A DNA stretch of 64,000 bases from Gilvimarinus algae (GTDB lineage Bacteria; Pseudomonadota; Gammaproteobacteria; Pseudomonadales; Cellvibrionaceae). The translations under genes were made by a program, and so were the position numbers. Position 1 is the stretch's first letter; every line of letters starts with the position of its first letter. The notes below the pieces were generated by a model. The model was not told the origin of the DNA. It saw only the letters and a list, made by a program, of their open reading frames with translations, and made no database searches. Location: assembly GCF_030518215.1 (NCBI RefSeq), contig NZ_JAULRT010000059.1, forward strand, positions 186,001 through 250,000. The letters run 5' to 3'. Shown one piece after another: positions 1 through 64,000 of this stretch.

Positions 1-66
1 GGCCCCGTCGCACACGGCCTGGGCGTATTGGGAGTCGTCGATGCAGGCGATGATATTCTCGGCCAT
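1..66 (-). CDS. Universal stress protein (UspA family), N-terminal fragment
   Basis: Only the first 22 codons lie in the window; the gene runs off the left edge. The peptide begins MAENIIACIDDSQYAQAVCD, which is the usual beta1-alpha1 start of a UspA fold, with an acidic DDS after the first strand near the nucleotide site. The start codon sits 22 bases after the stop of the SulP transporter and has AAGAGG just upstream, so the two genes are probably one operon. SulP transporters with a UspA partner are a common pairing. The identification rests on a short peptide plus context. Confidence 0.65.
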   Translation of the reverse strand, partial: MAENIIACIDDSQYAQAVCDGA

Positions 67-88
67 GGTGCTGCCTCTTTATTATGTG

Positions 89-1573
89 TCAGTGACCCAT
101 CAGCTTTTCAACGGCTTCGGGCTTGTCGTGCACAGCGAAACGGTCCACCAAAGTGGCACTCGCCTCGTTGAGACCAATCAACTCTACGTTGGTGCCCTCG
201 CGGCGCAACTTGATCACCACCTTATCCAGTGAGCTAATGGCGGTGATATCCCAGAAGTGAGCGCGCGACAAGTCGATAGTGACACGATCCACCGCCTCTT
301 TGAAGTCAAAGCGGCTGACAAACTGCTCGGCCGAGGTGAAAAAAACCTGCCCCACCACCTGATAGGTTCGATGGCTATTGTCCTCATCCAGCTCGGAGCC
401 AATATAAAGCAAGTCGCCTACCTTGCGGGCAAAAAACAGCGCGCTGAGCAGAACACCCAAGAGCACACCCAGGGCCAAGTTGTGTGTGGCCACCACTACG
501 GCGACAGTGGAGACCATGACAATGGACGAACTTTTTGGGTTAGTGCGCAGAGCCTTGACCGATGACCAGCTAAAAGTACCAATGGAGACCATGATCATGA
601 CGGCCACCAATGCCGCCATGGGGATCTGAGCGACCCAGCGGTCGAGAAATACCACCAGGATCAACAAAAACACGCCGGCCACCAGAGTGGACAGCCGGGT
701 GCGCCCACCGGATTTCACGTTGATCACCGATTGGCCAATCATGGCGCATCCGGCCATGCCTCCCAGAAATCCCGCACCAATGTTCGCGGCGCCCTGGCCC
801 ATGCACTCGCGGTTTTTATCGCTGTTGGTGTCGGTCAGGTCGTCGACAATGGTAGCGGTCATCATCGACTCGAGCAGCCCGACAGCGGCCATGGTCAGTG
901 CGTAGGGAAGAATAATGGTCAGCGTCTCAAGGTTAAGCGGAATATCCGGCAGCAGGAAAATCGGCAGGCTGTCGGGCAGCTCGCCCATGTCACCCACGGT
1001 GCGGACGTCGATACCAAAGTAAATGGCGACAATGGTCAGGCTGACGATGCAGACCAGCGGCGAGGGGACCGCGCGCGTGATATAGGGGAAAAGGTAGATA
1101 ATACCCAGCCCCGCTGCCAGAAGGGCAAAAACGGGTAGAGTGGCATTGGCGCCGGTAAATTCAGGTACCTGGGCCAGAAAGATCAGAATCGCCAGAGCGT
1201 TGACAAAGCCCGTTACCACCGAGCGTGAGACAAAGCGCATCAAACCGCCGAGTTTGAGCACCCCGGCAATGATCTGAAAACCCCCACAGAGCACCGTGGC
1301 TGCCAGCAAATACTGCAAACCATGGTCTTTGACCAGTGTCACCATCAGCAGCGCCATGGCTCCTGTGGCCGCTGAAATCATACCTGGCCGCCCGCCGGCA
1401 AAGGCAGTCACCACGGCGATACAGAAAGAGGCGTAGAGCCCCACCTTAGGGTCGACCCCGGCGATAATCGAAAAGGCAATGGCCTCGGGAATCAGGGCAA
1501 GGGCGACAACGGTTCCGGAGAGCAAATCGCCGCGAACATTGCTCAGCCAGTGCTGGCGTAAAGTGTCAAGCAT
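89..1573 (-). CDS. SulP-family inorganic anion transporter with STAS domain
   Basis: A 494-residue inner-membrane permease. Residues 1 to about 375 are almost continuous hydrophobic helices starting with the SulP signature region ([20 protein letters not shown]), followed by a cytoplasmic STAS domain from about residue 390 to the end. The STAS segment contains the typical [18 protein letters not shown] strand-helix region. The protein is at the short end of the family and may carry bicarbonate, sulfate or another oxyanion; substrate cannot be read from sequence. It is followed closely by a UspA gene on the same strand, which suggests a stress- or energy-linked regulator of transport. About 217 bases separate it from mobA upstream, and I see no clear operator there. 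Confidence 0.88.
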
Positions 1574-1790
1574 AGTGGTGTCCAGTACAGGGTTTTACTG
1601 CGTGCAGCAGGAGGTGCACCGAGCGCGCGGCCCAGTTCGTGGGGGTGGGGCCGGGCCCCTCAGCGGAGACGTCCTAAGGCGGACTGGTGTTGCCTGTGTC
1701 AGTCATGGCGCAGTTGGGTCATTCGGAAAAGGCGGCAAGTCTACCAGATTGGCCGGTAATTGCCAGGCGATGCCCCCGAGTACTGGTTCG

Positions 1791-2423
1791 TTAGAGGTCG
1801 CCGTAACGGGCGATCAGGTCCTGGGCGGCGTAGAGATCCTGGGGTGCATTAATGTTGGTAAAGGGATCAAAAGGCTCGCTCGCGAAATCCACAACGACGT
1901 GGGGGTGTTCGACGATCCAGTGCTGAAGCCAGGGAATCTCGCCTTTTTCCAGGGTTTGGGCAAACTCCTCGATCAGGTTTTTGTGCCACAGAGCAAATAC
2001 GGGCTGGATTTTGTCACCCGAGCGGGCTACGGCAATTTTGCAGTCCGGCTCAGTGATAGCCGCCGCCAGTTGGTCGACCATGTCGCGCGGAAAAAAGGGC
2101 GTGTCGCAGGCGAAGCTCGCCAGCCACTGGCAGTCGGGTCGTTCGCGCTGCATCCAGCTCATGGCGGCGTGGATGCCCGCCATGGGGCCGGGGAAGTCCG
2201 AGAAGACGTCCGGCACCACCTTGAGTTTGGTGCGGGCAAAGCGCAGAGCATTGCCGTTGGCGCTGAGCAGGAGTTGATCCACCTGCGTCTGCGCGCGGCC
2301 AAGGCTGCGGCTGAGCAGGGTCTTGTCTCCCAAGGGCAGAAGGCATTTATCGCCACCGCCCATGCGGCGGGCGAGTCCTCCAGCCAGTAACACGCCCGTC
2401 GGCTTTGTCGAGTTATCGAACAT
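1791..2423 (-). CDS. mobA: Molybdenum cofactor guanylyltransferase MobA
   Basis: MobA transfers GMP from GTP to Mo-molybdopterin to make the guanine dinucleotide cofactor used by DMSO-reductase-family enzymes. The 210-residue protein has the nucleotidyltransferase signature LLAGGLARRMGGGDK at residues 12-26, a conserved FPGPMAGIHAAM segment and a metal-binding acidic region (SFACDTPFFP), all as in E. coli MobA and close to its length. It stands alone with no mobB or moa genes beside it and is divergent from pdxH. No molybdoenzyme is visible in this window. Confidence 0.92.
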   Translation of the reverse strand: MFDNSTKPTGVLLAGGLARRMGGGDKCLLPLGDKTLLSRSLGRAQTQVDQLLLSANGNALRFARTKLKVVPDVFSDFPGPMAGIHAAMSWMQRERPDCQWLASFACDTPFFPRDMVDQLAAAITEPDCKIAVARSGDKIQPVFALWHKNLIEEFAQTLEKGEIPWLQHWIVEHPHVVVDFASEPFDPFTNINAPQDLYAAQDLIARYGDL

Positions 2424-2648
2424 GGCAACTCACTGCTGTAGATATATGCGCCAATTCTACGCGTAATTGTGTATGGATTGTAGTCACAGGCGCCACTATT
2501 TGCCGAACCTTTTCTTATTGACCTCAATGGGCTTGGGATGATTCCACCGCTTCGTCATATTACTTGAAATCGTTCGGTGGTGTCGCTCCGTTGGCAGGCT
2601 AAGCGGGGAAGTGGAGAGAAATCCACGGTTGAGCCTGATCACTGGCGA

Positions 2649-2675
2649 TCGACATACGCTCTGCGGACGTATAAT
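2649..2675 (+). promoter_or_regulatory. Sigma-70-like promoter for pdxH
   Basis: A perfect -10 hexamer TATAAT at 2670-2675 lies 36 bases before the pdxH ATG. The best -35 is TCGACA at 2649-2654 (five of six), but the spacer is only 15 bases, so the -10 element is the main support. Confidence 0.5.
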
Positions 2676-2711
2676 GTCGCATCAGAAATACCTTGAACGA
2701 AGGGGTGAGCG

Positions 2712-3353
2712 ATGAGCCACATGTTTGAAGCCAAACGGCGTGAGTACACTCAGGGAGGCCTGCGCCGGCGGGATTTGGCGGACAGCCCTCACGCGCAGTT
2801 TGAGCGTTGGTTTGCCGAGGCGGAGGCGGCCGGCCTCAGTGACCCCACGGCGATGGTGCTGGCGACGGCCGATGCGCAGGGGCAGCCCTCCCAGCGCATT
2901 GTATTGCTCAAGCACTTGGACGTGCAGGGGTTTGTTTTTTACACCAACCAGTCGAGCCGTAAGGGCCGCGAGTTGGCGGCCAACCCTAGGGCGAGCCTCC
3001 TGTTTCCCTGGCACCAGTTGGACAGGCAGGTAAAAGTCAGCGGCGCCATAGAGCGTGTCGAAAAGGCCATGGCGGCAAGCTACTTCGCCTCTCGGCCGCG
3101 CGAAAGCCAGTTGGCGGCCTGGGCCTCGGAGCAAAGCCAGGTTATCGGCTCGCGCGAGGCACTGATGGAGGCTTTTCGCGAGGCTGAAACCCGATTTGCC
3201 AATACAGAAATCCCACTGCCGGACAACTGGGGAGGCTTCCGTTTGCTTCCGCGTGACGTAGAGTTCTGGCAAGGTGGGGCCCACCGTCTGCACGACTGCT
3301 TTCGCTATCGCAAGGACGAGGATCACTGGGTCATTGAACGTCTGGCACCGTAA
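2712..3353 (+). CDS. pdxH: Pyridoxamine 5'-phosphate oxidase
   Basis: This FMN enzyme oxidises pyridoxine or pyridoxamine 5'-phosphate to pyridoxal 5'-phosphate, the last step of vitamin B6 synthesis and salvage. The 213-residue protein matches the family length. Visible family blocks are the FMN-binding RIVLLKHLDVQGFVFYTNQ and SRKGREL segments, the dimer-interface block ASLLFPWHQLDRQVKVSG, and the C-terminal signature EFWQGGAHRLHDCFRY near the end. The ATG is preceded by GGGGTGAGCG. A TATAAT element upstream gives it its own promoter. The quinone oxidoreductase follows after 35 bases, so weak co-transcription is possible. Confidence 0.97.
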   Translation: MSHMFEAKRREYTQGGLRRRDLADSPHAQFERWFAEAEAAGLSDPTAMVLATADAQGQPSQRIVLLKHLDVQGFVFYTNQSSRKGRELAANPRASLLFPWHQLDRQVKVSGAIERVEKAMAASYFASRPRESQLAAWASEQSQVIGSREALMEAFREAETRFANTEIPLPDNWGGFRLLPRDVEFWQGGAHRLHDCFRYRKDEDHWVIERLAP

Positions 3354-3388
3354 GTCGCTATGTTGGCTGAGAGTATGAAATAAACGCT

Positions 3389-4366
3389 ATGCGCGCGATT
3401 ATCAGCACATCGCCAGACGCGGCCGGACTGGTGTTGGACGATATAGCGGCCCCGTCGCCTGGGCCTGGCGAGATTCTAATTAAGGTCGCGGCCGCGGGCG
3501 TTAACCGGCCGGACGTTCTTCAGCGCCGGGGGCTCTATCCCCCACCAGCAGGAGCGAGCGACCGGTTGGGCCTTGAGGTGGCGGGCCGGGTAGACGCACT
3601 TGGTCCTGGAGTATCCAGCTGGCGCCCTGGGCAAGCGGTGTGCGCATTGGTGAACGGTGGTGGCTATGCCGAGTGTGTCGTCGCTAGGGCAGATCAGGTG
3701 TTGCCCGTTCCCGCTAACTTCTCTTACCTGCAGGCAGCCGCTCTTCCCGAGAGCTTTTTTACGGTTTGGCACAATGTCTTTCAGCGTGGCGGGCTCGGAC
3801 GCGGGGAGCTGCTGCTGGTGCACGGTGGCGCCAGCGGTATAGGGACCACCGCCGTGCAGTTGGCGAGTGCTTGCGGCGTCCGGGTGTTTGCGACCACTCG
3901 TAGCGCCGCCAAATGCCCCGCGATTGAGGCCCTGGGCGCAGAGCGCGCCATTGATGTGATGAGCGAGGACTATGTTGAGATCCTGCGCGGCGCCGGCGGG
4001 GCCGATGTGATTCTGGACATGGTTGGCGGTGATTATATTGCACGCAACTTTAGAGCGGCGGCGGCCGATGCACGCATTGTCAATATCGCCTATTTGGCGG
4101 GCAGCAAGATGACCCTTGATCTGCTGCCTGTGATGCTAAAGCGCCTGACCCTTACCGGTTCCACGCTGCGCTCGCAAACCGATGAGGTGAAAGCGGCTAT
4201 CGCGCAGCAGTTGCATGCGCAGGTGTGGCCCATGTTAAGTCGTGGAGAGTTAGCGCCGGTGATTGCTGCGCATTTTCCCCTGGCTGAAGCGGCCAGGGCG
4301 CACCAGTTTATGGAGTCCGATGAGCATATCGGCAAGATTGTTTTGGCGGTAGAGGATATGGCATGA
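3389..4366 (+). CDS. Zinc-independent NAD(P)H quinone oxidoreductase (MDR family, PIG3-like)
   Basis: A 325-residue medium-chain dehydrogenase/reductase. The N-terminal GroES-like half contains GVNRPDVLQRRGLYPPP, typical of the quinone oxidoreductase/PIG3 branch, and lacks the catalytic zinc cysteines and histidines. The second half is a Rossmann domain with HGGASGIGTTAVQLA (about residues 146-160) for NADPH. Likely cytosolic, reducing quinones or enones. Its stop overlaps the start of the CoA-transferase gene by ATGA, so the two are translationally coupled and may act on the same acyl-CoA or enone substrate. That functional link is inference. Confidence 0.9.
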   Translation: MRAIISTSPDAAGLVLDDIAAPSPGPGEILIKVAAAGVNRPDVLQRRGLYPPPAGASDRLGLEVAGRVDALGPGVSSWRPGQAVCALVNGGGYAECVVARADQVLPVPANFSYLQAAALPESFFTVWHNVFQRGGLGRGELLLVHGGASGIGTTAVQLASACGVRVFATTRSAAKCPAIEALGAERAIDVMSEDYVEILRGAGGADVILDMVGGDYIARNFRAAAADARIVNIAYLAGSKMTLDLLPVMLKRLTLTGSTLRSQTDEVKAAIAQQLHAQVWPMLSRGELAPVIAAHFPLAEAARAHQFMESDEHIGKIVLAVEDMA

Positions 4367-5562
4367 CAGAAACGCTGAAGCCACTGACGGGGATTCGGGT
4401 TATCGAGTTCGGCCAGTTGATCGCCGGCCCCTTTGCTGGCTGCCTGCTCGCTTACTTTGGTGCCGAAGTCATAAAGATAGAGCCGCCCGGCCAGGGCGAT
4501 CCGATTCGGGGCTGGCGGGCCGTGGAAAACGGCACCTCCTTCTGGTGGCGCAGCATTGGTCGCAACAAGAAAAGCGTGACTATCGATTTAAAACACCCGG
4601 AAGGCGCCGCCTTGGCCCACAAACTCACTGACACTGCGGACGTTGTGATCGAAAATTTTCGCCCCGGGGTCATGGAGTCCTGGGGGCTTGGGCCTCAGAC
4701 GTTAAAGCAGAGCAATCCTGAGCTTGTGTACGCGCGCATTTCCGGCTTTGGGCAGGACGGCCCCTACTCCGCCAAGCCCGGGTTCGCCTCCGTATGCGAG
4801 GGCATGAGCGGCTTTCGTTACGTCAACGGTTATCCCGGTCACGCGCCGGTGCGCCCCAATTTGAGTATTGGGGATTCCATTGCCGGGCTGCATGCGGCTT
4901 TCGGGATTGTCCTGGCGTTACTGGGGCGTGATCGACACCAAAGCGGTGGCCAGGTCGTGGACGTCGCGCTGTACGAGTCTATGTTCAACTTGATGGAGGC
5001 GGTAGTGCCCGAATATTCGGGCGCCGGTATTGTGCGTGAGCCATCGGGCACCACGGTTACAGGTATTGTACCCACGAATACTTATTGTTGTAGCGATGGC
5101 AAGTACGTTGTGATCGGCGGCAATGGCGACTCCATATTCCGCCGCCTTATGGTGGCTGTGGGCAGGCCCGAGATGGCGGAGGATGCGCGCATGGCAAACA
5201 ACGCCGGCAGGGTCGCCTGTGAGCAGGAAATTGATACGGTTTTATCCGAGTGGTGCGCTACCAAAAACAGCGCGACTGTGCTCAGCACTATGGAGCAGGC
5301 CCGGGTCCCCGCCGGCCCGATATACAGTGTGGCCGATATGTTTTCCGACGAGCACTTTCGGGCGCGAGGTTTGTTTGAGCGTGTTGAGATTGATGGCCGG
5401 GCCCTGGAAATCCCGGCAATGGCGCCCAAGCTTGCCGAGACGCCCGGCGGCACCCAATGGCCGGGGGGCGAAGTCGGTGAGCACAGCTGGCAAGTACTGC
5501 AAGAGAGCTTAGGCCTGTCGGAAGACGACTACGCCGGGCTGCGCGAACGGGGCGTGATTTAA
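4363..5562 (+). CDS. CaiB/BaiF family (family III) CoA-transferase
   Basis: A 399-residue family III CoA-transferase, which moves CoA between carboxylic acids through an aspartyl intermediate. The N-terminus (GIRVIEFGQLIAGPFAG) and the GAEVIKIEPPGQGDPIRGW block are characteristic, as is NKKSVTIDLKHPEG. The catalytic Asp is expected in the segment PNLSIGDSIAGLHAAFG, around residue 168. The gene starts inside the stop codon of the upstream oxidoreductase (ATGA). Substrate is unknown. Glutaryl-, mesaconyl- or other dicarboxyl-CoA transferases of this family look alike at this level. A 421-base non-coding stretch follows. Confidence 0.92.
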   Translation: MTETLKPLTGIRVIEFGQLIAGPFAGCLLAYFGAEVIKIEPPGQGDPIRGWRAVENGTSFWWRSIGRNKKSVTIDLKHPEGAALAHKLTDTADVVIENFRPGVMESWGLGPQTLKQSNPELVYARISGFGQDGPYSAKPGFASVCEGMSGFRYVNGYPGHAPVRPNLSIGDSIAGLHAAFGIVLALLGRDRHQSGGQVVDVALYESMFNLMEAVVPEYSGAGIVREPSGTTVTGIVPTNTYCCSDGKYVVIGGNGDSIFRRLMVAVGRPEMAEDARMANNAGRVACEQEIDTVLSEWCATKNSATVLSTMEQARVPAGPIYSVADMFSDEHFRARGLFERVEIDGRALEIPAMAPKLAETPGGTQWPGGEVGEHSWQVLQESLGLSEDDYAGLRERGVI

Positions 5563-5745
5563 TTGGCAAGGATGCTGCTGTTTTTTGGTGCGCGCCGGGC
5601 GATCTGTGCATCGTTATTGATCTTATCGGGCGAGGTGGCTTAAGGCGGCAAAGCAGGCTATGCTGATTTCGCAGGGGGCTTTTGACGACGCGGTGAGCGG
5701 GAGGGGCCCCTTAAAATAAAAATAATGTGATTTTTTGCTCAAATA

Positions 5746-5775
5746 TTGACAACGTTGTCCAAAGCGGAGTAAAAA
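5746..5775 (+). promoter_or_regulatory. LacI-family-type operator overlapping a sigma-70 promoter
   Basis: The perfect 12-base palindrome GACAACGTTGTC (5748-5759) has the AACGTT centre typical of LacI-family operators that control sugar-uptake TonB receptors in gammaproteobacteria. It overlaps a perfect TTGACA -35 hexamer (5746-5751). TAAAAA at 5770-5775, 18 bases further on, is a fair -10. A repressor bound here would block polymerase directly. No LacI gene lies in the window. Confidence 0.6.
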
Positions 5776-5800
5776 TAGTATCTGAGTTTACGGAAAATTA

Positions 5801-5850
5801 ATGTTAATAAGTAACATAACTCAGGAGTGAGCTCTTAATGTTTCATTAAG
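5801..5850. promoter_or_regulatory. Two short perfect inverted repeats in the receptor leader
   Basis: ATGTTA-N5-TAACAT (5801-5817) and CTTAATG-TTT-CATTAAG (5834-5850) lie in the untranslated leader about 140-180 bases before the receptor start. They could be operators or small RNA hairpins. Nothing in the sequence decides between these, and chance is possible in A/T-rich DNA. Confidence 0.3.
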
Positions 5851-5983
5851 TTACGTTAAACACCCCCTTGCGTTTCGTGCAGTAACAAGGTTGGTGTGGT
5901 TGTTGCTCTAATGAGACAAGAAAATCGGGGGTTCGGGGCATCCGATCCGAATGCTAAAAAGATCATTCTCAAAGAAGGATAAT

Positions 5984-8900
5984 ATGGCTATGCAATTCAG
6001 TAAAAAACTGCTGAGTCTCGCGGTGTGTGCCGCGACGACAGGTTTGACACTTCCAGCGGCTTACGCTCAGGAAGACAACGGTGAGGAGTTGGTCGAAGAG
6101 GTTGTGGTTCGTGGCATGCGTGTCAGCGTGCAAAACGCGCAGGACATCAAGCGCAATGCCGATACCATCAAAGATGTGGTAACCGCATCTGACATTGGCG
6201 CTCTACCTGACAAGTCAGTGACGGAAGCGCTCCAGCGGGTACCGGGTGTTACCATTGAGCGCTTTGCCTCTTCCGATGACCCGAACCACTTTGCCGATGA
6301 AGGTACCGGCGTATTGGTTCGCGGCTTGGACCGCGTACGCAGCGAGATCAACGGACGCGGCGCTTTCAGCGCAAACCCCTGGGGTGGGCTGAATTACGAA
6401 GATTTCTCTCCCGAGCTTCTCGGTGCTGTAGAAGTCACCAAAAACCAAACGGCCGATATGTCAGCTGGTGGTATCGCAGGTACCGTGAACCTAATCACCC
6501 GCAAGCCCTTTGACTCGCCAGACATGATGTTTGGTGCCACCGTTAAGGGTAACTATGGCGACTTCCGTGAAGAGTGGAGCCCAACGGCCTCTGCGCTGTT
6601 CAGCGATCGCTGGGAAACCTCTGCTGGTGAGTTTGGCTTTTTGATCAGCGGTTCATACTCTGAGTTGTTGACTCGCGGCGATGGTGTTGGCGTTGCTAAC
6701 TTTTATTCCCGTGGTGACTCATTTATCGGGGATTACCTCGGTTGGGGGCCCGTCGCTTCGATTGATCCCGAAAGCCCGGTTGACGGCCCCGCTATCGGTG
6801 GTCAGGAACCAGGTACAGTCGTTTGGGTTCCAGGTCAGTACTCTATGCGGACGGCTGAAAACGACCGCGAGCGCGAAGGTCTAGCTACTTCATTGCAGTG
6901 GCAAAACACCGATGAGACGGTTATCGCAACGCTTGAGTACATTCGTTCAGATGCTTCTTTGACTTGGCGCGAAAGGGTTGTTGGTGCGCAGGCTCAAGGC
7001 TTCGACAGGGCTCCTCGTTCTCACCCGGCCTATTATGGTACTGAAGAGTACCCGATGAGCTTTGACGAGAATAATTTCTTTGAGCAGGGTGTGTACCGGT
7101 ATGTTGAGGACTCTATTTTACAGATGTCCTCGCGTTACAACTACAACAAGAATACCGTTGAGGATGCGTCGTTTAATTTAGAGCTTCGCCCCAATGATGA
7201 CCTGACCATTGAGTTGGACTACCAGCGTGTAGACTCAACCAACAAGGTTGAAAACTACGGTATTAACGCCAGGACTTTGTATGCCTATACCGATACTTAT
7301 GTGGATCTGACAGGTGATACTCCGACCTTTGAGTTTTTGAATGATGCTTTCTTCGATCAGGCCGTGTCACAAAACTGGGAAGGAAAGGACCAACATTCAC
7401 ATTTGCTTGGATCGGCGCTGGACCAAAATGTCGACTCAGATGCGACTTCTGACCGCTTCGCCTTGGATTTGGATTATCAAATCAGCGATGGCTGGGCGCG
7501 CAGTGTAAAAGTGGGGGTCGAGTACTCTGATAAAGACCTTACCATTCGCGATACAGAGTACAGCAACTGGGGTGCGCTGAATTACAGCTATGTGCCGGAG
7601 GCGACCGTTGCCGGTTCAGCCTTGACGAATCCCGACGAGTTTGAGACTGTCAATTTTGACGATTTCTACGATGGAAGCGCTTTGCTGGGGCGTACAGAGA
7701 TTCTGTTCCCGCGTATGAGTAATGCCGAGAACTTTACCGACTTCGTGCGCCGTGGCTGTGAGCAGGGTTTTAATACGGCCAACTACGGTGGCGCCGGTGG
7801 CGAGAACCCGGGTCAAAACAACCCGAACTGTTACCTCGCGCAAGCTGATCTGGGTGACCGTATTCCGGGCACTGTCTACGCGCCTCACCAAATCACAGGC
7901 TCCAATGAAGAGCGTGCAGAGGCTTATGCCCGGTTTGACTTTGCTTTTGATGACTGGGCAGTGCCGGTACGAGGTAATGTCGGTCTTCGCTATGTAAGCT
8001 ACAAACTCGAGTCTTCAGGCTTTACCAATCTGCCAGATCGCCCGACAACAGATGGTCAGGGGGCAGATGTAGGTGCCATTTTTGCCGACACCTACCCGGA
8101 TGCTTACGAGTGGGCTGACGGCGAGGGTCAGGCGACAACAGTCAAAGGCACGGATTATTCTACCGTTTTGCCGAGCTTAAACCTGGCAGCCAACTTGACT
8201 GAAGACTTGATCTTGCGGTTTGGTCTGTCTAAAGGTTTGTACTTCCCAGGTTTGCAAGATACCCGTAACTCGAAAGTGATTTCCATGAGTTTCGATAGTA
8301 TTCGCGAAACTCAAGACGGACCGGTTACGGCTGTTACTAACCTGCAAATTTCGGGTATCGCGCGCAATCCAAATCTCCAGCCTGAAGAGGCGATCAACAC
8401 GGACCTTAGCCTCGAATGGTACTTCGCGGACGCGGGTTCATTGAGCATGGCGGTGTTTAATAAAGATATTGATCATCTCTTCCGTGAGCGTAGCTTTATT
8501 GAAGAAGTGCCTAATGTCAGAAACGGAACAGCGCAAACAGTGACCTTCACCGGCCCCGCCAACGAAGGCTCTGGTAGTATCCGTGGCTTTGAATTGTCCT
8601 ATAGTCAATTCTATGACTTCCTGCCGGGCATTCTGAGCGGTTTGGGCTTACAGATGAACTATACCTACATCGATCAGGATGACCTGAACGATAAGGTTGA
8701 CGGCTCCCAGGTAGGTCAAATCCGATACGATACCGGCGGTAATCCGATTTATGATGACCGTGCTAACTTCCGCGCATTCAGTAACTTGCCTCTGCCGGGT
8801 TATTCCGATGAGAACTACAACATCATCGGTATGTATGAGTATGCGGATATTTCGGCTCGTGTGGCTTATACTTGGCGCTCTGAGTTCATGGTGACTCGAC

Positions 8901-9127
8901 GTGATTCGAATGAGTTTGCCCCGGTTTATCAAACTGACTACGGCCAGTTGGATGCTTCTATTTTCTACAACATTACCGACAATATTAAAGTTGGCTTGGA
9001 AGGTACTAACTTGACCAACGAGGTAACGACAACAGAAGTGCAGTACAATCAGGAAGGAGATAGAACACAATCTCTTAACTTCTTGACTGATCGCCGCTAC
9101 GCCGTTAGTTTGCAAGTGACCTTCTAA
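5984..9127 (+). CDS. TonB-dependent receptor (Xanthomonas/Caulobacter-type carbohydrate receptor)
   Basis: An outer-membrane active transporter of 1047 residues, counted from the ATG preceded by AGAAGGA. The signal peptide ends near LPAAYAQ (about residue 29). A TonB-box-like EEVVVRGMR follows, then a plug domain (about 50-165; SDIGALPDKSVTEALQRVPGVTIERF, then LVRGLDRVRSEINGRG) and a 22-strand barrel ending in an aromatic terminal residue (SLQVTF). The long loops and the GALPDKSV plug are typical of the subfamily that imports plant and algal oligosaccharides. It is followed by a terminator and then three halogenase-family genes, a neighbourhood seen at carbohydrate-induced receptor loci in Caulobacter and relatives. 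The upstream LacI-type palindrome also argues for a sugar ligand. The ligand itself cannot be read. Confidence 0.93.
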   Translation: MAMQFSKKLLSLAVCAATTGLTLPAAYAQEDNGEELVEEVVVRGMRVSVQNAQDIKRNADTIKDVVTASDIGALPDKSVTEALQRVPGVTIERFASSDDPNHFADEGTGVLVRGLDRVRSEINGRGAFSANPWGGLNYEDFSPELLGAVEVTKNQTADMSAGGIAGTVNLITRKPFDSPDMMFGATVKGNYGDFREEWSPTASALFSDRWETSAGEFGFLISGSYSELLTRGDGVGVANFYSRGDSFIGDYLGWGPVASIDPESPVDGPAIGGQEPGTVVWVPGQYSMRTAENDREREGLATSLQWQNTDETVIATLEYIRSDASLTWRERVVGAQAQGFDRAPRSHPAYYGTEEYPMSFDENNFFEQGVYRYVEDSILQMSSRYNYNKNTVEDASFNLELRPNDDLTIELDYQRVDSTNKVENYGINARTLYAYTDTYVDLTGDTPTFEFLNDAFFDQAVSQNWEGKDQHSHLLGSALDQNVDSDATSDRFALDLDYQISDGWARSVKVGVEYSDKDLTIRDTEYSNWGALNYSYVPEATVAGSALTNPDEFETVNFDDFYDGSALLGRTEILFPRMSNAENFTDFVRRGCEQGFNTANYGGAGGENPGQNNPNCYLAQADLGDRIPGTVYAPHQITGSNEERAEAYARFDFAFDDWAVPVRGNVGLRYVSYKLESSGFTNLPDRPTTDGQGADVGAIFADTYPDAYEWADGEGQATTVKGTDYSTVLPSLNLAANLTEDLILRFGLSKGLYFPGLQDTRNSKVISMSFDSIRETQDGPVTAVTNLQISGIARNPNLQPEEAINTDLSLEWYFADAGSLSMAVFNKDIDHLFRERSFIEEVPNVRNGTAQTVTFTGPANEGSGSIRGFELSYSQFYDFLPGILSGLGLQMNYTYIDQDDLNDKVDGSQVGQIRYDTGGNPIYDDRANFRAFSNLPLPGYSDENYNIIGMYEYADISARVAYTWRSEFMVTRRDSNEFAPVYQTDYGQLDASIFYNITDNIKVGLEGTNLTNEVTTTEVQYNQEGDRTQSLNFLTDRRYAVSLQVTF

Positions 9128-9147
9128 GAGAAGCAGTCTCTTTGAAG

Positions 9148-9183
9148 AAATGCGCGCCATGAAAGTGGCGCGCATTTTTTTTT
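9148..9183 (+). terminator. Rho-independent terminator after the TonB receptor
   Basis: A 12-base perfect stem (AAATGCGCGCCA / TGGCGCGCATTT) with a 6-base loop is followed by a run of T. It lies between the receptor and the halogenase-family operon. It may limit read-through so that the receptor is made in excess over the flavoproteins. Confidence 0.85.
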
Positions 9184-9224
9184 GGGGTTAAGATTCTATC
9201 GACTACGCAGCGTTGGATAAGAAG

Positions 9225-10769
9225 ATGGTTAAGCAATCGATCGTGATAGTGGGGGGAGGTACGGCAGGTTGGATGGCTGCCGCCGCGCTATCGAACAAGC
9301 TCAATCCATATTTGTATGATGTTACATTAATCGAGTCCGAGAAAATTGGTACTGTTGGGGTGGGTGAGGCAACTGTTCCGCATCTGCGCTACTTTAATGA
9401 TAGCCTAGGTATTGATGAGCGAGATTTTATTGCCAGAACAAATGCTACCTACAAGCTGGGAATTGAGTTTGTCGACTGGGGCAGTATAGGATCCTCTTAT
9501 GTTCATCCCTTTGGCCTTTTTGGTCGACCTCAAGGCGACATCAGCTTCCATCATTACTGGGTGAAAGCCCATAAGCTTGGTGCTGCCTTGCCCATCACCG
9601 ATTATAGTGTGGGTGCTGTTTCTGCTGAGCAAGAAAAATTCTCATACCCTACCGATGACCCCGATTCTTTGGCCTCAAAATTCAGTTACGCTTTCCATAT
9701 AGATGCGTCGTTGTATGCTGGTTACTTAAAAGAGTACGCGAAATCGAAAAGCGTAAAAAGACGAGAGGGAAAAATCGAAGCGGTAAAGACCAATGAAGAG
9801 GGCGATATAGAGAGCTTGACTCTAGATGACGGCACAAAAATCAACGGTGATTTTTTTGTCGATTGCTCTGGCTTTCGGTCTTTACTGTTGGGTCAAACAC
9901 TCAATGTTGATTTTGAGTCTTGGGCACACTGGCTTCCATGCGACAGGGCTGTCGCTGTCCCCTCAGAACGAAGCGGTGCCCCGATACCATATACCAAAGC
10001 AACGGCGAAGTCGGCAGGTTGGCAATGGCGTATACCTTTGCAGTCGCGTATCGGTAACGGATTGGTGTATTGCAGCAAGTACTTGTCGGATGAGGATGCT
10101 GAAAAAACTCTATTGTCAGGCTTAGATGGTGCGCCTTTGGCAGATTTGAACTTCTTGCGCTTCCGTGCTGGCCGTAGACGGTGCTCCTGGGCAAAGAATT
10201 GTGTGGCAGTAGGCCTATCCGGTGGTTTTCTCGAGCCTTTGGAATCTACAAGTATTTATTTGATTCAAGTTGCCATAACGAAGCTGCTGGATTATTTTCC
10301 TGGAATGCAGGACAGCTCTTATCTTCGCCAGCAATTTAACGCGGAGATGGAGGATGAGTATAAAAAAATTAGAGATTTTCTTATTCTCCACTATGTGGCA
10401 ACCAATCGGGATGATTCGGATTTTTGGCGTTATATTCGGTCCATGGAGTTGCCTGAGTCTTTGGAAAGAAAAATGAGACTTTTCTGTGAGCGAGGTGTGG
10501 TTGAGCAGTATGTAAAAGGCATGTTTCTTGAGCCTAGCTGGGTGGCTGTCTATTTGGGGCAGGGGATCGTGCCAGAAAACTACCACCCAGCCGTTGACTC
10601 TATGAGCGAAGATGAGTTAGTTCAAAGTCTTGATCGCTTAAAAACTGAGGTGCAACACCATGTAGAACTCATGAGTAGTCATGCAGACAGTCTCAATTTT
10701 TACGCAAGCGAAGAGAGTTTCAAGTCGTGGCCGCCGGGCGCAATGAGTTTATATGGGGTGTTTTCATGA
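9225..10769 (+). CDS. Tryptophan-halogenase-family flavoprotein, first of three
   Basis: A 514-residue member of the flavin-dependent tryptophan halogenase family (PF04820 type). It has the FAD-binding GGGTAGWM (residues 10-17), GVGEATVP (45-52), a lysine at residue 77 in TYKLGIEF matching the catalytic Lys79 of PrnA, the WxWxIP halogenase motif (GWQWRIPLQ), and GFLEPLEST with the conserved glutamate. By motif it could therefore form a hypohalous acid/chloramine intermediate. Relatives next to TonB receptors have no proven substrate, and some act on indoles or peptides. I use ATG 9225 rather than TTG 9213 because GGATAAG lies just before it. Its stop overlaps the next start (ATGA). The whole trio is more A/T-rich than its flanks. 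Confidence 0.9.
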   Translation: MVKQSIVIVGGGTAGWMAAAALSNKLNPYLYDVTLIESEKIGTVGVGEATVPHLRYFNDSLGIDERDFIARTNATYKLGIEFVDWGSIGSSYVHPFGLFGRPQGDISFHHYWVKAHKLGAALPITDYSVGAVSAEQEKFSYPTDDPDSLASKFSYAFHIDASLYAGYLKEYAKSKSVKRREGKIEAVKTNEEGDIESLTLDDGTKINGDFFVDCSGFRSLLLGQTLNVDFESWAHWLPCDRAVAVPSERSGAPIPYTKATAKSAGWQWRIPLQSRIGNGLVYCSKYLSDEDAEKTLLSGLDGAPLADLNFLRFRAGRRRCSWAKNCVAVGLSGGFLEPLESTSIYLIQVAITKLLDYFPGMQDSSYLRQQFNAEMEDEYKKIRDFLILHYVATNRDDSDFWRYIRSMELPESLERKMRLFCERGVVEQYVKGMFLEPSWVAVYLGQGIVPENYHPAVDSMSEDELVQSLDRLKTEVQHHVELMSSHADSLNFYASEESFKSWPPGAMSLYGVFS

Positions 10770-12259
10770 GCGCTGGCATACGAAAGTTGGTTATATGTGG
10801 AGGCGGCATTGAATCCTATACTTTGGCGCATCGGTTAAAAAAGCACTTTTCAGATTCTCTGTCTATAACTCTAATTGAGTCTGGAAATGTTTCCGAGCCT
10901 GCTTGCGTTTCTGTTCCACCTGCTGCGGTAAATTTTTTTACATCGCAAGGTGTTTCGGAGGACGTTCTGGTGGGTGAGGCGGGAGGCCTGTATCGCACCG
11001 CAGTTCTTCTTAAGTCCGTGAACCAAGGAAAGGACTTCTATTTACCATTTTCTCCCCCAGGCTTTATGCTTCATGCTCGTGACTTTCAGCATTTTTATGT
11101 GTGGGCACATAAGAAGGGGCTGGCGCACAGCTACGATGAGTTTTCTCTAAGTTCGATGTCCGCAAAGAGGCTTAAGTTTCTTCCCGCCTCTAAGGATGCT
11201 GGGTCATTGCTGTCGACGCTGAATCATGGTTACACATTAGATGTGACACGCCTAAAAGACTATCTTCGTTCTAAATTTCAATCTATGGGTGGTTCGATTG
11301 TTGATGGCGAAGTGAGCTCTGTGAGTCTGGATGCTGACGGTTGTATAGCTTGTTTAGATGTTCATGGGATCGATGATTCTTCAGTGGTTGGTGATTTTTA
11401 TATTGACTGTTCCGGCGAAGATAACAGTAATTTGTCGAGTGCGTTGAACGCTTCTTTTCTAAGTGAGAGGAAGTCCTTGCCTGTTGATTCGATCATAAGA
11501 TCGGTTTCCAGTTGCTCAGGCTCTTATCGTCCGTTTAGTTCTATTTCTCTGCAGGGGGCAGGATACATTATAGAGCAAAGTGCGCAGTATAAAAAACAAT
11601 CTGATTTTGTTTATAATAGTGGCGAACTATCCGATGAGGAAGCAGTGAATCTATTTTCTGAGTACATGCGTACCCCGCCTTCTGATCTAAAAAAGCTAAG
11701 CGGTCAATCAAAAAGACGGAATCAGTTTTGGGTAAAAAATTGCATTTTTATGGGGGCGTCATCAGGCTTTTTGCAAGATCCCTTTATGGGTACCTATTCG
11801 CTTTCTCAATCATCAATCTTGCGATTTATTAGCCTTTTCCCTAGCGCTAAAGAGTCCGCCCCTTTGGCAGAGGAATATAATCGATTAACTCATCTCGAGT
11901 ATGACTGTGTTGTTGATTTCCATTCATTGCTGTTTCGTGTTTTTGGTTTGAAAAGTGCTAATGCTCGGTCCGATAGTTTCTTGGGTGAAGCTGTCTCAGA
12001 TAGACTGAAATCCAGAGTGGATATGTTTAATCATACGGGTAGAGTGCCGTTTAGAGAGGGAGACCCTATATCGCAGGACTTATGGGTGTCTACCTTGCTT
12101 GGCAGCGGATTGGTGCCCAGAGCCTATGATATCTTGGTGGAGGGAATAGAACCAAAATGGATTGCTGATCAACTTAAGAAAATGTTTCAAATGATTGATG
12201 GCGCCTCTGCAAAGATGCCCTATCTCAAGGATTATATCGCTCAGGGGTCGGCTGTATGA
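10766..12259 (+). CDS. Degenerate halogenase-family paralogue lacking catalytic motifs
   Basis: A 497-residue protein that aligns by eye along its whole length with both neighbours, but with the key motifs replaced. The FAD motif GGGTAGW is GGGIESY (12-18), and GVGEAT is missing. The catalytic lysine position is Arg77 (GLYRTAVLL). WxWxIP is replaced by GYIIEQSAQ. The EPLEST glutamate is gone (FLQDPFMGT). The frame is intact, so it is not an ordinary decaying pseudogene. It overlaps both neighbours by ATGA, implying stoichiometric translation. It probably does not halogenate and may be a structural or regulatory partner of the other two. That role is inference. The ATG at 10766 is chosen for the coupling and because the longer frame adds no conserved sequence. 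Confidence 0.8.
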   Translation: MSAGIRKLVICGGGIESYTLAHRLKKHFSDSLSITLIESGNVSEPACVSVPPAAVNFFTSQGVSEDVLVGEAGGLYRTAVLLKSVNQGKDFYLPFSPPGFMLHARDFQHFYVWAHKKGLAHSYDEFSLSSMSAKRLKFLPASKDAGSLLSTLNHGYTLDVTRLKDYLRSKFQSMGGSIVDGEVSSVSLDADGCIACLDVHGIDDSSVVGDFYIDCSGEDNSNLSSALNASFLSERKSLPVDSIIRSVSSCSGSYRPFSSISLQGAGYIIEQSAQYKKQSDFVYNSGELSDEEAVNLFSEYMRTPPSDLKKLSGQSKRRNQFWVKNCIFMGASSGFLQDPFMGTYSLSQSSILRFISLFPSAKESAPLAEEYNRLTHLEYDCVVDFHSLLFRVFGLKSANARSDSFLGEAVSDRLKSRVDMFNHTGRVPFREGDPISQDLWVSTLLGSGLVPRAYDILVEGIEPKWIADQLKKMFQMIDGASAKMPYLKDYIAQGSAV

Positions 12260-13749
12260 TAATGCCCTGGAAACGCATTGTGATCGCCGGTGGAGGTACA
12301 GCCGGCTGGATGGTCGCTGCAGCTCTGGCTCGAGTCTTTGGTAAGTCAGGCTATGAGATTACTCTGGTCGAGTCTCCCGATATTGGACCTGTTGGAGTGG
12401 GTGAGGCAACCATACCGCCTTTGATTGCCTTTAATCGGATGCTGGGGTTAAACGAGCAGGAGTTTATCCGTCAAACCAAAGCTACCTTTAAGCTGGGGAT
12501 AGAGTTCGTGGACTGGAGGTCCGCTGGCGAGCGCTATTTTCATGGTTTTGGTGGATTTGGCACCGCAGCGCAGGGTGTGCCTTTCTATCACTACTGGTTA
12601 AAGTGGAAAAAGGAGAATCCAAACTCAGATTTATCGGATTTCTCTGTCACAGCAAGCAGCGCACGATCGCAGAAGTTTATTCATCCCGACTCTCGCGGTG
12701 CAGCGGCCATCGCCAATATGCGCTACGCTTACCATATCGATGCAGGACTCTATGCGTCTTATCTTAAACACTTTGCTATTGCTCTAGGTGTAAAACACGT
12801 ACAAGATGAAATCCTTGATGTTTGTCTAAGACCTGACAATGGCTTTATTGAAGCTCTGCAGTTAAAGAGCAGCAATGCTCTGCAAGGTGATTTTTTTGTC
12901 GATTGCACAGGCTTCAAGTCCCTTCTGTTGGGCAAGGCTCTGGGGATTCCGTACACGACTTGGGGCGAGTGGTTACTGTGTGACAGTGCGCTCGCCGTAG
13001 CGTCAAATCATGCCAGCGAAGCGATATCCCCCTATACGACTGCAATTGCGCACAGCGCCGGTTGGCAGTGGCGCATCCCTCTTCAGCACCGCCTTGGTAA
13101 CGGTCTAGTTTATTCCAGTAGCCATCTCGATCATGATGCCGCGCAAACTCTTCTTCTAAGCCGTATTGAAGGTGAGCCTCTTTCCGGTATGAAAAATATT
13201 AGATTCACTCCTGGTGTCCGGAAGAAGGCATGGGAAAAGAACTGTCTGGCCGTTGGATTGTCCTCGGGGTTTGTTGAGCCGCTGGAATCAACTAGTATCC
13301 ATTTGATCCAGTCGGCAATCAGTAGGCTTGTTCAATTGTTTCCTGATGCCGATACTAATGAGGTGTTGGCTAGGCAGTTCAACAGAGATTTCTCGAGCGA
13401 TATGGAGGAAGTTCGAGACTTTATTATTCTCCATTATTGCCTGACAGAGCGAGTCGGTGACCCGTTTTGGGAGCGCTGTCGAACTATGTCGTTGCCTGAC
13501 AGTTTGCAGGAGAAATTAGAACTTTTCAGATGCTCAGGCCGACTTATCTATGAACAGAAGAATGTTTTCACAGACATCAATTGGGTAAGTGTGCTCATCG
13601 GCCAGGGGGTGCTTCCAGCCTCTCATAGTCCGCTGGTGGATGGCATTCCGCTGAGAAATTTGCAAACCTTTATGGAGAAAACCCGCTCTGAGATCGCCGC
13701 AGCAGTTGATACTATGCCGTCGCACCAATCGTTTTTGGCGCGCTTGTAA
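12256..13749 (+). CDS. Tryptophan-halogenase-family flavoprotein, third of three
   Basis: A 497-residue flavin-dependent halogenase-family protein with all expected motifs: GGGTAGWM (12-19), GVGEATIPP (47-55), Lys79 in the segment TFKLGIEFVDW, GWQWRIPLQHRLGNGLVYSS, and GFVEPLESTSIHLIQ. It resembles the first gene of the trio more than the middle one. It starts inside the stop codon of the middle gene (ATGATAATG; Met3 is an alternative start). No flavin reductase, SapC-like or cupin gene follows, although FADH2 must come from somewhere. Halide or substrate specificity is not visible. A monooxygenase-like role in modifying an imported ligand is an alternative. Confidence 0.9.
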   Translation: MIMPWKRIVIAGGGTAGWMVAAALARVFGKSGYEITLVESPDIGPVGVGEATIPPLIAFNRMLGLNEQEFIRQTKATFKLGIEFVDWRSAGERYFHGFGGFGTAAQGVPFYHYWLKWKKENPNSDLSDFSVTASSARSQKFIHPDSRGAAAIANMRYAYHIDAGLYASYLKHFAIALGVKHVQDEILDVCLRPDNGFIEALQLKSSNALQGDFFVDCTGFKSLLLGKALGIPYTTWGEWLLCDSALAVASNHASEAISPYTTAIAHSAGWQWRIPLQHRLGNGLVYSSSHLDHDAAQTLLLSRIEGEPLSGMKNIRFTPGVRKKAWEKNCLAVGLSSGFVEPLESTSIHLIQSAISRLVQLFPDADTNEVLARQFNRDFSSDMEEVRDFIILHYCLTERVGDPFWERCRTMSLPDSLQEKLELFRCSGRLIYEQKNVFTDINWVSVLIGQGVLPASHSPLVDGIPLRNLQTFMEKTRSEIAAAVDTMPSHQSFLARL

Positions 13750-13868
13750 CTCTAGCGTACGGGGGCAATGGCAAGAAATGTCTTTATGGGCGCTCTATTA
13801 GAAAAAGAGTACTTCACAGCGCTTGTGTCAGCCGCTAGGATAGCGCGAAGTCAGATCTTTGAGGTCCC

Positions 13869-14603
13869 ATGCAAATCTCCCCAGGCTTATACCGCCACTA
13901 CAAAGGCAGTGATTATTTCGTCTACCGCATCGCCACTCACAGTGAGACCCGCGAACCGCTGGTGGTGTATCGCTGTCTGTACGGTGATTTTTCCTGGTGG
14001 GTCAGGCCGTTGGCCATGTTTACCGAGCAGGTGAGCACTGCGGGCGAAGCCAAAGCGCGCTTTGCCTTCGTGGCGCCAATGAGCCTCGCCGAGGCCGAGG
14101 CGCTGGCGGCGGGCGAGTCGAGCCAGCCAATGGCCAGCGATGAAGACCGCCACTGGATACGTGAGGCTATGGTGCTGGCGAATATGGCCGCTGAAAACGA
14201 TGAAGTGCCGGTAGGCGCTCTGGTGGTGAAAGAGGGTGTGGTCGTTGGTCGCGGGTACAACCGACCCATTGGCGGTTGCGACCCGACGGCTCATGCCGAG
14301 GTGATGGCGCTGCGCGACGCGGCCCGCGCTCTGGGCAATTACCGGCTCAGCGATTGTACGCTCTACGTGACTCTAGAGCCCTGCACCATGTGTGTGGGCG
14401 CTATGGTTCATGCGCGGGTTGCCAGGCTCGTGTACGGCGCTTCAGAGCCCAAGGCCGGGGTGGTGCGCAGTCAGGCACAACTGCTGGATGCTCCCTATTT
14501 CAACCACACCGTAACAGTGACGCCCGGTGTGGAGCGCGAGGGTTGTCAGGCGCAATTGCAGGCGTTCTTTCGTCGACGCCGCGCCGAGAAAAAACTGCGT
14601 TAG
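13869..14603 (+). CDS. tadA: tRNA adenosine-34 deaminase TadA with N-terminal DUF1653 domain
   Basis: TadA deaminates A34 of tRNA-Arg(ACG) to inosine. The 244-residue product is long for TadA (about 167 in E. coli). Residues 1 to about 75 form a DUF1653-like domain (SPGLYRHYKGSDYFVY, then REPLVVYRCLYGDFSWWVRPLAMF). The deaminase follows from about residue 90, with the zinc and catalytic HAE in PTAHAEVMAL and PCTMC for the other zinc ligands. The start is supported by GAGG before ATG and by the domain beginning immediately. The DUF1653 part has no known biochemical role; in the fusion it could contact tRNA. Its last codon overlaps the stop of the convergent small membrane gene. Confidence 0.93.
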   Translation: MQISPGLYRHYKGSDYFVYRIATHSETREPLVVYRCLYGDFSWWVRPLAMFTEQVSTAGEAKARFAFVAPMSLAEAEALAAGESSQPMASDEDRHWIREAMVLANMAAENDEVPVGALVVKEGVVVGRGYNRPIGGCDPTAHAEVMALRDAARALGNYRLSDCTLYVTLEPCTMCVGAMVHARVARLVYGASEPKAGVVRSQAQLLDAPYFNHTVTVTPGVEREGCQAQLQAFFRRRRAEKKLR

Positions 14604-15034
14604 CGCCCGTCCGCTGCCGATAGGTCGGCGATACCGGTTGGCGTTTGGGGGCTTACAGCCTTGGCTGTGTTTACCCGGCCCGCTTTCACCGGATTACAGT
14701 TTTCGATGGTGACTCGCCCCTGCAGCAGGTTGCCTTTGGAGTACTCATTAAAGTGGCAGGTGTTGGTGGCCGGATCGTAGTTTTCCACCCAGAGGTTATC
14801 GTCCTTCCAGGTCGCGGCAATGTGCTGCTGGCCGTCCGGGACTTTGATTTTCATAACCCCGCCGTAGCGTTTAACAAAGACCTGCTCGAAGTGGAAGTAG
14901 TAGGCGCCCCAGCCCCCCGCAAACACCAGCAAAGAAGCGATAATCGCGCTGCGCCAAAAGTTGTGCTTGCCCAGCAAAATCAACACAATCATGGCAAGAC
15001 AGATGACGGCACCCCAGTAGAGGTAGGTAATCAT
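14600..15034 (-). CDS. Small membrane protein of unknown function
   Basis: I do not recognise this 144-residue protein. It opens with two hydrophobic helices (about residues 3-22 and 28-47), followed by a soluble segment with mixed charge, two cysteines (NTCHF and ENCNP) and a proline/alanine-rich tail. The topology suggests a small inner-membrane protein with a periplasmic domain, where the cysteines could form a disulfide. It converges with tadA and overlaps it by 4 bases. It lies downstream of mltF on the same strand, with about 109 bases between. Coding bias is like its neighbours, so it is probably a real gene. Confidence 0.6.
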   Translation of the reverse strand: MITYLYWGAVICLAMIVLILLGKHNFWRSAIIASLLVFAGGWGAYYFHFEQVFVKRYGGVMKIKVPDGQQHIAATWKDDNLWVENYDPATNTCHFNEYSKGNLLQGRVTIENCNPVKAGRVNTAKAVSPQTPTGIADLSAADGR

Positions 15035-15143
15035 AGAGAGCTCCGCGGCAGTAAGTAGGGTGACCTCTGATTCACGCCCAGAGGCCTTCTGGCTTAGGCG
15101 CTAGTGTTGCCCGCGGCGGCTTGGCTGTCAAACCGCAGTGCGG

Positions 15144-16643
15144 TTACATCACCGAGGTAGTGGGCAGCTTGGGCTCAGCATCTGGAGGGGTGTCGCTGTT
15201 ATCCGGCAGGCTGTGATTATCGGCCATGGCGAGGCGGCGGCGCTCTTGTTGATCGTGCCAGGCAATGATATCGCGAAATTGCAAAATGTTATTGACGTAT
15301 TGCACTGGCTCCCAGCCCCTGGCGTAGCCGTGTGCCAGGGTGCGGTAGTGTTTGCGTTTGGCCAGTAGCGGCAGGTTTTTCTCTACGTCCTGCCACTTAT
15401 CCGGATCGCCACCGTGGCGCTGGGTGAGTATACGCGCGTCCTCCAGGTGGCTCATGCCGACGTTGTAGGCGGCGAGGGCTAGCAGAGTCCGGTCTGGTTC
15501 GGCGATGCGCTCGGGCAGACGGTCGTGGAGCCCTTTGAAATAAATGGCGCCGCCGCGCATGCTCTGCTCCGGGTCCAGGCGATCATCAATACCGACTTCG
15601 CGGGCGGTAGTGCGTGTGAGCATCATCAGCCCGCGCACTCCTGTGTGGGAGCGAGCCTTGGGATTCCAATGAGATTCCTGGTAGCTCATAGCGGCCAATA
15701 ATTGCCAGCTGAGCCCTGTTTCTTCGGCCACCTGTTGGATCATGGCTTGCCATTGCGGCAAGCGGTTTTCCAGTCGCTGCGTAAACAGCAGGGCCCCGCC
15801 TGTGCTCACAGGATCTGTGTGCTCAAAAAACTCGCTGGCAAGGGCTGCCAGTGAACCATTTTGTTCAATTTCTGCCAGGTATTGCTGTGCTTTGTCGTAG
15901 AGGGAGGTGTCGGCCCGACGGGCGAACGCCCAGCCGAGTGATTCCGGCTCGCCTAAATCAAAGGCCACCTGGGCTTTGGGGAAAATCTTGGCGTTGATCT
16001 GATAGGCGTTAGAGTCGACCACGGCATAGTCAATTTCACCGCGATGGACCATTTCCATCAGGTCTATCATCTCCAAACTGCTCTGCTCGCGCCATACCAG
16101 CTCGGGATGCTCGGCCTTGAGTTGCTCCAGCCGCTCGACGTGGGAAGATCCGGCGATGACCAATAAGTCGCCCTCGGCCAGGTCGGCCAGCGATTCGGGC
16201 TTGGGGTTGCCACGGCGGTAGAGCAGTTGCTGAGTGACTTGCAAATAGGGGCTGGAGAAGTTGACGCGGGCCGCGCGCTGGGGCGTGATGGCAAGACCGG
16301 CTGCGGCAAGGTGTCCCTGTTCCCGCTCAATCATTGTCAGCATTTTTGCCAGGCTCTCCTGCTCGACGATATCGAGCTCGACACCCAGGTAATCGGCGAA
16401 GCCCTGCAGGAGCACATACTCAAACCCAGTGGCGCCGTGGGGGCCTTCATAGTAGGTGGTGGGTCCGTTGCGGGAGATGGCTGTCAGTGTGCCTGATGCG
16501 AGAACCTGTTCCAAAACGGTGGGTGGCCGGCTGGCCACCAGTGCGCCGCACAGCGCAATCAGCGCCAGGGCAAACACCGCCCGCTTTGGCTTGAACCGCC
16601 GCGGTAGTGTCTGCACATACTGCCAGATTGTCACTTTCAGCAT
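15144..16643 (-). CDS. mltF: Membrane-bound lytic murein transglycosylase F
   Basis: MltF cleaves the MurNAc-GlcNAc bond of peptidoglycan, leaving 1,6-anhydro ends, in the periplasm. The 499-residue protein has an N-terminal membrane segment (FALALIALCGALVASRP). A solute-binding-like domain spans about residues 45-265, and a C-terminal SLT domain begins near residue 285. The SLT catalytic glutamate sits in SYQESHWNPKA and is followed by the family's GVRGLMMLT. This two-domain order and length match E. coli MltF (518 residues). It is divergent from purL, as in many gammaproteobacteria. Confidence 0.95.
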   Translation of the reverse strand: MLKVTIWQYVQTLPRRFKPKRAVFALALIALCGALVASRPPTVLEQVLASGTLTAISRNGPTTYYEGPHGATGFEYVLLQGFADYLGVELDIVEQESLAKMLTMIEREQGHLAAAGLAITPQRAARVNFSSPYLQVTQQLLYRRGNPKPESLADLAEGDLLVIAGSSHVERLEQLKAEHPELVWREQSSLEMIDLMEMVHRGEIDYAVVDSNAYQINAKIFPKAQVAFDLGEPESLGWAFARRADTSLYDKAQQYLAEIEQNGSLAALASEFFEHTDPVSTGGALLFTQRLENRLPQWQAMIQQVAEETGLSWQLLAAMSYQESHWNPKARSHTGVRGLMMLTRTTAREVGIDDRLDPEQSMRGGAIYFKGLHDRLPERIAEPDRTLLALAAYNVGMSHLEDARILTQRHGGDPDKWQDVEKNLPLLAKRKHYRTLAHGYARGWEPVQYVNNILQFRDIIAWHDQQERRRLAMADNHSLPDNSDTPPDAEPKLPTTSVM

Positions 16644-17077
16644 TCACTCCAGCCTTCCGGTCGATACCGGCTCCGGTTGACAATGACCCCAGAGGCGAGA
16701 TGCGTGTGTGCCCGCCGAGACCCTGTGCGCAAAATTTGCGCGATTTTAAACGCTACAGGTGTGATGTGCCAGCTTGTAATTGTGCAAAAAGTTTAGTAGG
16801 GCTGGTTGAATTTTAGTCGATTCATCTGCCGCCGTCCAAAGCCGTTTTGGCGTAAGGCCAAGGTTTTGCTGGCGTTTTTGGTTATGATTGCAGGGCCGCT
16901 TTGGTAAAGTCACCAAAAAGTCGGCCCGGACGAGCACGGGCGGCTGCCAATCAGGAGCAATTGCAGTACAATAGCCGCCCTCTCGCGGCTGCCTCAGCTT
17001 GACCCACAGGATGGAGTCAGTCGGCGGCCGGATGTCTACACAACTCCAACCCCGCAAGCTTGAGGTGGCAACCCGCT
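16644..17077. other. Divergent mltF-purL intergenic region
   Basis: A 434-base region without a convincing gene. It contains a probable purL promoter (16944-16972). I searched by eye for a PurR-type box (ACGCAAACGTTTGCGT-like) and did not find one. Open frames here are short and lack coding character. Confidence 0.6.
16944..16972 (+). promoter_or_regulatory. Sigma-70-like promoter for purL
   Basis: CTGCCA (16944-16949), a 17-base spacer, and TACAAT (16967-16972), about 105 bases before the purL start. Four of six and five of six matches with ideal spacing. Confidence 0.5.
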
Positions 17078-20000
17078 ATGCAGATTTTGCCCGGTGCTCC
17101 CGCACTTTCCCCTTTTCGTACCCAGAAGCTGCTGGCCAGCCTGCAGGATGTCGCCCCCGGGGTGACGGGCGTGGCCGCCGAATACACACATTTTGCCGAT
17201 TTATCCGCCCCTTTGTCGGATGCTGAGCAGGGTGTGCTGGGGCAGCTTTTGACCTATGGCCCGCGCATGGCTGAGGTCTCGCACGAGGGGGAGTTGTTTT
17301 TGGTGATCCCGCGCTTTGGCACCATATCGCCCTGGTCATCCAAGGCGACGGACATCGCACACAACAGCGGTTTGTTCTCAATCAAGCGACTGGAGCGGGG
17401 CATCAGCTATCACCTGCAAGGTGATATTCAGGGAGTCGAGCGCGAGTCGATCAAGGCGTTGCTGCACGACAGAATGGTAGAGTCCGTGCTCACCGACGTT
17501 GATGCCGCTGCAGGCCTTTTTGACCACGCAGAGCCAGCCCCGCAAACCACGGTGGATGTCATGGGCGGTGGGCGCGATGCCCTGGTGACTGCCAACCGCG
17601 AGCTGGGCCTGGCGCTGGCCGATGATGAAATAGATTACTTGGTGGAGAATTTTCAAAAGCTCGGCCGCAATCCAGTGGATGTCGAGCTGATGATGTTCGC
17701 CCAGGCCAACTCCGAGCACTGCCGTCACAAAATCTTTAACGCCACCTGGACGCTGGATGGCGAAGAGCAGCCGCGCAGCCTGTTCAAAATGATCAAAAAC
17801 ACCTTCGAGTGTGGTGGCGAGCAGGTGATGTCAGCCTATGCCGACAATGCCGCCGTGGTCGAGGGACCTGAGGCCGGGCGCTTTTACCCCGACCCGCACA
17901 CCGGCGAGTACCGCTACAGCAGCGAGGCCATCAACTTGCTGATGAAAGTGGAGACCCACAACCACCCCACGGCCATTTCCCCGTTTGCCGGCGCCGGCAC
18001 CGGCGCCGGTGGCGAGATACGCGACGAGGGCGCCGTGGGGCGCGGCTCCAAACCCAAAGTGGGGCTGACCGGCTTTTGCGTCTCCAATCTGCAGATTCCG
18101 TCGTTTATCCAGCCCTGGGAGCAGGATTACGGCAAGCCGGATCGCATCGTCAGCGCCCTGGACATCATGCTCGATGGCCCCATTGGTGGCGCAGCCTTTA
18201 ACAACGAATTTGGCCGGCCCAATATCTGCGGCTACTTCCGCACCTTTGAAGAGAACTACGACGGCGAGCGCCGCGGCTACCACAAACCCATTATGCTGGC
18301 CGGGGGCTACGGTAATATTCGCACCGAGCACGTGGACAAACCGCCTTTCAGCGCGGGGTGCAAGCTGGTCGTTTTGGGTGGCCCAGCCATGCTCATTGGA
18401 CTGGGCGGCGGTGCAGCCTCCTCCATGGATTCGGGAAGCTCTTCAGAGGATCTGGACTTTGCCTCGGTGCAGCGTCAGAACCCGGAAATCGAGCGCCGCT
18501 GTCAGGAGGTGATCGACCGCTGCTGGCAGTTGGGCGATCAAAACCCCATCGCCTTTATTCACGACGTGGGCGCCGGCGGCCTTTCGAACGCCTTCCCGGA
18601 GCTGGTAAAAGATGGCGGCTGTGGCGGCCGCTTTGAGCTTCGCAATGTGCCCAATGACGAGCCGTCCATGAGCCCGCTGGCGATCTGGTGCAACGAGTCG
18701 CAAGAGCGCTATGTGCTGGCGATTGCGCCGGAAAACCTTGAGCGCTTTGAGCAAATTTGCGCGCGTGAGCGTGCCCCCTACGCTGTGGTGGGTGAGTCCA
18801 CCAGCGAGCAGCACCTGCTGGTGAACGACACGCACTTTGATGCCAAGCCCGTCGATTTGCCGATGTCCCTGCTGTTCGGCAAGCCGCCGAAAATGCACCG
18901 CGAGGCGTCGAGCTATACACCGGCGACGGATGAGTTCACCACCTCTGAGATTCACATTAATGAGGCCGCTGAGCGCGTACTCAAGCACCCAAGCGTGGCC
19001 TCAAAAAACTTTCTGATTACCATCGGCGACCGTTCGGTGACCGGTATGGTCGCGCGCGATCAAATGGTCGGCCCCTGGCAGGTGCCGGTGGCCGACTGCG
19101 CGATGACCACTGTCAGCTACGACTCGGTCAAAGGCGAGGCCATGAGCATTGGCGAGCGTACCCCCGCGGCGCTATTGAACGCCCCGGCCTCAGGTCGTAT
19201 GGCCATTGGTGAGGCGCTCACCAATATCGCCTGCGCCCCGATTGCCGATATGAAAGACATCAAGCTGTCCGCCAACTGGATGTGTGCCGCCGGCCACAAG
19301 GGCGAGGATGAAAAGCTCTATCGCACGGTTGAAGCTGTGGGGATGGAGCTCTGCCCGGCGCTGGGCATTACCATTCCTGTGGGTAAAGACTCGATGTCCA
19401 TGCGCACAGCCTGGCAGGACGACGGCAAAGACAAGGCCGTTACCGCGCCTTTGTCTCTGGTGATTTCCGCCTTCGCACCGGTCACCGATGTGCGCCTGGC
19501 GGTCACTCCGCAACTGCGCACTGACCAGGGCGATACCGAACTGCTGTTGATTGATCTGGGCGCTGGTAAGAACCGCCTCGGCGGCTCCATACTGGCGCAG
19601 ACCTACAACCAGCTGGGTGATACCCCGGCGGATCTCGACAGTGCCGAGCAACTGAAGGGCTTTTTTGAGGCGACGCAGAAAGCCTTGGCGCAGGGCTGGT
19701 TGCTCGCCTATCACGATCGCTCCGACGGTGGTCTGTTTGCCACCTTGGCGGAGATGAGCTTTGCCGGTCATTGCGGTGTGGATGTGGACATCAATGACCT
19801 CGGTGAATGCCCGCTGGCGGCACTGTTTAGCGAAGAACTGGGAATCGTGTTGCAGGTTAAACGGGAACACAGCGCTGCTGTGAAAGCGCTCTATGCCGAT
19901 GCGGGTCTGGCCGGTATGACTCATGTTATCGGCGCGCCCAATGAAGACGACTGGCTGCGCATTGCGCAAAATGGCGAGCTGGTGTTTGACCAAAGTCGCG

Positions 20001-20950
20001 TGATTTTGCAGAGCCTGTGGAGCGAAACCAGCTACCAGATGCAGGCCCTGCGGGACAACCCGGAGTGCGCAAGCCAGGAATTCGATGCGATTATGGCGCC
20101 CAATCCGGGGCTCTCTGTCAGTCTCAGCTACGACCTCAACGACGACATAGCCGCGCCGTATATCGCCACGGGCGAGCGCCCGCGCATCGCGGTATTACGC
20201 GAGCAGGGCGTGAACGGCCACGTTGAAATGGCAGCGGCTTTTGACCGCGCCGGTTTTGCCGCTGTGGATGTGCACATGAGCGATCTGTTGGCCGGACGTA
20301 TGGGGCTCGAAACGTTCAAGGGCCTGGTGGCCTGCGGCGGTTTTTCCTATGGCGACGTGCTCGGTGCCGGTGAAGGCTGGGCCAAGACAGTGCTGTTTAA
20401 CCAACAGGTGCGCGATCAGTTCGAGAGCTTTTTTAACCGCGCCGATACCTTTAGCCTCGGGGTGTGCAACGGCTGTCAGATGATGTCCAACTTGAAAGAT
20501 CTGATTCCCGGTGCCGCTCACTGGCCGCGTTTTGTGCGCAACTTGTCTGAGCAGTTCGAAGCGCGCTTTTCGCTGGTCCAAGTGCAGGAGTCTCCCTCGG
20601 TGCTGTTTCAGGGGATGGCTGGCTCTCACTTGCCGGTGGCTGTGGCCCACGGTGAGGGGCGTGCGGAGTTCGCCGATGACAGCGCCTTGACGAGCTGCGA
20701 TACCAGCGGCCTGGTATCCATGCGCTATCTGGACAACAACCTGCAGGTGACCGAGCATTATCCCGCCAACCCTAATGGTTCGCCCCTGGGCATTACCAGT
20801 GTCACCAGCGAGGATGGCAGGGCGACGATTATGATGCCGCACCCGGAGCGGGTTTTCCGTGCGGTGGCCAACTCCTGGCACCCGGATGACTGGCGCGAAG
20901 ATGGTGCTTGGTTGCGGTTATTCCGCAATGCCAGGGTCTTTGTGGGGTGA
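17078..20950 (+). CDS. purL: Phosphoribosylformylglycinamidine synthase (FGAM synthetase, large single-chain form)
   Basis: Converts FGAR, glutamine and ATP to FGAM in purine synthesis. At 1290 residues it is the full-length single-chain enzyme of gammaproteobacteria (E. coli 1295). The N-terminus [14 protein letters not shown] matches the family start, so the ATG at 17078 with GAGGTGG upstream is used rather than TTG 17060. The synthetase core has [33 protein letters not shown] and [17 protein letters not shown]. The C-terminal class I glutaminase has its nucleophile Cys1130 in [10 protein letters not shown] and ends with [13 protein letters not shown] strong terminator follows. Confidence 0.98.
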
Positions 20951-20983
20951 TTCAGTCGCCGCTGCATTGAAAACCTAGCACTC

Positions 20984-21011
20984 AAAGGCGGGCCAGTGGC
21001 CCGCCTTTTTT
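20984..21011 (+). terminator. Rho-independent terminator after purL
   Basis: An 11-base stem AAAGGCGGGCC / GGCCCGCCTTT around an AGT loop, followed by T residues, starts 34 bases after the purL stop. Confidence 0.9.
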
Positions 21012-23514
<2,503 letters not shown>

Positions 23515-23558
23515 ACAATCGGGCCGACTATTCGCCTGAATACGGTGCTTACCGACGC

Positions 23559-23585
23559 AAGGCGCTCCCCAGGGAGCGCTTTTTT
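23559..23585 (+). terminator. Rho-independent terminator after katG
   Basis: Stem GCGCTCCC / GGGAGCGC (23562-23579) with a 2-base tip, preceded by A residues and followed by TTTTTT, 45 bases after the katG stop. The flanking A and T runs could also serve the convergent MerR gene. Confidence 0.8.
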
Positions 23586-23603
23586 GTGGTTAGTGGTTTG
23601 CGG

Positions 23604-24014
23604 TTATCGAGTGGCGGATCGCTTCTTTCTTTTGCTTGCCAGCTTGAGCAGCCTTTGGAAGGTGGCGCAGTCAAAGTGATTTTTCTGGGGGCATTTGGCT
23701 GCGTGGCGCAGCCCGTCCCGCAGTGCGCTCAAACGCTTTATGCTGCGCTCTAAATCGTTAGCCTTGTGCAGCAGCTTATCTCTGTCAATGGCCGGGCGTT
23801 TGTATTCGCCGAACATGTCAGTGAGTTCTTCAAGGCTAAAACCAGCCTCCTTGCCAATATTGATGAGCGCCAGCTTATCCAATACGTCGGCGTTGAATTG
23901 TCGGCGCAATCCATTGCGGCCTATGGATCGAATCAACCCTTTTTCTTCATAGTATCGCAAGGTGGAGGCGGCCACGCCCGACTCTCGCACCACTTCGCCA
24001 ATATCCAATGACAT
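23604..24014 (-). CDS. MerR-family transcriptional regulator
   Basis: A 136-residue MerR-type activator. The N-terminal winged helix-turn-helix reads IGEVVRESGVAASTLRYYEEKGLI (residues 5-28), followed by the RRQF and LALINIGKEAGFSLEEL helices and a dimerisation coiled coil (about 75-105). The effector segment has two cysteines 10 residues apart (Cys109 and Cys119 in AAKCPQKNHFDCATF), reminiscent of but not identical to the SoxR cluster or metal loops. It could sense redox or metal. It is divergent from a DUF2938 membrane-protein gene across a perfect MerR operator. MerR next to DUF2938 is a recurrent pair in gammaproteobacteria. Confidence 0.9.
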   Translation of the reverse strand: MSLDIGEVVRESGVAASTLRYYEEKGLIRSIGRNGLRRQFNADVLDKLALINIGKEAGFSLEELTDMFGEYKRPAIDRDKLLHKANDLERSIKRLSALRDGLRHAAKCPQKNHFDCATFQRLLKLASKRKKRSATR

Positions 24015-24031
24015 CTGGTCGCCTCCGGCAG

Positions 24032-24062
24032 TTGACTTAAAGTCAACTTTAAGTTGTACGCT
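24032..24062 (+). promoter_or_regulatory. MerR-type operator inside a 19-base-spacer promoter
   Basis: TTGACT (-35, 24032-24037) and TACGCT (-10, 24057-24062) are separated by 19 bases, the stretched spacing that MerR activators correct by distorting DNA. Between and across them lies a perfect 9-base inverted repeat, ACTTAAAGT-CA-ACTTTAAGT (24035-24054). It drives the plus-strand DUF2938 gene and abuts the regulator's own start, giving joint control. Confidence 0.85.
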
Positions 24063-24092
24063 GCTTTAATTGCAAGGGTTTTAGGAGGCGGT

Positions 24093-24590
24093 ATGAGCTT
24101 TGTGATTCAGCCACAGTGGTGGTTGCAGGTATGTATTTTGGGTGTAGGTGCAACTTTGATACTGGATGCCTGGTGGTGGTTGCTCAAGCGCATGTTTTCA
24201 GTGGCTTCCTTGGATTTTCGGCTGGTGGGGCGCTGGCTGGGGCATATGCCCGCCGGGCGCTTTAGGCACGCCGCTATCGGCAGCACTCCTGCCGTAAGGG
24301 GAGAGTTGTGGCTGGGCTGGGGGTTTCACTACGTAACGGGTATTGCCTTTGCGGCGGGTTTTGTGAGCATTGCGGGCGAACAGTGGTTGCACTCGCCCCG
24401 TTTTTTGCCGGCCTTGGTTTTTGGTGTGACGACGGTTGTCTTGCCATTTTTTATTATGCAGCCTTGCCTGGGTGCGGGTGTGGCAGCAAGCAAGCTGCCC
24501 TCGCCCTGGCGAGCTCGGCTAAAAAGCCTGGTGACTCACTCGGTGTTTGGTCTTGGACTGTATCTGTCAGCGCTGTTGCACTTGGGGTAG
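24093..24590 (+). CDS. DUF2938 integral membrane protein
   Basis: A 165-residue hydrophobic protein with about four predicted membrane helices (around residues 8-32, 72-92, 102-122, 142-162). It carries family-like segments (GRWLGHMPAGRFRH, ELWLGWGFHYVTGIAFA and FIMQPCLGAGVAASKLP). Function of DUF2938 is not known. The ATG with AGGAGG upstream is preferred to an earlier in-frame start inside the promoter. It is controlled by the divergent MerR regulator, so it is likely an inducible membrane protein answering whatever that regulator senses. Its 3' end overlaps the convergent channel gene by 24 bases. Confidence 0.8.
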   Translation: MSFVIQPQWWLQVCILGVGATLILDAWWWLLKRMFSVASLDFRLVGRWLGHMPAGRFRHAAIGSTPAVRGELWLGWGFHYVTGIAFAAGFVSIAGEQWLHSPRFLPALVFGVTTVVLPFFIMQPCLGAGVAASKLPSPWRARLKSLVTHSVFGLGLYLSALLHLG

Positions 24591-25427
24591 AGCGGTGCCG
24601 CAGTGTTTGCAGTGGGCGGCGTCGGCTTCGTGGCCGCTGCGTTTGCAGCCAGGGCAACTTCGCCGGTAACGATCGCGCTGCATTTCCTGCGCGAGTTCGG
24701 CGGTGAGTATGCCAGTGGGTACGGCAATAATGGAGTAACCGGTGAGCATGGCGGCGGCCGAGATGATCTGTCCCAATACCGTTTGCGGCACGATATCCCC
24801 ATAACCAACGGTGGTGATGGTGACGATCGTCCAATAGATGCTTTTGGGAATGCTGGTGAAACCGTGAGCCGGCCCCTCGACCATGTACATGAGCGAGCCA
24901 AAGATCACCGAGAGCACCAATACTGAGGAAAAAAACACCAGAATTTTGCGCCGGGCAAGTAGCATGGTGCGCATCAATAGGTTGGCTTCGCTCAAATAGC
25001 GGGCGAGCTTCAAAATTCGAAAAATACGCAGTACCCGCAGCAGACGGATAATCAACAAATTGTTGGCACCGGGAATAAAAAACGCGAGGTACGAGGGCAA
25101 AATCGAGAGCAAATCGACGATACCGTAAAAGCTCTTGACGTATTCCCAGCGGCGCTTGGCGCAGTAAACCCGGGCGATGTACTCGGCGGTAAACAGTAGG
25201 GTGAAGGTCCACTCAGCCGTCCGGAGCCAGAGGTCGTAGTCTCTGACAATCCACTCCACAGACTCGAGCATCAGTATCAGCACGCTGATGCAAATGGCCC
25301 AGATCAGGCAGACGTCAAATAGCTTTCCCGCCGGGCTCTCCCAGCCGAAAATGATGCGGTTGAGCTTTTGCCGCAGGCTCTCGTTAGCGGCGGGTTCGGT
25401 TGCCTGCTCGGGCGGTGTCGTGTGCAT
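24567..25427 (-). CDS. Voltage-gated-type ion channel with C-terminal zinc-ribbon-like tail
   Basis: A 286-residue six-helix cation channel. S1-S3 lie within about residues 35-120. S4 is arginine-patterned (IIRLLRVLRIFRILKLARYL). The pore loop has the potassium selectivity filter TTVGYGD near residue 208. After S6 come a short helix and a CPGCKRSGHEADAAHCKHCG segment, with two CxxC pairs about 16 residues apart that could bind zinc or be redox-sensitive. Bacterial relatives with this layout are annotated as ion transporters or Kv-like channels. It lies downstream of the CE15 esterase gene on the same strand but 93 bases away, so probably independent. Confidence 0.9.
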   Translation of the reverse strand: MHTTPPEQATEPAANESLRQKLNRIIFGWESPAGKLFDVCLIWAICISVLILMLESVEWIVRDYDLWLRTAEWTFTLLFTAEYIARVYCAKRRWEYVKSFYGIVDLLSILPSYLAFFIPGANNLLIIRLLRVLRIFRILKLARYLSEANLLMRTMLLARRKILVFFSSVLVLSVIFGSLMYMVEGPAHGFTSIPKSIYWTIVTITTVGYGDIVPQTVLGQIISAAAMLTGYSIIAVPTGILTAELAQEMQRDRYRRSCPGCKRSGHEADAAHCKHCGTALPQVQQR

Positions 25428-25520
25428 GGTCTGCGCTCTTGTCGGAGGTTGCCGTCCAAACGCGGCAGAGCCTATGCTGCAACATTCACTCCCTGCGCCG
25501 CAAGTCCGGCGTGTGATTCT

Positions 25521-26747
25521 CTAAGGCGCTAGATTAGGCGTCGTCCAGGGTATCCAGCGCTTGAGGTCTAAGGTGTAATCGGCGTCTGTGCTCCACACCC
25601 GAGTGTTCACACTCTGACCGAGGAGAAAGCGCTCGACAAAAGCATGGATGGCAGCTTTTTGCGAGTCGGGGACCACACAGTGCTGGTGTCCGCCAACCTG
25701 GGTGATGCCTATATGCTGCTCGGCACCGAGCGCAGCATAGATTTCTCGGGCGGCCAGTGCTGAAAGGTAAGCGCTTTTGTTCCCCAGCCACTCCATGTCG
25801 GTATTTTCTAAAAGCAGAAGACCCCGGGGCGCCACCAACCCGAGCAGTTGATGGTTGTCCACGGGCAGCTTATCCACCTGCTGAGCGAAGCGTGCGAACG
25901 CTTGTGTCAGCCAGGTGTTTTCAGTGACGATTTGGCTGGCCGTCTGTACATTGGCGCCGGCCTCTTTCATGGCTTCGGACACGCGCCAGGAGGCTGAACC
26001 CCCCGAGCCACTCTCCTGGATAATCGACAGAGCAATACGTTCATCCAGCGCGCCTGTCACAAGGGCGCCTTTGCCGTTGCGTGAGCAGCCGGTAACGCCC
26101 AACCGGTTCGCGTCAATGGGGCTGTCTGTGATGGCGCCAAGTGCATCGATCAACCGGCTCACACCCCAGGCCCAGGCGACGGTCGAGGCGGCGCTGTGGT
26201 CTTTTCCGTAGAGCTTGTAAAACTTCCCCTGGCCTCGCGCGGCGGCGCCTGATTGATCGCCGATGTCGTTGTTGGGGAATTCAATGATGGCAACGCCTTG
26301 ATCCAGCAGCGCCTGATTGTCGAGAAAGGAGCGCCCTATACCAATCATGGCGGGATAGGGCGGTTTACCCGTCGTGGGCCAGAGTATTTTTGCGGTGAAA
26401 GAGACGCTCTGGCCGTTGTCGGCAACCTTGACCGTCAGGGCGTCCTTTTCCAGGTGGCTATTGACCTCGGCGCCGGGCGGCGGCTTGTCGCCATATATCC
26501 AGTGTTGCAACTGGGCGCTGATCTCGCGCCTGCGGCAGCTCCAGTCGGCGCGACTGGTTACGGCCCGCCCGTCCCGATAGACGAAGGGGGTGGGTAGGGC
26601 GTCGATGTGGGGGAGCTCGCTAAAACTTGCCGGCGGAGTAAGTGGACAAGCGGCGCCGCTGTCTTCCGGAGTTTGGGCCAGTGAGCCCGCACAGAACACG
26701 AATATCGCCAACAGCGGCCAGCGGAAATACCGCGCTTTTCCGGTCAT
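25521..26747 (-). CDS. CE15-type 4-O-methyl-glucuronoyl methylesterase-like secreted hydrolase
   Basis: A 408-residue secreted alpha/beta hydrolase. The signature GCSRNGKGA, characteristic of CE15 glucuronoyl esterases, places the nucleophile at Ser222. Glu245 lies 23 residues later in ESGSGG as a candidate acid, and His354 or His356 (GGHQHC) supplies the base. CE15 enzymes split the ester between lignin and the glucuronic acid of xylan. A signal peptide (about residues 1-24, ending GSLAQ) sends it to the periplasm or beyond. The ATG at 26747 with GGAG five bases upstream is preferred over GTG 26753. No xylanase or CAZyme cluster surrounds it. Other alpha/beta esterases are possible, but the serine motif is quite specific. 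Confidence 0.85.
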   Translation of the reverse strand: MTGKARYFRWPLLAIFVFCAGSLAQTPEDSGAACPLTPPASFSELPHIDALPTPFVYRDGRAVTSRADWSCRRREISAQLQHWIYGDKPPPGAEVNSHLEKDALTVKVADNGQSVSFTAKILWPTTGKPPYPAMIGIGRSFLDNQALLDQGVAIIEFPNNDIGDQSGAAARGQGKFYKLYGKDHSAASTVAWAWGVSRLIDALGAITDSPIDANRLGVTGCSRNGKGALVTGALDERIALSIIQESGSGGSASWRVSEAMKEAGANVQTASQIVTENTWLTQAFARFAQQVDKLPVDNHQLLGLVAPRGLLLLENTDMEWLGNKSAYLSALAAREIYAALGAEQHIGITQVGGHQHCVVPDSQKAAIHAFVERFLLGQSVNTRVWSTDADYTLDLKRWIPWTTPNLAP

Positions 26748-26870
26748 GAGCACTCCGGTGCGTATGCGTTTTTATGATTGCGGTTTTGCACCAACCCCAG
26801 GGGCCGGTGCGCGGAGAGTTCGCAAGCGCAAATCATATGGTCTCTGTGACCTTTACGCAATGGCGAGCGC

Positions 26871-27803
26871 TCAGGGTTTTGGAATCAGGACCAGAGCGGT
26901 CATCTCCTTGAGGTAAGCGCTATCCGTTCCATCGAGCTTGTTGTAACGGATAATGCTCTGCAGAGTTTTTACGTAGGCTTCGCCGCGCTCGGAATAGCGC
27001 GTCAGGGTGGTGGCCGCCTCGAGGCCCCCGAGCGCTTGACCCTCCTGGTGCTTTTGTTGGCGCAGTTGCCGCAGAGACTCGTAGGCCGGGTGAGTGTTCA
27101 GGTTGAGCCCGTGCGCCTGCACCGACTGCAGGGGTGTGTCAAACCGGGCTATTTTGTAGTCACCTTTACCGCTGCGCTGCTGCGCCGGGGTGATGCCATC
27201 GTCCCCCCAGGTCCACTGGCCAAAAAGGGCGTTGCCGGCAAAGGCAAAGCGCGAACTTCCCCAGCCACTTTCCTCGGCCGCCTGGGCCAGAATCAGCGAA
27301 ACCGGCAGTGTGTCCACTTTGAGCAGCAGCTCATCCACGGCGGCTTTGGGCGACTCGGGTTCCCACTGCACGCGATAGCGCCTCGCTAACTCGGCAAGCT
27401 CGGTCTGCTGCGCGGGCGTGAGCGCCGATGAGCTGTCGGCCAGCGCCAGCAGCCGATCCCGCTCAGCTAGAATCATCTCGTTGCTGCGCAGAATCAAAGG
27501 CCCCAGAGTCCGAAAGAAAATCTTCTTTTTCAGTTTGACCTGCATTTGCTCTTGGCTGGTGTGGCTCCAGCGCTCAGGAATGCTGGCCAGGTAGACCCTT
27601 GGTACCTCACGCATACCCTCAAGCCACTGTTGCTCGGTGTAATCGAGCCCGTTAAACAGATCCAACAGCTGTTTATAGTCCTCTAAAGAGCGAGTCTCAA
27701 TGGTGGTTTCTCCACCACTGGCAGTGTGCGGCACGGTCTCAGCCAGGCATGGGGTTAATACACTCGCTATCAATGCAAAAAGCAAAACGGTAAGGCGTTC
27801 CAT
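26871..27803 (-). CDS. bax: Bax-like glucosaminidase-domain protein
   Basis: A 310-residue exported protein related to E. coli Bax, with a signal peptide ending around CLAET (residue 22). Its C-terminal mannosyl-glycoprotein endo-beta-N-acetylglucosaminidase-like domain starts near residue 160. The predicted catalytic glutamate is in ILAQAAEESGWGSSRFA, followed by GNALFGQWTW, both hallmark segments of the family. It probably cleaves peptidoglycan in the periplasm, though Bax proteins are poorly characterised. It is divergent from the outer-membrane barrel gene across a 372-base region. Confidence 0.9.
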   Translation of the reverse strand: MERLTVLLFALIASVLTPCLAETVPHTASGGETTIETRSLEDYKQLLDLFNGLDYTEQQWLEGMREVPRVYLASIPERWSHTSQEQMQVKLKKKIFFRTLGPLILRSNEMILAERDRLLALADSSSALTPAQQTELAELARRYRVQWEPESPKAAVDELLLKVDTLPVSLILAQAAEESGWGSSRFAFAGNALFGQWTWGDDGITPAQQRSGKGDYKIARFDTPLQSVQAHGLNLNTHPAYESLRQLRQQKHQEGQALGGLEAATTLTRYSERGEAYVKTLQSIIRYNKLDGTDSAYLKEMTALVLIPKP

Positions 27804-28051
27804 GTTGTTACCTTTTCAGTGTGAGCGATGGATAGAGGTCTCGGTCGGTTGGGGCGATCCCCATTGAGCATAGCCAAAAAAATCGCCTTTGCTGAATAAC
27901 CTTATCTGTCAATCTTGGTTTATTTTTTGGGTAAGCGGGTTGGTCTTAAGCATTTGATCGAATAGAACATCTGAAAAAACTGCGATCTCGTTGTAAAAGC
28001 TGCGTGAAGTGGGCCGCCTGCGTTGGTGGTTTGCGTGAACTTGTTGTCAGT

Positions 28052-28080
28052 GGTCACAAAAAAGGAGAGGTTTTGTGACC
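28052..28080. promoter_or_regulatory. Perfect palindrome, candidate activator binding site
   Basis: GGTCACAAAA-N9-TTTTGTGACC is a perfect 10-base inverted repeat whose centre lies about 47 bases upstream of the sigma-54 -24 element. Its position fits an enhancer-binding protein or accessory site. It has no T-run, so it is not a terminator. Confidence 0.55.
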
Positions 28081-28111
28081 GACGTCTTACAAGAGCGGGT
28101 GTGTGAACATT

Positions 28112-28127
28112 TGGCACGTTGGTTGCG
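28112..28127 (+). promoter_or_regulatory. Sigma-54 (RpoN) promoter
   Basis: TGGCACG-TTGG-TTGCG matches the RpoN consensus TGGCACG-N4-TTGCW in all but the last base, with the invariant GG and GC exactly 10 bases apart. It ends 48 bases before the barrel gene's ATG, leaving room for a short leader. Confidence 0.8.
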
Positions 28128-28175
28128 ATAGGCCAGTCAGTATGTTTCATCACCATTGTTCTAGGAGTCGTAGTT

Positions 28176-28760
28176 ATGGTTAAAAAAATTTCATCGGTCG
28201 TGGCGCTTTCGGCGCTGTCTTCAATGGCTTTTGCGCAACAAGCGGAAAGCGGTTGGAGGTTTCAACCGGAGTTCTCTATCGGCGGTGGTTACGGTTTAAC
28301 CAAGCTGAAGGATGAAGATTTCTCTGAAGACGAAGCGGCAAAAAAAGCCTTTGCGGTTTTAAAATTCAATGAGTACATCGGCATTGAAGGCGCTTACATC
28401 GATTTTGACGAGGCCAGTAACGGCGCGTTCAGTTTTGACCCTACCGGTGCCTCCCTTGGCCTGATTATCGAGGCGCCGATTACTCAGGTCTTTTCCGTTT
28501 ACGCCAAAGGCGGACAGCTATGGTGGGATGCCGATGCGCGAGTATCAACTGACATCGGCAGCCTGGATGAAGACTTTGACGGCGACGAGACGTTCTGGGG
28601 GGCAGGCACCAAGTTTCAATTGGCGGAGCACTTAGATCTTCGCATCGAATACGAGCGCTTTAACTTTGATATTTCACGCGACGAAGTCAACGTTCTGCAA
28701 ACCCAGGACATTGATATGGACGTCGATTTCGCCAGCGTGAACCTGCAGTACACATTCTGA
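28176..28760 (+). CDS. Small outer-membrane beta-barrel protein
   Basis: A 194-residue protein with a signal peptide ending SMAFAQ (about residue 16) and a mature chain of alternating strands that ends SVNLQYTF, the aromatic C-terminus recognised by the BAM complex. It is the size of an 8-stranded OmpA/OmpW/OprF-like barrel, with unusually acidic loops (LKDEDFSEDEAA, DEDFDGDET). The ATG with AGGAG upstream defines the start; an earlier in-frame start lies inside the promoter region. Expression is predicted to need RpoN and an activator. The EF-hand/PRC gene follows 50 bases later and is likely co-transcribed, so a calcium or other divalent-cation theme is plausible but unproven. Confidence 0.82.
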   Translation: MVKKISSVVALSALSSMAFAQQAESGWRFQPEFSIGGGYGLTKLKDEDFSEDEAAKKAFAVLKFNEYIGIEGAYIDFDEASNGAFSFDPTGASLGLIIEAPITQVFSVYAKGGQLWWDADARVSTDIGSLDEDFDGDETFWGAGTKFQLAEHLDLRIEYERFNFDISRDEVNVLQTQDIDMDVDFASVNLQYTF

Positions 28761-28810
28761 ACTTTCGGAATGGTGGGGGCGTTTTTAAACTAACCATTGA
28801 GGTAATTGTT

Positions 28811-29539
28811 ATGACTATCAAAACTCACTCTGTTGCAAAAACCCTTTCACTGACTTTGGCCGGTGCTCTGATGTGCTCTTCTATGGCCATGGCAGCCGGT
28901 ATGGAAAAGTCACAAGCGGAAAAAAGTGTTTACGACTCCTCGGTAAACCTACAAGCCTTCTCGCAAATTGATAAGGACGGCAGCGGCGACATTCAGTTCT
29001 CAGAGCTCAAAGACGTCTATCAAAAAGATCTGACTCAGCGTGGCTGGAGCGAAGACATGTTGATGAGCCGCTTTGACAGTGATGATAACCAGCGTCTGAA
29101 CAGCGAGGAGTACTCGGTATTTGCCCGCGAGTTGCTGCGCAGTGATCGTCTGTCCGAGGAGACTGGCGGTCTCGCCATGAATGGCGCCGAGGGTCAGCCC
29201 GGGCCAGAGCAGATCCAGCAGCGCCACTCCGGTGCAAACGATTCGCTGGCCGGCGCTGAAGGCGTGACCGAAGAGATGCTGGAAGACCGCGAGGTGGTCA
29301 ACCGCTCCGGTGACACCGTAGGCGAAGTAGAAGACGTCATGATCGAACGCGGAAAAGTCACTAACGTGGTGGTCAGCGTGGGTGGTTTCGCCAATATCGG
29401 CGATAAAGACGTTCTGGTCGACGCCCGCCAGCTGCGCCTGCAGGGGAACCAGCTGCTGTGGGATACGCCGCTTGATGAAAACATGCTGGATAACATGCCC
29501 GAGTACGATGAAGACAAGTACTCGGCAGTGATTCGTTAG
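28811..29539 (+). CDS. Exported EF-hand and PRC-barrel protein
   Basis: A 242-residue protein with a signal peptide ending MAMAAG (about residue 29). Two EF-hand loops follow, at residues 54-65 (DKDGSGDIQFSE, canonical) and 89-100 (DSDDNQRLNSEE, less canonical). A glycine/glutamine-rich linker joins them to a C-terminal PRC-barrel domain (about 160-230; DREVVNRSGDTVGEVEDVMIERGKV). PRC barrels usually bind partner proteins or RNA in the cytoplasm or sit on reaction centres; pairing with calcium loops on an exported protein is less common. It probably shares a transcript with the preceding barrel gene. Function is unknown; calcium-dependent envelope or surface interaction is a guess. Confidence 0.82.
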   Translation: MTIKTHSVAKTLSLTLAGALMCSSMAMAAGMEKSQAEKSVYDSSVNLQAFSQIDKDGSGDIQFSELKDVYQKDLTQRGWSEDMLMSRFDSDDNQRLNSEEYSVFARELLRSDRLSEETGGLAMNGAEGQPGPEQIQQRHSGANDSLAGAEGVTEEMLEDREVVNRSGDTVGEVEDVMIERGKVTNVVVSVGGFANIGDKDVLVDARQLRLQGNQLLWDTPLDENMLDNMPEYDEDKYSAVIR

Positions 29540-29645
29540 TCTCAGACCTGCTACCGGGAGTGCCTGTGGTGCTCCCGGAGTACTGGCCAGCGCTTTTATC
29601 CAACACCAGTCAGACAGGGCCGGCACATTGCGCTAAAATCCGGTC

Positions 29646-32315
29646 ATGCTCAATTACATTGAAAAACTCCTGCGACCTACCTCTGTTGCCGTGATCGGCG
29701 CGTCCAACCGTGCCAACCGCCCCGGCAACGCCGTTATGCGCAACTTATTGCAAGCCTCTTTTGCCGGCCCGATTATGCCGGTGAACCCCAAATACAAAGC
29801 CATTAACGGCGTTCTCGCCTACGCCTCCATTGCCGATCTGCCCGAGGTGCCGGATCTGGCGATTATCTGCACCCGCGGTGATCGCGTCCCTGACATAGTC
29901 GATCAGCTGGGAGAGCGCGGTTGTCGCAATGCGATCGTGATCGCTGCGGGGCTTCGCGTACTACCGGGCGAGCAGGGCAGTGTGCAGGAGGCTATGCTCG
30001 CCGCCGCAAGGAAGTGGCAAATGCACATTCTTGGTCCCAACAGTCTGGGTTTGATGGTGCCGGGCATTGGTCTGAACGCCAGTTACGCCCACACGGGGGC
30101 ACAGCAGGGAAAAATCGCCTTCATCAGCCAGTCTTCGGCGGTGTGTACCACCATTCTGGATTGGGCTGAGCGGCGTAAAATTGGTTTTTCTCATTTTATT
30201 GCCTTGGGCGATGCCGCCGACATCAGCTACGCAGAGCTGCTGGATTATCTGGGTCAGGACAGCAAGACCTCCGCTATTTTGCTCTACGTGGAAAATATTC
30301 GCCGCGGCCGCCTGTTTATGTCCGCCGCTCGCGCCGCCTCAGTGAACAAGCCCATACTGGTGATCAAAACCGGACACACCCTGGAGAGCCTGGAGGCTGC
30401 CGCACAGGTCACCCGCGACGAAATCGGTGCCGATGGTGTTTACGACGCCGCTTTTCGTCGAGCCGGTATGCTGCGTGTGGGCGAGCTTCGAGAGTTGTTT
30501 GCGGCTGTGGAAACGCTCGCCCACGGTAAGCCCATCAAGGGCGAGCGCCTCACGGTGCTCACCAACGGTGTTGGCCCATCGCTGATGGCGGTTGACACAC
30601 TGCTTAGTAACGGAGGCCGGCTGGAGGCGCTCAGTGACGCCACCTTGGAAAAATTGCGGGCGATAGTGCCGGTGGGTGGCCACTTGGGTAATCCCATTAA
30701 TTTGCTGGGAGACGCCTCGCCCGAGCTGTATCAAAGCGCGCTCGATGTATTGCTCGAGGCGCCTGAGGTGGACAACCTGTTGGTGTTGCATTGCCCCTCG
30801 GCGCTGGTGGCTGGTGATGTCTATGCGGCGAAAGTCATTCAGGCGATCAAGCGCAAGCCCGGGCGGATTCCTAATGTGCTCGTGGCCTGGATGGGCGAGA
30901 ATGCCTCGGTGGCGGCACGCGAGCGTTTCTCAAAAGCGGGTATTGCCTCTTTTCGCACGCCCGAAGGCGCGGTCGGCGCCTTTATGCATATGGTGCAGTA
31001 CCGCCGCAACCAAAAGCTGCTGCTGGAAACCCCCGAGTCTATTCCGGCTGAGATCGCGCACAACTATCCCGCTGCCCAACAGGTACTTGTCGAGGCGCGC
31101 GCGGCTGGAGCGAGCCAGTTGGACACCCTCGCCGCCGTCGATCTCTTGACCGCCTATGGCATCAATACTGTGCCCACGCTGACCGTGCGCAATGGCGAGG
31201 AGGCGGCCGAGCAAGCCGAGCAACTGGGCTTTCCCGTTGCATTGAAAATTAATTCGCCGGATATTCTGCACAAGTCCGAAGTCGGTGGCGTGGTGTTGAA
31301 CCTGCACTCAGCCGACGAGGTACGTCTCACCGCCAACAACATGCTTGAGCGCGTGGCTGGCACTTTTCCCAAAGCTCGGGTCCAGGGCTTTACCCTGCAG
31401 CACATGGCCAGGCGCGCTGGCGCCCATGAGTTGCGTATCGCGGTGAAAAACGATCCGGTGTTTGGCCCGGTGATCTTGCTGGGTGAGGGCGGCAGCGAGC
31501 TGGATACCGAGCGCCACGCGGTGGTCGCTCTGCCGCCACTGAATATGGCACTGGCGCGTTATCTGATTATTCAAGCGCTGGCCGAGGGCAAGATTCGCGA
31601 TCGCCACTTGCAGCAGCCTCTGGATCGCCATGCGCTGAGCGTGCTGCTCACCCAGGTTAATCAGATTATTATCGATAACCCCGAGATTCACGAGCTGGAC
31701 ATTAATCCGGTACTCGCCTCGGGGCGTGAGCTGACGGTGCTGGATATCAGCGTCAAACTCGGCGACCCCGCGCAGCGGCATTTGGTGATCCGGCCCTACC
31801 CCAAGGAGCTGGAAGAAACCTGTGAACTCACCTCGGGAAGGTCCGTGTTGCTGCGCCCGATTCGCCCGGAAGACGAGGCTACCCACCGTGAGTTTGACCG
31901 CAAGCTGTCGGACGACGACCGCTACAACCGCTATTTTGCTGAGTTGCCCAAGCTCGGTCATGAACAGCTGGCGCGGCAGACGCAAATCGACTACGACCGG
32001 GAAATGGCTTTTATCGCCAGTGCCGTGAAAAGCGATGGCGGCCAGGAAACCCTGGGCGTTGTGCGCGTATTGCTCAACCCGGAAAACACCGAAGGCGAAT
32101 TCGCCGTTATTGTCCGCTCGGACATGAAAGGCCAGGGGCTGGGAAAACGTCTGCTGCAAAAAATGCTCGACTACTGTGCCGCCTGCGGAGTGCAGTGCAT
32201 TACTGGTGAAACCATGCTGCAAAACCACGGTATGGCAGGCTTGGCGCGATCCCTCGGGTTTGTGGTCAAGCGGAATATAGATGAGGGGATTATTAGCATG
32301 CGCTATGAATTTTAA
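29646..32315 (+). CDS. patZ: PatZ-type protein lysine acetyltransferase (acyl-CoA synthetase-like plus GNAT)
   Basis: An 889-residue protein with the domain order of E. coli PatZ (886 residues): a CoA-binding Rossmann domain (about 10-130; SVAVIGASNRANRPGNAVMRN), two succinyl-CoA-synthetase-like flavodoxin domains (about 150-460), an ATP-grasp domain (about 490-710; FPVALKINSPDILHKSEVGGV), and a C-terminal GNAT acetyltransferase (about 725-889; VIVRSDMKGQGLGKRLLQKM as the acetyl-CoA loop). It acetylates lysines of metabolic enzymes such as acetyl-CoA synthetase. The synthetase part normally lacks the catalytic histidine and acts as a sensor. An HDAC-family gene sits about 2.3 kb downstream, but no direct link is shown. 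Confidence 0.93.
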   Translation: MLNYIEKLLRPTSVAVIGASNRANRPGNAVMRNLLQASFAGPIMPVNPKYKAINGVLAYASIADLPEVPDLAIICTRGDRVPDIVDQLGERGCRNAIVIAAGLRVLPGEQGSVQEAMLAAARKWQMHILGPNSLGLMVPGIGLNASYAHTGAQQGKIAFISQSSAVCTTILDWAERRKIGFSHFIALGDAADISYAELLDYLGQDSKTSAILLYVENIRRGRLFMSAARAASVNKPILVIKTGHTLESLEAAAQVTRDEIGADGVYDAAFRRAGMLRVGELRELFAAVETLAHGKPIKGERLTVLTNGVGPSLMAVDTLLSNGGRLEALSDATLEKLRAIVPVGGHLGNPINLLGDASPELYQSALDVLLEAPEVDNLLVLHCPSALVAGDVYAAKVIQAIKRKPGRIPNVLVAWMGENASVAARERFSKAGIASFRTPEGAVGAFMHMVQYRRNQKLLLETPESIPAEIAHNYPAAQQVLVEARAAGASQLDTLAAVDLLTAYGINTVPTLTVRNGEEAAEQAEQLGFPVALKINSPDILHKSEVGGVVLNLHSADEVRLTANNMLERVAGTFPKARVQGFTLQHMARRAGAHELRIAVKNDPVFGPVILLGEGGSELDTERHAVVALPPLNMALARYLIIQALAEGKIRDRHLQQPLDRHALSVLLTQVNQIIIDNPEIHELDINPVLASGRELTVLDISVKLGDPAQRHLVIRPYPKELEETCELTSGRSVLLRPIRPEDEATHREFDRKLSDDDRYNRYFAELPKLGHEQLARQTQIDYDREMAFIASAVKSDGGQETLGVVRVLLNPENTEGEFAVIVRSDMKGQGLGKRLLQKMLDYCAACGVQCITGETMLQNHGMAGLARSLGFVVKRNIDEGIISMRYEF

Positions 32316-32318
32316 GAC

Positions 32319-32590
32319 CTAGGGAACCTCTGATTAAGTCCTTGCGGCCTCTGGCTTTCAGGTTTTTTTGCTGGCAAGGCGCGCAATCGAGTCGGGCTGG
32401 TTGCCCGGCGAATGAGCGCAACGCTGTCAGCGAGAAATCCTGAAAGCCCCGAAGGGCACGGCCTGGCGCGGGCATTCTCAGCGTTGGCAATCTTGTTAAG
32501 GACGACGGCCATTAACTTCAATTGCCGCCTTGAGACTGCTCCGCGCCAGATTGCGCAGAGACCACAAGAACTTAATCAGAGGTTCCCTAG
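32319..32590. mobile_element. IS5-like MITE (non-autonomous element)
   Basis: A 272-base segment bounded by CTAG on both sides, a 4-base YTAR target duplication of the IS5 group. Its ends are inverted repeats: 21 bases identical (32319-32339 and 32570-32590), extending to about 36 with three mismatches. The end sequence GGGAACCTCTGATTAAGT looks like an IS5-group terminus. Inside are further stem pairs (GGCTTTCAGG 32353-32362 with CCTGAAAGCC 32439-32448; CAACGCTG with CAGCGTTG), so the transcript would fold strongly. It has no transposase frame. It lies just past the patZ stop. Confidence 0.82.
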
Positions 32591-32899
32591 GGCGTATGCG
32601 TGTCCTCTAAGGCGGATTCTCCAAAAGTCCCCAGCCTATACCTCGCTCCACCGATTTATCGGCTATAGTGTGAACAGGCCAATGAGAAAGGTTGATGATA
32701 ATAACCACGCTTTCTGCTTGGCTTACGGATTGCTACTGATCTGCGCACCCAGTGCAGTGTAAAAAAGGATGTTATCGGCGAAAAGCCGCCCTTTTTCATC
32801 GCTGTTACTGGTTTGCCGGATCTGTGAGTTGCATTGCGTTTGTAACATTGTCTGTACCTGCTATTTGAGGTGCATCGGGATTATTGCCAAGGAGGTTTT
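32591..32899. other. Intergenic region before the cytochrome-like gene
   Basis: 309 bases without a convincing gene. A G/C hairpin-like GGCGAAAAGCCGCCCTTTTT near 32775-32795 might be a weak terminator. AGGAGG lies just before the next ATG. No promoter could be assigned confidently. Confidence 0.4.
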
Positions 32900-34153
32900 A
32901 TGACATTCCATGTGTTTTCGTTTGCTCGCCCCTCTCTACATCAATCTTTTTTGGGTCTTATTGTGCTGACCGTGAGTGTGCTCTCGTCAAGCTTATGGGC
33001 AAGTACTACGCCGCCAGACTCTCCACAGTGTAAGACAGACAAAAATATTCCCAATAAGGCCATGCATTGTCCGGATCAGTTTGCCTGGGAGGTGTTTATC
33101 AAGCTCAACCAGCCTCGGGATGGCCTGCCGAGTTGGCACAGCTTTGCCACAGACCAAGATACCTTCCCGCAAAAGCCCGTGCCCTCCGTGTGCAGCACCA
33201 GCAAGGCGAGCCCGGACTACTGCCCCGCGTGGCCAAAAGCCGGGCGCTTGCTGCCGATTGAACAGCAGGGGCCGAGCAAGAGCCATCATGCCCCCATCGA
33301 CTCCGTGCTAGATCCATTCCTCACCAATGTGGAGTTGGTGCAGCGCAATAAAGCGTCGTTTGATTACATCGTGAATAACAACCTCTGGTATCAGCAGGGG
33401 CTGGCCAAAGCCTTTTCCACGGATTTTGATGTGGACTTCCCGGTAGAAGCCATTGAGATCAAAACCAACTGGGTGGATCTTGCGCAAATCGACAAGGTCC
33501 AGCGCGACACCTTTCATACGGTTAAGTACGACGGCAAGCAGTGGGGGCTGGTGGCAATGCACATTACCACCAAGGATTTACCCCAGTGGTTCTGGGCGAC
33601 CTTTGAGCATGTGTCCAACCCCGGGCGCTGCGATTGGTTGGGCTGTCGCGATTCGTTTGGGGTAACACCTGCCGTGACCCAGGCGAAAAAGCCACTCTAC
33701 GGTTATTACCAAGCAGAGAGTATTAACCCGGCGCTGGCCAATATGATGGAGTCCGTTGACCCGGTATTTCGCAACTACCGCCTGAAGGGGAGCCAGGTGG
33801 ATTTTGTCGATGACACCGGCACGCCGACCTTGCTTGGTAATTCGGTGACCGAATTTGGCTTTATTCAAAATTCCTCGTGCATGACGTGCCATGCACGCGC
33901 CACTGTGAACTGGCAGGGGCAAAACGGGCTCGGCGGCTTTGGTAACACCCCCGGTGGCCAGGCGACGGATGGTCTGCCCACGGCGGGTATCAGCGCGCCG
34001 CAGCAGAGCTTCTCGGGCGCGCCGGATCCGCGCTGGTACACCGGTGCCTCGGGCAATCAGCAACTGCACACTATGGATTTTCTCTGGGCTATGCCGTTTC
34101 AGGCGCAGTCGGCCTATGACAGCATTAAAGAAGCCAAGGCGAAGTCGCCTTAA
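32900..34153 (+). CDS. Exported monohaem c-type cytochrome-like protein of unknown function
   Basis: I do not recognise a named family. The 417-residue product has a signal peptide (about residues 1-34, ending SLWAS) and one haem c attachment motif, Cys327-Met-Thr-Cys330-His331, far toward the C-terminus. It also has several other cysteines that could form disulfides (CKTDKN, MHCPDQF, VCSTSK, DYCPAW, GRCDWLGCRD). It is rich in Trp, Phe and Gly, suggesting a compact periplasmic or surface domain of about 290 residues ahead of the haem site. The ATG has AGGAGG upstream. It stands alone on its strand beside a MITE. An electron-transfer or sensor role is possible but unsupported. Confidence 0.65.
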   Translation: MTFHVFSFARPSLHQSFLGLIVLTVSVLSSSLWASTTPPDSPQCKTDKNIPNKAMHCPDQFAWEVFIKLNQPRDGLPSWHSFATDQDTFPQKPVPSVCSTSKASPDYCPAWPKAGRLLPIEQQGPSKSHHAPIDSVLDPFLTNVELVQRNKASFDYIVNNNLWYQQGLAKAFSTDFDVDFPVEAIEIKTNWVDLAQIDKVQRDTFHTVKYDGKQWGLVAMHITTKDLPQWFWATFEHVSNPGRCDWLGCRDSFGVTPAVTQAKKPLYGYYQAESINPALANMMESVDPVFRNYRLKGSQVDFVDDTGTPTLLGNSVTEFGFIQNSSCMTCHARATVNWQGQNGLGGFGNTPGGQATDGLPTAGISAPQQSFSGAPDPRWYTGASGNQQLHTMDFLWAMPFQAQSAYDSIKEAKAKSP

Positions 34154-34194
34154 GCACCCATAGGCGCAGCCGGGAGATAGTTGCGCCTGTTGGT

Positions 34195-34578
34195 CTATGG
34201 CTTGTTAAGCCACTTTAATGCTTGTTCATCGCTGAGCTCGGGGCCGGTGTAAACTTTTGCCTTAAACGCGCCTGCGCCCAGAGCCAGCTCTTTGAATACT
34301 CTTTGTTCAATTTCAGACAGACCACCCTCTAGGGTTTCCAGCGGCTGAATCAATACCTGCACGCTTTTTTTAATCCAGCCCGTCGTTCGAGCGGCCTGCA
34401 CAAGGGCTCTGAGCTCGGGCTCTGCATTGGAAAATGTACCCACCAACAGGCGCTGAGTGGAAAATGCGTTTGTAGCATTTTGGGTTTTCCAGGGCGTATT
34501 GGCTGAGAGGTTTTTAACGGAAAACTGATTTTTCCGGACTTTTACGTAGAGGCTTTCGGTAAACAGTTTTTTGAGCAT
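34195..34578 (-). CDS. Small conserved-looking protein of unknown function
   Basis: A 127-residue protein beginning MLKKLFTESLYVKVRKNQF. The first 60 residues (YVKVRKNQFSVKNLSANTPW, then RLLVGTFSNAEPELRALV) recall small gammaproteobacterial proteins sometimes annotated as MreB-like or, wrongly, pyrroline-carboxylate dehydrogenase. I cannot confirm this. The central segment (KKSVQVLIQPLETLEGGLSEIE) resembles the MreB/FtsA-type fold. It lies 51 bases after the HDAC-family gene on the same strand and may be the last gene of that transcript. Confidence 0.55.
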   Translation of the reverse strand: MLKKLFTESLYVKVRKNQFSVKNLSANTPWKTQNATNAFSTQRLLVGTFSNAEPELRALVQAARTTGWIKKSVQVLIQPLETLEGGLSEIEQRVFKELALGAGAFKAKVYTGPELSDEQALKWLNKP

Positions 34579-34629
34579 TCAATCAGTGCCTGTGGGGCTC
34601 CGCCATAAGCGCAGTTTGACAGAAGTTTC

Positions 34630-35556
34630 CTAGAGCTTGCCCAGTGCCTTGATGTGCGCCACAGCACTGCGCCCAAGCGAGGGAAGATCATAGCCGCCCT
34701 CAAGCATAGAGACAATGCCGAGGCACTGCTCGTGGTCATCCATGTAACCGCGCAGTTGTTCTGTGACCCACTGATAATCTTGCTCGACCAGGCCAATAGA
34801 CGACATGTCGTCCAGCAGGTGCGCGTCAAAGCCGGCGGAGATAAATAGCATCTCGGGGGCAAAGGCTTCCAGCGCAGGTAGCCAGTGCTCGGTGACCGCG
34901 TCGCGAAACTCCTCGCCTTTGGCCGTGGCGGCAAGCGGGGCGTTGATGATATGCTCACGGCCGGTTTGGTAGGGGGTGCCCGGATAAAAAGGGTGCTGGA
35001 AAGTTGAGCAAAACAGCACGCGCGGTTCGTCAAAAAAAATATCTTGAGTGCCGTTACCGTGATGCACATCAAAATCCAGTATGGCAACGCGCTTAAGATG
35101 TTGCGTATCCAGCGCATGACGTGCGGCAACAGCAATATTGTTGTAAAAACAAAAACCCATGGCTCGGGCGCGCTCGGCGTGATGGCCAGGCGGGCGAACG
35201 TTACAAAATGCGGTTTTGATTTTGCCTGCCATGATCAGGTCTACGGCCTGGGCGCCAGCGCCGGCGGCGTGGCGGGCCGCTTGCAAAGTGCCGGGGCTCA
35301 TCCAGACATCGTCGCGCAAAAGGCGCACGCCCTTTGCCGGAGCAAGGCCCTCCAAGCTCTCCAGATAATTGGCCTCGTGCACGGCGCGTAGCTGTTTATC
35401 GTTTGCGGGGATGGCGTCGTATTCGCTGATCACAAACTCCAGGCCGCTGGCGATAAGCTGGTTGTGAATAGCATCGAGCCGCTCGGGGCACTCGGGGTGT
35501 CCCTCGGGCGAGAGGTGTTGCGCGCAGCTCGGGTGGCTGATGATCACGACAGACAT
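34630..35556 (-). CDS. Histone-deacetylase-superfamily amidohydrolase
   Basis: A 308-residue class II HDAC-type zinc enzyme. Visible residues are the paired histidines in RPPGHHAERARAMGFC, the zinc site DFDVHHGNGT (Asp-x-His) and SAGFDAH (second Asp). The LEGGYDL loop near the C-terminus carries the place of the catalytic Tyr. Such bacterial enzymes remove acetyl or acyl groups from polyamines, lysines or small amides. It follows nagX by only 27 bases and probably belongs to the nagA-nagB-nagX transcript, which hints at an N-acetyl substrate. AcuC-like protein deacetylation, opposing PatZ, is the alternative. No signal peptide, so cytosolic. Confidence 0.88.
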   Translation of the reverse strand: MSVVIISHPSCAQHLSPEGHPECPERLDAIHNQLIASGLEFVISEYDAIPANDKQLRAVHEANYLESLEGLAPAKGVRLLRDDVWMSPGTLQAARHAAGAGAQAVDLIMAGKIKTAFCNVRPPGHHAERARAMGFCFYNNIAVAARHALDTQHLKRVAILDFDVHHGNGTQDIFFDEPRVLFCSTFQHPFYPGTPYQTGREHIINAPLAATAKGEEFRDAVTEHWLPALEAFAPEMLFISAGFDAHLLDDMSSIGLVEQDYQWVTEQLRGYMDDHEQCLGIVSMLEGGYDLPSLGRSAVAHIKALGKL

Positions 35557-35583
35557 AAGGGCAGTTATCGCGTAAAAGGCGGA

Positions 35584-36789
35584 TTAGAGTTTGAGCTTGA
35601 CGCCCATTTTACTCACAAGTGCGCCTATCCACATAATCACCACGGAAAATGCCAGCGACCAGGCGATACCGGCTGCGCCGGCGTCAAACAGCTGCGGGCG
35701 ATAGCTGAGGCCCGCAAGGCCAAAGGCGGCAATAAGAATGTAGGGGATGATATACACCAGCAGTGGGTTGGCCGCAGCTGGGGCGAAAAACTGACACCAG
35801 CGGGTATGGCCACGTACGTCCACCCAGTAATAGGTGACGGCAAAAATCAGAGAGCAGAAAAACACGCTAAATAGCCCCCAGCTGGGAGTTGCCCAGATTT
35901 TGGATATGGGCGATACCTGCCAGCACAGCAGCGCAAGCACGCCACTCAAGGCCACAAACAATGTCGCATTGCGGGCTTTATTGCCTGCGAGAGTGTCGTT
36001 GTAGAACACCGTGGACAGCGCGCAGCCTGCCAGCACTATGGCGGCATGAGTGTTATTGCGGTTGTTCTCAATCAGAACTGCCAACGCTGAGCCGCTGTCG
36101 GCCTGCAGGGAGTCGAACGCGAAAAACAGCCCCAATAGAGCGGCGGCGGCCAGTAGCAGAAATGCGAGATGGCCGTAGGCGTGGCTCACCTTGAGGGCCA
36201 GCAAGTAGACAATACAGGCCATCAGGTAGGCCCAGCCAATCAGCCCGAGAATGCCCCACCACTGGGTTGTCATACCCTGGCCGCTGTTGCCCCGGTAAAG
36301 GTACCAGAGCACCAGCAGCAAGGTAGCCCCCACGAGCTTGGGCGCCAGTGTCGCGGCCCTGGGCCAGTGTTTTGGGTAGTGACACCAAATCAGCAACACG
36401 GCGGCGTACATCAGCAGCACCCACAAGTGAATGGGTAGCACCATAGCCGATTCATCGTACCCGCCGATGGTGTTGACCATAAACACCCCGATGATGATCA
36501 GGCTCAGGCTGCGAATCAGCACGTGTCCGAAAATCTGGCGCAGGTCCTCGCCTTTTTTTAAGCGTGCGGCAGTGGCAAAGGGAACTGACATGCCGACAAT
36601 GAACAAAAAAGCGGGAAACACGAGATCGACAAAGGTCATGCCATCGACATCGGCAGCCAAATGCTTCATCCAGCCAGGAACGTTTTGCACGCCTGCCAGT
36701 TCATTGACGAAAACCATGGTGAAAATGGTAATGCCGCGAAAGACATCAATGGACAGAACGCGCCTGGCGGCGATGGCAAGCTGATTCAT
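35584..36789 (-). CDS. nagX: NagX-like multi-pass membrane protein (heparan-glucosaminide acetyltransferase-like)
   Basis: A 401-residue protein with about ten hydrophobic helices. The N-terminus RVLSIDVFRGITIFTMVFVNE and DLVFPAFLFIVGMSVPF are typical of the DUF5009/HGSNAT-like family, called NagX when found with nag genes. Mammalian relatives acetylate terminal glucosamine across a membrane using acetyl-CoA. The bacterial role is thought to lie in amino-sugar uptake or modification and is not firmly settled. It lies 70 bases after nagB, with the HDAC-family gene 27 bases further on. Confidence 0.88.
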   Translation of the reverse strand: MNQLAIAARRVLSIDVFRGITIFTMVFVNELAGVQNVPGWMKHLAADVDGMTFVDLVFPAFLFIVGMSVPFATAARLKKGEDLRQIFGHVLIRSLSLIIIGVFMVNTIGGYDESAMVLPIHLWVLLMYAAVLLIWCHYPKHWPRAATLAPKLVGATLLLVLWYLYRGNSGQGMTTQWWGILGLIGWAYLMACIVYLLALKVSHAYGHLAFLLLAAAALLGLFFAFDSLQADSGSALAVLIENNRNNTHAAIVLAGCALSTVFYNDTLAGNKARNATLFVALSGVLALLCWQVSPISKIWATPSWGLFSVFFCSLIFAVTYYWVDVRGHTRWCQFFAPAAANPLLVYIIPYILIAAFGLAGLSYRPQLFDAGAAGIAWSLAFSVVIMWIGALVSKMGVKLKL

Positions 36790-36859
36790 AAGTGGCCTGT
36801 TGTTTGTTGTTATTGTTTGCGGCGGGGGAGCAGTCCAGCCCGCCGTCTAGTGTGCTGGC

Positions 36860-37651
36860 TTAGCGGGCGAGCTTATCTTCGAGTTTTTGGTTTTCCTGCT
36901 CGATGTGCTTAAAGAACTCGGGATCGCTAAGCTCGCTGGCAGCGGCTTCATCGATGATAAGCACCGCGTCTTTGTGCATTTGTAGCGCCGATGCAGGACA
37001 CGCCGCGGTGAGCGGGCCTTCAACTGTGGCTTTGATAGCCTCGGCTTTGGATTCGCCGGTGGCCAGCAGCACGACTTTTTTTGACTCTAAAATCGTCCCT
37101 ATGCCCATGGTAATAGACAAGTGTGGCTGGTACTCACCCTCGGCAAAAAAGCGGGCGTTGTCGTCAATAGTGGCTTTGGTCAAGGTTTTAACACGAGTGC
37201 GAGAGGCCAGCGAGCTGGAAGGCTCATTAAAACCAATGTGGCCATTGCGGCCGATGCCCAGCAGCTGGATGTCGATACCACCGGCGTCGCTGATGGCCTG
37301 TTCATAGACCTGGCAGGCGGCTACCGGGTCCTCGGCGTTTCCCGGTGGCACCTGAGTCTGGGCTTTATCAATGTCGACGTGATTGAACAGCTTGTCGTTC
37401 ATAAAGTAGCGGTAGCTTTGGGGGTGGTCGCCCTCAAGACCCAGGTATTCATCCAGGTTGAAACTCTTTACCTGTTTGAAACTGATGTCGCCACGTTGAT
37501 TGAGCTTGATCAGCTCATTGTACAGAGCCACGGGCGTGGAGCCAGTGGCGAGACCCAGGACGGAGTCGGGCTTTTTCAGCAGTTGCTTTTTAAAAATCTC
37601 GGCGCCATAGGCGGCGACTTCGGCGGCGTCTTTCAGGATAACGACTTTCAT
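36860..37651 (-). CDS. nagB: Glucosamine-6-phosphate deaminase
   Basis: Converts glucosamine-6-phosphate to fructose-6-phosphate and ammonia, feeding GlcNAc carbon into glycolysis. The 263-residue protein has the expected length and blocks: [16 protein letters not shown] (phosphate loop), [21 protein letters not shown] with the general-base Asp, and [24 protein letters not shown] with the catalytic His and substrate loop. This is NagB, not the larger SIS-domain NagB-II. It starts 12 bases after nagA's stop, so they are one transcript. Confidence 0.97.
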
Positions 37652-37663
37652 TAGTGCTCCGGT

Positions 37664-38818
37664 TTATCGGTGTTGTTTGAAATCGCCAGCCACCCAGGTG
37701 GCCGTTACGGCAAAGTCTTCGGTAAAGTGAACCAGGTCGGCGCGACACTGCTCGTCAATCCGGCCCAGGGTATCGGCGAGTCCCAGATACTCAGCCGGGT
37801 AAAGCGAGGCCATGCGCAAGCATTCATCCAGCGCCAGGCCTACATCGCGGTGGGCGATGCGCACGGCGTCGATCATGCCGATGGCGCTGCCCGCCAGACG
37901 ACCCTCGGCGTTGACCAGGGCACCGTCCTTTTCAAAGATTTCTTCACCGTAAATAGTGAAAGACTTTTGCTCGCTCCCTACGGTGGACATGGCGTCGGTG
38001 ACCAGATACACCTTGCCCCGGGGCTTAGCGCTAATGGCCACTCGCACCGAAGCCGGGTGCACATGGTGGTTATCGCAGATGATGCCGCACCAAGTGTCGG
38101 CCGAATCCAGGGCCGCACCTACCACACCCGGCTCGCGGCCGGTCTGCGGGCGCATGGCGTTGTACAGGTGAGTAAACCCGGATAGGCCCTCGTCAATGGC
38201 CGCCATGACCTGTTCGTAATGAGCATTGGTGTGGCCGCCACAGACGATAATGCCGGCTTCGACCAGCTGGCGGACCTGACCCGGCTGCGTGTGTTCTGGC
38301 GCAAGGGTGAGCATGACCCGCGTGGCGTCGAGGTGCGTCAGCCAGTCGAGGTCATCGCCCTCGATGTCTCGGATGTATTTGGCGTTGTGGGCGCCGCGCT
38401 TTTCCATATCGAAAAACGGCCCCTCGATGTGAATACCCAGTACCCCGCTCATACCCTGAGCCACGGCATCGGCTACCGCTTTGACGCCCGCCTGGTGGGT
38501 TTGGCGCGTGTCGCTGATCAGCGTGGGCAGCATGCCGGTCGTGCCTGTGGGACGATGGCCGTCCAGCATGGTTTGCAAGGCGCTGACGCTGGTGTCGTTG
38601 GTGAAGAAGGCGCCGCCGCCGCCGTTAACCTGCAGGTCAATAAAGCCGGGGGCGAGTATGCCGCCATCCAGCTCCACGAGCTGCGCGTCTGGAAAGTCTC
38701 GGACAACGTTGTCATTTTCGGATACAGCAATAATCGCTGAGCCGCCGATAATCAGTGCCTTATTGTCGAGAAACTGGTCGCCAGTAAAAATCCGGGCGCC
38801 GGTCAGGGCTTGCTTCAT
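37664..38818 (-). CDS. nagA: N-acetylglucosamine-6-phosphate deacetylase
   Basis: A zinc amidohydrolase of 384 residues that removes the acetyl group from GlcNAc-6-phosphate. Visible are APGFIDLQVNGGGG (first metal region), HIEGPFF with the metal-ligand Glu, CGGHTNAHYEQ, and FTHLYNAMRP. LVTDAMSTVGS near residue 277 carries the catalytic Asp. It is the first gene of the minus-strand cluster nagA-nagB-nagX. The 240-base gap to the divergent isomerase gene shows no operator I recognise, and no NagC or LacI regulator is in the window. Confidence 0.97.
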   Translation of the reverse strand: MKQALTGARIFTGDQFLDNKALIIGGSAIIAVSENDNVVRDFPDAQLVELDGGILAPGFIDLQVNGGGGAFFTNDTSVSALQTMLDGHRPTGTTGMLPTLISDTRQTHQAGVKAVADAVAQGMSGVLGIHIEGPFFDMEKRGAHNAKYIRDIEGDDLDWLTHLDATRVMLTLAPEHTQPGQVRQLVEAGIIVCGGHTNAHYEQVMAAIDEGLSGFTHLYNAMRPQTGREPGVVGAALDSADTWCGIICDNHHVHPASVRVAISAKPRGKVYLVTDAMSTVGSEQKSFTIYGEEIFEKDGALVNAEGRLAGSAIGMIDAVRIAHRDVGLALDECLRMASLYPAEYLGLADTLGRIDEQCRADLVHFTEDFAVTATWVAGDFKQHR

Positions 38819-39058
38819 CAGTGATTACCTGTTGTTGCGTTAGGCCGGGATGGCTGACAATCCCGAACGTTTCGACCTTATTATCGGCCGGAACGGGGGC
38901 TTTTGCAATCAGATGCGCAGTACGCACCAAAAACAAGCACTACTCGCAATGCCAAATGAGTGAGTATCGGTCTATTGGTAAGGCCAAACTGGTTGACCAA
39001 GGGTGGCCCTGGCTTTAGAGTATTGGCCTGTCGAATACACAAGCGGTGAGAGTGTTCT

Positions 39059-39691
39059 ATGAAAATTGCGTTGATGAACGAATTCAGTCAGGCGGGGAAA
39101 AACCCGGTCATTTTGCAAGAGCTTCAGGCGGTGGGTGCCGAGCAAAACCACCAAATTTTTAACGTTGGAATGGACGGTGACAATGATCATCGCCTGACAT
39201 ACATCCACCTGGGCATTATTGCCAGCTTGCTGCTTAACGCCAGGGCAGTAGACTTTGTCGTTAGTGGCTGCGGTACGGGTCAGGGCGCACTGATGTCGCT
39301 CAACGCTTACCTAGGGGTTTGCTGCGGTTACTGTATTGATCCGGCCGATGCCTACCTGTTCGCTCAGATCAACAATGGCAACGCGCTGGCCCTGCCGTTT
39401 GCCAAGGGTTTTGGTTGGGGCGCTGAGCTCAATATTCGCTACATTTTCGAAAAGGCTTTTACCGGCGTCACGGGTCAGGGCTACCCGCCTGAGCGCCGTG
39501 AATCCCAGGTGGCCAATGCCGGTATTCTCAACAGTGTTAAAGCTGCTACCGGTAAGCCCTATCTTGAGGGCATGGAAGCTTTGGACCCGGAGCTTGTGAA
39601 GCAAGCGGTGGGTGGTGAACGCTTTCAGCAGTGCTTCTTTGAACACTGTCAGGACAAGGACATAGAGGCGTTTGTGCGCCGTTTTGTCTGA
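39059..39691 (+). CDS. RpiB/LacA/LacB-family sugar-phosphate isomerase
   Basis: A 210-residue protein of the RpiB/LacAB fold, longer than RpiB itself (about 150). The catalytic-site region GCGTGQGALMSLN corresponds to the SGCGTGxG loop of the family, with GVCCGYCIDPADAYLFAQINNGNALAL following. The C-terminal extension (about 140-210) is found in a branch that acts on uronates or other sugars; some members replace KduI as 4-deoxy-5-ketouronate isomerases. Which sugar applies here is open. It is divergent from nagA and ends at a strong bidirectional terminator. Confidence 0.83.
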   Translation: MKIALMNEFSQAGKNPVILQELQAVGAEQNHQIFNVGMDGDNDHRLTYIHLGIIASLLLNARAVDFVVSGCGTGQGALMSLNAYLGVCCGYCIDPADAYLFAQINNGNALALPFAKGFGWGAELNIRYIFEKAFTGVTGQGYPPERRESQVANAGILNSVKAATGKPYLEGMEALDPELVKQAVGGERFQQCFFEHCQDKDIEAFVRRFV

Positions 39692-39704
39692 TCAATGTCA
39701 AAGC

Positions 39705-39742
39705 CACAAAAAAGCCCGGCCATTTGGCCGGGCTTTTTTGTG
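39705..39742. terminator. Bidirectional rho-independent terminator
   Basis: A perfect 17-base inverted repeat (CACAAAAAAGCCCGGCC / its complement) around ATTT, with A-runs on one side and T-runs on the other, lies between the convergent isomerase and universal-stress genes. It serves both. Confidence 0.93.
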
Positions 39743-39754
39743 AGTGCGAGGTGC

Positions 39755-40573
39755 TCAACCGTGGTTAATCACCATCACATCGGTATCGAGCGCATCGATA
39801 AGGCGCTCGGCGGTGTTGCCGCGGCGCGTCTTGGTCATGCCGTTTTGTCCCAGTGTCCCCATGACCACCAGGTCGGCATTGATTTCTTCGGCGATTTTGG
39901 ACACCACGTCAGAGGTATAGCCGTGATCCACATGAATGTGGTCAGCCGCGAGCCCCGTCTCTTTGACCAGGCGGCCGCGGTCGGGGTAATGCATGGAGTC
40001 GAGATAGCCATTGACCACGTGCAGGTCGGCGTTGTAAACGCCGCTGATATTGCGTGCGGCCGTCAGGATTTTCTGATTGAGCTCAATTTGCACATCGCGG
40101 GTTGCCTGGAAGTTCACCGCTGCCAGAACGGTCTTGCGCTGGTCGTGGGCACCGGGGCGAATCAGAACCACCGGGCAGTAGGCCCCTTTGAGCAGGTCCC
40201 ACTTGGATTCGGTAAAGAGGAAGCGGCGAGCTCCGCTCTTGGCGTGTACCGGCAGATAAATCAAGTCAGCATTGGCGCGTTTGGCCGATTGCATAATCGA
40301 CTCTTGCCACTCAGACGACCAGGACACCTCAATCAGGTGCTCAACGCCGGCTTCGTTCAGGACGCTGCGAATTTTCTCTTCAAACCAGCTCTGGTCGCGA
40401 ACCAGGTTTGCGTTGTAGGCGCGCGTGTCCACCGCGTCGCCGTCGACGGCGACAAAAACGTGCACAAAGGGTTTAACTTCTTGCAGTTGTGAGGTCATTT
40501 TCACGCGTTCCAGAGCGACGTGTTGCTCGTCGTTCGGGTCCACAACTACAAACATCTTCTGCTGTTTGGACAT
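39755..40573 (-). CDS. Tandem-domain universal stress protein (UspE-like)
   Basis: A 272-residue protein with two UspA domains: about residues 5-140, ending CPVVLIRPG, and 145-272, ending DTDVMVINHG. The second carries the nucleotide-loop motif VVMGTLGQNGMTKTRRGNTAERLI, close to the Gx2Gx9GS/T ATP-binding pattern. UspE-type proteins support survival under stress, motility and adhesion. It is monocistronic with a shared terminator. Confidence 0.92.
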   Translation of the reverse strand: MSKQQKMFVVVDPNDEQHVALERVKMTSQLQEVKPFVHVFVAVDGDAVDTRAYNANLVRDQSWFEEKIRSVLNEAGVEHLIEVSWSSEWQESIMQSAKRANADLIYLPVHAKSGARRFLFTESKWDLLKGAYCPVVLIRPGAHDQRKTVLAAVNFQATRDVQIELNQKILTAARNISGVYNADLHVVNGYLDSMHYPDRGRLVKETGLAADHIHVDHGYTSDVVSKIAEEINADLVVMGTLGQNGMTKTRRGNTAERLIDALDTDVMVINHG

Positions 40574-40745
40574 GGGTTCTCCTGGTTATCCCTCTTACTC
40601 TTGCGTCAGCTCGGGCGCGGCTTTGCCGGTCGCGCCATTTCTTTATTGGAGGGCCAAGCATAGCAACTTGCCGGCGCTGTGGGTAGCGCGGTGTTGGCGC
40701 GTGCAGGGTACAATAGCGATTTTTTACCACTGGGGTATCGACCTT

Positions 40746-41228
40746 ATGGCACAACTTACCGCCACGGCCTTTGCCGAGTTGACTGAAGGGCAGAGCGCGG
40801 ACTACCAGAAAACCTTGACGGCGGCGGATATCGCGCTGTTTGCTGCCACCAGCGGCGACGTCAACCCTGTCCATCTGGACCGCGATTATGCCGCCACGAC
40901 CGTTTTTGGCGAGCCCATTGGCCATGGCATGTGGCTCGGTGCACTGGTTTCCGCGGCTATCGCCACCCGCCTGCCGGGGCCGGGTAGTGTCTATCGCGCC
41001 CAGTCGCTGCAATTCAAGCAGCCCATTAAAGTGGGTGATACCGCGCAGGTGACTCTGACCATCAAAGAACTCAAGACGCGCACCCGGCTGGCGGTTATAG
41101 ACTGTCAGGTACGCAATCAGGATGGGGTATTGTTGGCCCGCGGCGAGGCTGAAGTCATTGCGCCTGCCGAGGGCGGCACCATTGAGGCGCCGGCACTGCC
41201 CAAGGTCACTGTGAGCACATCCGGCTAA
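40746..41228 (+). CDS. MaoC-family (R)-specific enoyl-CoA hydratase
   Basis: A 160-residue hot-dog-fold hydratase resembling PhaJ. The catalytic pair is in the hydratase-2 motif: Asp in the FAATSGDVNPVHLD segment and the following His. GHGMWLGALVSAAI forms the central helix. Such enzymes hydrate trans-2-enoyl-CoA to (R)-3-hydroxyacyl-CoA, supplying polyhydroxyalkanoate or lipid pathways. The ATG at 40746 is chosen because the longer frame upstream adds no conserved sequence. TACAAT at 40709-40714 is a likely -10. Length agrees with PhaJ. Confidence 0.9.
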   Translation: MAQLTATAFAELTEGQSADYQKTLTAADIALFAATSGDVNPVHLDRDYAATTVFGEPIGHGMWLGALVSAAIATRLPGPGSVYRAQSLQFKQPIKVGDTAQVTLTIKELKTRTRLAVIDCQVRNQDGVLLARGEAEVIAPAEGGTIEAPALPKVTVSTSG

Positions 41229-41250
41229 CTTAACGCACCTGCGCGGAGGT

Positions 41251-41511
41251 GCTGGTATTTCAAGGGCTCGCGTTCGGCCAAACGCCGGTGACGGTGCACC
41301 GCCCAGGCCACGTTCTCGGAGCTTTCAGGCAGGCCGGTATTCGTCGTTGACGCTTGTCGATGGGTTGGGATACACCACTCAAAATGATGGCGCCTGGATT
41401 GCGAATCTGCCCGAAAGCTTGGGCACGGGTGGGTTTTCCGTCAGCTTGCAGCCCCCTGTGCCGCACCATTCACCCGGCAATGTTATTTCCGGCCTGATGG
41501 CGCCTAACTGA
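41251..41511 (+). pseudogene. Possible decayed coding remnant
   Basis: The 275 bases between the MaoC gene and rnt contain a protein-like open stretch without a start codon. Its last 57 codons (41338-41508) read smoothly through YSSLTLVDGLGYTTQNDGAW and GLMAPN to a TGA. Nearby frames are broken by stops. It might be the tail of a lost secreted phosphatase or similar enzyme, but no family is recognised and chance is not excluded. Confidence 0.25.
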
Positions 41512-42160
41512 GCGGTGGAGGCCAGCCGCCGAGTTCCTGCCAGCGATTGATGATCAGGCAGAAGAGCTCGGCGGTTTTTTCAGCATCATAGGCGGCCGAG
41601 TGGGCGGCGCTGTTGGAAAACTCTATGCCCGCGAGCTGGCAGGTTTTGGCCAGTACCGTATGGCCAAATGCCAAGCCGGACAAGGTGGCGGTGTCGAAGC
41701 AGGAAAAGGGGTGAAAAGGGTTACGCTTAATCTCGCAACGCTCGATGGCGGCGTTGACAAACCCCAGGTCAAAGTGGGCGTTGTGGCCCACCATCACGGC
41801 GCGGTTGCAGCCGTGATGGCGTACGGCGCGGCGAATACCCTGCAGCAGCTCGGTCATCGCGATCAGCTCCGGGTCTGCCAGGCGGTCACTGCTCTCAAGA
41901 TCAATGCCGGTGAAGTCCAGCGCCGACTGTTCAATATTGGCGCCTTCAAACGGCTCTATGTGGTAGGCGAGGGTTTCGTCGGGGCGCAGCAGACCGTCAT
42001 CATCCATGGTCAGGGTGACGGCCGCCACCTCCAGCAGCGCATCCCGTGCACTGTTAAAGCCACCGGTTTCTACATCCACGACCACTGGCAAAAAGCCGCG
42101 GAAGCGCTGGGCCATGGGCGAGGCATTGTCTTTTTCGAACTCGGGCGGCTGGGGTTTCAC
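41504..42160 (-). CDS. rnt: Ribonuclease T
   Basis: A 3'-5' exoribonuclease that trims tRNA and other RNA 3' ends. The 218-residue product has the DEDDh motifs in order: VDVETGGF (Asp and Glu), VGHNAHFDLGFVNAAIE, and HSAAYDAEKTAELF (His and Asp). RNPFHPFSCFDTATLSGLAFG is a strong RNase T signature. Length is close to E. coli (215). It follows pyrC on the opposite reading order: rnt's start lies 16 bases from pyrC's stop only by position, both transcribed leftward with pyrC upstream. The pair is common in Pseudomonas-like genomes. Confidence 0.97.
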   Translation of the reverse strand: MKPQPPEFEKDNASPMAQRFRGFLPVVVDVETGGFNSARDALLEVAAVTLTMDDDGLLRPDETLAYHIEPFEGANIEQSALDFTGIDLESSDRLADPELIAMTELLQGIRRAVRHHGCNRAVMVGHNAHFDLGFVNAAIERCEIKRNPFHPFSCFDTATLSGLAFGHTVLAKTCQLAGIEFSNSAAHSAAYDAEKTAELFCLIINRWQELGGWPPPLS

Positions 42161-42176
42161 AAACAGTCCTTAGGGA

Positions 42177-43205
42177 TTAAGCCTTTATTTGCCAATTGAG
42201 TGTCTCGCCGGCGCACAGCGGCACGATGTGTTCGTCCAGATAGGTTAGCTGAGCGGGCAGCTGCCAGGGAGTATTCACCAGCGTTATGGTGTCCCGGTTG
42301 CGCGGTAGGCCGTAAAAGTCCGGCCCGAAATGGCTGGCAAAGCCTTCCAGTTTGTCCAACTCGCCGGCCGAGTCAAAGGCCTCGGCATAGAGCTCAATGG
42401 CACTGTAAGCGGTGTAGCTGCCCGCGCAGCCGCAGGCTGCCTCCTTTTTACTTTTGGCGTGGGGCGCTGAGTCGGTGCCGAGAAAGAATTTGGGGTTGCC
42501 ACTGGTGGCCGCTTGCAGCAGAGCCTGTTGGTGGCTCTGGCGTTTGAGAATCGGCAGGCAATAATAGTGGGGGCGAATGCCACCGGCGAGCATGTGATTG
42601 CGGTTGTAAAGCAGGTGGTGGGCGGTAATCGTGGCGCCCACATTGGCCGGCGCCGCTTTGACAAACTCAGCGGCATCGGCGGTGGTAATGTGCTCAAGCA
42701 CAATCCTGAGGCTCGGAAAATCTTTAACCACCCGGCTCAAGGTGCGATCAAGGAAGGTCTTTTCCCGGTCGAAGATATCGATGGCCGAGTCGGTGACTTC
42801 GCCGTGAATCAGCAGGTAAACGCCCTCGCGCTGCATGGCTTCGAGTGTTGGGTAGACGTTGTTAATGTCGGTGACGCCCGAGTCCGAGTTGGTAGTGGCG
42901 CCGGCGGGATAGAGTTTGCAGGCCACTACCCCAGCGGCTTTTGCCCGCGCGATGTCTTCGGCGCTGGTGTTGTCCGTGAGATAGAGCACCATCAGCGGAT
43001 CGAAGTCACCTTTGGCCTGAGAGAGAATGCGCTCGCGATAGGCCAGTGCCTGTTCGGCGTTTTGTACCGGTGGCACCAGATTGGGCATGACAATGGTACG
43101 GCGGAACTGGCGTGCTGCGTCCGGCACAGTGCGTCTCAGGGCATCGCCGTCGCGCAGGTGAATGTGCCAGTCATCTGGCCGGGTGAGGACAATTTCTCGG
43201 GTCAT
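42177..43205 (-). CDS. pyrC: Dihydroorotase (PyrC type)
   Basis: Zinc amidohydrolase of 342 residues that closes carbamoyl-aspartate to dihydroorotate in pyrimidine synthesis. The N-terminus [14 protein letters not shown] supplies the HxH zinc ligands. [16 protein letters not shown] contains the lysine expected to be carboxylated. [14 protein letters not shown] and [17 protein letters not shown] complete the site. The ATG at 43205 fits the family; a longer frame to 43244 adds nothing conserved. It lies just upstream of rnt in the same direction and probably shares its transcript. Confidence 0.97.
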
Positions 43206-43383
43206 GGTGTGTCTGTCGCTGGGTAAAGGCTCGCATCCTAGCAAAATTGCCGCTAAAGCGCAGCCGCAAGGGGCCGATAGCCTGTGTGATACTCGCCGGC
43301 GTTGGCCGCAGCGGGGGCAATTTATGCATCAGTGGATGTTAGGTGTCTTGACGCGTTACACGCGTAAGTGGGAGAGCACACAG

Positions 43384-44286
43384 GTGAAGTCTAGGTTTTT
43401 GGTGCCCTTGATGCACGCGCTTGCGGGTGCGGCGATCAGTGTGCAAGCCGCGGCAGCGAGCTTTTCCGGCCCTATGGAAACCACCCAGTGGCGGGTGGAT
43501 GCCAGCGTCTTCGCCTGTAAGCTCTATCAGCAAGTGCCATTGCTTGGGCAGGCGGTGTTTCTGCACCGCGCCGGCGAGCAGCAGCGCTTTTATCTCAGTG
43601 AGATCAATCGCCAGCTCGCACCGGGCGAGGCGCGCCTCTACGCCCTGACGCCGAGCTGGCGCGCGTTCGGTCAGCATCAGGAGCTGGGGAGTGTCACCAT
43701 TGAAGAGGGCGATGAGCCTATTCGCCTCGGCTGGCGTGACTCCCAGCCACTGATGGCCCAACTTCACGAGGGGCATCAGCTGCTGCTGCGCGGTGATGCC
43801 TGGTACGAGGGCGAAAGTGGCGTGGATGTGGTCATTGAGCCAATTCGCTTTCGCCAAGCACTGGGCGAGTTTCAGGATTGCCTGGGTAGGCTGCTGCCGG
43901 TGAATTACGATCAGATTCGCCGCTCCTCGGTGCACTTTCCCGGTGGTACGGAAGAGTTTGATGACGCCGAGCGTGAGCGTCTGGATAACCTCGCCCGTTA
44001 TGTACTGGCCGATCCTTACGTGACCGCTTTGGTGGTGGATGGCCACACCGATGGCACCGGCCTGCGCGCCGAAAATCTGGAGTTGTCCAAGCGGCGAGCG
44101 GAGTTTGTGGTGGCCTATTTGGTCGAGCGCGGTGTGCCCGAGGATCTGGTGCAGGTGCGCTGGCACGGCGAACGTTACCCCGTGGCCTCGAACCGCACAG
44201 TGGCTGGCCGGGCGGAAAACCGCCGAGTGACCGTCAGAGTCGATCGGTTTGAACCGGACCCGGACGCCATCGCCCGCGCTGACTGA
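43384..44286 (+). CDS. motY: MotY-like flagellar stator-assembly protein with OmpA domain
   Basis: A 300-residue exported protein. The N-terminal domain (residues about 25-165) matches MotY in layout (TTQWRVDASVFACKLYQQVPLLGQA, then the FQDCLGRLLP cysteine). The C-terminal OmpA peptidoglycan-binding domain begins near residue 185 (VDGHTDGTG, LSKRRAEFVVAYL, AENRRVTV). MotY forms the T-ring that holds Na+-type or dual stators around the polar flagellar motor. I use GTG 43384, which has GGGAG nine bases upstream and gives a clean signal peptide; an ATG at 43324 is the alternative. No flagellar genes are adjacent, which is normal for motY. Confidence 0.85.
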   Translation: MKSRFLVPLMHALAGAAISVQAAAASFSGPMETTQWRVDASVFACKLYQQVPLLGQAVFLHRAGEQQRFYLSEINRQLAPGEARLYALTPSWRAFGQHQELGSVTIEEGDEPIRLGWRDSQPLMAQLHEGHQLLLRGDAWYEGESGVDVVIEPIRFRQALGEFQDCLGRLLPVNYDQIRRSSVHFPGGTEEFDDAERERLDNLARYVLADPYVTALVVDGHTDGTGLRAENLELSKRRAEFVVAYLVERGVPEDLVQVRWHGERYPVASNRTVAGRAENRRVTVRVDRFEPDPDAIARAD

Positions 44287-44340
44287 GTTGTTTCAGGCTG
44301 ATACCTCTGAAAACAGGCGTGTAAATTTTTATCAACTCCC

Positions 44341-44368
44341 GGAATTTTCATCTGCCAACTGTGTCAAA
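44341..44368 (+). promoter_or_regulatory. Sigma-E-like promoter for the DegQ/MucD protease
   Basis: GGAATTT (44341-44347), a 16-base spacer, and TCAAA (44364-44368) match the RpoE consensus GGAACTT-N16-TCAAA at 11 of 12 positions, 61 bases before the protease ATG. Confidence 0.7.
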
Positions 44369-44429
44369 ACGCACGTTCAATGGCCGCCAGCAGCGGCTTT
44401 GGTAGCAACGACACAGAGGTAGTGATTAC

Positions 44430-45830
44430 ATGCAACACTGGGTGTCCAGCAACAAGCTGTTTTTAAGTTTACTTCTGATGGTGTCCGCGCTGACCGCGCG
44501 CGCCGCCGCTCTTCCCGAGTTCACCGAGCTTATCGAAAACAGTGCCCCGGCGGTGGTGAAAATCACCACCAGCAAGACCATCAGCTCGGGCCAGTCGCCG
44601 TTTGGCCAGATGCCATTTGATCAACAGCGCGAGCTGCCCCCATGGTTTCCCCAGCCATCGCCGCAAGAGCGCCATGCGCAATCCATGGGTTCGGGCTTTA
44701 TCATCAGTGACGATGGCTACATCCTCACCAACAACCACGTAGTCGATGGCGCCGATGAGGTCACGGTGCGCCTTCATGACAAGCGCGAATTTGTCGCCAA
44801 GTCTATCGGCGTGGACCCCTTATCCGACCTGGCGCTTTTGAAAATTGAGGCCGAGGGCTTGCCTAAACTGAGCTTCGCCAAACCCGGCAGTCTCAAAGTC
44901 GGGCAGTGGGTGGTGGCCATTGGCTCGCCCTTTGGGTTGGACTATTCGGCCAGCGCCGGTATTGTCAGTGCCCTGGGCCGCTCCATCAGCTCTAACCAAA
45001 GTCAGTATATTCCCTTTATCCAGACGGATGTAGCAATCAACCCGGGCAACTCGGGCGGGCCGCTGTTTAATCTCAAGGGTGAAGTGGTGGGCATCAACTC
45101 ACAGATTTACACCCGCTCGGGCGGCTCCAATGGCCTGTCGTTCTCCATTCCCTCGGATGTGGCGGAAGAGGTCATCGCCCAGCTGATGGAAAACGGCAGT
45201 GTCGAGCGCGGCTGGCTCGGGGTTTACATTACCGACGTGGATCGCGACCTGGCCATCTCCTTTGGCCTGGATAAGCCGATTGGCGCTTTGGTGAATGACC
45301 TGGAACCGGACAGCCCTGCCGAAAAAAGCGGCCTCAAGCCCAGCGATGTGATTATTGCCTTTGATGGCGATGAGGTGAGCGATGCCGGCATGCTGACGCA
45401 GATGGTCGGCCGGGTATCCCCGGGTACCGAAGTGGAGCTGACCGTTATGCGCAGCGGCAAGCGCAAAACGCTCGAGGTCACTCTGGGTGAGCGAGAGGCC
45501 CAAGAGCAACTGGCGAGCAGCAACAGTCGCAAGAACGGCTCAGCCCTGGATCGCCTGGGGCTGAAGCTTGATGACATTGATGAGCGCTACCGCGAGCGCT
45601 GGAAAATCGATGGCGGTGTGCTGGTGCGTCAGGTTGAACCCAACTCCCCGGCTGCCGAGACGGGCCTGCGCCCGGGCGATGTGATTGTCCAGCTCGGTTA
45701 CGATGAGGTGACTGATATCGACAGCTATCACAGCTTGCTGGAAGCGCTGCCCGAGGACAAGCTTTTGCCGGTGCGCTTCTATCGGCGCGGTCAACCCCTG
45801 ATCCGCACCATCAAGATCACCAGTGAGTGA
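44430..45830 (+). CDS. degQ: DegP/DegQ-family periplasmic serine protease (MucD-like)
   Basis: A periplasmic HtrA protease-chaperone of 466 residues. The signal peptide ends near ARAA (residue 26). The trypsin-like domain has His103 (NNHVVDGAD), Asp133 (DPLSDLAL) and Ser208 (NPGNSGGPL). Two PDZ domains follow (about 265-355 and 375-460). The Gln/Pro-rich insertion before the protease core (SPFGQMPFDQQRELPPWF) corresponds to the LA loop. In Pseudomonas the equivalent mucD sits in the rpoE operon. Here it is 4 kb upstream of it, but with its own sigma-E-like promoter. It likely degrades misfolded envelope proteins. Confidence 0.95.
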   Translation: MQHWVSSNKLFLSLLLMVSALTARAAALPEFTELIENSAPAVVKITTSKTISSGQSPFGQMPFDQQRELPPWFPQPSPQERHAQSMGSGFIISDDGYILTNNHVVDGADEVTVRLHDKREFVAKSIGVDPLSDLALLKIEAEGLPKLSFAKPGSLKVGQWVVAIGSPFGLDYSASAGIVSALGRSISSNQSQYIPFIQTDVAINPGNSGGPLFNLKGEVVGINSQIYTRSGGSNGLSFSIPSDVAEEVIAQLMENGSVERGWLGVYITDVDRDLAISFGLDKPIGALVNDLEPDSPAEKSGLKPSDVIIAFDGDEVSDAGMLTQMVGRVSPGTEVELTVMRSGKRKTLEVTLGEREAQEQLASSNSRKNGSALDRLGLKLDDIDERYRERWKIDGGVLVRQVEPNSPAAETGLRPGDVIVQLGYDEVTDIDSYHSLLEALPEDKLLPVRFYRRGQPLIRTIKITSE

Positions 45831-45834
45831 GCAG

Positions 45835-45862
45835 GCAGGGCGGCGCAAACGCGCCGCCCTGC
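45835..45862. terminator. GC-rich hairpin after the protease gene
   Basis: A perfect 12-base stem GCAGGGCGGCGC / GCGCCGCCCTGC with AAAC loop begins 5 bases after the stop. The T-tract is poor (TGCGTTTC), so termination may be partial. Confidence 0.6.
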
Positions 45863-45885
45863 TGCGTTTCACAACCTGGGTAAGG

Positions 45886-45891
45886 TATAAT
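45886..45891 (+). promoter_or_regulatory. -10 element of the sdhE promoter
   Basis: A perfect TATAAT lies 31 bases before the sdhE GTG. No convincing -35 is present at normal spacing, so only the -10 is called. Confidence 0.4.
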
Positions 45892-45921
45892 GCCGCTTTA
45901 ACGACTCGTTCGAGGTATTGA

Positions 45922-46173
45922 GTGGAACGAAATCGACTTTTCTGGGGAAGCCGTCGGGGGATGCTGGAGCTGGATCTGGTGCTCTTGCCGTTTCTTGAGA
46001 ACGTCTACCCGGGGCTAGAGCAGGCAGACAAGGAACGCTACTGGAAACTGCTCGAATGCGAGGATCAGGACATGTTTGTCTGGTTCATGCGCCGCCAAGA
46101 CCCTTCTGACCCTGAACTGCAAAGGATTGTGCAAATTGTTCGCGACAACACAGGCATCCCCCAAACCCCTTGA
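45922..46173 (+). CDS. sdhE: FAD assembly factor SdhE
   Basis: An 83-residue SdhE (YgfY) protein, which helps attach FAD covalently to succinate dehydrogenase and fumarate reductase flavoprotein subunits. The RGxxE motif is Arg12-Gly-Met-Leu-Glu16, followed by the five-helix core ([25 protein letters not shown]). Start is GTG with GAGG upstream. The ygfX-like gene begins immediately after, the standard arrangement. nadB, another FAD enzyme, lies convergently just beyond. The sdh operon itself is not in the window. Confidence 0.93.
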
Positions 46174-46180
46174 ATCCGCT

Positions 46181-46636
46181 GTGCCGGAGCACGCCCTGTG
46201 CCCCGGCGGCGTCTACCTGGACACCACCATCGCGCCTTCCAATTTATTGGCGCGTTTGCACTGGCTGGCAGCGGCTGTCTGCATTGGTGCTCTAAGTGCC
46301 GTCTATGCTCCGGTGATTGTGGGCCAACCCCTCTGGCTGTTGTTCTGGGCGCTGAGCGTGGCCTTACTGCTCGGCTCAACGCTCTACGCGCGGCGCAAAG
46401 CGGCACACATCTGGCATTTGCGCCTCGACACCCGCGGCTGGCAATTGGCGCCCGAGGGCGGTGATTTTCAACCTGTGGCCCTCGTAGGGCAGGTGCGCCT
46501 GTGGCGCTGGCTGACGACCTTGCGCCTGCGCAGCCGCGCCGGAGAGACGGTCACGCTCGCCATCGCGCCCGATGCCATGGCGGAAGAGGACTACCGGCGC
46601 CTGCGGGTGTGGCTGGTTACTCAGGCAGGGCGCTGA
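46181..46636 (+). CDS. YgfX/CptA-like membrane protein
   Basis: About 151 residues if the GTG at 46181 is used; upstream in-frame starts overlapping sdhE are possible and no site has a good Shine-Dalgarno sequence. Two hydrophobic helices (about residues 25-45 and 48-66) are followed by a soluble beta-rich part that ends [18 protein letters not shown]. This matches the E. coli YgfX tail (AADSMDEAEWRDLRRIL) in pattern. YgfX is encoded with SdhE in many gammaproteobacteria and has been described as a toxin-like cytoskeleton inhibitor, though that role is debated. The stop overlaps the end of convergent nadB by 20 bases. Confidence 0.75.
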
Positions 46637-48245
46637 CAATCACGTCCTGGGCGGCGAAGTTGGTCGGGACCAATATGGTATCGCGCGCGATAGGGCTGAT
46701 GTCGGGGTGGTCCAGCGAGTAGTGCAGGCCGCGGCTCTCTTTGCGCTCCATAGCGGAGCGGATGATCAGCTCCGCGACGGTCGCCAGGTTGCGCAGTTCG
46801 ATCAAATCCCCGCTCACCTTGTAGTTGCTGTAGTACTCGGCAATTTCTTTTTGCAGCAACTTGATGCGGTGGGTGGCGCGCTCGAGCCGCTTATGAGTCC
46901 GCACTATACCGACATAGTCCCACATAAAGCGGCGCAGCTCGTCCCAGTTGTGAGAGATCACCACGTCTTCATCGGAGTTGGTTACCCGCGATTCGTCCCA
47001 CTTGGGCGAAGCCTTGGGCCCGCCAATGCCGGGTAGCTTGGCCTCAATGTGCTCCGCGGCCGACTGGGCGTAGACAATGCACTCAAGCAGGGAGTTGGAG
47101 GCCATGCGGTTGGCGCCGTGCAGCCCGGTAAAGGAGGTTTCGCCAATGGCATAGAGGTTTTGTAAGTCCGTCTGGCCGTTGTGATCCACCACCACGCCGC
47201 CGCAGGTGTAATGGGCGGCGGGTACGACGGGGATGGGGTCGCGGGTAATATCGATACCGTACTCCAGGCAGCGCGCCTGCACGGTGGGAAAGTGCTCGCT
47301 GATGAAGGCTTCGGACTTATGGGAAATATCCAGGTAGACGCATTCGCAGCCGAGGCGCTTGATTTCGTGATCAATGGCCCGGGCGACAACGTCCCGCGGC
47401 GCGAGCTCGGCCCGCTCGTCAAAGCGCGGCATAAAGCGTTCGCCATTGGGCAGTTTAAGCAGCGCACCTTCGCCGCGCAGCGCCTCGGTAATCAGAAAAC
47501 TCTTGGCCTTCGGGTGATAGAGGCAGGTCGGGTGAAACTGGTTGAATTCCATATTCGCCACCCGGCAGCCGGCGCGCCAGGCCATGGCGATGCCGTCGCC
47601 GGAGGCGCTATCGGGGTTGCTGGTGTAGAGATACACCTTGCTGGCCCCGCCAGTGGCCAGTACCACCACCTTCGCCTGGAAAACGTGCACATGATCGTCG
47701 CGCAAACTCAGGGCATAGGCGCCTGTCGCACGGAGTTTGCGTGAATCGGCGTCTGCCTGGGTGATCAGGTTGAGGGCGACGTGATGCTCAAAAAGTTCAA
47801 TCGACGGGTGGTGCTGCACCTGTTCAATCAGCGTGCTGTGTACGGCACGGCCGGTGGCATCTGCGCTGTGGATAATGCGCCTGTGACTGTGCCCGCCCTC
47901 TTGGGTCAGGTGGTAGTCTTCGGAGTTTTGTTCGCGGGTAAAGTCCACGCCCTGTTCAATCAGCCACTTTATGGCGCTTTTGGACCGCTCTACGGTAAAG
48001 CGCACCGCGTCTTCATGGCACAGGCCCGAGCCTGCGACCAGAGTGTCGGCCACATGGGCCTCTACCGAGTCGTGGTCGTCCAGTACCGCGGCAATGCCGC
48101 CTTGGGCAAACCAAGTGGAACCCGTGTTGACGGCGTTTTTGCTGAGCACCGCGACCTTGGCGGTGCGTGCCAGGTTCAGGGCGAGGGTCAGACCGGCGGC
48201 GCCCGAGCCGATGATCAGTACATCGTAGTGATAGTGTCGGTTCAT
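46617..48245 (-). CDS. nadB: L-aspartate oxidase
   Basis: FAD enzyme of 542 residues that oxidises aspartate to iminoaspartate, the first step of NAD synthesis. The N-terminal dinucleotide fold ([19 protein letters not shown]), the [14 protein letters not shown] loop, the [13 protein letters not shown] active-site segment and [19 protein letters not shown] all match NadB of the succinate dehydrogenase/fumarate reductase flavoprotein superfamily. The protein uses free, not covalent, FAD. It is divergent from the rpoE operon. Confidence 0.97.
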
Positions 48246-48370
48246 AGAGTGAGTTCATCGAAAGCCAGATGGGGGAGTATAGCAAGGCGGAGTGCAAGTT
48301 AAGAGCCGCCGAAAGTCGCCCTCAGTACTCCAGGCCAAACAGGTTTGTTATAAACACGTATAATCACGCC

Positions 48371-48399
48371 GGAACTTCTTATAAAGACTTTTTGTCTAT
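48371..48399 (+). promoter_or_regulatory. Sigma-E-like autoregulatory promoter for rpoE
   Basis: GGAACTT (perfect, 48371-48377) and TCTAT (48395-48399) are separated by 17 bases, as in Pseudomonas AlgU and E. coli RpoE autoregulated promoters. It lies 138 bases upstream of the rpoE start. Confidence 0.72.
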
Positions 48400-48536
48400 G
48401 GGAGCGATCTGGTGGGCAGGGGATGTCCGCGATAGCAATGCTATTCTTACAGGTAGCGCCGATCGGTGGCCACAGGGGTGGGCCGATAGCAGAATTCGGA
48501 GGTCACTCGCCGTACGGCGGGTGTTTTGGGGGTTAG

Positions 48537-49133
48537 ATGATGACAGCGCAATCTGCGCCGGATGCCGATCAACAGCTGGTAGAAAGAGTACAAAAAGGCG
48601 ATAAGCGAGCCTTTGATATGCTGGTGATCAAGTACCAACACAAGATTTTTTCCATCATTGGTCGCTATGTGCGCGATCAGGCCGAGGTGCAGGACGTCGC
48701 TCAGGATGCTTTTATCAAGGCCTATCGCGCCCTGGGCAAGTTTCGCGGTGAGAGCGCCTTTTATACTTGGCTCTACCGCATTGCGATTAATACGGCTAAG
48801 AATCATCTGGTGTCCCGCTCGCGCCGCCCGCCGGCTACCGATGTCGAGGTCGATGAGGCCGAATTCTATTCGGGCTCGGATCTGCTGAAAGACGCCGATA
48901 CCCCCGAAAGCAGTCTGATGTGCGATGAAATCCAGAAAGCTGTGGACACGGCCATTCGCGATCTGCCAGAGGATTTGCGCTCAGCCGTCACCCTGCGCGA
49001 AATGGAGGGGCTGAGTTACGAGGACATTGCGGCGATTATGGATTGCCCGGTGGGAACGGTGCGCTCGCGCATTTTCCGGGCCCGCGAGGCGATTGATAAG
49101 AGTATCAAGCCGCTGCTGTCGACCACAGAATAG
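48537..49133 (+). CDS. rpoE: RNA polymerase sigma factor RpoE (AlgU/sigma-E)
   Basis: A 198-residue ECF sigma factor for envelope stress. Region 2 (about residues 12-85; FSIIGRYVRDQAEVQDVAQDAFIKAYR, FYTWLYRIAINTAKNHL) and region 4 (about 125-190; LPEDLRSAVTLREMEGLSYEDIAAIMDCPVGTVRSRIFRARE) are almost textbook RpoE/AlgU. The gene heads the order rpoE-mucA-mucB-mucC. A GGAACTT-type promoter upstream suggests positive autoregulation. The two adjacent ATG codons at the start are equivalent choices. Confidence 0.97.
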   Translation: MMTAQSAPDADQQLVERVQKGDKRAFDMLVIKYQHKIFSIIGRYVRDQAEVQDVAQDAFIKAYRALGKFRGESAFYTWLYRIAINTAKNHLVSRSRRPPATDVEVDEAEFYSGSDLLKDADTPESSLMCDEIQKAVDTAIRDLPEDLRSAVTLREMEGLSYEDIAAIMDCPVGTVRSRIFRAREAIDKSIKPLLSTTE

Positions 49134-49342
49134 AAATTTCTGAACCCTGGCTGAACCTTTGGCAGGGGCCAATGTCAGACGAAGGACAGAGGATGTAAAT
49201 CTTTGTAATGTGAGTCGGTCTGCGCTATGTTTAGCGACCTCTAATCGCATCTGGCGGTACCGATTCGGCGCGAAAGGCGCCAGTACGTTATCCAACAGCA
49301 ATCCACCCCGTCGGGGTCCGAGTGATAAAGGTAAATGCGAGC

Positions 49343-50014
49343 ATGACAGACAAGTCCCATGAGACTCAGCTGGCCGAATCCATTTCGGCTATGGTCGACA
49401 GCGAAGCATCAGAGCTGGAGATGGCTCGGGTCCTCAAGGCCAGCCAGAGCGATGACGAGGTCAGAGCGACCTGGTCCCGCTATCATATCGCCCGCGCCGC
49501 CATGCGCTCGGAACTCCCCGCTGGCTTGGCACCTGAGGGTTTCGCCAGCCGCATCAGCGAAGTGCTGGCCGATGAGAGTATCCCGGCGACTCGCCAGCTG
49601 TCCCGCCTCTGGCTCGGTCTGGGTCGGGTGGCGGTTGCCGCTTCTGTGGCCGGCGCCGTGATTCTTGGTGCCCAGTTTTACCAGCAGGACCCTACCGTCG
49701 CCGCCGAGCAAAATATGGTGGCAGACACCAGTGGCAATGCTGGCCGCGCTTTGGCCCCGGCCGATGCCTCTTTACCGGTGGGCTTTAATGCGCCGGCGCT
49801 GTCTGCCCGCCCGGTGAGTGCCCAGTCGGTTTATCAGCCCGCGTCCCGCCGTCCGGTGGTGGTGGAGCCGCGCCGCCCAGACGTAAAACTGTCCAACGAA
49901 CAGGTGCGCACCTATCTCCATCAACTGCTGGAGCAACATACGGATCACGCGGCGGTGAACAGCGCCTCGGGTGTCGTTCCCCACGCCCGCGTTCCCCTGA
50001 TTGAAGAAGAGTAA
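49343..50014 (+). CDS. mucA: Anti-sigma-E factor (MucA/RseA-like)
   Basis: A 223-residue single-pass inner-membrane anti-sigma factor. The N-terminal domain (ESISAMVDSEASELEMARVL, then WSRYHIARAAMRSEL) is the sigma-E-binding RseA_N fold. A transmembrane helix follows at about residues 93-112 (RVAVAASVAGAVILGAQFY) and a periplasmic domain ends in an acidic tail. Release needs regulated proteolysis and MucB/RseB. ATG 49343 is used from the family start; the frame extends to GTG 49322. It lies 209 bases after rpoE, an unusually long gap that holds a weak second sigma-E-like site. Confidence 0.9.
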   Translation: MTDKSHETQLAESISAMVDSEASELEMARVLKASQSDDEVRATWSRYHIARAAMRSELPAGLAPEGFASRISEVLADESIPATRQLSRLWLGLGRVAVAASVAGAVILGAQFYQQDPTVAAEQNMVADTSGNAGRALAPADASLPVGFNAPALSARPVSAQSVYQPASRRPVVVEPRRPDVKLSNEQVRTYLHQLLEQHTDHAAVNSASGVVPHARVPLIEEE

Positions 50015-50017
50015 GCC

Positions 50018-51055
50018 ATGAGTCGGTTCGCCGGCGCCCTGCTGCTGATGCTGTTACCGCTCAGCGCTGTGCAGGCGCAATCCACCCCAGTTTCCGAGGC
50101 TCCGGCGGAGCAGTCAAACGCTGATGCCTCCCCCCCCTCCGCCCAAGCCAGTGACAGCACCACCATTCGTTCAGTGAGTGAACTGCTGGCGCGCATGGCG
50201 GCGCACCGGCGGGAGCTGAATTACCAGGGTACCTTCACTCACCAGGACACTAACGGGACAGACACCTTTCGCCTGCAGCATTGGGTCGATGACGGCACGG
50301 AGTACCAGCGCCTTTACTATCTGCAGGGGCCCGAGCGCGAGGCCGTGTTGAGCAAGCCGCTCGGGTGCAAGGCGACCGGCGAATTACTGATTGCCGATCG
50401 CGTGGAAAAACTGGCCGGCCGCTACCCCGAGCTGGAAAAGCTCTACAGCTTCCGTGTGATGGGGCTTGAGCGTATTGCCGGTCGGCCCGCCACCATGCTG
50501 CACATCGTGCCACGCGACCCTTTCCGTTTTGGTTACTTGTTCAGCATCGATCGTGAGACGGGTTTGGTGCTCAAGTCCATTTTGCTGGACGAGAACCAGC
50601 GCCCTGTCGAGCAGTTTCAGTTTGTCGAGCTCAATACCGGGCTCGAGGCCAGCCACTTCTCCAACGCTCGTGAAGCGCAGATTTCCCACCGGGTATCCGC
50701 CGCTGATGTTAGTGGTTGTCACCAGGGCACGGGAGAGGAACCCAGCGTTTGGCAGCTAGCCTGGGTGCCTGAAGGCTTTGCTTTTTCGGGTCAGCGCCAG
50801 GTGCGCGACGACATGCAGATGCTGATGTATACTGACGGTCTGTCCACCTTTTCGGTATTTCTCGATCCCGTCGCCAGTGAATTGGCCATTGAGGCACGCG
50901 CCCAGCGCGGCGCCACCAACTTTTATCTCGGTGGGGTCAAACTCGGCAGTCAGCTTTATCAATTAACCGTTGTCGGCGAAATTCCGGCGGCGGTTGCCGA
51001 GCGGGTGGGGCAGTCTCTAAAACCCAGGCAGTTGAGTGACGCTGCAGGCGGATAA
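50018..51055 (+). CDS. mucB: Sigma-E regulatory periplasmic protein MucB/RseB
   Basis: A 345-residue exported protein (signal peptide ending AVQAQ at about residue 21) with the RseB two-domain fold. The large domain (about 50-215; MAAHRRELNYQGTFTHQD, LHIVPRDPFRFGYLFSIDRETGLVLKSILLD) resembles lipoprotein-binding LolA-like barrels, and the small domain starts near residue 245. It binds the periplasmic part of the anti-sigma factor and blocks its cleavage until LPS or mislocalised lipoprotein is sensed. It begins 3 bases after mucA's stop, so the two are tightly coupled. Confidence 0.93.
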   Translation: MSRFAGALLLMLLPLSAVQAQSTPVSEAPAEQSNADASPPSAQASDSTTIRSVSELLARMAAHRRELNYQGTFTHQDTNGTDTFRLQHWVDDGTEYQRLYYLQGPEREAVLSKPLGCKATGELLIADRVEKLAGRYPELEKLYSFRVMGLERIAGRPATMLHIVPRDPFRFGYLFSIDRETGLVLKSILLDENQRPVEQFQFVELNTGLEASHFSNAREAQISHRVSAADVSGCHQGTGEEPSVWQLAWVPEGFAFSGQRQVRDDMQMLMYTDGLSTFSVFLDPVASELAIEARAQRGATNFYLGGVKLGSQLYQLTVVGEIPAAVAERVGQSLKPRQLSDAAGG

Positions 51056-51059
51056 AGGC

Positions 51060-51515
51060 ATGCTGATTGAATCCGGAAAAATTGTCGCCATCGAGCCCGA
51101 TGGCCTGTGGGTAGAAACCATCTCCCGCTCTACCTGTGGCAGCTGCGCCGCGCAAAAAGGCTGTGGGCAGAGCCTGCTCGCCAAATTCGCCGGACATACG
51201 ACCTTTATCTGGGTGTCCCTCGGCGGTCGGGACTCACAGGACTACAGTATCGGTGAAACCATTGAGCTAGGTGTCCCCGAAGCTGTGGTCGCCAACGGTT
51301 CTCTGCTCGTCTACTTTGTGCCTCTGCTGAGCTTGCTGGCTGCTACTTTGGCTGCCAGTTACGCTGGCGCCGGTGAGGGGCTGACAACACTTGCCGGGCT
51401 GCTTGGGCTTGTCGCCGGTGGTGTCTTGGTCCGATGGCGAGCTCATGTCACCCGTCACGACAGCCGTTTGCAGCCGGTATTGGTCGAGGGACGTCAGCCC
51501 GTCAAATTTGCCTGA
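51060..51515 (+). CDS. mucC: SoxR-reducing-system/RseC-family protein (MucC)
   Basis: A 151-residue inner-membrane protein of the RseC/MucC family. Its N-terminal segment carries a cysteine cluster, CGSCAAQKGCG (about residues 27-37), and two transmembrane helices follow (about 80-100 and 106-124). RseC modulates sigma-E and, as part of the Rnf-linked reducing system, SoxR reduction. ATG 51060, four bases after mucB, is used; an in-frame GTG 51036 overlapping mucB is possible. It is the last gene of the rpoE operon here; the protease gene is not in it. Confidence 0.88.
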   Translation: MLIESGKIVAIEPDGLWVETISRSTCGSCAAQKGCGQSLLAKFAGHTTFIWVSLGGRDSQDYSIGETIELGVPEAVVANGSLLVYFVPLLSLLAATLAASYAGAGEGLTTLAGLLGLVAGGVLVRWRAHVTRHDSRLQPVLVEGRQPVKFA

Positions 51516-51553
51516 GTCTTTTACAGCTGCAGAGCCAAGCTGCGCCTAAGGGT

Positions 51554-52624
51554 TTACACCCAAGCCTGCTGGGCGTTCGCGGCCTCTGTGTTTGAATCCA
51601 CCCCCGGTACCTGCCGCCAGAGTGATTCGCTGAGCGCTTGCAGATTCTCCGCTTTATCCCGCACGATCCATCCGGCAATAGCCGCTGCCACATCCGGGTA
51701 GCTAACAGCCTGCGCGCGTGGTTTTGGCAACCAATCGGCAATCACCTCGCGGCTGATGCGGGTTGTGGTTGTGGCATAGCCGAGCGCTTGCAAGGCGAGG
51801 GCATTGGATTGCTGTTCCATTTGCCGGATCACTGGCTCTGCCAGTAATTTTTTACCGAGCTGGATGGCTTCGCTTGGTAACTCAAAGCCTGCACTGCATA
51901 TCACGCCTTCACTGGAGTGCAGATGATGCTGAAAGCCGTGTCGGGAGAAAGGGCGCAAGTGGATATGGCCGCGATCTTCCGGAGCCTTGAGCTTGTGGTA
52001 GACGTAAAACTCGTGGTCGGTAAAAGGCTCGAGCAGCGGGACAATATCTTCCAGATCGGCGAAGGGCAGATAGACGAGAATTTGCTTGTCGACAAAGGTG
52101 TTCGGATGGTCAGAGGGCTCGACAATGGGTGGTAACAGCGGCTGGTCAAAATGGTGCCAGTGCACGCCGACCGGCGTGTCTATCGGGGCAAAGAGCCGCA
52201 TAAACGCATCGGTAAAAATGTTGTTGTCGCGTTTGGGGATGGGATAGAGAAAAGCGCACTGGTGAGAGATGCCAATGCTGCGCACGCCAGCGTGACGAGC
52301 GGCCCAGGCGGTGACGGGTTCAAAATCACTGATCACCAAATCATAGTCGCTGGTGTTGAGCGCACGAATATCGCGGCTCAGCTGCAGCAAGTCACTTTTT
52401 AAAATGGTTTTCGGCATATTGACCTTGCCCTTGCGGGTTTGCAGGGTCAGGCCTTTGTAGCAGCGGTACTCACCAAAGACATCCATATCAAAGAAATCTT
52501 CGCGTTCCCTGCCGGAAAACACCCAGTCAACCGCAAGGTCGTACTGCGAAAAGGCTCGCGCCATAGAGCGCGCCCGCGTCAGGTGACCATTGCCTGTGCC
52601 CTGAACGCCGTAGAGTACTCTCAT
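51554..52624 (-). CDS. Glycosyltransferase of the MJ1255/VC2487 type
   Basis: A 356-residue GT-B-like protein beginning MRVLYGVQGTGNGHLTRA, the family start, so the ATG at 52624 is used and the longer upstream frame is rejected. It has a second nucleotide-sugar half with CSAGFELPSEAIQLGKKLLAEPV and a QQSNALALQALG helix. It lacks membrane helices. Family members act with lipid or polysaccharide acceptors; the donor is probably a UDP-sugar, but neither substrate is known. Its start overlaps the stop of the PAP2 gene (ATGA), so the two are coupled, suggesting a lipid-linked substrate. Confidence 0.85.
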   Translation of the reverse strand: MRVLYGVQGTGNGHLTRARSMARAFSQYDLAVDWVFSGREREDFFDMDVFGEYRCYKGLTLQTRKGKVNMPKTILKSDLLQLSRDIRALNTSDYDLVISDFEPVTAWAARHAGVRSIGISHQCAFLYPIPKRDNNIFTDAFMRLFAPIDTPVGVHWHHFDQPLLPPIVEPSDHPNTFVDKQILVYLPFADLEDIVPLLEPFTDHEFYVYHKLKAPEDRGHIHLRPFSRHGFQHHLHSSEGVICSAGFELPSEAIQLGKKLLAEPVIRQMEQQSNALALQALGYATTTTRISREVIADWLPKPRAQAVSYPDVAAAIAGWIVRDKAENLQALSESLWRQVPGVDSNTEAANAQQAWV

Positions 52625-53157
52625 CCCATCATTCCTGTATAAACTACGCTGCCGACAAGGGCGCAGAGTGTGCCCAAGAGGGCACCGGCTAGTATATCGG
52701 TAGGATAGTGCACGCCGAGCAAAACGCGAGAGGTGCCGATCATGCACGCGAGAAAATAGGCGGCCAGAGCAAAGGCCGGGAAAAATAGCAGCACCAGATA
52801 GGCAAAGACAAAGGCCGCGGCGGTGTGGCCGGAGGGGAAACTGAATTTATCCGAGGGCGTAATCCAGCTTTCAAACACTTCGATGTTTACCGAAGGACGG
52901 TCGCGCTTGATGACATTTTTTAAAATCAGGTAGAGCCCCACGTCCAGGGCGTAGCAGCAAAGCCCCATAAACAAAAACGTCTGACTGTCGGGAACTTCAA
53001 ACGCAATCAGCGACAGGGCGATGGCGATATAGAGCGGACCGTCGCCGCAGCGGGATATCCACCGCACGGTGCGTCGGTAGCGAAACTGTTTGGTCACGTG
53101 AAGCCACATGAATGCCAGGGTATCGATCTGGTGGACTCTTTGCAGAAAAGCATTCAT
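52621..53157 (-). CDS. PAP2-family membrane phosphatase
   Basis: A 178-residue integral membrane phosphatase with about five helices. Its three PAP2 motifs are KNVIKRDRPS (C1), PSGHTAAAF (C2, catalytic His region) and GTSRVLLGVHYPTDILAG (C3). The enzyme could dephosphorylate phosphatidate, phosphatidylglycerophosphate, undecaprenyl diphosphate or a glycolipid head group. It is coupled to the glycosyltransferase and divergent from dgkA across 97 bases, so the three genes may share lipid-recycling or membrane-derived-glycan roles. Confidence 0.92.
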   Translation of the reverse strand: MNAFLQRVHQIDTLAFMWLHVTKQFRYRRTVRWISRCGDGPLYIAIALSLIAFEVPDSQTFLFMGLCCYALDVGLYLILKNVIKRDRPSVNIEVFESWITPSDKFSFPSGHTAAAFVFAYLVLLFFPAFALAAYFLACMIGTSRVLLGVHYPTDILAGALLGTLCALVGSVVYTGMMG

Positions 53158-53254
53158 AGTTTCACCCGTTTATGTGGTTCCAGTGGGGACGGGGTAAGTG
53201 ATACCACCGCACTGTGACGCTTGTGTGACAGATTTTTGATGGAGTAATGACAGT

Positions 53255-53626
53255 ATGAAGCCTGGTAAGACCGGCCTGACCCGAGTGATGCATGCCCTGG
53301 GGTATTCCCTGCAGGGACTGGGGGCTGCCTGGAAATTCGAGGCCGCTTTTCGCCAGGAAGTCATCATGGCTCTGCTTCTCATTCCAGCGGCTTTTTGGCT
53401 TGCCAGCTCCCACATTGAGTTGGTGTTGTTGATCGCCAGTGTTTTCTGGGTACTGATAGCCGAGCTGATCAATTCATCCGTCGAAGCCGTGGTCGATCGC
53501 ACCGGCTCGGAAGTGCACGAACTCTCCGGCCGAGCCAAGGACATTGGGTCGGCGGTGGTGCTACTGAGCCTAGTGCTATTGTCGATTGTCTGGGGCATCA
53601 TTGCCTGGCACCGTTTTTGGGGTTAA
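53255..53626 (+). CDS. dgkA: Diacylglycerol kinase
   Basis: A 123-residue three-helix membrane kinase that phosphorylates diacylglycerol formed during membrane-derived oligosaccharide synthesis. The amphipathic N-terminal helix with WKFEAAFRQEVIMALLLIP and the active-site helix ELINSSVEAVVDR (the catalytic Glu) match E. coli DgkA in order and length. The ATG at 53255 is used. It is divergent from the PAP2 phosphatase. Confidence 0.96.
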   Translation: MKPGKTGLTRVMHALGYSLQGLGAAWKFEAAFRQEVIMALLLIPAAFWLASSHIELVLLIASVFWVLIAELINSSVEAVVDRTGSEVHELSGRAKDIGSAVVLLSLVLLSIVWGIIAWHRFWG

Positions 53627-53639
53627 CGGCCTGTTAACC
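53621..53639. promoter_or_regulatory. Perfect inverted repeat between dgkA and the first RND operon
   Basis: GGTTAAC-N5-GTTAACC overlaps the dgkA stop codon, 75 bases before the RND adaptor start. It could be an operator for a repressor of the efflux operon. There is no T-run for termination. No regulator gene is nearby. Confidence 0.35.
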
Positions 53640-53714
53640 GCCGGATAACCGACTAGTATTACTATCCAAAGGCCGATACCGGCCCTGACACGTTACTCAA
53701 CAGGATAGTGAGCT

Positions 53715-54908
53715 ATGAAACTGATGTCCGGTGTGGCCCCTCGCGGTCTCTCTTTATTATCAAAGCCCGCTTATACCGCGTTGATACTGGTCTTGCTTGG
53801 GGCTTGCTCGGAGCGCGGTGCTGAAGCGCCCGCAGCACCACCGCCGGCGGTGAGTGTCTACTCAGTTGTCGATCGCCCGGTTGGCAGCTACCGCGAATTT
53901 GTCGGACGTACCGAGGCGCACCGCACTGTTGATCTCAAAGCGCGGGTGGAGGGCGAGTTGGTTCAGCGCGGCTTTGTTGAAGGCACATTGGTCAGTGAGG
54001 GGCAGTTGCTCTTCGCGATTGAAGATGCTCCCTATCGAGCAGCAGTGCAGGCCGCCGAGGCCGATCTGGAACGGGCCCGCAGCGAAGTGGAGCGCACGGC
54101 AAAAGAGTACGAGCGTGGACAGCAGCTCGCCCCCGATGGCTATCTCAGCGAGCAGGATCTGGACAAACTGAAAGCCGCCGCCAGCCAAGCGAAATCGGCG
54201 TTAAAAGCGGCCGAATCGCAGTTAGAAACCGCCCGCATTAATCTCGGTTACACCAGGATTCTGGCGCCTTTCACCGGGGTGATTGGCAAAACCCGCTACA
54301 ACGTCGGAACCATAGTCGGTCCTGCCAGTGAGCCCCTGGCTGAGCTGTCCGCCTCGGACCCGATTTATGTGAATTTTCAGCTCGAAGAGAGCACCTACAT
54401 TTCGTACTTGCAACGGCGCCAGCGCGAAGGTGTCGCCGATCAGGCGCCGCCGGTGGACATCGCCATGCGCCTGCCCAACAACGATACCTATCCGCAACAA
54501 GGCGTGCTCAATTTCGCCGATACCCGAGTGGACGCTACCATGGGATCGGTGAGTTTACGCGCCGAGTTTCCCAACCCCGACGGAGTCGTCGTACCCGGTC
54601 TTTACGTTACCCTACTGGTTGAGGGGCGGGAGAAAGACACCAAGGCGGTGATTCCCCAGGCCGCTGTGCAGTCTGGGCAGGATGGCTACTCGGTGTTGGT
54701 GGTCGATAGCAACAACACGGTGCAGCAGCGGCTCGTAAGTATGGGGCGCCGCATGGGACCCATGTGGATTGTAGAGGCAGGCCTTGAGGCGGGCGAGCGC
54801 ATAATCATCGATGGGCTGCAGAAGGTCAGAGCGGGCATTGAGGTGGCGGCCAAAGAGCGCGAGGTGGATCCGGTGACGGGCGCCATTGCTCCCTTGGATA
54901 GCCAGTAA
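53715..54908 (+). CDS. RND efflux periplasmic adaptor lipoprotein, system 1
   Basis: A 397-residue membrane-fusion protein of the AcrA/MexA/MexE type. The lipobox LLGAC puts the lipidated cysteine at residue 31. It has a lipoyl/barrel-sandwich domain (GRTEAHRTVDLKARVEGELVQR), a coiled-coil hairpin (about 100-160; VERTAKEYERGQ to ESQLETARINLGYTRI) and a beta-barrel domain. It links the inner-membrane pump, whose gene starts 16 bases later, to an outer-membrane channel that is not encoded here. Substrates are unknown. Confidence 0.93.
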   Translation: MKLMSGVAPRGLSLLSKPAYTALILVLLGACSERGAEAPAAPPPAVSVYSVVDRPVGSYREFVGRTEAHRTVDLKARVEGELVQRGFVEGTLVSEGQLLFAIEDAPYRAAVQAAEADLERARSEVERTAKEYERGQQLAPDGYLSEQDLDKLKAAASQAKSALKAAESQLETARINLGYTRILAPFTGVIGKTRYNVGTIVGPASEPLAELSASDPIYVNFQLEESTYISYLQRRQREGVADQAPPVDIAMRLPNNDTYPQQGVLNFADTRVDATMGSVSLRAEFPNPDGVVVPGLYVTLLVEGREKDTKAVIPQAAVQSGQDGYSVLVVDSNNTVQQRLVSMGRRMGPMWIVEAGLEAGERIIIDGLQKVRAGIEVAAKEREVDPVTGAIAPLDSQ

Positions 54909-54924
54909 ATTCGGGGAGTCGGTC

Positions 54925-57900
54925 ATGATCAGCAGGACGTTTATCTACCGCCCGAAGTTTGCCTTTGTGATTTCCATTGTGATCACTCTGGTGGGGCTGC
55001 TTGCGCTCGGCACCTTGCCCGTGAATATGTATCCACAGCTGACGCCGCCCAAGGTCCAGGTATCTGCGGTCTACCCGGGTGCCAGTGCACAGGTGGTGGA
55101 AGAGTCGGTGCTGCGCCCTCTCGAGGAGCAGATCAACGGCGTGGAAGACATGATTTCCATCGAGTCTTCCGCCTCTAACAACGGCTCAGCCAATATCACT
55201 GTGACCTTTGCCACCGGCACGGATGTCGATATGGCGCAGGTGAACGTGCAAAACCGCGTGGCGCTGGCTGAGCCCTTCCTGCCCGAAGAGGCAAAGCGCC
55301 AGGGGATCACAGTACGCAAGCAATCCACCGATATGTTACTGGGCATTAATCTGGTGGCAAAGACAGGTCACGAGCATATCGATGCGCTTTACCTAAGCAA
55401 CTATGCCACCAACAATATGGTCGAGCCCCTCGCGCGGGTGCCCGGCGTAGCGCAAGTGCAGGTGATGGGGGAAATGTCCTATGCCATGCGCATTTGGCTC
55501 AACCCCGATCGCATGAGCGCACTCAAGATTACCGTGGCCGATGTCACCAACGCACTGCGTGAACAAAATGTGATTGTCGCGGCCGGTAAGTTTGGCCAGG
55601 CACCCGTGCCGCCGTCGCAACAGTTTGAATATAGCATTCAGGCTCAGGGCCGGCTGGTGCAGACCGGCGAGTTTGCCAATATTATTCTGCGCGCTGGTGA
55701 AGACGGCGCCGTGGTGCGCATGGGCGATGTCGCCCGTATCGAGCTGGGCTCGCAAAATTACGGTATTCAATCCAAATTGAACAATCAGCAAACGGCTTTT
55801 ATTGTCATTTATCAGCTGCCCGATGCGAATGCCACCGAAGTGGCTGCACAGGCGCGGCAAACCGTGGCGGCGCTTGCCGCGAGTATGCCAGACGGGCTCG
55901 AGTACAAAATACTCTACGATTCGACGCGCTTTATCGAGCGCTCTATTAAAGAGGTGGTAAACACACTCCTGCAGGCGATTGCGTTGGTGATTCTCGTGGT
56001 GTTTGTGTTCCTGCAGAACTGGCGCGCCACCATCATTCCCTCAATTGCCATTCCGGTGTCGCTGATCGGTACCTTCGCCTGCATGCTGGCTCTGGGTTAT
56101 TCCATCAACACCATTACGCTCTTTGGCCTGGTGTTGGCAATTGGTGTGGTGGTGGACGATGCCATCATCGTCATCGAAAACACCGAGCGTATTCTCGCCG
56201 AACAACAGTGTTCGGTGCGCGAGGCCACGCTGAAAACCATGCAACAGGTGACAGGCCCGATTATCGCCACAACGCTGGTCTTATTGGCGGTGTTTGTGCC
56301 CGTGGGCTTTATGCCGGGTATTACCGGCGAACTCTACAAGCAGTTTTCCGTTACTATTTCCTGCGCCGTGCTGATCTCCTCGATCAACGCACTGACCTTG
56401 AGCCCGGCACTGTGTTCGGTGTTGTTGAAAAAGGATAATCAATCGATTGGTTGGATGAGCCCGGTGGAACGGCTGCTCTCGCGGTTGACCGGCGTATATC
56501 AGAGCGGCATTGGCGCTGTGCTGCGTCATGCGGGGCGGGCGGGCATCGCTGTGTCTATGCTGTTTGTCCTATTGGCGTTTTTGGCGGTGAAGCTGCCCTC
56601 GGGGTTTGTACCGCCAGAGGATCAGGGGTATTTGTTTGTCGATGTGCAATTGCCCGACGCAGCCGCCAGTGTGCGCGCCGCCAATGTGATGGAAAAAGTG
56701 AGCGAGGTGGTGCAACAACAGCCGGGTGTCAGCGACATGATTACCGTGGCCGGCTTTAGTTTGCAAAGTGGTGCCGGCTCCAACAACGGCTTTGGCATAG
56801 TGGTACTGGACGATTGGGATACGCGCACCGACGGCAGTGTGAGCCTCAGAACCATTATGCGTCAGCTGCAAGCTGCGCTCTGGGCCATACCCGAGGCCCG
56901 GGTCATGGTGTTTAACTTACCGCCTATCCCGGGGCTGGGCTCCTCCAGTGGGTTTGAGTTTCAGTTGCAGGATGCGCGCGGGCGCAGCCCAGCAGAGCTC
57001 GCCCAGGCACTCGACGGCCTAGTCTATCAGGCCAACAGTCATCCTGTGCTCAATCAGGTGTACAGCACCTACCGGGCAAATGTACCACAGTATTTTCTCG
57101 AGGTGGATCGCGCTAAAGCCAAGGCACAGGGTGTAGCGATCAGTGATGTGTTTGCTACCTTGCAGGCGCATCTGGGTTCTCTGTACGTGAACGACTTCAA
57201 TCAGTTCTCCCGCACCTACCGGGTGATGATTCAGGCAGACAGTCAGTATCGGCTGGGCCCGGATGATTTGCGCCACTATTTTGTGCGCAACACCAAGGGG
57301 GAGATGGTGCCGCTTTTGACGCTGGCGAGCGTTAGGCCGATTTTGGGGCCCACCAGCATCAACCACTTCAATCTCTACCGCTCGGCCAAGGTCAACGGCC
57401 AGGCCGCCGATGGTCTGAGCTCGGGCCAGGCGATTGCCGCCATGACGGAGATCGCCCGCTCTCTTCCGGACGGGTATGTCTACGAATGGGCCGGCCAGTC
57501 CAAGCAGGAAATCGACGCCGGCAACCTGGCGCCGGTACTGTTCGCGTTGGCGCTGCTATTTGTCTATTTGTTTCTGGTGGCGCAGTACGAGAGCTGGGCC
57601 ATTCCTCTGGCGGTGCTCTTGGCGGTACCTGTGTCTCTGTTGGGCGCCTTTGCGACGTTGAGCCTGGTAGGCTTAGAAAATAATGTCTATGCCCAGATCG
57701 GTATGGTACTGCTGATTGGGCTCTCGGCGAAAACCGCTATTTTGATCGTTGAGTTTGCCATGGAGCAAAGGCGCGAGGGCAAGTCCATCTTTGAGGCGGC
57801 CTATATCGCTGCGCACCTGCGCTTTCGCGCGGTATTGATGACTGCACTGTCGTTTGTCTTAGGTGTCTTGCCACTGGTGTTTTCTACCGGGGCGGGTGCT

Positions 57901-58056
57901 GCTTCGCGTGTGTCCCTTGGCTTTACGGTGTTTGGTGGTATGCTCGCCGCTTCCATCCTAGGTACGCTGTTGATTCCGCTGTTTTACTGGGCAGTGCAAC
58001 ATATGCGTGAGCGCCTAGGCGGTTCAGACACACCCGACGAGCCTCTAAGCGACTGA
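54925..58056 (+). CDS. RND multidrug efflux pump (HAE1 family), system 1
   Basis: A 1043-residue inner-membrane RND transporter with the twelve-helix, two-large-loop layout. ATG 54925, with GGGGAG upstream, matches the family start (MISRTFIYRPKFAFVISIVI). GVVVDDAIIVIENTERIL in helix 4 carries the two proton-relay aspartates. GLGSSSGFEFQLQDARG and NQFSRTYRVMIQADSQYR mark the porter domains. It resembles AcrB/MexF-type hydrophobe-amphiphile exporters rather than heavy-metal pumps. It forms an operon with the preceding adaptor. Confidence 0.95.
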   Translation: MISRTFIYRPKFAFVISIVITLVGLLALGTLPVNMYPQLTPPKVQVSAVYPGASAQVVEESVLRPLEEQINGVEDMISIESSASNNGSANITVTFATGTDVDMAQVNVQNRVALAEPFLPEEAKRQGITVRKQSTDMLLGINLVAKTGHEHIDALYLSNYATNNMVEPLARVPGVAQVQVMGEMSYAMRIWLNPDRMSALKITVADVTNALREQNVIVAAGKFGQAPVPPSQQFEYSIQAQGRLVQTGEFANIILRAGEDGAVVRMGDVARIELGSQNYGIQSKLNNQQTAFIVIYQLPDANATEVAAQARQTVAALAASMPDGLEYKILYDSTRFIERSIKEVVNTLLQAIALVILVVFVFLQNWRATIIPSIAIPVSLIGTFACMLALGYSINTITLFGLVLAIGVVVDDAIIVIENTERILAEQQCSVREATLKTMQQVTGPIIATTLVLLAVFVPVGFMPGITGELYKQFSVTISCAVLISSINALTLSPALCSVLLKKDNQSIGWMSPVERLLSRLTGVYQSGIGAVLRHAGRAGIAVSMLFVLLAFLAVKLPSGFVPPEDQGYLFVDVQLPDAAASVRAANVMEKVSEVVQQQPGVSDMITVAGFSLQSGAGSNNGFGIVVLDDWDTRTDGSVSLRTIMRQLQAALWAIPEARVMVFNLPPIPGLGSSSGFEFQLQDARGRSPAELAQALDGLVYQANSHPVLNQVYSTYRANVPQYFLEVDRAKAKAQGVAISDVFATLQAHLGSLYVNDFNQFSRTYRVMIQADSQYRLGPDDLRHYFVRNTKGEMVPLLTLASVRPILGPTSINHFNLYRSAKVNGQAADGLSSGQAIAAMTEIARSLPDGYVYEWAGQSKQEIDAGNLAPVLFALALLFVYLFLVAQYESWAIPLAVLLAVPVSLLGAFATLSLVGLENNVYAQIGMVLLIGLSAKTAILIVEFAMEQRREGKSIFEAAYIAAHLRFRAVLMTALSFVLGVLPLVFSTGAGAASRVSLGFTVFGGMLAASILGTLLIPLFYWAVQHMRERLGGSDTPDEPLSD

Positions 58057-58195
58057 TCTGGCCGCACTTTTACCTTACTATACGCGTTTAACAGTTCCTT
58101 ACGCGGGCTGTCTGCACTCTTGTCTGTCTGCAACGTAGAATTCCTCTGAAAGAAAAAGAGTTTCATTTACCCACATTGAGGGCCGTCTGACCGCT

Positions 58196-59305
58196 ATGCC
58201 TACCACTTCCTCTCGCCTGCCAGCAGGTAGTTTGCTGCTGTGCTCGCTCGTTTTTGCTGCCGTGCTTGTCGGCTGTTCCAAACCTGAGCCCGCCAGTGAG
58301 CGGAGAGGCGGCATCCAGTCGCGCCCCGTGATTGCCGCCGAAATCAGCTACAGTCCGGAGCAGGTGAATGTGGAGGCCGTGGGTACCTCACGGGCGCTGC
58401 GCTCTGTAAGTATTCGCCCGCGAGTGGCCGGTCAGGTAGAGAGCGTCAAGGTCGAGCCGGGCCAGAAGGTGAGCGAGGGCGAGGTGTTGTTCAGCCTCGA
58501 CAGTCGCGACGAGGCGCTGGCCTTGCGCAACGCCGAGGTGGAGCTTGAGGACGCCGAACGACTGCTGCGCCGTTACCGGCAGACGGGGGATAGCGGTGCT
58601 GTAACCCAGTCGGCCCTGGATGACGCTGAAAGTGCGGTGGCCCGCGCCAGAATTGCCGTGGACCGGGCGCGGGTGAACCTCGACTATCAGCAAGTAAAGG
58701 CCCCCTTTACCGGCTATGTGGGTTTGACGGATATCGACCCAGGCGCATGGGTCGATACCAGCACCACACTGACGACTCTGGACGATCGCAGCACCTTGCT
58801 GGTGACTTTCCCCCTGCCGGAATTGCTGCTCGGGCAAATCGCTATTGGTGAAACCATCGAGCTGTCCGCCTGGCGCAAGCAGGCGCTGGTGGCGGAGGGG
58901 CGCGTGGTGGAAATCGACAGCCGGGTAGATGCGAGCGAGCGGACGTTTTTGGTGCGCGCCCATGTCGACAACAGCGAAGACAAACTGCGCCCCGGAATGA
59001 GCTTTCGTATAGCGCTGACACTGACCGGTAACGATTTCGCACTGATCCCCGAGCTTTCGCTGCAGTGGGGGCCGCGCGGTTCGTTTGTCTGGGCGGTGAT
59101 TGACGGTGTGGCAGAGCGTCGCGTGGCGACCATTGTCCAGCGTCGCGCCGGTCAGGTGCTGGTGGATCTCGATTTGCCGGAGGGCGCGCTGGTCGTGCTC
59201 GAGGGCATTCAAATGGTGCGTGAGGGCATGCCGGTGAGCGTGGCTCAAGTGGTCAATGTTGCGGGCATGCCCGCGCGGACAGAGCCCGAGGTGAGCGGTG
59301 ACTGA
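58196..59305 (+). CDS. RND efflux periplasmic adaptor lipoprotein, system 2
   Basis: A 369-residue adaptor with a lipobox VLVGC (lipidated Cys27), a barrel-sandwich domain (RSVSIRPRVAGQVESVKVEPGQKVSEGEVLFSLD), a short coiled-coil hairpin (about 105-155) and a beta-barrel tail. The hairpin is shorter than in the first adaptor, so it may dock to a different channel. Its last codons overlap the next pump gene by 8 bases. It is 139 bases from the first pump, so the two pairs may have separate promoters. Confidence 0.92.
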   Translation: MPTTSSRLPAGSLLLCSLVFAAVLVGCSKPEPASERRGGIQSRPVIAAEISYSPEQVNVEAVGTSRALRSVSIRPRVAGQVESVKVEPGQKVSEGEVLFSLDSRDEALALRNAEVELEDAERLLRRYRQTGDSGAVTQSALDDAESAVARARIAVDRARVNLDYQQVKAPFTGYVGLTDIDPGAWVDTSTTLTTLDDRSTLLVTFPLPELLLGQIAIGETIELSAWRKQALVAEGRVVEIDSRVDASERTFLVRAHVDNSEDKLRPGMSFRIALTLTGNDFALIPELSLQWGPRGSFVWAVIDGVAERRVATIVQRRAGQVLVDLDLPEGALVVLEGIQMVREGMPVSVAQVVNVAGMPARTEPEVSGD

Positions 59306-62300
59306 ACAACACGAGGATTTTCATAAAGACGATATTGCCAGTCTGAGTATTCGCCGGCCGATTCTGGTTTTGGTGCTCAACCTGTTGATCGCCATTGCCG
59401 GGATCGCCTCAGTGGTGGCGGTAGAGGTGCGAGAGCTGCCCGACGTGGACCGGCCTGTGGTATCGGTGCGCGGTGTCTACCCGGGCGCTTCCCCCGAAAC
59501 CATGGATGCGGAGGTCACCAGCATTGTCGAGGGCGCGGTAGCGAGGGTATCGGGCATTCGCAACATCCGTTCATCGAGCGAAGAAAACAACATGCGCTTA
59601 CACGTGGAGTTTTCCCCCACGGTGGATCTCAACGCGGCCGCTTCCGATGTGCGCGAAGCTGTCAGCCAAATTGAGCGCGACCTGCCACCGGACATTGAAT
59701 CTTTGACGGTGGTTAAGGCCGACCCCAATGCCAACCCAATCATCAATCTCGCTATTGTCAGTGAAACCCTCGATGAGCTGGAAATGACCCGGCGGGCGGA
59801 GAAGGATTTGATCCCCGAGCTGGTGTCCATTGACGGTGTGGCGGATGTGGTGCTTTTTGGTCAGCGACAAAAAGTGTTGCGGGTGGTGATGGACCCGATC
59901 CGCTTGGCGAGTTTTGGTCTGTCGGTGAGCGATGTGGCCAACGCTCTGCGCCAGGCGCCGTTTGATGTGCCCTCGGGCAGTTTTCGCTCAGGTGATCTGG
60001 AGTTGTTGGTGCGCGCCGATGCCTCAGCGGTAGAGGAAGAGCAATTGCGCGGCCTGGTGGTTCGCGGTGATACCCGTTTGGCGGATGTGGCTCAGGTGTT
60101 CTTTGCTCCGGAAGATGCCAGCTCCTACGTCCGGCTCGATGGGCTGCCGGTGGTGGGCATGGGGGTGGTGCGTCAGTCCCAGTCCAATACCCTGGACATT
60201 GCGGCGCGTGTGCATCAGGCGGTAGATCGGTTGAACGAGCGCTTTACCGATTTTGAGTTGATTATCACCGAGGACAGCTCCAAGTTTATCAAGGGCTCCA
60301 TGCGCGAGGTGCTGATCAGCATGTCGCTGACGGTCACCATCGTGATTCTCACCATCTGGATGTTTATTGGCTCTCTGCGGGTAACGTTGATTCCCTCAGT
60401 GGCCATTCCGGTGGCTTTGATCGGAACCGTGGCGGCGATCTGGGCCATGGGTTTTTCTCTCAATATTCTCACACTGCTTGCTCTGGTGTTGGCGACCGGG
60501 CTAGTGGTCGACGATGCGATTGTGGTGCTGGAAAACATCCAGCGCCGCCGGCATCAGGGCTTGGGCGCGCGAGCCGCTGCGGTGCTGGGCACTCGGCAAG
60601 TATTTTTTGCGGTGATTGCCACCACCGCGGTCTTGATCTCCGTGTTTGTGCCTATCGCCATGTTACCGAGCACGGCCGGCAGACTGTTCCGCGAGTTTGG
60701 CTTTGTGCTCGCCTTTGCGGTAGCGGTGTCTTCTTTTGTGGCGCTGTCGCTGGTGCCGGCCATGGCGGCGCGAATCGTGCCCGAGCGCAAGGGCGAGTCC
60801 CATCCCATTCGCGACCGCCTGCAGGGCGTGGGAGAGCGGCTGCAGGGAGTCTATACCCGCTCGCTCGAACGGGTGTTGCAGTGGCGTTGGCTCGCACTTT
60901 TGTTTGCTCTCGGTGCGATCATTGCGGCGGCGCTGGTGTATCACAATGTGCCTCAGGAGCTGTTGCCCGAGGAAGACCGCGGTGTTATCTACGTGGACGC
61001 CACCGGCCCTGACGGCACCGGCCTCGAATACACCGAGCGCCAAGTCAATGCCATGGAGGCGCGCGTGCAACCGCTGCTCGACTCCGGTGAAGCGACGCAA
61101 CTGTTCTCCATCGTCGGGCGCTACGATCCCAACCGCGGTCGCGTGATTTTGCCGCTAAAGGACTGGGATGAACGTGAGCGCAGCCAGCAGGAGATGATGG
61201 CCGAGCTGCGTGAACCCATGAGCGAAATTCCCGGCGCTTTTGTACGCGTTTCCAGCACCAACAGCCTGGGGTTGTGGAACAGCGGCGGCGGTATTGAAGT
61301 GGCGCTGGTGGGCAGTGACTATATGGAAATTTTTGCCGCGGCCGAAAAATTCGCCGCAGCCATTGAAGACCAGTTACCCAATTTGTCTCAGCCGGACATT
61401 CAGTTTCAGCCCACGCAACCGCAGTTGGCGGTGACCATTGATCGCAGGCGCGCCTCGGACCTTGGGATTCCGCTGGACAATATCGCCATGACCCTGCGAG
61501 CCATGGTGGATGGTTATGATTTGGTGGATTTGTCGGTGGGCGATGAGGCGATACCGATTATGCTCGAATCTTCGGGCAATCAAATCAATGACCCCGGCGA
61601 CCTGGTCAATCTGTTTGTAAGTACCGACGATGGCCGTTTACTGCCCCTGTCCAGTGTGGTGACCCTGACCGAGGAGGCGGTGGCCGCCGAGCTGGATCGG
61701 CACAAGCAGCGCCGGGCCATCGAAATTGATGTGGACCTCGCCGATGGTTACCCGCTGGCCTCGGCCGTGGAGGATTTGCGTGCGTTGGCCGAGGCCGAGC
61801 TGCCGCCCGGCATCGGTCTGATTTTTCTCGGTGAGGCCGAAACCCTGGATGAAACCTCGCAGGAGGTGGCGCTTACCTACATCATCGCACTGGTGGTGGT
61901 GTTTCTCGTGCTCTGCGCGCAGTTTGAAAGCTTTACCAGTGCGGCGATTGTGATGCTCACCGTGCCCTTTGGCGTTGCCGCTGCCATTTTTGCGCTTCTG
62001 CTGACGGGCACCAGTATCAATGTCTACTCGCAGATTGGCTTGGTGATGTTGATTGGCCTTATGGCAAAAAACGGCATATTGCTGGTGGAGTTTGCCGATC
62101 AGCTGCGCGATCGCGGCCACTCGGTCATTGAGGCGGTGACCACCGCTGCCAGTGTGCGTCTGCGGCCCATTGTCATGACAATGATGTCTACGGTTTTTGG
62201 CGCTTTGCCGCTGATTCTCAGCAGTGGTCCGGGCGCCGAGGCGCGCACCGCCATTGGCTGGGTGATCTTTGGCGGTCTGGGTATGGCGGCGGTGTTTACG

Positions 62301-62423
62301 CTCTATCTGACCCCGGTGGTTTATATGCTGGTGGCGCGCCTTGCCAAGCCGCGCGCGGAGGAGGGGCTGCGCTTGTCCAGTGAGCTTGAGCAGGCACGCA
62401 ACATTCCCGACAACCATGACTGA
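59298..62423 (+). CDS. RND efflux pump (HAE1-like), system 2
   Basis: A 1041-residue RND transporter with a slightly extended cytoplasmic N-terminus (TEQHEDFHKDDIASLSIRRP). GLVVDDAIVVLENIQRR is the helix-4 proton-relay motif. The second half repeats the fold (LVMLIGLMAKNGILLVEFADQLR). It belongs to a different branch from pump 1, close to MexW/MdtC/VmeI-like efflux proteins. Substrates are unknown. It overlaps its adaptor by 8 bases, so translation is coupled. The outer-membrane partner is not in the window. Confidence 0.94.
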   Translation: MTEQHEDFHKDDIASLSIRRPILVLVLNLLIAIAGIASVVAVEVRELPDVDRPVVSVRGVYPGASPETMDAEVTSIVEGAVARVSGIRNIRSSSEENNMRLHVEFSPTVDLNAAASDVREAVSQIERDLPPDIESLTVVKADPNANPIINLAIVSETLDELEMTRRAEKDLIPELVSIDGVADVVLFGQRQKVLRVVMDPIRLASFGLSVSDVANALRQAPFDVPSGSFRSGDLELLVRADASAVEEEQLRGLVVRGDTRLADVAQVFFAPEDASSYVRLDGLPVVGMGVVRQSQSNTLDIAARVHQAVDRLNERFTDFELIITEDSSKFIKGSMREVLISMSLTVTIVILTIWMFIGSLRVTLIPSVAIPVALIGTVAAIWAMGFSLNILTLLALVLATGLVVDDAIVVLENIQRRRHQGLGARAAAVLGTRQVFFAVIATTAVLISVFVPIAMLPSTAGRLFREFGFVLAFAVAVSSFVALSLVPAMAARIVPERKGESHPIRDRLQGVGERLQGVYTRSLERVLQWRWLALLFALGAIIAAALVYHNVPQELLPEEDRGVIYVDATGPDGTGLEYTERQVNAMEARVQPLLDSGEATQLFSIVGRYDPNRGRVILPLKDWDERERSQQEMMAELREPMSEIPGAFVRVSSTNSLGLWNSGGGIEVALVGSDYMEIFAAAEKFAAAIEDQLPNLSQPDIQFQPTQPQLAVTIDRRRASDLGIPLDNIAMTLRAMVDGYDLVDLSVGDEAIPIMLESSGNQINDPGDLVNLFVSTDDGRLLPLSSVVTLTEEAVAAELDRHKQRRAIEIDVDLADGYPLASAVEDLRALAEAELPPGIGLIFLGEAETLDETSQEVALTYIIALVVVFLVLCAQFESFTSAAIVMLTVPFGVAAAIFALLLTGTSINVYSQIGLVMLIGLMAKNGILLVEFADQLRDRGHSVIEAVTTAASVRLRPIVMTMMSTVFGALPLILSSGPGAEARTAIGWVIFGGLGMAAVFTLYLTPVVYMLVARLAKPRAEEGLRLSSELEQARNIPDNHD

Positions 62424-62482
62424 GGTGCCTTGGTGAATGGGGTACAATAGCGTCTATCTCAGCAAAGCAACTTGAGAGCACT

Positions 62483-62794
62483 ATGAAACCTGTTCAAAAG
62501 AGCATAGAGGCGGCCCTGACCGCGCAATTCTCCCCAGTGCATATGGTGGTGGACAACGAAAGCCATATGCACAGCGTGCCGCCGGAGTCGGAAACCCATT
62601 TCAAAATTACTCTGGTGAGCCCGGCGTTTGTCGGAAAGCGGCAGGTGCAGCGTCATCAGGCGGTGTACGCCGTGCTCGCCGAGCAGATGGCAGGCCCGGT
62701 TCACGCTCTGGCGCTGCATACGTTTGCGCCCGATGAATGGCGCTCGGAGGCTGTGCCCGAGTCTCCCAACTGTCTCGGTGGCGGCCGCCACTAG
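62483..62794 (+). CDS. bolA: BolA-family protein
   Basis: A 103-residue BolA-like protein. The class II KH-like fold shows in VVDNESHMHSVPPESETHFKITLVSPAF, with a His suited to shared [2Fe-2S] binding with a monothiol glutaredoxin, then GKRQVQRHQAVYAVLAEQM and VHALALHTF. BolA proteins act in iron-sulfur handling and stress morphology. TACAAT at 62443-62448 is a likely -10. The gene is separate from trhO, which follows 144 bases later. Confidence 0.93.
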   Translation: MKPVQKSIEAALTAQFSPVHMVVDNESHMHSVPPESETHFKITLVSPAFVGKRQVQRHQAVYAVLAEQMAGPVHALALHTFAPDEWRSEAVPESPNCLGGGRH

Positions 62795-62848
62795 CCGATG
62801 CTCTGCAGCCGGCCTGGTTTGATTTGGATCAGATGTCGGGCAAAAATA

Positions 62849-62878
62849 CTGGCTGTATAAAAAACAACCCGCTATAAT
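62849..62878 (+). promoter_or_regulatory. Sigma-70-like promoter for trhO
   Basis: A perfect TATAAT (62873-62878) lies 60 bases before the trhO ATG; CTGGCT (62849-62854) at 18 bases is only a weak -35. Confidence 0.4.
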
Positions 62879-62938
62879 CGCCGCCCCTGAGCGGTTGTAC
62901 CGCAAATCTTTGATGCTATTGACTATTTTGATTGGATT

Positions 62939-63880
62939 ATGAGCCAGATTGTTGTCGCTGCTTTGTATAAATTTGTTCTCCTGCCGGAGTATGTCAGCCT
63001 GCGTGCGCCGCTATTGGCTGAGTGCGAGCGCTTGGAACTAAAAGGCACCTTGCTGCTGGCCGGCGAGGGCATTAACGGTACCGTGGCTGGCAGCCGCGAG
63101 AGCATCGATGGTCTGCTCGCCTACCTGAAAAGCGACGAGCGGTTTGCGGATATAGAGCACAAGGAGTCCGTGCACGAGGAGCAGCCCTTTTACCGGATGA
63201 AGGTCAAGCTTAAAAAAGAGATTGTGACCATGGGGGTGGAAGACATCGACCCGCAAAAAATCGTGGGCACCTACGTCAAACCCCGTGAGTGGAATTCACT
63301 GATCAGTGATCCAGAGGTGTTGGTGGTGGACACTCGTAACCGTTACGAGTACGCCATTGGTACCTTTGAGCGCGCGCTCGACCCCAACACCGAAACCTTC
63401 CGTGAGTTCCCGGACTATGTGAAGCAGAACCTCGACCCGACCACACACAAAAAAGTGGCCATGTTCTGCACCGGCGGTATCCGCTGTGAAAAAGCCACCG
63501 CCTATATGAAAGAGCAGGGTTTTGATGAGGTCTACCACCTCGAGGGCGGTATTCTCAAATACCTGGAAGAAGTACCGGAGCAAGAGAGCCTCTGGCGCGG
63601 TGAGTGTTTTGTGTTTGATAACCGAGTCGCGGTCAATCACGATCTCGAGAAGGGCTCTTATGATCAGTGCTACGGCTGTCGCCACCCGATTACCGAGCAG
63701 CAAAAGCAATCGCCCCTCTACCTCAAGGGTGTCTGCTGTCCGCTGTGCTACGACAAGCTCACCGATGAGCAGAAAACGCGTTTCGCCGAACGGCAAAAGC
63801 AAATTGAACTGGCCCGCGAGCGCAACGAAAGCCATATTGGCGCGCCACCTCCGGCGCGCCAAACGCGGCGGCAGGCCTAA
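62939..63880 (+). CDS. trhO: tRNA uridine(34) hydroxylase TrhO (YceA-type rhodanese)
   Basis: A 313-residue protein that hydroxylates U34 of tRNAs on the way to 5-methoxy/5-oxyacetyl uridine. An N-terminal acylphosphatase-like domain (about 1-95; [19 protein letters not shown]) is followed by a rhodanese domain (about 120-220). Its active-site loop [11 protein letters not shown] holds the conserved cysteines. A C-terminal cysteine-rich stretch (CYGCRHPI and CCPLCYDK) probably binds zinc. Length and order match E. coli TrhO closely. Confidence 0.95.
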
Positions 63881-64000
63881 CAGCCTGCCAATACCGGTTT
63901 TGTCGTAAAACTGTCACAATAGCCCGATACCCTCACCCGTCCCGAAGCCTATAAAGGTGCCCGGGTGAGAGGACTCTTTCAAGTCAACACAGTAGGTCAA

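What the first reader, a model, noticed from the sequence alone, without database searches (positions are those of the whole stretch)
9225..13749. Three coupled halogenase-family genes with a catalytically dead-looking middle member
Two intact tryptophan-halogenase-family proteins flank a full-length paralogue that has lost every motif I can align: GGGTAGW to GGGIESY, GVGEAT absent, catalytic Lys to Arg77, WxWxIP to YxIxQS, and the EPLEST Glu lost. All three starts are ATGA-coupled, so the dead copy is made with the others. This looks like a hetero-oligomer with a pseudoenzyme subunit, or a scaffold that delivers FADH2 or substrate. Flavin halogenase families are known; a maintained non-catalytic third subunit is, to my knowledge, not described.
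Basis: partly seen in the sequence, partly recalled or inferred. Interest (0 to 1): 0.75.

Follow-up and report, generated by a model that had tools for sequence, protein, structure and literature searches.

The report
Dead halogenase paired with live one
Next to a working-looking bacterial halogenase gene sits a relative that has lost the parts needed for the reaction, and the same pairing is kept in many other bacteria, which suggests the broken-looking protein is a helper part of the enzyme.

Summary
Three PF04820 genes follow a TonB-dependent receptor (TBDR) in a Gilvimarinus genome; the middle protein (X) is full length but lacks the catalytic Lys and Glu, GVGEAT and WxWxIP. Two of the three starts, not all, are ATGA-coupled. 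X is no local accident: the genome has a second such triplet, and X-like genes follow HalA-type halogenases in Cellvibrionaceae, other Gammaproteobacteria and Alphaproteobacteria. Of 70 distinct HalA genes read in fetched loci, 69 have X directly downstream and one runs off its stretch; in a phylum-wide sample, 14 of 14. HalB is optional, so X pairs with HalA rather than belonging to an obligate trio. Of 79 full-length X's none keeps both Lys and Glu; X evolves faster than HalA but under purifying selection. AlphaFold gives X a confident halogenase fold. Three short X's lack the region with WxWxIP yet keep the helical part. Best reading: X is a conserved pseudo-halogenase subunit of HalA. The physical complex is inferred, and a coevolution test gave it no support. 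A single-cluster precedent (Ams8/Ams9) was published in 2026; my searches of open papers showed no description of this family.

The parts
5984..9127 (+). TonB-dependent receptor (TIGR01782 group) upstream of the halogenases
   Evidence: Pfam PF00593 and PF07715; NCBIfam TIGR01782 608 bits, cut-off 310
9144..9181 (+). terminator-like hairpin with a T run between the TBDR and HalA
   Evidence: fold -27.1 kcal/mol, z -6.6, 0 of 200 shuffles as stable; not listed by the consensus scan
9225..10769 (+). HalA, halogenase with all catalytic motifs (514 aa)
   Evidence: PF04820 616 bits; motifs intact; groups with the other HalA in the tree
10766..10769 (+). ATGA overlap of HalA stop and X start
   Evidence: sequence, translations
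10766..12259 (+). X, pseudo-halogenase (497 aa): full-length halogenase fold without catalytic Lys, Glu, WxWxIP or FAD-loop motif
   Evidence: PF04820 210 bits; motif tables; AlphaFold2 pLDDT 90.9, pTM 0.90; best solved match BrvH 6frl, TM 0.90, 25% identity
12256..12259 (+). ATGA overlap of X stop and HalB start
   Evidence: sequence, translations
12256..13749 (+). HalB, second halogenase with all catalytic motifs (497 aa)
   Evidence: PF04820 596 bits; motifs intact. In the tree this HalB does not sit with most other HalB

Best explanation
X is a conserved, non-catalytic pseudo-halogenase that works as a partner subunit of the active halogenase HalA. It arose from an old halogenase duplication and was kept while the catalytic constraints were lost. 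The likely mechanism is that X takes the place of the second protomer in the usual halogenase dimer. There, its helical pyramid subdomain would nest against that of HalA next to HalA's substrate opening, stabilise HalA, and shape or gate the access of the (unknown) substrate. Shown here: A-X pairing and order, loss of catalytic residues, purifying selection, predicted fold, and loss of the WxWxIP region but not of the helical part in three short X's. Inferred: physical complex, 1:1 stoichiometry, position at the dimer interface, role in substrate access.
For: Pairing: 69 of 70 distinct HalA genes in fetched loci (window not counted) have X directly downstream; the other, L222, ends 54 nt before the end of its stretch. 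37 of the 70 (36 with X) came from regions picked from the HalA score list without looking for X, with loci in hand skipped and picks by eye below about 770 bits. Phylum sample: 14 of 14 HalA genes in the 20 regions fetched, one of them the same locus as L102. The 6 regions there with only HalB/C types have no X. A-X is the kept module: A-X without HalB, A-X opposite B-C, tandem A-X-A-X-B. A-X overlap or abut in 60 of 69 by longest-ORF starts. Motifs: of 79 full-length X, 0 keep both Lys and Glu, 0 keep W-W-P of WxWxIP, 1 keeps GxGE; of 83 HalA, 83 keep Lys, Glu and GxGE and 82 W-W-P. Selection: NG86 ratio 0.066-0.171 for X in the three pairs with dS 0.27-1.76. In a 90-row tree the 21 X's form one side of a branch, SH-aLRT 100. 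Fold. Three X's of 337-368 aa lack HalA positions about 218-321; one of them is predicted to fold well, pLDDT 90.5. In relatives: K83A abolishes BrvH activity and BrvH elutes as a dimer (PMC5945002, passages); pyramids nest at the halogenase dimer interface (PMC11840605, passage); in Thal the substrate-binding loop lies there (PMC6863734, passage).
Against: No complex was predicted or measured. Column coupling in 60 A-X-B triples (effective number 54) showed no excess of helical-helical A-X pairs: 21 in the top 100 against 19.2 expected, while A-B gave 40 against 22.4 and X-B 29 against 19.3; that test does not favour an A-X interface and leans, if at all, to A-B. Some relatives are reported as monomers or probable monomers in solution (Xcc4156, AbeH). 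WxWxIP is absent from some active halogenases (PMC8407142, passage), so its loss alone proves nothing. 11 of 79 X keep the Lys and 4 of 79 the Glu. Close pairs with few changes give higher ratios for X, 0.31-0.44 NG86 and 0.41-0.52 YN00. X's are very divergent (13-28% between most clades), so one origin may be helped by long-branch attraction. One locus (L136) has X behind a halogenase that is not clearly HalA (768 against 775 bits).
Confidence: 0.58

Rival explanations
1. X is a catalytically active flavoprotein with a different chemistry (for example a monooxygenase or a supplier of reduced flavin), not a pseudoenzyme.
For: The first Gly of the Rossmann motif is kept in 99% and the Asp of DxSG in 97% of 79 X's; 21 of 79 keep GxGxxG strictly; window X keeps the Glu at the end of strand 2.
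Against: At a 60% threshold the positions where X has its own preferred residue are hydrophobic or small, apart from a Tyr where HalA prefers Phe (position 371), so no shared new catalytic residue shows. The residue at the end of strand 2 is Glu in only 29 and Asp in 14 of 79. Three short X's lack the region with WxWxIP.
Confidence: 0.15
2. X is an adaptor or sensor that binds something other than HalA, such as the imported substrate, HalB, or a protein that the halogenases modify.
For: Setting in glycan-uptake loci: TBDR directly upstream of 53 of 83 HalA by one query sequence; GH97, GH18, CBM15 and aldose epimerase neighbours at some loci. X diverges much faster than HalA: lower identity in 3081 of 3081 locus pairs. 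Column coupling, if anything, favours A-B and X-B over A-X.
Against: The tight link is to HalA; A-X occurs without HalB, and in several loci without a TBDR directly upstream.
Confidence: 0.2
3. X is a decaying duplicate kept only because it sits inside an operon.
For: L198 (G018) has X split into two ORFs, but HalB there is split too; X has the highest NG86 dN/dS of the three genes in each of the six pairs computed.
Against: Of 83 X's read, 79 are 420 aa or longer, over two classes of bacteria; dN/dS is below 1 in each pair computed; X is kept where HalB is absent; confident fold.
Confidence: 0.03

Closest known systems
BrvH (6frl), Xcc4156 (6y1w) and Pseudoalteromonas L11 halogenase (9luq), PF04820
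   Same: Same fold and family; best solved matches of HalA and of X. Native substrates of BrvH and the Xcc enzymes are stated to be unknown (PMC7336383, passage).
   Different: BrvH and 9luq keep the catalytic motifs in the printed alignments; BrvH K83A is inactive, and X lacks that Lys. BrvH and 9luq fit neither the HalA nor the HalB profile clearly.
Ams8/Ams9 of armeniaspirol biosynthesis (PMC13311259; passages)
   Same: A halogenase-like protein without the catalytic Lys, predicted to pair with an active halogenase and to act as an auxiliary protein; deletion of ams8 abolishes the biosynthesis.
   Different: One antibiotic cluster, in a pathway with PltA-like, carrier-bound halogenation, not TBDR loci; not a family traced through many genomes. 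Ams8 was not compared with X here.
Ketosynthase-chain length factor (KS-CLF) pairs (as described in PMC13311259, passage)
   Same: Active enzyme plus homologue without catalytic residues, with a tunnel formed by the complex.
   Different: Different family and chemistry; the complex is solved there, only inferred here.
KtzQ/KtzR (PMC8407142, passage)
   Same: Two halogenases acting in one pathway.
   Different: Both are active, with no dead member.

Membership tests
Flavin-dependent halogenase (PF04820): claim for X | Family profile match over its length | tested here: met
   210 bits, profile 1-454 of 458, cut-off 21
Flavin-dependent halogenase (PF04820): claim for X | Halogenase fold | tested here: met
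   predicted model, pLDDT 90.9; TM 0.90 to BrvH
Flavin-dependent halogenase (PF04820): claim for X | Catalytic Lys (K79 PrnA) and Glu (E346 PrnA) | tested here: not met
   Window X has Arg and Phe there by alignment; 0 of 79 full-length X keep both
Flavin-dependent halogenase (PF04820): claim for X | WxWxIP | tested here: not met
   0 of 79 X keep W, W and P; some active halogenases lack it too
Flavin-dependent halogenase (PF04820): claim for X | GxGxxG and FAD-binding loop GVGEAT | tested here: not met
   Window X GGGIESY and no GVGEAT; 21 of 79 X keep GxGxxG, 1 of 79 GxGE
Flavin-dependent halogenase (PF04820): claim for X | Halogenase activity | not testable with these tools
   needs purified protein
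Flavin-dependent halogenase: claim for HalA and HalB | GxGxxG, GVGEAT, Lys, WxWxIP, EPLEST | tested here: met
   all present in both
Dead-plus-live halogenase pair of the Ams8/Ams9 kind | One member without catalytic Lys, partner intact | tested here: met
   window; 68 of 79 X's lack the Lys by alignment
Dead-plus-live halogenase pair of the Ams8/Ams9 kind | Predicted or measured heterodimer | not testable with these tools
   no complex prediction offered; coevolution test gave no support
Dead-plus-live halogenase pair of the Ams8/Ams9 kind | Dead member needed in vivo | not testable with these tools
   only indirect: purifying selection, co-occurrence

The most novel reading that the evidence does not exclude
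A whole clade of proteobacterial halogenases (HalA) is an obligate heterodimer with a fast-evolving pseudo-halogenase that supplies substrate specificity, so that enzymes of this clade assayed alone would lack their specificity subunit.
Probability: 0.4. Interest if true: 0.8.

Novelty: new variant of a known kind. Interest (0 to 1): 0.62.

Why it matters
PF04820 genes are very common in these bacteria (16-25 matches in each of 8 Gilvimarinus genomes), while the native substrates of the characterised relatives BrvH and the Xcc enzymes are stated to be unknown (PMC7336383, passage). If HalA works only with X, that gives a direct, cheap test (co-expression) for finding activity, and a case where a pseudoenzyme evolved inside an enzyme family that forms dimers and was kept across two bacterial classes.

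Tried and rejected
Decay of X: disfavoured by dN/dS, length and distribution. Triplet as the obligate unit: rejected, since HalB can be absent or on the other strand. X scan of named genomes with the single protein P0002: 40 stretches matched a pattern, none confirmed; a HalB alignment was used instead. Coevolution of A-X columns: no support. The first tree contained one badly cut row (Sphgell_L137_B) and very long X branches, and X needed 2 changes on it; short X's (L102, L140, L071) and loci read twice were left out. A second tree left out the bad row, 6 of the longest X's, 2 near-duplicate X's and most background rows; there X needs 1 change. In high-GC loci my first gene picking by length hid genes under antisense ORFs; it was repeated with profile hits. 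Gene starts in the scripts are the longest ORF starts, so overlaps larger than about 80 nt are probably start miscalls and the overlap counts are upper bounds. A second look at structures (library pdb_via) was not available.
Full report
Observation. The three ORFs are real and at the stated places. HalA (9225-10769) and HalB (12256-13749) carry the halogenase motifs; the middle protein X (10766-12259) matches PF04820 nearly end to end with 210 bits against 616 and 596 for its neighbours. X has GGGIESY for GGGTAGW, no GVGEAT, Arg for the catalytic Lys, YIIEQS for WQWRIP and Phe at the position of the catalytic Glu of EPLEST. The catalytic roles (K79, E346 of PrnA; K83, E349 of BrvH) are as stated in PMC5945002 (passages). 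Two couplings, not three, are ATGA overlaps; HalA follows the TBDR after 97 nt containing a strong terminator-like hairpin.

Surroundings. The gene upstream is a TBDR of the TIGR01782 group. The window lies in a genome of 4.2 Mb with 23 PF04820 matches. The genus is taken to be Gilvimarinus: G002, same genus, has a contig of the same length, 376637, as the named record of G. xylanilyticus HB14; NCBI places Gilvimarinus in Cellvibrionaceae, Gammaproteobacteria. A second triplet with a weak middle member (193 bits) lies at G000:C23:103484-107881. In the 8 genomes of the genus the listing (which was capped) shows 10 low-scoring middle members, each between two strong halogenases on the same strand about 3 kb apart start to start, at least one per genome. 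Other low-scoring matches in that list (short pieces or frames of about 420 aa, 42-65 bits) were not followed.

Spread. Of 80 named loci found with a HalB alignment (capped at 80), 22 have an X-type hit, among them Gilvimarinus, Cellvibrio, Aestuariibacter, Glaciecola, Aliiglaciecola, Asticcacaulis, Caulobacter, Aquisalinus, Sphingorhabdus, Sphingomonas and Erythrobacter. Aestuariibacter is a gammaproteobacterium and Asticcacaulis an alphaproteobacterium; the classes of the others are recalled. From that list I fetched 39 regions plus one stray, going down the score list, skipping loci in hand, and picking by eye below about 770 bits. Counting the fetched loci up to then, without the window, there are 70 distinct HalA genes; 69 have X directly downstream. 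L222 stops 54 nt after HalA at the end of the fetched stretch, while L213, the start of the same contig, begins with part of an X. A phylum-wide sample of 397 genomes gave 81 with a match. Lower-scoring matches were not examined. The HalA profile was itself built from triplets, so the two score-chosen samples (36 of 37 and 14 of 14) are the fairer test.

Which partner. HalB is often absent: A-X stands with no HalB in the fetched stretch in, for example, L186, L190, L193, L217, L221, L266, L268, L269 and L272. In L152, L203, L264, L270 and L271, and in L133 with a partial HalA ORF, A-X lies on the opposite strand from the HalB-type gene or genes. L219 reads A-X-A-X-B, and L067 reads A-X-halogenase-X-B, where the middle halogenase groups with HalA in the tree. 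In 60 of 69 cases A and X overlap or abut, 23 of them by exactly 4 nt, by longest-ORF starts. One MAG locus, L136, has X behind a halogenase that scores about equally as HalA and HalB (768 and 775 bits); apart from stretches cut at a contig end (L130, L213) and L133, it is the only fetched locus of those scored with X and no clear HalA (L272's HalA scores just 700). So X belongs to HalA.

Is X dead, and kept? Among 79 full-length X's (of 83; four under 420 aa left out), 0 keep both Lys and Glu (11 keep Lys, 4 Glu), 0 keep W, W and P of WxWxIP, 1 keeps GxGE, and 0 keep F, P and S of the tunnel motif; of 83 HalA all keep Lys, Glu, GxGE and the tunnel residues, and 82 W, W and P. The tunnel motif and the caution that WxWxIP is missing in some active enzymes are from PMC8407142 (passages). 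At 60% no polar residue is conserved in X that HalA lacks, apart from a Tyr/Phe preference at position 371, which speaks against a shared new chemistry. X identity is below HalA identity in all 3081 locus pairs (medians 22% and 49%). dN/dS for X is below 1 in the six of ten pairs where it could be computed: NG86 0.160, 0.171 and 0.066 at dS 1.02, 0.27 and 1.76, against 0.095/0.054/0.046 for HalA and 0.043/0.041/0.027 for HalB; three closer pairs with dS under 0.14 for X gave 0.31-0.44 (HalA 0.30, 0.04 and 0.10; HalB 0.10, 0.06 and 0.11); four pairs were saturated.

Structure. AlphaFold2 on window X, with 17 X's from named loci and 14 active-type halogenases as alignment, gave pLDDT 90.9 and pTM 0.90; the best solved match is BrvH, TM 0.90 at 25% identity. 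Three X's (L102, L140, L254; 337-368 aa; possibly one event in related bacteria) lack HalA positions about 218-321, the stretch with WxWxIP, while keeping the Rossmann part and the C-terminal helices; L140's is predicted to fold at pLDDT 90.5. Entropy rises from HalA to X by less in the helical segments (101-150, 351-500) than elsewhere, mostly because those segments already vary in HalA; that they are the 'pyramid' is my inference. In solved halogenases the pyramids nest at the dimer interface (PMC11840605, passage), with the substrate-binding loop at that interface in Thal (PMC6863734, passage). This is the ground for placing X there; it is not shown.

Tree. In 133 rows (quick IQ-TREE) the X's lie apart from the active halogenases (X needs 2 changes, with one badly cut HalB row at the root), and the same sets of loci group together among A, X and B, for example L127/L128/L150/G004/G003a/G007 and L094/L129/L105/L108. 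In a cleaned 90-row tree the 21 X's kept are one side of a branch at SH-aLRT 100. Long branches make this compatible with, not proof of, one origin.

Against. No complex was tested. Coupling between columns in 60 triples (effective 54) gave no excess for A-X helical pairs (21 of 100 against 19.2 expected), more for A-B (40 against 22.4) and X-B (29 against 19.3); at this depth it is weak, but it does not help. Window X is itself one of the more divergent members (16-28% to the others).

Known work. In the held library of open-licence papers, 'halogenase' with 'pseudoenzyme' found 0 papers and 'tryptophan halogenase' with 'Gilvimarinus' 0. Searches on halogenases with TonB-dependent receptors, SapC, BrvH, polysaccharide utilization, dimer interface, heterodimer, KrmI and 'catalytically inactive' showed no description of this family in the listings; several listings were partial (15 of 28, 15 of 238, 10 of 11, 10 of 57 and 12 of 16 papers). 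I saw passages only, of eight papers. The genome survey PMC8269204 does not contain the words TonB, operon or adjacent. The nearest precedent is PMC13311259 (passages): Ams8, a halogenase-like protein without the Lys, is predicted to pair with active Ams9. So the idea of a dead halogenase subunit has one published, predicted case; the widespread X family and its fixed pairing with HalA appear to be new as far as these searches reach.

Verdict. Ordinary parts, unusual combination: a conserved pseudo-halogenase tied to one clade of active halogenases, often in TBDR-linked loci. My estimate is about 0.9 for pseudoenzyme status and 0.55-0.6 for a HalA heteromer as its mode of action.

Noticed in passing
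9144-9181: Very stable hairpin with T run between TBDR and HalA that the consensus scan did not list; it may set halogenase expression below that of the receptor.
   Followed up: partly
own genome and 7 relatives: 16-25 PF04820 matches per Gilvimarinus genome, including a recurring convergent pair (e.g. G000:C26:182104+ and 183745-) and a lower-scoring second type near SapC-like and cupin-like genes (the last two names are recalled, not tested).
   Followed up: no
L102, L140, L254: Short X proteins (337-368 aa) that lack the WxWxIP region.
   Followed up: yes
L198, from 6266 to about 9260: X and HalB each split into two ORFs in one genome (G018); damage or assembly error not resolved.
   Followed up: no
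L190, L193, L221, L054, L064: A-X loci beside GH18 with an AraC-type regulator, GH97, a CBM15 protein, or aldose epimerase and a xylose-isomerase-like protein (L193 by similarity of gene lengths only).
   Followed up: partly
L136 7308-12010: Odd order: second-type halogenase, then an A/B-ambiguous halogenase, then X.
   Followed up: no
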